Positions 1 through 17,510 of a stretch of DNA of 17,510 bases are shown here, in pieces. The stretch covers positions 1 through 17,510 of the forward strand of contig JAFGQA010000185.1 in NCBI GenBank assembly GCA_016935885.1. Reading direction: 5' to 3'. Source of the DNA: Phycisphaerae bacterium. GTDB taxonomy: Bacteria > Planctomycetota > Phycisphaerae > UBA1845 > UTPLA1. Position 1 is the stretch's first letter, and the number at the start of each line of letters is the position of its first letter. The notes under the pieces were generated by a model. That model ran no database searches, had not been told where the DNA came from, and was given only the letters and a program-made list of their open reading frames with translations. The position numbers and the translations under genes were made by a program.

Positions 1-78
1 GCCTTCTGTGTGGCCAACAACCGCGCCTACTGCTCACTCCCACCTGACCCAGCCACACGAACTGGGAATACACGCTAA

Positions 79-234
79 TCAATTACGGCTGCAAGTACTA
101 AGCCAATAGTAATCGCGGTCTTGGGTCATGTATACAAGATGCCATCGTAGGCCTATCATCCAGGCGAGCAATATTAGCACGCACATAGCTAGGCACGTTG
201 CCTTGAGGAGACGTTTCAATCGCCAGCGTATCAT
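79..234 (-). CDS. possible small membrane protein, perhaps a truncated N-terminus
   Basis: This is a 51-residue frame from the ATG at 234. It starts with a basic segment (MIRWRLKRLLK), followed by one hydrophobic helix at about residues 12-29, then a short polar tail and a stop. A basic start followed by one helix is common at the N-terminus of planctomycete membrane proteins of unknown function, so this may be a broken gene whose body is lost. No good ribosome site precedes the ATG. The frame lies 34 bp downstream of the lgt remnant on the same strand, in a degraded neighbourhood. I do not recognise a family, and it may be non-coding. Bases 1-78 show nothing I can name. Confidence 0.22.
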   Translation of the reverse strand: MIRWRLKRLLKATCLAMCVLILLAWMIGLRWHLVYMTQDRDYYWLSTCSRN

Positions 235-268
235 ACCAAGAAACCGTCGCCCACACGATTGAAGGCCG

Positions 269-799
269 TCAGTCATCCATGAGGCACGGTCTGCGACCCA
301 CAGCAAACCGAGATCGGCTCAAGCCGAAACGTAGCATCAGGGCAAGGGCAAGGCTTGCCCAAAAAAGCACGACACTGATTATCTGAGCCAATGTAAAGCC
401 ACCAGCCACAACGCGGTTGTCTCTGCAAAACTCGATCCAGAATCGGCAAAACGCATAGAGGACGATGTACAGCAGCATCAGCCTTCCTCTACACAGCTTC
501 TTCTTCCAGCACATCAACATGATGACGAAGACCGCCATTGAGGCCATTGATGCGTAGATCTGCACAGGGTGGACCGGCAGGCTGTAGTCGGCTGCCTCTG
601 AAACCAGCCCCGCGCGGACTTGCGATAATAGGGCTGGAGAACCAACAAGATGTCCGTCTTGATCAACATGCCTCGGAAACCGAATGGCCCACGGAAGGTC
701 GGAAACACCTCCATAACAACGCCACACGCTTTTGCGCCGGGACTGCGGCCTCGACCTACAAGTCTTCGCGAACACTGCGCGGTACCTCTCCAACTTCAC
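269..799 (-). pseudogene. lgt: C-terminal fragment of prolipoprotein diacylglyceryl transferase (Lgt)
   Basis: Lgt is the inner-membrane enzyme that moves diacylglycerol from phosphatidylglycerol to the cysteine of prolipoproteins. The frame shows the second half of the family: a CYGG..DLPWAIRFP segment, the HPVQIYAS motif (family HPTQLYES), a helix, the RFWIEFCRDN segment and a last helix after FTLAQIIS. Resemblance begins only at about residue 28 (near base 718). The residues before that are basic, unlike Lgt, and overlap the 3' end of the upstream gene, which stops at 756. The first half is missing, including the first helices, the H-G-G-L region and most of the signature before the CYG. 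Family members have about 260-300 residues and this has 176 at most. I call it a truncated, probably inactive remnant. A short protein started from GTG at 727 cannot be excluded. Confidence 0.72.
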
Positions 800-2396
800 C
801 GGGGGCTGCGAGCACCGACAGGTCCCACAGCAGAAGCTTGGACGCGCGCGACCGAGTGCCCCTCCTTCTCTTCATGCACTGCGCAACGAACGTCTTCCCG
901 TCAGGTGATGCCACGAGCCGATGGGGTTGCCCCGCCAGTGCGTCGGGGGTGTACTCAAGGTCACCGACCCATGCGGGCACGCGCATGTCTGCGACGCTAA
1001 TCCGGCACTTCTGTGCGCCATGGCCACGGAGCCCTGCCGTCGTGACAAACAAACGAGCGTAGCGGTCATCATATAACGGAGTCCACAGAGAGCGACGCCC
1101 TTCCGGCATCGGCAGAAAGAGAATCTGCTTGCCCGCGCTGATGTCCCAGCCGACCAGGCCAGCCGGCGAAGGAGAATACCAGAACACCGTCCGTAGATCG
1201 TGGCTGAATACGCCACCGGAGCACACACGGGCGTGAAGCTCCGGGTAGTGCTTCGCCTCGTAGGGTGGGGCGGTGTCGTACACGACAAGCCTTGTTGAAC
1301 CCGTGCCATATTCGGCAGATGTGATTTCAACGATCTTGGGTTCGGCGTCAGGCCTCACAACGAGCCTCGGGCGTCGTCTATCTCCCAAGGGCGCGGCGAT
1401 CTGAACATGAAAGGTTCGCTTCCCATTGTCGAGGTCGATCGCCGTTACTTCCGTTCCTGAGTTCCCAAGCCCCCGTGTCTGTCGTACAAAGGCGGTTTGC
1501 CCATCGGAAGATACTCCGAAGACCTCCGGCGCTCTTCCAGTCTTGCCGCCCGCATCGTCGTAGTAGCTGACGGTCTTCAAGACACGGCCCGTATCTGTGT
1601 CGAGAAAGAGGAGTTCACGCTTGCCGATGTCGTCGGCAATCAGTATGGTTCCGTCGGGTGTCAGTCCCCACGGAATCAGTCCATTCCGAGAGCGAATCGT
1701 CGCGAGTATTCGGTCCACTCGGCCTTGCGGCACTTCGACCGCAACGATCCGACTGATCTCGGTTTCGAAATCAGTGATGCGGGTCTCCTTCTTCTGGAGA
1801 CCCCACTCGAGCAGTGCCGGCGACCACCAACCAAACCACGCGCTTGCGGGGCTATCGCGTGGCGGCCCCCACAGAACGAGCATCAGGCAGGCAATCCACA
1901 GAACCACAATCGAAGCCCCATAGGGAAGCACGCGCCGCCTTGTGCTGCGGCCCAGGATCGGCGGACGAGCCGATAGATCACATCCACACTCCGGGCACAG
2001 ACCGCTGGGCAACGCCGTCAGGCAGTAGTTGCACGCCGGGCAGTGGAGCTTGCCGGGGAATTGGCAGCGTCGTCGGATGCCGATCACCTTCAGACCAGCT
2101 CCAAACGTCGCCAGAAACGCAGCAACGATGGCCAACTCAGGCCAGTAGTGAACAAGGATCTCCCAGACATTGACCGCGCGACCGCGCGTCGGCAAGAAGA
2201 ATGTCGTTCCGTCCTTCGAGAAGAGGGAACGCCCGCTTATCGATTCGTATTCAAAGTCGATCGCATGCCGCGGGCTTAGGGTGGGAGGGGGACAGCCGAT
2301 CGCCGTGCCGTCTTCAAGCGACCCCGCTCCCATGCCGAGCCGTGCAAGGGCGATCATCAATCCAGTGAAAGTCCCGAGCATTGCGGGTGAGTACAT
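756..2396 (-). CDS. membrane-anchored zinc-ribbon / beta-propeller-like protein
   Basis: This 546-residue protein has no function I can name. In order it shows a possible weak N-terminal helix (residues 5-25), a clear helix (about 84-107), a zinc ribbon (C119-x2-C122 and C134-x2-C137), and a second clear helix (about 158-177). A C-terminal domain of about 340 residues follows, with repeated short beta-like modules such as GLTPDGTILIADD, GVSSDGQTAFVR and VASPDGKTFVAQ, separated by a D-x-D-x-G-type turn. Those modules are typical of WD40/YVTN-like propeller blades. Known of the phylum: membrane proteins with this ribbon are numerous and uncharacterised. The inferred role is an envelope protein with the propeller outside and the ribbon in the cytoplasm. 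GGAAGAG sits 8 nt before the ATG and supports this start. The stop lies inside the open frame of the lgt remnant. Confidence 0.75.
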   Translation of the reverse strand: MYSPAMLGTFTGLMIALARLGMGAGSLEDGTAIGCPPPTLSPRHAIDFEYESISGRSLFSKDGTTFFLPTRGRAVNVWEILVHYWPELAIVAAFLATFGAGLKVIGIRRRCQFPGKLHCPACNYCLTALPSGLCPECGCDLSARPPILGRSTRRRVLPYGASIVVLWIACLMLVLWGPPRDSPASAWFGWWSPALLEWGLQKKETRITDFETEISRIVAVEVPQGRVDRILATIRSRNGLIPWGLTPDGTILIADDIGKRELLFLDTDTGRVLKTVSYYDDAGGKTGRAPEVFGVSSDGQTAFVRQTRGLGNSGTEVTAIDLDNGKRTFHVQIAAPLGDRRRPRLVVRPDAEPKIVEITSAEYGTGSTRLVVYDTAPPYEAKHYPELHARVCSGGVFSHDLRTVFWYSPSPAGLVGWDISAGKQILFLPMPEGRRSLWTPLYDDRYARLFVTTAGLRGHGAQKCRISVADMRVPAWVGDLEYTPDALAGQPHRLVASPDGKTFVAQCMKRRRGTRSRASKLLLWDLSVLAAPGEVGEVPRSVREDL

Positions 2397-2432
2397 GTCC
2401 CAACTCTTCCAACAAGACCACGATGATTTTCT

Positions 2433-2585
2433 TCATCTGCCCGCCCAGAAGCCGGACGCATCGGACGGACACACGTGGTAGAGGCAGTAATACGCTGGTC
2501 CCGTAGCATGGACACAGAAGGGCCAACGGTAGCCTCTGCCTTTGAGGCCGCACTCGCATTTCGTGTGAAAGCTGAACTTGTGCAT
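2433..2585 (-). CDS. possible 50-residue cysteine-rich ORF
   Basis: The space between the two zinc-ribbon genes (2397-2614) holds an ATG-initiated frame of 50 residues with five cysteines (MHKFSFHTKCECG... PFC ... YYC ... HVCPSD), rich in aromatic residues. I recognise no family. A G-rich stretch that could serve as a ribosome site is about 18 nt upstream, which is too far. A frame this short can occur by chance, so the cysteine content is the only reason to list it. Confidence 0.15.
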   Translation of the reverse strand: MHKFSFHTKCECGLKGRGYRWPFCVHATGPAYYCLYHVCPSDASGFWAGR

Positions 2586-2614
2586 GGCCAAGAAGATGGG
2601 CGCCCCCTTCCGTG

Positions 2615-3208
2615 CTACTCCCTGGAGGAATCAATGCACGGCTCTGGCTCCTTGGCAGCCAGCTTCTTCTTCAAGTCGTCGGCGACGGGCGTGCCGCATT
2701 CCGGACAGATACCGCTCGTGTTGCCTGTAAGGTTGTACCGGCAGGATCGGCAATGACCGGACACATGGCTTTTGCGGTCGCGCCAGAAGAGGAACCCTGC
2801 GGGGATCGCTGTCAAAACGAATGGCAACCACAACGGCACCGTAACCCATTCCCAAAATCGTGACTCGTTGGCGTCGGTCTGGAACCACCATACGTAAAGC
2901 CTGACCGGTCGGATACGGCCGAGATGTTCGAAGAACAGGCCAGGAGCAATTGGATTAGGCTCTATCTCAACAGACCATCCTTCGGGTCGCCACGACCACG
3001 AAATCCCGCCAACATAAAGCCCAGCACCATGTTGGAGATCTGCGCTGATCCAATTGACAACACACGAGGTGCTAACGAAGAATCCAATCAGAATGGTCAA
3101 ACATATACCTGCTCCAACCCACTTGAGAATACCTCGGCTACGGGACGCCTCGGTCATGGGCATTCTGTCCAAAGCATTGGAACTGGCCGCTGGCCCGGCT
3201 TCTAGCAT
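2615..3208 (-). CDS. two-TM membrane protein with C-terminal zinc ribbon
   Basis: This is a 197-residue protein from the ATG at 3208, chosen because GGGGAGG lies 6 nt upstream. ATGs at 3163 or 3157 would also leave the conserved part intact. It has helix 1 at about residues 27-50, then an extracytoplasmic stretch rich in W, G and P of about 70 residues. Helix 2 follows at about 122-142 (PLWLPFVLTAIPAGFLFW), then the arginine-rich RDRK turn and a zinc ribbon C153-x2-C156-R-Y-N-L...C168-P-E-C171-G, with a short charged tail. This layout is one I know from many uncharacterised planctomycete proteins, and the function is unknown. The gene follows a decapitated IS630 transposase whose break is about 50 bp upstream, so its native promoter may have been lost or replaced. 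Confidence 0.72.
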   Translation of the reverse strand: MLEAGPAASSNALDRMPMTEASRSRGILKWVGAGICLTILIGFFVSTSCVVNWISADLQHGAGLYVGGISWSWRPEGWSVEIEPNPIAPGLFFEHLGRIRPVRLYVWWFQTDANESRFWEWVTVPLWLPFVLTAIPAGFLFWRDRKSHVSGHCRSCRYNLTGNTSGICPECGTPVADDLKKKLAAKEPEPCIDSSRE

Positions 3209-3260
3209 TACCATCCTCCCCTGGGTGGATTTCCAACAGGACAGGGGGGAGTTGTAGGAG

Positions 3261-3359
3261 ACTGACCTGGAAATGCTCGGCGATTGCCTTCCGTGTGCCT
3301 TCCTCGGCATCACAGGCTGCCAGGACCCGCTCTCGCAAATCCATCGAATAAGTCTTCAT
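3261..3359 (-). mobile_element. IS630-family transposase remnant (N-terminal 33 codons)
   Basis: The frame starts MKTYSMDLRERVLAACDAE and continues through EGTRKAIAEHFQVS. This matches the N-terminal helix-turn-helix of IS630-family transposases (MKTYSxDLRERVLxAxDxGxxxxxIAxxFxVS). After residue 33 the resemblance stops and the frame runs into sequence upstream of the zinc-ribbon gene. The DDE catalytic domain is absent. The 60 bp before the ATG (3360-3420) probably belong to the old IS end. This is a fossil that cannot transpose and marks an insertion or deletion scar between ilvE and the zinc-ribbon gene. Confidence 0.8.
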
Positions 3360-3427
3360 CCGTCACGGATCGGCGTCTCCAATGAAGCCGCTATAAGGTA
3401 TTCCGTGAAATGCTCTGGCACGGGTTG

Positions 3428-4324
3428 TTAGGACAGCTCCTCTCCTGACTTGGCGTAGGTGCGGAAGTCGGCGATGAGCTGCTTCGTGATGGGGCCGGGT
3501 TTGCCGTCGGCGATCAGGCGCTTGTCGATCTCCGTGACCGGGCAGACCTCGGCGCCCGTCCCGGTGATGAACATCTCGTCGGCGAAGTAGAGGTCCTGCC
3601 GCGTGAGCGTGGTCTCCTCCACGGGGATGCCCCGTCTCTCGGCGAGATTCATGATCAAGCGGCGGGTGATGCCTTCGAGGATGCCGCAGTGTGAATCGGG
3701 GGTTTGGAGCCGGCCCCTGTTGACGATGAACAGATTGTCGCCGGTGCACTCGGCGACGTAGCCTTCGTGGTTGAGCATGACGGCTTCAAGGCAGTTTGCA
3801 TCGATCGCCTCAAGCTTGGCGAGGATGTTGTTGAGGTAGTTCAGGCTCTTGATCCGTGGTGACATGGCGTTGGGGTGGTTCCGCGTGGTAGCCGCCGTAA
3901 CGACCCTCATGCCCTTCTCGTACATCTGTTTGTCGTACATCTGAATCGTGGAAGCGATGATGAAGACCGACGGAGCCGCGCACCGGAAGGGATGAATGCC
4001 CAGAGTGCCGACGCCACGGCAGGCGACGAGCCGGATATAGCCATCCTCGATCTTATTGGCCTTCATCGCCTCGTTCATGGCGTCGATAATCTGCTCCTTG
4101 GTCCACGAGATTTCCATCCGGATGGCCCTGAGGCTCAGCATGAAGCGGTGCATGTGGGCCTTGCACTCGAAGATATGGCCATGGTAGATCCGAATGCCCT
4201 CGAACACGCCGTCGCCATAGAGCAAACCGTGGCTGAAGACGTTGATGCTCGCTTGCGCCACCGGAACCAGCCTTCCATCCAGCCAGACCTTGAGATTCGG
4301 ATTGGGTGTCCAGTCTTCCGCCAT
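3428..4324 (-). CDS. ilvE: branched-chain amino acid aminotransferase
   Basis: This 298-residue fold-type IV PLP enzyme transfers the amino group between glutamate and the keto acids of Leu, Ile and Val in the cytoplasm. The family features are all present: KVWLDGRLVP start, SHGLLYGDGVFEGIR (31-45), the PLP lysine K159 in PRIKSLNYLNNI, E192 in AECTGDNLFIV, the phosphate-binding GILEGITR (214-221) and TGTGAEVCPV (255-264, usually TGTAAEV). Length is normal. The start is supported by AGGAGA 8 nt upstream of the ATG. It is the last gene of the same-strand run lysS, permease, ATPase, ilvE, 75 bp after the ATPase. A D-amino-acid transaminase or 4-amino-4-deoxychorismate lyase is less likely given the length and the TGTGAEV/GILEGITR motifs. 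Confidence 0.95.
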   Translation of the reverse strand: MAEDWTPNPNLKVWLDGRLVPVAQASINVFSHGLLYGDGVFEGIRIYHGHIFECKAHMHRFMLSLRAIRMEISWTKEQIIDAMNEAMKANKIEDGYIRLVACRGVGTLGIHPFRCAAPSVFIIASTIQMYDKQMYEKGMRVVTAATTRNHPNAMSPRIKSLNYLNNILAKLEAIDANCLEAVMLNHEGYVAECTGDNLFIVNRGRLQTPDSHCGILEGITRRLIMNLAERRGIPVEETTLTRQDLYFADEMFITGTGAEVCPVTEIDKRLIADGKPGPITKQLIADFRTYAKSGEELS

Positions 4325-4399
4325 ACGTCGGGTCTCCTAAAACCAGGCTTCCAACGACCGGCTTTCAGCTCCTTAGCGGTCGTCCGCAGGGCAACGCCT

Positions 4400-5269
4400 T
4401 TATCTTACACGACCGTCCGCCAATTGCACCACTCTATCGGCATCTCCGGCGAGGTCGCGGTCGTGCGTGACCATGACGATCGTCTGACCGGCTTCGTTTA
4501 AGTCCTTGAGTAGACTGAAGATAGCTCGTCCCGTCTTCCCGTCCAGGTTGCCGGTGGGCTCGTCGGCAAAGAGCACCATCGGGTTGCTCATCAGGGCTCT
4601 GGCAATGGCAACGCGTTGCCGCTCGCCGCCGGAAAGCTCGCTGGGCCGATGGCGCAACCGGTCATGGAGTCCCACACGATCGAGCAACTCGTGTGCCCGA
4701 GCGGCTTGAGCCCCTCGATTGGAGAGCCAGTTGCCGATGGAGCCCCCAACCATCTGCGGGAGCAGGACATTCTCCAGGACATCGAATTCCGGCAGCAGAT
4801 GGTAGAACTGAAACACAAACCCGAATTCCGAGTTCAGCCATTGGTTCCGCCGGCTTTCGAGAAGGCGGTAGCGGCCCTGTTTCGCGGGAGCCCGTCGCGG
4901 CACGGCGTGGCGACCCGCCGACGACCCCGTGTTCGCGACCGTGGCACGGGGAACGGGCACAACTGGGGGAGGGGTCCGGTCGTCCGCGGAAGCATCGATG
5001 AGACCGCTGTCTCGCCCCACGGGGATCTTGCGGAGGCCCTCCGGCTCGAACATCGGCTCCTCCTCGTAGTAGACCTGGCCCCTTTGTGGGACGTCAAGGC
5101 CGCTCATCACGTGCAACAGGGTGCTCTTCCCGCTGCCGCTGGCGCCGGTGATCGCCACGAATTGACCACGTGCCAGTTCCAGGCTCGCACCACGCAAGAC
5201 AGGCAAAACCGTGCGGCCGAGCATGTAGCTCTTGTAGATCTGTTCGCAACGCAGAAGGGTTTCAGACAT
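4400..5269 (-). CDS. lolD: ABC transporter ATP-binding protein, LolD type, with an insertion
   Basis: This is the ATPase of a FtsX/LolCDE-type transporter, which powers release of lipoproteins from the inner membrane. It has Walker [10 protein letters not shown] (42-50), Q-loop Q154 in [14 protein letters not shown], signature LSGGERQ (212-218), Walker B MVLFADEP (231-238), D-loop and the H-loop histidine H269 in VMVTHD. The [18 protein letters not shown] run is typical of the LolD/MacB group. At 289 residues it is about 55-65 longer than usual. The surplus is a Pro/Arg/Ala-rich segment at about residues 80-140, between strand 3 and the Q-loop, where LolD normally has only a short linker. Its partner is the permease encoded upstream on the same strand. 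The spacer between them is 295 bp of repeats. No clear ribosome site precedes the ATG. MacB-type export is an alternative role. Confidence 0.88.
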
Positions 5270-5300
5270 TACGCGTCATCAGTCATCGGTTGTCAGTTGT

Positions 5301-5342
5301 CAGTCGTTGGTTTCCAGTCGTCAGTCGTTGGTTTCCAGTCGT
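5301..5342. repeat. 21-bp tandem repeat, two perfect copies
   Basis: The unit CAGTCGTTGGTTTCCAGTCG plus T occurs at 5301-5321 and again at 5322-5342. It sits within a longer field of related words (TCAGTCGTCAG, TGTCAGTTG) spanning about 5277-5370. The spacer between permease and ATPase (5270-5564) has no credible gene. Bases 5371-5506 show nothing I can name. Confidence 0.85.
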
Positions 5343-5506
5343 CAGTCCTTGATCGTCAGTCGTCGGTTGCTAATCCTTGGCTCTACGCCTCGGAAGTCGA
5401 TGAAGGACACGCCAAACGGCAAGCCCTGCGTGCGCGGCCCGCACCACCGTGGCGACGCACACACCGGGCCATCCCGCCCAGCCGCGTCCCCTCGTCATCC
5501 TCTGTG

Positions 5507-5562
5507 CTTCATCCTTCATCCTTCATCCTTCATCCTTCATCCCTCATCCCTCATCCCTCGCT
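5507..5562. repeat. heptamer microsatellite (CTTCATC)n
   Basis: Five perfect CTTCATC units run from 5507 to 5541, followed by two CCTCATC units (5542-5555) and a decayed eighth. The array ends 2 bp before the permease stop codon (5565-5567). In the transcribed direction it reads as GATGAAG units in the 3' side of the permease gene. Arrays of this kind can vary in length by slippage. Confidence 0.9.
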
Positions 5563-5564
5563 CC

Positions 5565-8234
5565 TCACTCGTACCGTAGCGTCTCCACGGGCCAAGTGCG
5601 GCCCGCGCGGAGGGCCGGGAACGCCGCTCCGACAACGGACGCGACCACTGCCAGGACACATATCCAAAGGACTTCCGACCATTTCCACACGTCGGGAATC
5701 TTGTCAAACGAGTATGTCTCGGGGCTCCAAACCCGCCAGGCCGGGTTCATCCGCGCCAGGAAGTCCTGGACTTCGTTGATGTGCTCGACAAAAGCCATGC
5801 CCAATAGCGAGCCCAACAGGCAGCCGACCAGGCCGATCGCCCCACCGTACGTTAGGAAGACCGCCGTGACGCCCTCGGTGCTGCCGCCGACGCTCTTGAT
5901 GATGCCGATGTCGCGTGTCTTCTCCTGGACGATCATGTAGAAGATGCACAGTATCAGAAAAACCGCAACCACGCTGATCACGCCGAACATGATCAGAACC
6001 AGGAACTTCTCTTTCTCGATGGCCGAGATGTAATCGTGCTGCATCTCTTCCCAGGTTTGGATGTCCACCTGGTCCATTAGCATTCCCTCGGTGGCGTCCG
6101 AACGCAGCTCATGGCGTAAACGCTCCCAGACCTCCCAGACCAGCCGCTTCGTTCGCAGCAACGTCTTCCTGTCCTCGCTGAATGCCGCACGCACCTTGAT
6201 CTGGATCTGGCTACAGCGAGGACTGGTCCGCGTGCCGTCTTCACGCTCCTGAGCCCCCATGGACAGCAGCCGCTGTAGTTCCTCAAAACCAACGTACACG
6301 TTCATGGAATCGATTTCATAGATGCCGGTCCGCGAGTCGTCCACATAGCGAAACGATGGCTTCGGGGGAGACTCAAGGCTGACGTCACCGCTACGGGTCA
6401 GGGGCAGCATCGTCAGGAGGCACTGCTCACCGCGGGGATAGTCACTGCTGCGCCTGTACTCGCCCGATGGCAGGCGCCGAGAGATGATGTCACGGCCGAT
6501 GATCACGCCGGGAAAGGGCTTGCCCTGAAAGCCCGGCTTCTGATCGACGCTCGCGGTTACCTCGAAGACGCCCGGTCCCGGGTAGAACTCGTGGGGCTTG
6601 CGGCCGAACTGCTTCTGCTCCTCGGCAAGATCCTCAGGCGATAGACTCGCTAGGTACTTCTGATAGTGCTGGTCCATGTCGCCGGGCAGCGTGGCGACGT
6701 CGTTCTCGTCAAAACCGTAGACCGGCTGCCGCTGCGGCGCTAGTGTCGTGCCACCAAAGCGGTTCTCGTAGAACAGGTCCTTGCCGAACTCATTGACGCG
6801 GACGTACTCGTCAAGCCTGACGCCCCAGATGCGGACGGGCTTGGTTTTCTTCGTGCGCGGAAACTGGAGGATGCCGTATGAGTGGATCAACGGGGTGGCC
6901 TGGACGACGATCGGCTCCCCAGTCGCCTCGTCGCGCAGCTTGCCAATCTCCTCGATGAACTCCCGGTAGTACGGGAATCCGGACATGCCGCCGTCCACGA
7001 CCAAATCGCCCAGCAGGCCGTGGGCCCGATTGCGGATGCTGTCCACGAAGCCGCCCATGACGCTGATCACGATGATCATCATCGCCACGCACAGCGTTAC
7101 CGCGCCGACGGAGAAGAAGGCAATGCGTTTGCGCTGCAGAAGCCGGGACGACAGGAAGGTCACGTAGTATCGCGGCCATCCCAGCAGCGGACCGATCCGC
7201 CAGGCAAGCCACCAGACGGAAATCGCGAGGCCGAGGAGCGCCAGCCATAGCCCGGTGTTGAACAGGTACCACTCGGGCCGCACCCAGCGATTGATGTCGG
7301 CACCCAGCCACACTGCCGGACTCAACCGGGGTACCAGCTTCGCCAGCGTTTCTCCGCTGAACCAGAAGTCGGCATAGCTCGTCAATGGGACCCACGTCAC
7401 CAAGTACAGAACCGCCCCGACGGCCATCGCCGTGCGAAGCAGGAACAAGCCGCCGCGGACTGTCGCCGACCGGACCAGCGAGAACGTCCCCGGCCAGCGG
7501 ACAAGCAGTATCCACACGAAGAACAGTGGCCCCAGCAACATCTGGCTGTGATCCAATCCGTCCAGCGAAAGCTCGCCCGGTATGAAGAACCAGGGGAGAT
7601 TCGCGAGCTTCCTGGCCACCAACGGCCGCCGCTCAACGAGATAGCCGAACGGGATCGCATCGTTCTTAAGGAGGGCCTGGAGGTCCTGCCATTTGGGTTC
7701 GACCTCCTCCTTGTGGATGCCGATTGCGCGGATGAGCTGCTGGCGGCGTTCTTGCATCTCCGGCGGCATCTCCCCCAGTGTGCGGAAGCGTGTCATGTGC
7801 TCGACAAAAACGTCGCGACCCTGAACAGGCAGGCCGATCCAGCGAAGGCCCATCGCCGCGTTCAGGCAGGTCACCGTGGTCCAGATGACCGCAAGCGCCC
7901 AGACAGAACCAACCACCAACGACCACACCGTGGTCCTGACGCCCGTCTGCCAGTGGCCGAGCCAGCAAAGCAACCGGCCCACTTGCCGGAGGAACCACAA
8001 CAGCAGAAGTGCCACCGTTACGAATGGCGCCGCCAACAAGACCGGCACCGCATATAGCGCCATCTGGCCGCGGGACAGCGTGATCGGGCGGCCGTGCAGC
8101 CGGACGATGGAAGCCTCGATGACAACGTAGAAAGCCGCCCCGAGGAGGTTGGCCCCAGCCAGAAAGAGGATGTAGGCCGGCACCGTGATCGGCGCGAAGA
8201 GCGTGAAGAGAATCAGACCTGTGCGTGATCCCAT
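5565..8234 (-). CDS. FtsX-like permease, LolC/LolE-type, with a large N-terminal membrane extension
   Basis: This 889-residue inner-membrane protein contains a LolC/E-type permease in its second half. The permease part starts near residue 357 (YYVTFLSSRLLQRKRIAFFSVGA) with a helix at about 373-395. A large periplasmic MacB-like domain follows (about 405-740). The FtsX core comes last, with three helices and the EKTRDIGIIKSVGGS coupling segment that contacts the ATPase, ending at LRAGRTWPVETLRYE. LolC and LolE have about 400 residues. Here about 350 extra residues precede the core, with several predicted helices (about 7-38, 58-82, 103-125, 232-247, 262-282, 328-347) and a soluble loop at about 140-215. 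I do not recognise this extension as a known domain. The gene lies 77 bp downstream of lysS, and the matching ATPase gene is next. No clear ribosome site is seen at the chosen ATG. Confidence 0.87.
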   Translation of the reverse strand: MGSRTGLILFTLFAPITVPAYILFLAGANLLGAAFYVVIEASIVRLHGRPITLSRGQMALYAVPVLLAAPFVTVALLLLWFLRQVGRLLCWLGHWQTGVRTTVWSLVVGSVWALAVIWTTVTCLNAAMGLRWIGLPVQGRDVFVEHMTRFRTLGEMPPEMQERRQQLIRAIGIHKEEVEPKWQDLQALLKNDAIPFGYLVERRPLVARKLANLPWFFIPGELSLDGLDHSQMLLGPLFFVWILLVRWPGTFSLVRSATVRGGLFLLRTAMAVGAVLYLVTWVPLTSYADFWFSGETLAKLVPRLSPAVWLGADINRWVRPEWYLFNTGLWLALLGLAISVWWLAWRIGPLLGWPRYYVTFLSSRLLQRKRIAFFSVGAVTLCVAMMIIVISVMGGFVDSIRNRAHGLLGDLVVDGGMSGFPYYREFIEEIGKLRDEATGEPIVVQATPLIHSYGILQFPRTKKTKPVRIWGVRLDEYVRVNEFGKDLFYENRFGGTTLAPQRQPVYGFDENDVATLPGDMDQHYQKYLASLSPEDLAEEQKQFGRKPHEFYPGPGVFEVTASVDQKPGFQGKPFPGVIIGRDIISRRLPSGEYRRSSDYPRGEQCLLTMLPLTRSGDVSLESPPKPSFRYVDDSRTGIYEIDSMNVYVGFEELQRLLSMGAQEREDGTRTSPRCSQIQIKVRAAFSEDRKTLLRTKRLVWEVWERLRHELRSDATEGMLMDQVDIQTWEEMQHDYISAIEKEKFLVLIMFGVISVVAVFLILCIFYMIVQEKTRDIGIIKSVGGSTEGVTAVFLTYGGAIGLVGCLLGSLLGMAFVEHINEVQDFLARMNPAWRVWSPETYSFDKIPDVWKWSEVLWICVLAVVASVVGAAFPALRAGRTWPVETLRYE

Positions 8235-8311
8235 ACGAGCTTACAGACTTCAGTCCCGAAGGGACGGCAGACAGTAGTCCAGGGCGCGGGCCCCGGGATG
8301 CCAAGCCTCGA

Positions 8312-9925
<1,614 letters not shown>

Positions 9926-9932
9926 GGGGGGC

Positions 9933-10021
9933 TTTCAGCTCTCAGCAATCGGCCGCCAGCTATCAGCCGTCAGACTTCAGAGGTCCCAATCCCGCTGCAA
10001 GCCGATAGCTGATGGCTGAAA
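9933..10021. repeat. inverted repeat upstream of lysS
   Basis: The 22-nt arms at 9933-9954 and 10000-10021 are complementary with four mismatches (cores TTTCAGC, TCAGC and ATCGGC). Extra copies of the CAGCTATCAGC word lie between them. The left arm begins 8 bp before the lysS start codon, so lysS mRNA could fold across its 5' end. The rest of the serpin-lysS spacer (10022-10367) contains no gene I can support. Confidence 0.8.
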
Positions 10022-10125
10022 ACCTTCTTGCGGACATGCTACGCCCCCCAGGCGTTTGGTTCAACGCGCGATTCACGGGGAGCCTCGGGGCGAGAACGGG
10101 AGCAAGCCGCGGTCGCCGCACTAGA

Positions 10126-10144
10126 GCACGAATCGCATTCGTGC
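10126..10144. repeat. perfect 8-bp hairpin
   Basis: GCACGAAT and ATTCGTGC flank the loop CGC. It is a compact palindrome in the serpin-lysS spacer, with no T-run on either side, so it is not an ordinary intrinsic terminator. Confidence 0.7.
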
Positions 10145-10258
10145 CACCATCGGAGGGCAAGCCTCAACTCGCCGGTGAACAGGCAGTCTTCGCTGTCTCC
10201 ACGCTTCCGGGCCTTGTCTGCATCGCGCAATCAAGAGCCGATCCCAGAATCTCCCTTA

Positions 10259-10280
10259 GTACGGGCCTCTGGCCCGGTAC
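10259..10280. repeat. GC-rich hairpin downstream of the serpin gene
   Basis: GTACGGGCC and GGCCCGGTAC pair around TCT with one bulged base. It lies about 90 bp after the serpin stop on the transcribed (minus) strand and might slow polymerase or protect the 3' end. No U-tract follows, so I do not call it a terminator. Confidence 0.5.
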
Positions 10281-10367
10281 GTGTTTCAATCCGTGGGCTG
10301 GGCGAATCGCGATCTCGCGCCTCTTGCCAACGGTCGCGGATGAAAGCAGCGCTGTCGCATTAATCGC

Positions 10368-11600
10368 CTATGTTGTGGGATCCACCACGCGCCCGATGAA
10401 CAGAAGACTGCCGGATCGGATGTCGCGGATCAGGAACAGGAACGGATGATCCGCAATGAACACGGGGCTTGGCCCGCCGGCTCTCAGTTTCATGACGACC
10501 GCTGTTGCGGCTGCGGCTTCGGTGCCTTCTTCGTTCACGTCGACGTAGGCCTTGTGGATGACCTTCTTGATGAACAACTCCCTCGTCCCGTCCATGCCGG
10601 AGAAATCGGCCTTTCCGCCGAAGGCATCAGGCATCCCCATGTCGCTGAGTGTCTTCGACAAATCGAACCTTGCCTTTATCTTGAAGCGCGGCAGAGACAC
10701 ATCCACCGAGCACTCTCGCAAGGCGCCCAGCCATCGATCGAGGTTCCGCTGGGTCAGCGCTTCCTCCAGCCTGGCCAGTCCCCCGACGTCGCTCGGCAGC
10801 AAGACCACCATAGACAGTTCATCACCCACGTAGGGCAGATCGAGGGTTTGGAGCTTGTCGTCAGCCGCATACCGAAATTGCCCCCTCTGATGCATCATCG
10901 GCACAGCCACCTTCTTCTCCTCGCTGATCCTGAACGGCGCTTCCTTTGTGAGGTCCTTCTTGAACTGACTCGCCCAATCACCCTTGAAGTAGATCGCGTT
11001 GGTCAGGACCAGGCGCGTCAGGCTGTCGAGGTCGTCCGGCTTGAGAAGCTCCTTGATCTTGTCCTCTGTCTGCTCCTCAACCCAGGCGTTGATCGTTCGA
11101 CGGGCCGGCTCCCTGGCACCGACGAAGTCCACCTCGTGGAGCCCCGCGCCGTAATGTCTTCTCGTGACGCTTAGGAACTCCTCCAGAAAGGCGCGCCCCT
11201 TCTGGCCCCACAGGGCATTGGCGAGATGGAGCCGGTAGCCCGGTTCGTCCTCCTTGGCCGCGTCGGGGGCAAGCAGCGCCCCGAAGGCCGGATGCAACCG
11301 ATCCTGACCGAGCGAGAAGTGCAGGACTTGGGCCATTTGCCGCTCCGTCTGACCGCGAGCACCGGCGTACGTCATGGCAAGGGCCGTCGAGATGCTGTAC
11401 GGTGAGAAGATCAGGTTACCGTCTTCTTTCTTCAGTCTGGCGTGGAGGTCCAAAGCAAACGCGCTGTTCCCCTTGACCACGGTCTCCATGTCGGCCTCCG
11501 TCGGCCCGGCGGAAGCGACGCCGGGCCCACTCCACGGCAACCCGCCGAGAAGCGCCCAGCAACCAACCAAGCCCGTCCATATCATTTGTTTGTCCTTCAT
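10368..11600 (-). CDS. secreted serpin (serine protease inhibitor)
   Basis: Serpins trap proteases through cleavage of a reactive-centre loop. This 410-residue protein has a signal-peptide-like start (MKDKQ, then a helix, cut probable near residues 30-32 at ASA). It has full serpin motifs: NLIFSPYSISTALAMTYAGARGQT (62-85), LVLTNAIYFKGDW (197-209), MVVLLPS (264-270), LPRFKI (303-308), the hinge EEGTEAAAATA (357-367) and the C-terminal HPFLFLIRD...LLFIGRVVDP. The small-residue hinge is typical of inhibitory members. Counting from the hinge glycine as P15 gives R373 as P1 and A374 as P1', which predicts trypsin-like targets. The ATG at 11600 was chosen because GAGGTG lies 6 nt upstream and it opens the signal peptide. 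The predicted location is the periplasm or outside the cell, and the target protease is unknown. No protease gene is next to it. Confidence 0.95.
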   Translation of the reverse strand: MKDKQMIWTGLVGCWALLGGLPWSGPGVASAGPTEADMETVVKGNSAFALDLHARLKKEDGNLIFSPYSISTALAMTYAGARGQTERQMAQVLHFSLGQDRLHPAFGALLAPDAAKEDEPGYRLHLANALWGQKGRAFLEEFLSVTRRHYGAGLHEVDFVGAREPARRTINAWVEEQTEDKIKELLKPDDLDSLTRLVLTNAIYFKGDWASQFKKDLTKEAPFRISEEKKVAVPMMHQRGQFRYAADDKLQTLDLPYVGDELSMVVLLPSDVGGLARLEEALTQRNLDRWLGALRECSVDVSLPRFKIKARFDLSKTLSDMGMPDAFGGKADFSGMDGTRELFIKKVIHKAYVDVNEEGTEAAAATAVVMKLRAGGPSPVFIADHPFLFLIRDIRSGSLLFIGRVVDPTT

Positions 11601-11823
11601 CGTGCACCTCGTCTGTAAGCAACAACCTGACCATCCCGGCCCGTGCTTCGCGCCCATGAACGGCCACCGGTACTTGAGACGCCAGATCCGGCCTTGGGTT
11701 CCCGAAGCAGTGGCAACATCGTACCAGTTGTACCATCACGGCTGTTCATGCGTGTCGTTACCGGATGGTGCCGCCGTCGGCTTGCCCGCCGGTGGCCACG
11801 TGCTTAGCGTTCAAACGGGGTGG

Positions 11824-11874
11824 CACGGGTAACGAACGACACGCCCCACGGGGGCGGGTCGTTCATTACCCGTG
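11824..11874. repeat. long near-perfect hairpin
   Basis: The arms CACGGGTAACGAACGAC (11824-11840) and GTCGTTCATTACCCGTG (11858-11874) pair over 17 bp with one mismatch. The apical part CGCCCC-ACG-GGGGCG pairs perfectly, giving a stem of about 23 bp. Confidence 0.9.
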
Positions 11875-11888
11875 AGAACAAGCCGGAA

Positions 11889-11949
11889 TGGATGCCCACG
11901 CGTAGGCTCCGCCGCCGCTGGCGGCTCCGCTTGCCCATGCCATCCCGCC
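11889..11949 (-). repeat. dispersed repeat B, copy 1
   Basis: This 61-nt stretch, read on the minus strand, matches 16440-16500 on the plus strand at about 85%, including the shared core AGCCGCCAGCGGCGGCGGAG. It can fold into an imperfect hairpin around the core. Confidence 0.85.
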
Positions 11950-12037
11950 AAACACGTACGCAGGCAAGCTGCCCGTGGCGCCCCACGATAGTCATCGGAC
12001 CTCTGCAACGCGGTACCGCCTGACGGCTGTCCACGCT

Positions 12038-12649
12038 TCACTCCTTGCCCTCCCCCGTGGCTCGGCTCCGCACGAGGTCGAGCATCTCCCGCTCCAGCCC
12101 CCGGTCTCGCGGCATGGGCGTCCAGACCTGATCCTGCCGAGGACTGACGCCCGCGGCGTGGTCGATCGGCGTCTGGCTGGGCACGTCGCCGAATTCCTCA
12201 TTGCTGCGGAACACGCGATGGTCCTCGGTGTCCAGCCGCTCCACCCTGACCCGACACTTCACCAGGCTTCCGGCCCCGTGCTCGCGGACTAGCAACGTCG
12301 CCGTGCGGCGCATGCGATTCTGGTAGCCGATCGCACCATCGCGGATTCGTCCGGTACCCCCTTTTTGGTCGAATTCCTCCGCGGTGCTGCGGATCACGCC
12401 GTCAGCCTGCAGGACTTCGGCGACCGGGAACCACTGCCGCATCGCGTAGACGGAGGCATCAAACGCGGCGTCCCGTGTCACGGTGGGCAGTCGGATCGAC
12501 TGCCATCCCGTTTCCCGGCCACCGCCTTCCCCCGAGGCCTCCAAGTCCGAGCAGCCGCCCACACCGGCCAGGACGACCGCCAACCCCAACGCGGCGGCAC
12601 GCCAGACCGTGCGGCTGCCCATCGCCGGCAAAGACGCTACGCATCTCAT
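12038..12649 (-). CDS. putative lipoprotein of unknown function
   Basis: This 203-residue protein has a basic N-terminus, a hydrophobic stretch (about 17-30) and the lipobox-like VGGC with the lipidated cysteine at residue 33, followed by SDLEASGEGGG, a flexible linker. The rest is a soluble alpha/beta domain: a strand-rich RLPTVTRDAAFDASVYAMRQWF region, then an RVRVERLDTEDHRVFRS strand pair and a basic/acidic C-terminal tail. I recognise no family. Glycine at -1 and -2 fits a lipobox, though not ideally. The ATG at 12649 is preceded by CAGGGAG at 7 nt and is preferred over the ATG at 12622. It is divergent from lpxK, with a mobile repeat between them. Confidence 0.7.
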   Translation of the reverse strand: MRCVASLPAMGSRTVWRAAALGLAVVLAGVGGCSDLEASGEGGGRETGWQSIRLPTVTRDAAFDASVYAMRQWFPVAEVLQADGVIRSTAEEFDQKGGTGRIRDGAIGYQNRMRRTATLLVREHGAGSLVKCRVRVERLDTEDHRVFRSNEEFGDVPSQTPIDHAAGVSPRQDQVWTPMPRDRGLEREMLDLVRSRATGEGKE

Positions 12650-12757
12650 TGATCGACTCCCTGCAATGTGACAAGACCCCCCCACGGCGCGACGCAGCCT
12701 AACCCTGGACCGCACAACAGTCAACGAACCTCCATCGCAACTTGTCCAACCGGGTGG

Positions 12758-12766
12758 ACGTCAGGA
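12758..12766 (+). repeat. 9-bp target-site duplication, left copy (element copy 1)
   Basis: ACGTCAGGA lies immediately before GGGTCC. The identical ACGTCAGGA lies immediately after GGACCC at 12927-12935. Confidence 0.85.
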
Positions 12767-12926
12767 GGGTCCTTGACGCTTCCGGTGGCATTCGATTCTG
12801 CGCGCCACGGGCGGCGTGGGTGCCACTGGCGGCTTGTCCGCCAGTGCAGGCTCTCCGCTATGCGCATGGGGCATACACACTGGCAGGCAAGCTGCCAGTG
12901 GCACCCGCCTAAACTGTCACGGACCC
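12767..12926. mobile_element. MITE-like element, copy 1 (160 bp, 9-bp TSD)
   Basis: The element starts GGGTCCTTGACGCTT and ends with the complement of GGGTCCGTGACAGTT, giving 15-bp terminal inverted repeats with three mismatches. The core has two 29-nt arms (12818-12846 and 12878-12906) that pair with three mismatches, and each arm is itself a hairpin (CACTGGC...GCCAGTG). The 9-bp direct repeat ACGTCAGGA flanks both ends exactly. It contains no ORF of note and must be non-autonomous. It sits in the divergent spacer between the lipoprotein gene and lpxK. A second copy is at 16245-16396. I do not know an IS family with these ends. Confidence 0.8.
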
Positions 12927-12935
12927 ACGTCAGGA
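12927..12935 (+). repeat. 9-bp target-site duplication, right copy (element copy 1)
   Basis: ACGTCAGGA directly follows the right end of the element and is identical to 12758-12766. Confidence 0.85.
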
Positions 12936-12993
12936 TGGCACGCATCGGGATCGCAGCCAATGAACGCCGAATATGTTAGACTCGTAACCCGCA

Positions 12994-14100
12994 ATGGCCT
13001 TTCTCGATGAGAAATACCTCGACTTGATCTCCGGCCGGAGCCGAGGCCTGTCCGCTGACTTGGCCCGCGGTGCGTTGCGGTTGCTGTCGATTCCATACTG
13101 GTGCGTCGTCGCCGCCCGCAATGCATTCTACGACCTCATCAAGCGCAGCGCCCACAGGATTCCGCGGCGTGTCATCTCCGTGGGCAACCTCACCGTCGGC
13201 GGCACCGGTAAGACGCCCGTCGCCGCACACATCGCCAACCTCCTGCTGGCGCGCGATCGAAGGCTGGCGATCATCCTGCGGGGCTACAAAGGCCACGTCA
13301 TTCAGTTCGACGACGAACAACGCGACCAGGCCGTCTCCATCTGGCGAAAGGAGAGCGACGAGGCCATGGTCCTGAAACGCCTGTGCCCGCGCGCAACGGT
13401 GTTGATCAATCCCGACCGCGTCGCCGCGGCCCGGCGGGCGATGGCAAAAGGGGCCGAGGTGATCGTGTTGGACGACGGGTTCCAACATCGACGAATCGCC
13501 CGCGACATCGACATCGTCCTCGTGGACGCCACCGCGCCGTTTGGCTACGGCCACCTGCTGCCGCGCGGCCTGCTCAGAGAGCCCACGCGATCGTTGCGGC
13601 GCGCCAACCTGATCATCCTGACACGCAGCGATCAGATCGACGCCACGAACCGGGATCTACTTCTCCGCAGGCTCCGACGGGTCTCCAATGGGAGGCCCGT
13701 GATCCAGGCGGCCCACCGCATTGTCGGCTTCACGGATGTCAAGGGCGGCGAAGTGACGGTCGACGACCCGTCTGTGATGCAGGCGGTCATCTTCGCGGGC
13801 ATCGCCAGTTTCGAGAGCTTCCGGCAGTCCGTGGAGGCCATCGGTGTCCGCGTCCTGGCGGCCTATCGGTATCCAGATCATCACGACTACACCAGGGAGG
13901 AAATCGCTGCCTTGGCAGACGTGGCGACGAACCTGGAGGCCAATGTCATGCTCACCACGGAGAAGGACGCGGTGAAGCTGGTCGGACGATGGCCCGAAGA
14001 GGGTTGCCGCCTGCTGGTCCTCAGGCTGGACATCGAGTTCGACGGCGAGGGTGATAGAGTACTCACCGATGCCATCGACACGCTGCTTGCGGGTCGTTGA
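12994..14100 (+). CDS. lpxK: tetraacyldisaccharide 4'-kinase
   Basis: LpxK phosphorylates the 4' position of the lipid A precursor disaccharide-1-phosphate on the inner face of the inner membrane. The 368-residue protein has an N-terminal amphipathic helix (about 27-50) and the P-loop SVGNLTVGGTGKTPV (62-76), the family hallmark. It also has ILRGYKG (94-100) and DDGFQHRRIARDIDIVLVDA (160-179; family DDGxQH), followed by GYGHLLPRGLLREP (184-197). Later come the FAGIASFESF segment, the YRYPDHHDYT segment and TTEKDAVKL. Length is slightly above the usual 310-350. It is the only complete plus-strand gene in the window. It shows that the host makes lipid A and therefore has an LPS outer membrane. 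The ribosome site before the ATG is weak. Confidence 0.95.
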   Translation: MAFLDEKYLDLISGRSRGLSADLARGALRLLSIPYWCVVAARNAFYDLIKRSAHRIPRRVISVGNLTVGGTGKTPVAAHIANLLLARDRRLAIILRGYKGHVIQFDDEQRDQAVSIWRKESDEAMVLKRLCPRATVLINPDRVAAARRAMAKGAEVIVLDDGFQHRRIARDIDIVLVDATAPFGYGHLLPRGLLREPTRSLRRANLIILTRSDQIDATNRDLLLRRLRRVSNGRPVIQAAHRIVGFTDVKGGEVTVDDPSVMQAVIFAGIASFESFRQSVEAIGVRVLAAYRYPDHHDYTREEIAALADVATNLEANVMLTTEKDAVKLVGRWPEEGCRLLVLRLDIEFDGEGDRVLTDAIDTLLAGR

Positions 14101-14101
14101 T

Positions 14102-14911
14102 CTACGAAGATGCGCTGTTGATCGGAGGTTGGAGAAGCAATCGCACTTGTTGCTTCGCCGTGGCCGCGCATCGCACATCCTGGTGCAGGTGCGCCAGGCT
14201 GAGCGTGCCGATCACCAAGCTGCTGACACTGCTGTTGCTCAACGTATGTTCGATCGCGGCCTGGGGATCGAGCCGCCCCGATGCCAGTCCCTTCTTGATG
14301 ACGACGCCCACTCCTTGCTGAGCCGCCTCCTGCATCACGGCAGCGTGCGAGCTGTCGTCGATGTGATATTCCACCATGAGAACGTCGGCCCACGCCAGTG
14401 CCAGACGGGAACCCTCCACGGTCTTCCCGGAAAACCCGATCGCTCGCACCAGCCCATCGTCTCGCAAGGCTTGCAAGGCACCGACCACGTCGGTCTCCTT
14501 CAGGACTACCACATCATCGGCGTGCGCGTGGATGAAGACAATGTCAAGGACATCCGTGTGCAAACGTCGCAGGCTCCGTGTGACGCTTTCCTGAACGGCG
14601 CGGGCAGAGAAATCGTAGGCCGAGCGACCGTCCACGAACGTCTCACCGACCTTGGTGCTCAGGACGTATTCCCCTCGGCGATGTGAGATGGCCTTGCCGA
14701 TCCGCTCCTCACTCAAGCCGTATGCAGGGGCCGTATCGATGTAGTGGACACCCGCGTCCAGGACACCGTTCAGCAGCCGTTCGGATTCCTGCTCGTCCGG
14801 CAACGAGTAGCCGCTTCGGTACTTGATGCCTGTGTTCCGTCCGATCTTGAATGCACCAAACCCAATCGGCGTCACTTGCAGGCCTGTTTTGCCTAAATGT
14901 CGACGATCCAC
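14102..14911 (-). CDS. aldo/keto reductase
   Basis: This is a 269-residue NADPH-dependent oxidoreductase of the AKR superfamily, with substrate unknown. The (beta/alpha)8 pattern starts RRHLGKTGLQVTPIGFGAFKIG. Counting from the GTG, the catalytic tetrad is visible as D59 and Y64 in HYIDTAPAYG, K87 in STKVGE and H128 in VFIHAHAD. The usual cofactor region is marked by GVVIKKGLASG and the SSLVIGT strand. I chose the GTG at 14911, with GGGAGA about 10 nt upstream, because it begins the conserved part; an ATG at 14959 would add 16 residues. It overlaps the end of the FAD oxidoreductase gene by 19 nt, so translation is probably coupled. At its 3' end it converges on lpxK with 1 bp between stop codons. 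Confidence 0.9.
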   Translation of the reverse strand: MDRRHLGKTGLQVTPIGFGAFKIGRNTGIKYRSGYSLPDEQESERLLNGVLDAGVHYIDTAPAYGLSEERIGKAISHRRGEYVLSTKVGETFVDGRSAYDFSARAVQESVTRSLRRLHTDVLDIVFIHAHADDVVVLKETDVVGALQALRDDGLVRAIGFSGKTVEGSRLALAWADVLMVEYHIDDSSHAAVMQEAAQQGVGVVIKKGLASGRLDPQAAIEHTLSNSSVSSLVIGTLSLAHLHQDVRCAATAKQQVRLLLQPPINSASS

Positions 14912-16089
14912 GTTCGTTCGATCTCCCAGGGTGGCTGGGCCGTTGCCGGCTGAGGCCAATCAGCGATGGGTCCACCCTTTGCCGGGTCGATCCCACGCGG
15001 CGGGTCAAGAAGTCCGCAAACGCGCTCGGCGAGCCGGGGAGCCAGCGCCAGCTTGGTGGGCCACGCGGTCACCACGTTGCCATCCCTATACGCCTGCACA
15101 TTGCTGGGACGCTTCCCGCCCGGCATAGCCCCTTCCGCGCGGTCGATGCGATACGTGGCCCACTCCAGTCCCCCGAAATCCACGCCGGGGAGCACCGTCT
15201 CCAATTCACGACGGGCGAAGGCCGCCAACTGATGCTCGTCCTTTGTCACGCCGTCCTCAGCCACCTGTCCGCCCACTTGCCATACGATACGGCCGCTCGA
15301 GTCTCGCGCCGTGGTGATCGTTACACGCGTCGCCGCCGCGTCCGTGCAATGGCCGTTCAAAACCGGCAGGGCGCCACGCACCATGACCATGTGGAGCGGC
15401 CTGCGCTGCATGGCCTCCGCAGACAAGCCGACTCGCCGGCGCAACGCCGCGTTGCCTTCACCCGCGGTGAACACGACGGCCCGAGGTCGCAGCTCGATCG
15501 ACCCATCGGCATCAGGATGACGCAAACGAATCACCTTCACCAGATGCGGTTCAACGAGCACGAATTCGAGTCCGCGCTCGCTGTCGATCCGGAGAACCCG
15601 CTCGCGATGCCAGTTGGCGAGGCAGTGAATCAGGCTGACGGGGTCGATGACCTGCTCGTCCAGCCGATGGACATCCCCCGGACAACCACGCAAGGGCACG
15701 GGCCAGTCATGGCGGTCCAGCTTGGTCGGCTTCACGCGAAGCCCGAGCCGGGCCCCAACCATCCCCAGCCGCGACCGCAGCGCCTTCGTCCGCCACAGGT
15801 GGCAGAAGTCGGCGACCACGCGTGTACCGCCCAGGTCCGGCCGGCGTCTGCCCCTCAAACACTCACGCCAGACCATCGGCATTTCGCATATATCCTCGGC
15901 CGACGGTGTCAGCAAACCATCCAACGTGTACTTCAGTCCGCCGTGAATGATGCCTTGCGACGAGACCGTCTGCCCGTCGCCCAACCGTCCGGCCTCCAGC
16001 ACCAACGCCGTGTATCCACGCTCTGCCAGCGCATCGACCAACCAAAGCCCGGCGCAACCGCCGCCGAAGATCACCACATCCAGTTCCAT
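14893..16089 (-). CDS. FAD-dependent oxidoreductase (DAO / glycerol-3-phosphate dehydrogenase-like)
   Basis: This 398-residue protein opens with the FAD-binding Rossmann motif MELDVVIFGGGCAGLWLVD (GxGxxG at residues 9-14) and the adenosine-ribose acid E32. SSQGIIHGGLKY (43-54) follows, characteristic of the DAO superfamily (GlpD and L-2-hydroxyglutarate oxidase relatives). Later parts include RPRAVVFTAGEGNAAL, the second dinucleotide-contact strand, and a C-terminal GNVVTAWPTKLALAPRLAERV helix that resembles the FAD-binding end of the family. The substrate cannot be told. The ATG at 16089 was chosen over one at 16131 because it starts directly before the first Rossmann strand. No transmembrane segment is seen, so it is probably cytoplasmic or peripheral. 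It is probably co-transcribed with the aldo/keto reductase, which suggests a small redox operon. Confidence 0.88.
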   Translation of the reverse strand: MELDVVIFGGGCAGLWLVDALAERGYTALVLEAGRLGDGQTVSSQGIIHGGLKYTLDGLLTPSAEDICEMPMVWRECLRGRRRPDLGGTRVVADFCHLWRTKALRSRLGMVGARLGLRVKPTKLDRHDWPVPLRGCPGDVHRLDEQVIDPVSLIHCLANWHRERVLRIDSERGLEFVLVEPHLVKVIRLRHPDADGSIELRPRAVVFTAGEGNAALRRRVGLSAEAMQRRPLHMVMVRGALPVLNGHCTDAAATRVTITTARDSSGRIVWQVGGQVAEDGVTKDEHQLAAFARRELETVLPGVDFGGLEWATYRIDRAEGAMPGGKRPSNVQAYRDGNVVTAWPTKLALAPRLAERVCGLLDPPRGIDPAKGGPIADWPQPATAQPPWEIERTWIVDI

Positions 16090-16221
16090 CGTCCTCACGA
16101 CACCGCCTGCCCGCCAGTCTAATCCGATCATCCCGCGTTGTCAGCAGACGAGGGCCGTCTGATCGAGGATCGGGTGTGTGTGACGATGGTAGGTGGATTA
16201 TTGGGTAGCCAGATCAAGAGC

Positions 16222-16239
16222 CCCCGGCCTTGGCCGGGG
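16222..16239. repeat. perfect 8-bp GC hairpin
   Basis: CCCCGGCC-TT-GGCCGGGG is a perfect palindrome. Its last four bases overlap the left target-site duplication of element copy 2, so the element inserted at the edge of this hairpin. No T-run follows. Confidence 0.75.
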
Positions 16240-16244
16240 CGTAG
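16236..16244 (+). repeat. 9-bp target-site duplication, left copy (element copy 2)
   Basis: GGGGCGTAG lies at the left boundary of element copy 2 and is repeated at 16397-16405. Including flanking chance matches, the direct repeat is 13 bp (CCGGGGCGTAGCG at 16234-16246 and 16395-16407). Confidence 0.75.
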
Positions 16245-16396
16245 CGGTCCATGACGTTTCCGGTGGTATTCGATTCTTGTCGCTACGGCCGGCTTGTCCG
16301 CCCGTGCGGCCTCTCTGGTGGGCGTATACGGCATCCGCACTGGCACACACTGGCAGACAAGCTGCCAGTGGCACCCGCCCAAACTGCCACGCACCC
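16245..16396. mobile_element. MITE-like element, copy 2 (152 bp, 9-bp TSD)
   Basis: This aligns with copy 1 along its whole length. The left part shares TGACG(C/T)TTCCGGTGG and ATTCGATTCT, and the right arm 16348-16376 differs from copy 1 at one base. The ends have drifted (CGGTCC at left, GCACCC at right) and the left core arm has decayed. The 9-bp direct repeat GGGGCGTAG flanks it. The flanking repeat differs from that of copy 1, so this was a separate insertion. It appears older than copy 1, judged by its less perfect inverted ends. Confidence 0.75.
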
Positions 16397-16405
16397 GGGG
16401 CGTAG
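16397..16405 (+). repeat. 9-bp target-site duplication, right copy (element copy 2)
   Basis: GGGGCGTAG directly follows the right end of the element and is identical to 16236-16244. Confidence 0.75.
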
Positions 16406-16439
16406 CGTGAAAAACGAGCAATGCAGTGCGATTGCACTT

Positions 16440-16500
16440 GGCGGGGTGGCATGGATTAGCGAAGCCGCCAGCGGCGGCGGAGCTTACCCGTGGACATCTA
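16440..16500 (+). repeat. dispersed repeat B, copy 2
   Basis: This 61-nt copy of repeat B matches the reverse complement of 11889-11949 at about 85%, with the shared core AGCCGCCAGCGGCGGCGGAG. The spacer 16090-16532 otherwise holds only element copy 2 and small palindromes; no gene is supported. Confidence 0.85.
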
Positions 16501-16532
16501 CCCTGGGCCACGCTGCTATGAAAATATGCTGC

Positions 16533-16880
16533 TCATGCGGCTCCGGTGAGGGCCACGTTGTATCCGAGTCTCTCCAGCCGGCGTACGAGGCGTTTGGTCA
16601 TGAGCTCTCTGGCACGATCGTCGAAGTACATCGGTCCAAGGTCCTTATATTGGGTCCCGCGGGCGATCAGGGTGTGACAGCGGACAAACAGACTATGGGC
16701 CACCGCGACGGCCGCCTTCTTGGGGCCGCGACGCGTGCGGATACGCCGAAAGTGAGCCTGCAGGTAGGTTCCATTGGTGCGCTGCGCGGACCAGGCCGCC
16801 TGAACGAAAGCCTGTTTGATCCAGCGATTGCCAGGCCGCGGCCGGCAACGCCGCATCGGCAACGGGGACTTGCTCGGCAT
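16533..16880 (-). pseudogene. C-terminal remnant of an IS110-family transposase
   Basis: The frame reads PGNRWIKQAFVQAAWSAQRTNG and then TYLQAHFRRIRTRRGPKKAAVAVAHSLFV, continuing to GTQYKDLGPMYFDDRARE and RLVRRLERLGYNVAL. This is the C-terminal Transposase_20-type end of IS110/IS1111 transposases, which normally reads GN..LR..L..AAW, then RRG.K.A..A.AH, then LG.DYF and RRLE.LGY.V. The N-terminal DEDD catalytic domain is absent: above about base 16880 no frame on the minus strand resembles it, and a promoter for the opposite strand lies there. A truncated, inactive fossil. Confidence 0.8.
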
Positions 16881-16947
16881 GGGGCTGGTCCCATGTCGTC
16901 AACCGCGGCGCTCCGCAAAGAGCGAAATGAAAACATAGATGCTTCCC

Positions 16948-16976
16948 TTGACATGGTTAGCGTGGATGGGGATAAT
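16948..16976 (+). promoter_or_regulatory. near-consensus sigma70-type promoter
   Basis: TTGACA (16948-16953), a 17-nt spacer and GATAAT (16971-16976) match the vegetative consensus in 11 of 12 positions with ideal spacing. The expected start is near 16983. The first gene downstream in this direction is the cysteine-rich secreted protein at 17293. Sigma factor use in this phylum is not well known to me, so activity is inferred. Confidence 0.65.
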
Positions 16977-16982
16977 GGCATC

Positions 16983-17292
16983 TTGTGTCGGGGTGTGTGG
17001 CGCTGCTCTGCGAGCAGTGCGTTTAGACTCCACGCCTGAGCGATTGGATCAACGCCGGTCGCGGTGGGACCGGGACCGGTTTGGCGAGCCAACATGCGAG
17101 AGAAGGGCCAGGAAGGGCCCGCGAGAGGAGGTGACGATCGAGAACCGTGCAGGAGGCGGAGAGGGGAGACGTGTGCGCGCGTGCCCCGTCCTTCCCGAAC
17201 GCGGGCGGAGCATGTGCGGCGCCCCGGGAGCAGTCCTCTCGGTGTGTTGCCGAGGGCATGTGGAAGACTGTTTATGAACGGAGATCAAAACG
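16983..17292 (+). other. long structured, purine-rich leader (5' UTR) of the cysteine-rich gene
   Basis: About 310 nt separate the predicted start of transcription from the ATG. Hairpins include GCGCTGCTC-TGC-GAGCAGTGC (17000-17020, 9 bp with one G-U), GGGCC-N6-GGCCC (17105-17120) and CTCGG-N7-CCGAG (17238-17254). Between 17100 and 17170 the strand is strongly purine-rich, with several GAGG/GGAGG words. An arginine-rich frame runs through and overlaps the gene, but it does not look like a protein. No known riboswitch is recognised. Confidence 0.4.
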
Positions 17293-17510
17293 ATGAACAA
17301 AACTGTGGTGAATTACTTGAAGGCGGTGGTTACTCTGCTTGTGTTGCCCGTCATACTGGGAGTAGATTGTCCTGGTGAGGAGAATACGAAACTGGCCGAG
17401 GAGTGTGCGCACCCGAAGGCAAGCACCATCTGCACCGCCGTCTGCAAGACCAAGAAGGCCTGTTTCTCGTGCTGTAAGGCTCATCCGGCGAATTGGCCAA
17501 ACGGTAAGCA
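17293..17510 (+). CDS. secreted cysteine-rich small protein, 3' end beyond the window
   Basis: The ATG at 17293 is preceded by GGAG at 9 nt and opens a frame that stays open to the window end (72 codons seen). Residues 1-10 are polar/basic (MNKTVVNYLK). Residues 11-24 are a hydrophobic signal-like core (AVVTLLVLPVILGV). After that the chain is hydrophilic with seven cysteines at 26, 38, 47, 51, 57, 60 and 61, in the pattern C-x11-C-x8-C-x3-C-x5-C-x2-CC. This suggests a small exported protein held by disulfides or binding a metal. C26 is not in a good lipobox (GVDC). I recognise no family. It lies behind a strong promoter and a long leader. Confidence 0.65.
   Translation, partial: MNKTVVNYLKAVVTLLVLPVILGVDCPGEENTKLAEECAHPKASTICTAVCKTKKACFSCCKAHPANWPNGK

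Follow-up and report, generated by a model that had tools for sequence, protein, structure and literature searches.

A probable composite MITE joining ISKra4-type insertion sequence ends and an inverted REP doublet in a Phycisphaerae bacterium

The divergent spacer between a lipoprotein gene and lpxK in a contig of a Phycisphaerae bacterium (hereafter the window, that is, the whole analyzed stretch of 17,510 nucleotides) contains a short, highly structured unit enclosed by a 9-bp direct repeat. The question raised by this locus is whether the unit is a miniature element moved by a DDE transposase or a palindromic repeat of the REP/BIME kind. As detailed below, two known kinds of mobile DNA are joined in one unit: very probably, the element is a composite MITE, in which the ends of an ISKra4-type insertion sequence (IS; Mutator superfamily, DDE transposase) enclose an inverted pair of REPs and which would be moved in trans.

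Results

Two copies of the element in the window

The first copy of the element (copy 1) spans 160 bp at positions 12767–12926 on the plus strand, starts with GGGTCCTTGACG and finishes with TGTCACGGACCC, and is flanked on the left (12758–12766) and on the right (12927–12935) by the exact 9-bp repeat ACGTCAGGA, precisely as described in the original prediction. The left (12767–12788, plus strand) and right (12905–12926, plus strand) ends are inverted copies of each other, with 16 of the 22 bp paired (73%), including 10 of the 12 outermost ones; the inverted ends that had been described as “15-bp near-perfect” are thus real although this wording was slightly generous. The core consists of two arms of 29 nt each that are 90% complementary, and each is a hairpin with a 9-bp stem and a 5-nt loop, again as originally stated. 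Arm 1 (12818–12846, plus strand) comprises a GGGTGC foot followed by the hairpin; arm 2 (12878–12906, minus strand) is inverted and, in the alignment of the ends, shares its two final bases with the right IS end. DNA folding of copy 1 yielded a z-score of −5.5, and none of 200 shuffled sequences folded equally well. Immediately to the left of arm 1, a degenerate REP-like stretch (12799–12834; 78% direct repeat over 18 nt) is perhaps a decayed REP arm. An Rfam match of the copy 1 palindrome to mir-9186 (31.9 bits, against the gathering score of 73) was taken as chance, and a search of plasmid and phage collections produced no match.

Scans of the window for the hairpin and the right end revealed a second copy, which is absent from the original prediction. 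Copy 2 is 152 bp long (16245–16396, plus strand), is located 3.5 kb from copy 1 and is flanked by a different 9-bp repeat, GGGGCGTAG, on the left (16236–16244) and on the right (16397–16405). The two copies can be aligned along their length, yet their duplications differ (ACGTCAGGA versus GGGGCGTAG), and both duplications are exact. The first ATG of a 262-aa open reading frame (16251–17039, plus strand), for which Pfam and NCBIfam gave no match, lies inside copy 2, which may supply the start of this reading frame, or else the true start may be further in.

The parent insertion sequence

Relatives of the element were sought in 397 genomes of the class to which belongs a Phycisphaerales MAG encoding an LpxK 59% identical to that of the window; judging by this one protein, the window probably derives from a planctomycete resembling the Phycisphaerae. 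Parts of the element were matched, with an E-value of 0.01, in at least 80 of these genomes (best two candidates per genome). The right 22 bp of copy 1 are exactly reproduced in three genomes (G013, G306 and G389); in G013 and G306, a transposase gene terminates with these 22 bp, and the TAA contained in the element is the stop codon of this gene. The truncated transposase of G306 is ISKra4-like (E-value 5e-49, 167.5 bits), and relatives of the transposase were detected, with an E-value of 1e-40, in at least 14 of the 397 genomes (best six candidates per genome).

Five full-length IS of 1524–1596 bp were delimited (G231, G104, G163, G102 and G276); their ends, which, like the 14 further left ends analyzed below, were picked by hand, are shared with the element. 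The 9-bp duplication is exact at the IS of G231 and G104, matches at eight of the nine positions in G163 and was not found in G102 and G276, and the REP hairpin pattern had no match in any of the five. In the IS of G231, the transposase gene occupies two frames, with a +1 shift at TCC CCC T. Joined across this shift, the protein scores 206.7 bits and so passes the ISKra4 cut-off of 205 by less than 2 bits; the second frame alone scores 176.6 bits, under the cut-off. The direction of the shift differs from that in the ISMich2 group, for which a −1 frameshift is described (PMC3942029). The motif TCTTTTTCCCCCTCAGG is kept in five IS (L337, L338, L161, L342 and L344) around nucleotides 453–475, where the transposase frame changes. 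A 499-bp IS derivative in G380 (L134:1484–1982) retains both ends and an interrupted transposase gene and is an intermediate between the IS and the MITE. Five contig ends in G013 (L139, L143, L146, L149 and L152) fall within one and the same IS right end, a pattern that a multi-copy IS would produce by breaking the assembly.

Taken together, the shared ends, the identity of the right 22 bp with the end of the transposase gene and the exact duplications at two full-length IS argue for a MITE derived from an ISKra4-type IS. The ends of the element are, very probably, the terminal inverted repeats of such an IS, and its interior is the REP hairpin pair of a RAYT system (HuH/Y1). The transposase of a full-length IS, acting in trans, would recognize the ends, move the whole unit and leave the 9-bp duplication, a mode of movement that we infer from the ends common to the IS and the element, from the duplications and from the existence of a multi-copy family.

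The REP hairpin and its RAYT clade

The hairpin is a repeat in its own right that is present in 14 of the 19 searched genomes, with 3 to 248 matches, as opposed to none for the reversed-pattern control. Among 41 examined loci encoding Y1 transposases, six have the hairpin close by (L095, L204 and L209 were chosen in the knowledge that a hairpin was near), and these hairpin-bearing loci form one clade, with 50–73% identity where the proteins are full length. A class-wide search with one RAYT of this clade identified nine long members with at least 52% identity, of which that in G395 contains an internal stop, along with a fragment in G078; this broken copy (L224) is 50% identical to L238 over 66 aa, so that, at this copy, identity does not cleanly separate the clade from other RAYTs. 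A strict regular expression, applied in one form to all 30 loci, detected the hairpin at seven of the nine clade loci, compared to none of the next 21 RAYT loci, and the remaining two clade loci carry stem variants of the hairpin. A looser expression, written after sight of these two variants, detected the hairpin at all nine clade loci and at none of the other 21; this class-wide comparison is fairer than that on the 41 Y1 loci. At the RAYT locus of G395, the hairpin was found on one side only, and all the matches in G323 are likewise on one side. All nine genomes with a clade RAYT are among those that match the element with an E-value of 0.01, and the clade protein passes the model for REP-associated tyrosine transposases, NF047646 (92.5 against 80).

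Given that the same hairpin flanks one RAYT clade and that the inverted hairpin pair is present in many copies, the core of the element is, judging by sequence, an inverted REP doublet of a RAYT system, resembling a REPIN or BIME. Neither the GTAG nor the CGTC tag of PMC3733652 is present in the arms in the window, which have the foot GGGTGC instead; the repeat thus resembles a REP in how it works, yet it is not assigned to those REP superfamilies. The paired hairpins being a REP doublet, the contrast drawn in the original prediction, a MITE rather than REP/BIME, fails: the element is both.

The composite in related genomes

Apart from the window, both IS-type ends around the REP doublet were found in G217, G267, G394 and G380; inspection of the G394 and G380 composites by eye revealed no exact duplication. 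In G217, a sister composite is present at about 40 places, with 36 left ends and 42 REP-to-right-end junctions recognized at up to three mismatches. Of the 60 end matches in this genome, 43 were retained as left ends; most of the others were right ends read in reverse, and one was a tandem record (L312). Among the 31 G217 copies with both flanks (L091 was added by hand), the duplication is exact at all nine positions in 13, with at most one mismatch in 17 and at most two in 21, whereas 10 copies differ at three or more of the nine positions as counted from the nominal boundary; it is absent at L301 and L310. When the G217 flanks were re-paired, no exact match of all nine positions occurred in 5000 rounds. 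Other copies have ends of the GGGTCC/GGACCC type and flanking duplications of their own, and full-length IS with such ends, the predicted counterparts, exist (the five delimited above). These duplications of other copies and the matching IS ends uphold the proposal that the element is non-autonomous and belongs to a DDE transposase, and that its 9-bp target duplication is real. The spacers adjoining lpxK in L001 and in G217 (L273) appear, by eye, to be free of the element and are too diverged to reveal a single ACGTCAGGA.

No RAYT of the hairpin clade was found in G217 (all 11 candidates were scored, the best showing 30% identity), nor was an ISKra4-type transposase detected in this genome at an E-value of 1e-10; the source of the enzyme, therefore, either is not in the assembly, has been lost or has diverged further. 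The abundance of the composite in a genome with no detected clade RAYT suggests that the REP doublet is cargo that can multiply without its own RAYT.

It could be argued that an IS-derived miniature element came first and that a RAYT added the REP doublet on site, in which case the composite would not be moved as a whole. We consider this improbable. The linker between the REP arms does differ by composite group, for example, among the G217 burst, the window type and G380, which fits such assembly on site and implies that the capture may have happened more than once. However, similar junctions and a similar linker are common to both window copies, G394_C122, G217_C324 and two copies in G267, and the 42 like junctions in G217 occupy scattered sites with differing flanks. 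Movement of the composite MITE as a unit accordingly remains our preferred reading of these loci.

Another repeat in G217, which ends with CCATTCTTGCGATTGCCCTG, recurs near composites, and several insertions are located directly next to this repeat (the loci with the repeat include L285, L296, L298, L300, L313, L325 and L326).

Fixed distance to promoters

The flanks of the relatives of the element have a position-specific structure. Counting outward from the left end, positions 28–32 are TTGMC-like and positions 51–56 are TANAAT-like in 38 G217 copies (the 43 left ends minus five with one shared repeat flank), which amounts to a sigma70 promoter whose two boxes are spaced by 17 bp. In 28 of the 38 copies, position 28 is occupied by T, with a KL value of 0.87 compared to the largest value of 0.46 among 2000 shifted controls. 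Scoring with the textbook sigma70 consensus, which was not fitted to these genomes, gave a mean peak of 6.79 at position 28, against about 3.3 elsewhere; restoring the five copies with the shared flank (n = 43) changed the mean at this position to 6.40. The score also peaks at position 28 (6.14) in 14 further left ends, of which 13 come from outside G217 (six of these from full-length or partial IS) and one is G217_C324, and there is no peak at this position in 26 right flanks (3.15). A score of at least 8 at positions 27–29 was observed for 21 of the 43 G217 left ends, whereas other such windows averaged 0.58 and reached 3 at most. Thus, on statistical grounds, the distance between the left ends of the related elements and sigma70-like promoters is fixed.

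The IS of a second subgroup (G163, G025 and G104), which were excluded from the profile of 14, have their best left positions at 36, 48 and 47, respectively, and so do not follow the rule on the left. In a distant ISKra4 element with 10 copies in G078, the score peaks on the right side, at position 27 (7.1, against a mean of 3.39). In the window, the best promoter matches of copy 1 are at positions 19 and 43, with a weak one at 27; next to copy 2, TTGATC is located at the −35 distance, that is, at position 28 (16212–16217, minus strand), but is weak and lacks a good −10 partner. Taken singly, neither copy has a convincing promoter at the distance seen in the relatives. No promoter or terminator was found at the scan threshold between positions 12600 and 13020; the original prediction had suggested that copy 1 could carry or disrupt promoters.

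According to Guerillot et al. (PMC3942029), TnGBS/ISLre2 and ISKra4-group elements insert upstream of sigmaA promoters, from which they keep a fixed distance. The promoter distance in the relatives agrees with that description, so the promoter preference is a known trait of the family, here found in a MITE. This kind of transposase prefers sites about 18 bp upstream of the −35 box and would, therefore, place the unit upstream of promoters, with the left end facing the promoter. The location of copy 1 in a gene-start spacer, between the lipoprotein gene and lpxK, fits the preference of the IS family for sites upstream of promoters.

Arguably, the fixed distance might reflect survival rather than targeting, with insertions elsewhere having been lost, inasmuch as genomes show only those insertions that survived. 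Such an origin of the pattern seems quite unlikely, however, for the peak is about three bases wide and is seen at one end only, the 26 right flanks having none; it recurs in several genomes and also at full-length or partial IS; the distant G078 element shows its own peak on the right side at position 27; and the same kind of specificity is described for related transposases (PMC3942029). Targeting by the transposase of the composite MITE is the reading that we carry forward.

Discussion

With the evidence from the window and from G217 in hand, an ordinary REP/BIME locus, in which a RAYT placed the hairpin pair and both the inverted ends and the 9-bp repeat are coincidental, can be dismissed as exceedingly improbable: the hairpin is indeed widespread, and most of the 21 core matches listed appear by eye to lack IS ends, but exact duplications lie outside IS-type ends in two window copies and 13 of the 31 G217 copies, and the ends of the element match those of full-length IS.

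Among the systems described in the literature, the ISKra4 group (p-MULT 4; Guerillot et al. 2014, PMC3942029), the hosts of which include Planctomycetes, is similar in having a related transposase, inverted ends and direct repeats as well as in inserting upstream of sigma70/sigmaA promoters at a distance that is fixed; the window element differs in lacking a transposase and in containing a REP doublet. In p-MULT 3 elements, it is the right end that is at the promoter (PMC3942029), whereas in the relatives of the window element, it is the left end. Bacterial MITEs, such as RUP, NEMIS and Bcr1, are similarly portrayed in PMC3733652 as non-coding units of 70–300 bp with inverted ends that are mobilized by an IS in trans; they belong to other IS families, and a REP doublet in the interior sets the window element apart from them. 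REPINs and BIMEs with their RAYTs, and TIRtrons (PMC3733652, PMC6006769, PMC3116915), share with it the many-copy inverted pair of short hairpins, and in the RAYT systems, too, the same hairpin flanks one Y1 transposase clade; the window doublet differs in lacking the GTAG/CGTC tag, in sitting between the ends of a DDE-type IS and in the 9-bp duplication. A DDE element is also joined with REP DNA in the case of IS1397 and ISPpu10 (references in PMC2817692), but there the IS lies inside the REP, whereas here the REP doublet lies inside the transposable unit. The listed titles and abstract openings of open-licence PMC papers describe neither an ISKra4 MITE nor a REP doublet within a MITE.

The spread of REPs is thought to depend on RAYTs, and REPs carried as cargo of a DDE element would represent a second route. 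It is conceivable, although we lean somewhat against it, that two unrelated mobile systems have been fused such that REP doublets are brought by a Mutator-type transposase that seeks promoters to the upstream edge of many of these, with distance and orientation both set, and REPs thereby spread in genomes lacking the cognate RAYT. If this is the case, the delivered doublet could act as a portable regulatory or supercoiling-insulating module, and REPs set at a fixed distance from promoters would provide a natural test of the role of a doublet located just upstream of a promoter. The promoter preference of ISKra4-type transposases, moreover, now includes an element that is non-autonomous and numbers about 40 copies in a single genome, G217.

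Elsewhere in the window, positions 10368–11657 on the minus strand encompass a clear serpin gene (Pfam PF00079, E-value 4e-127).
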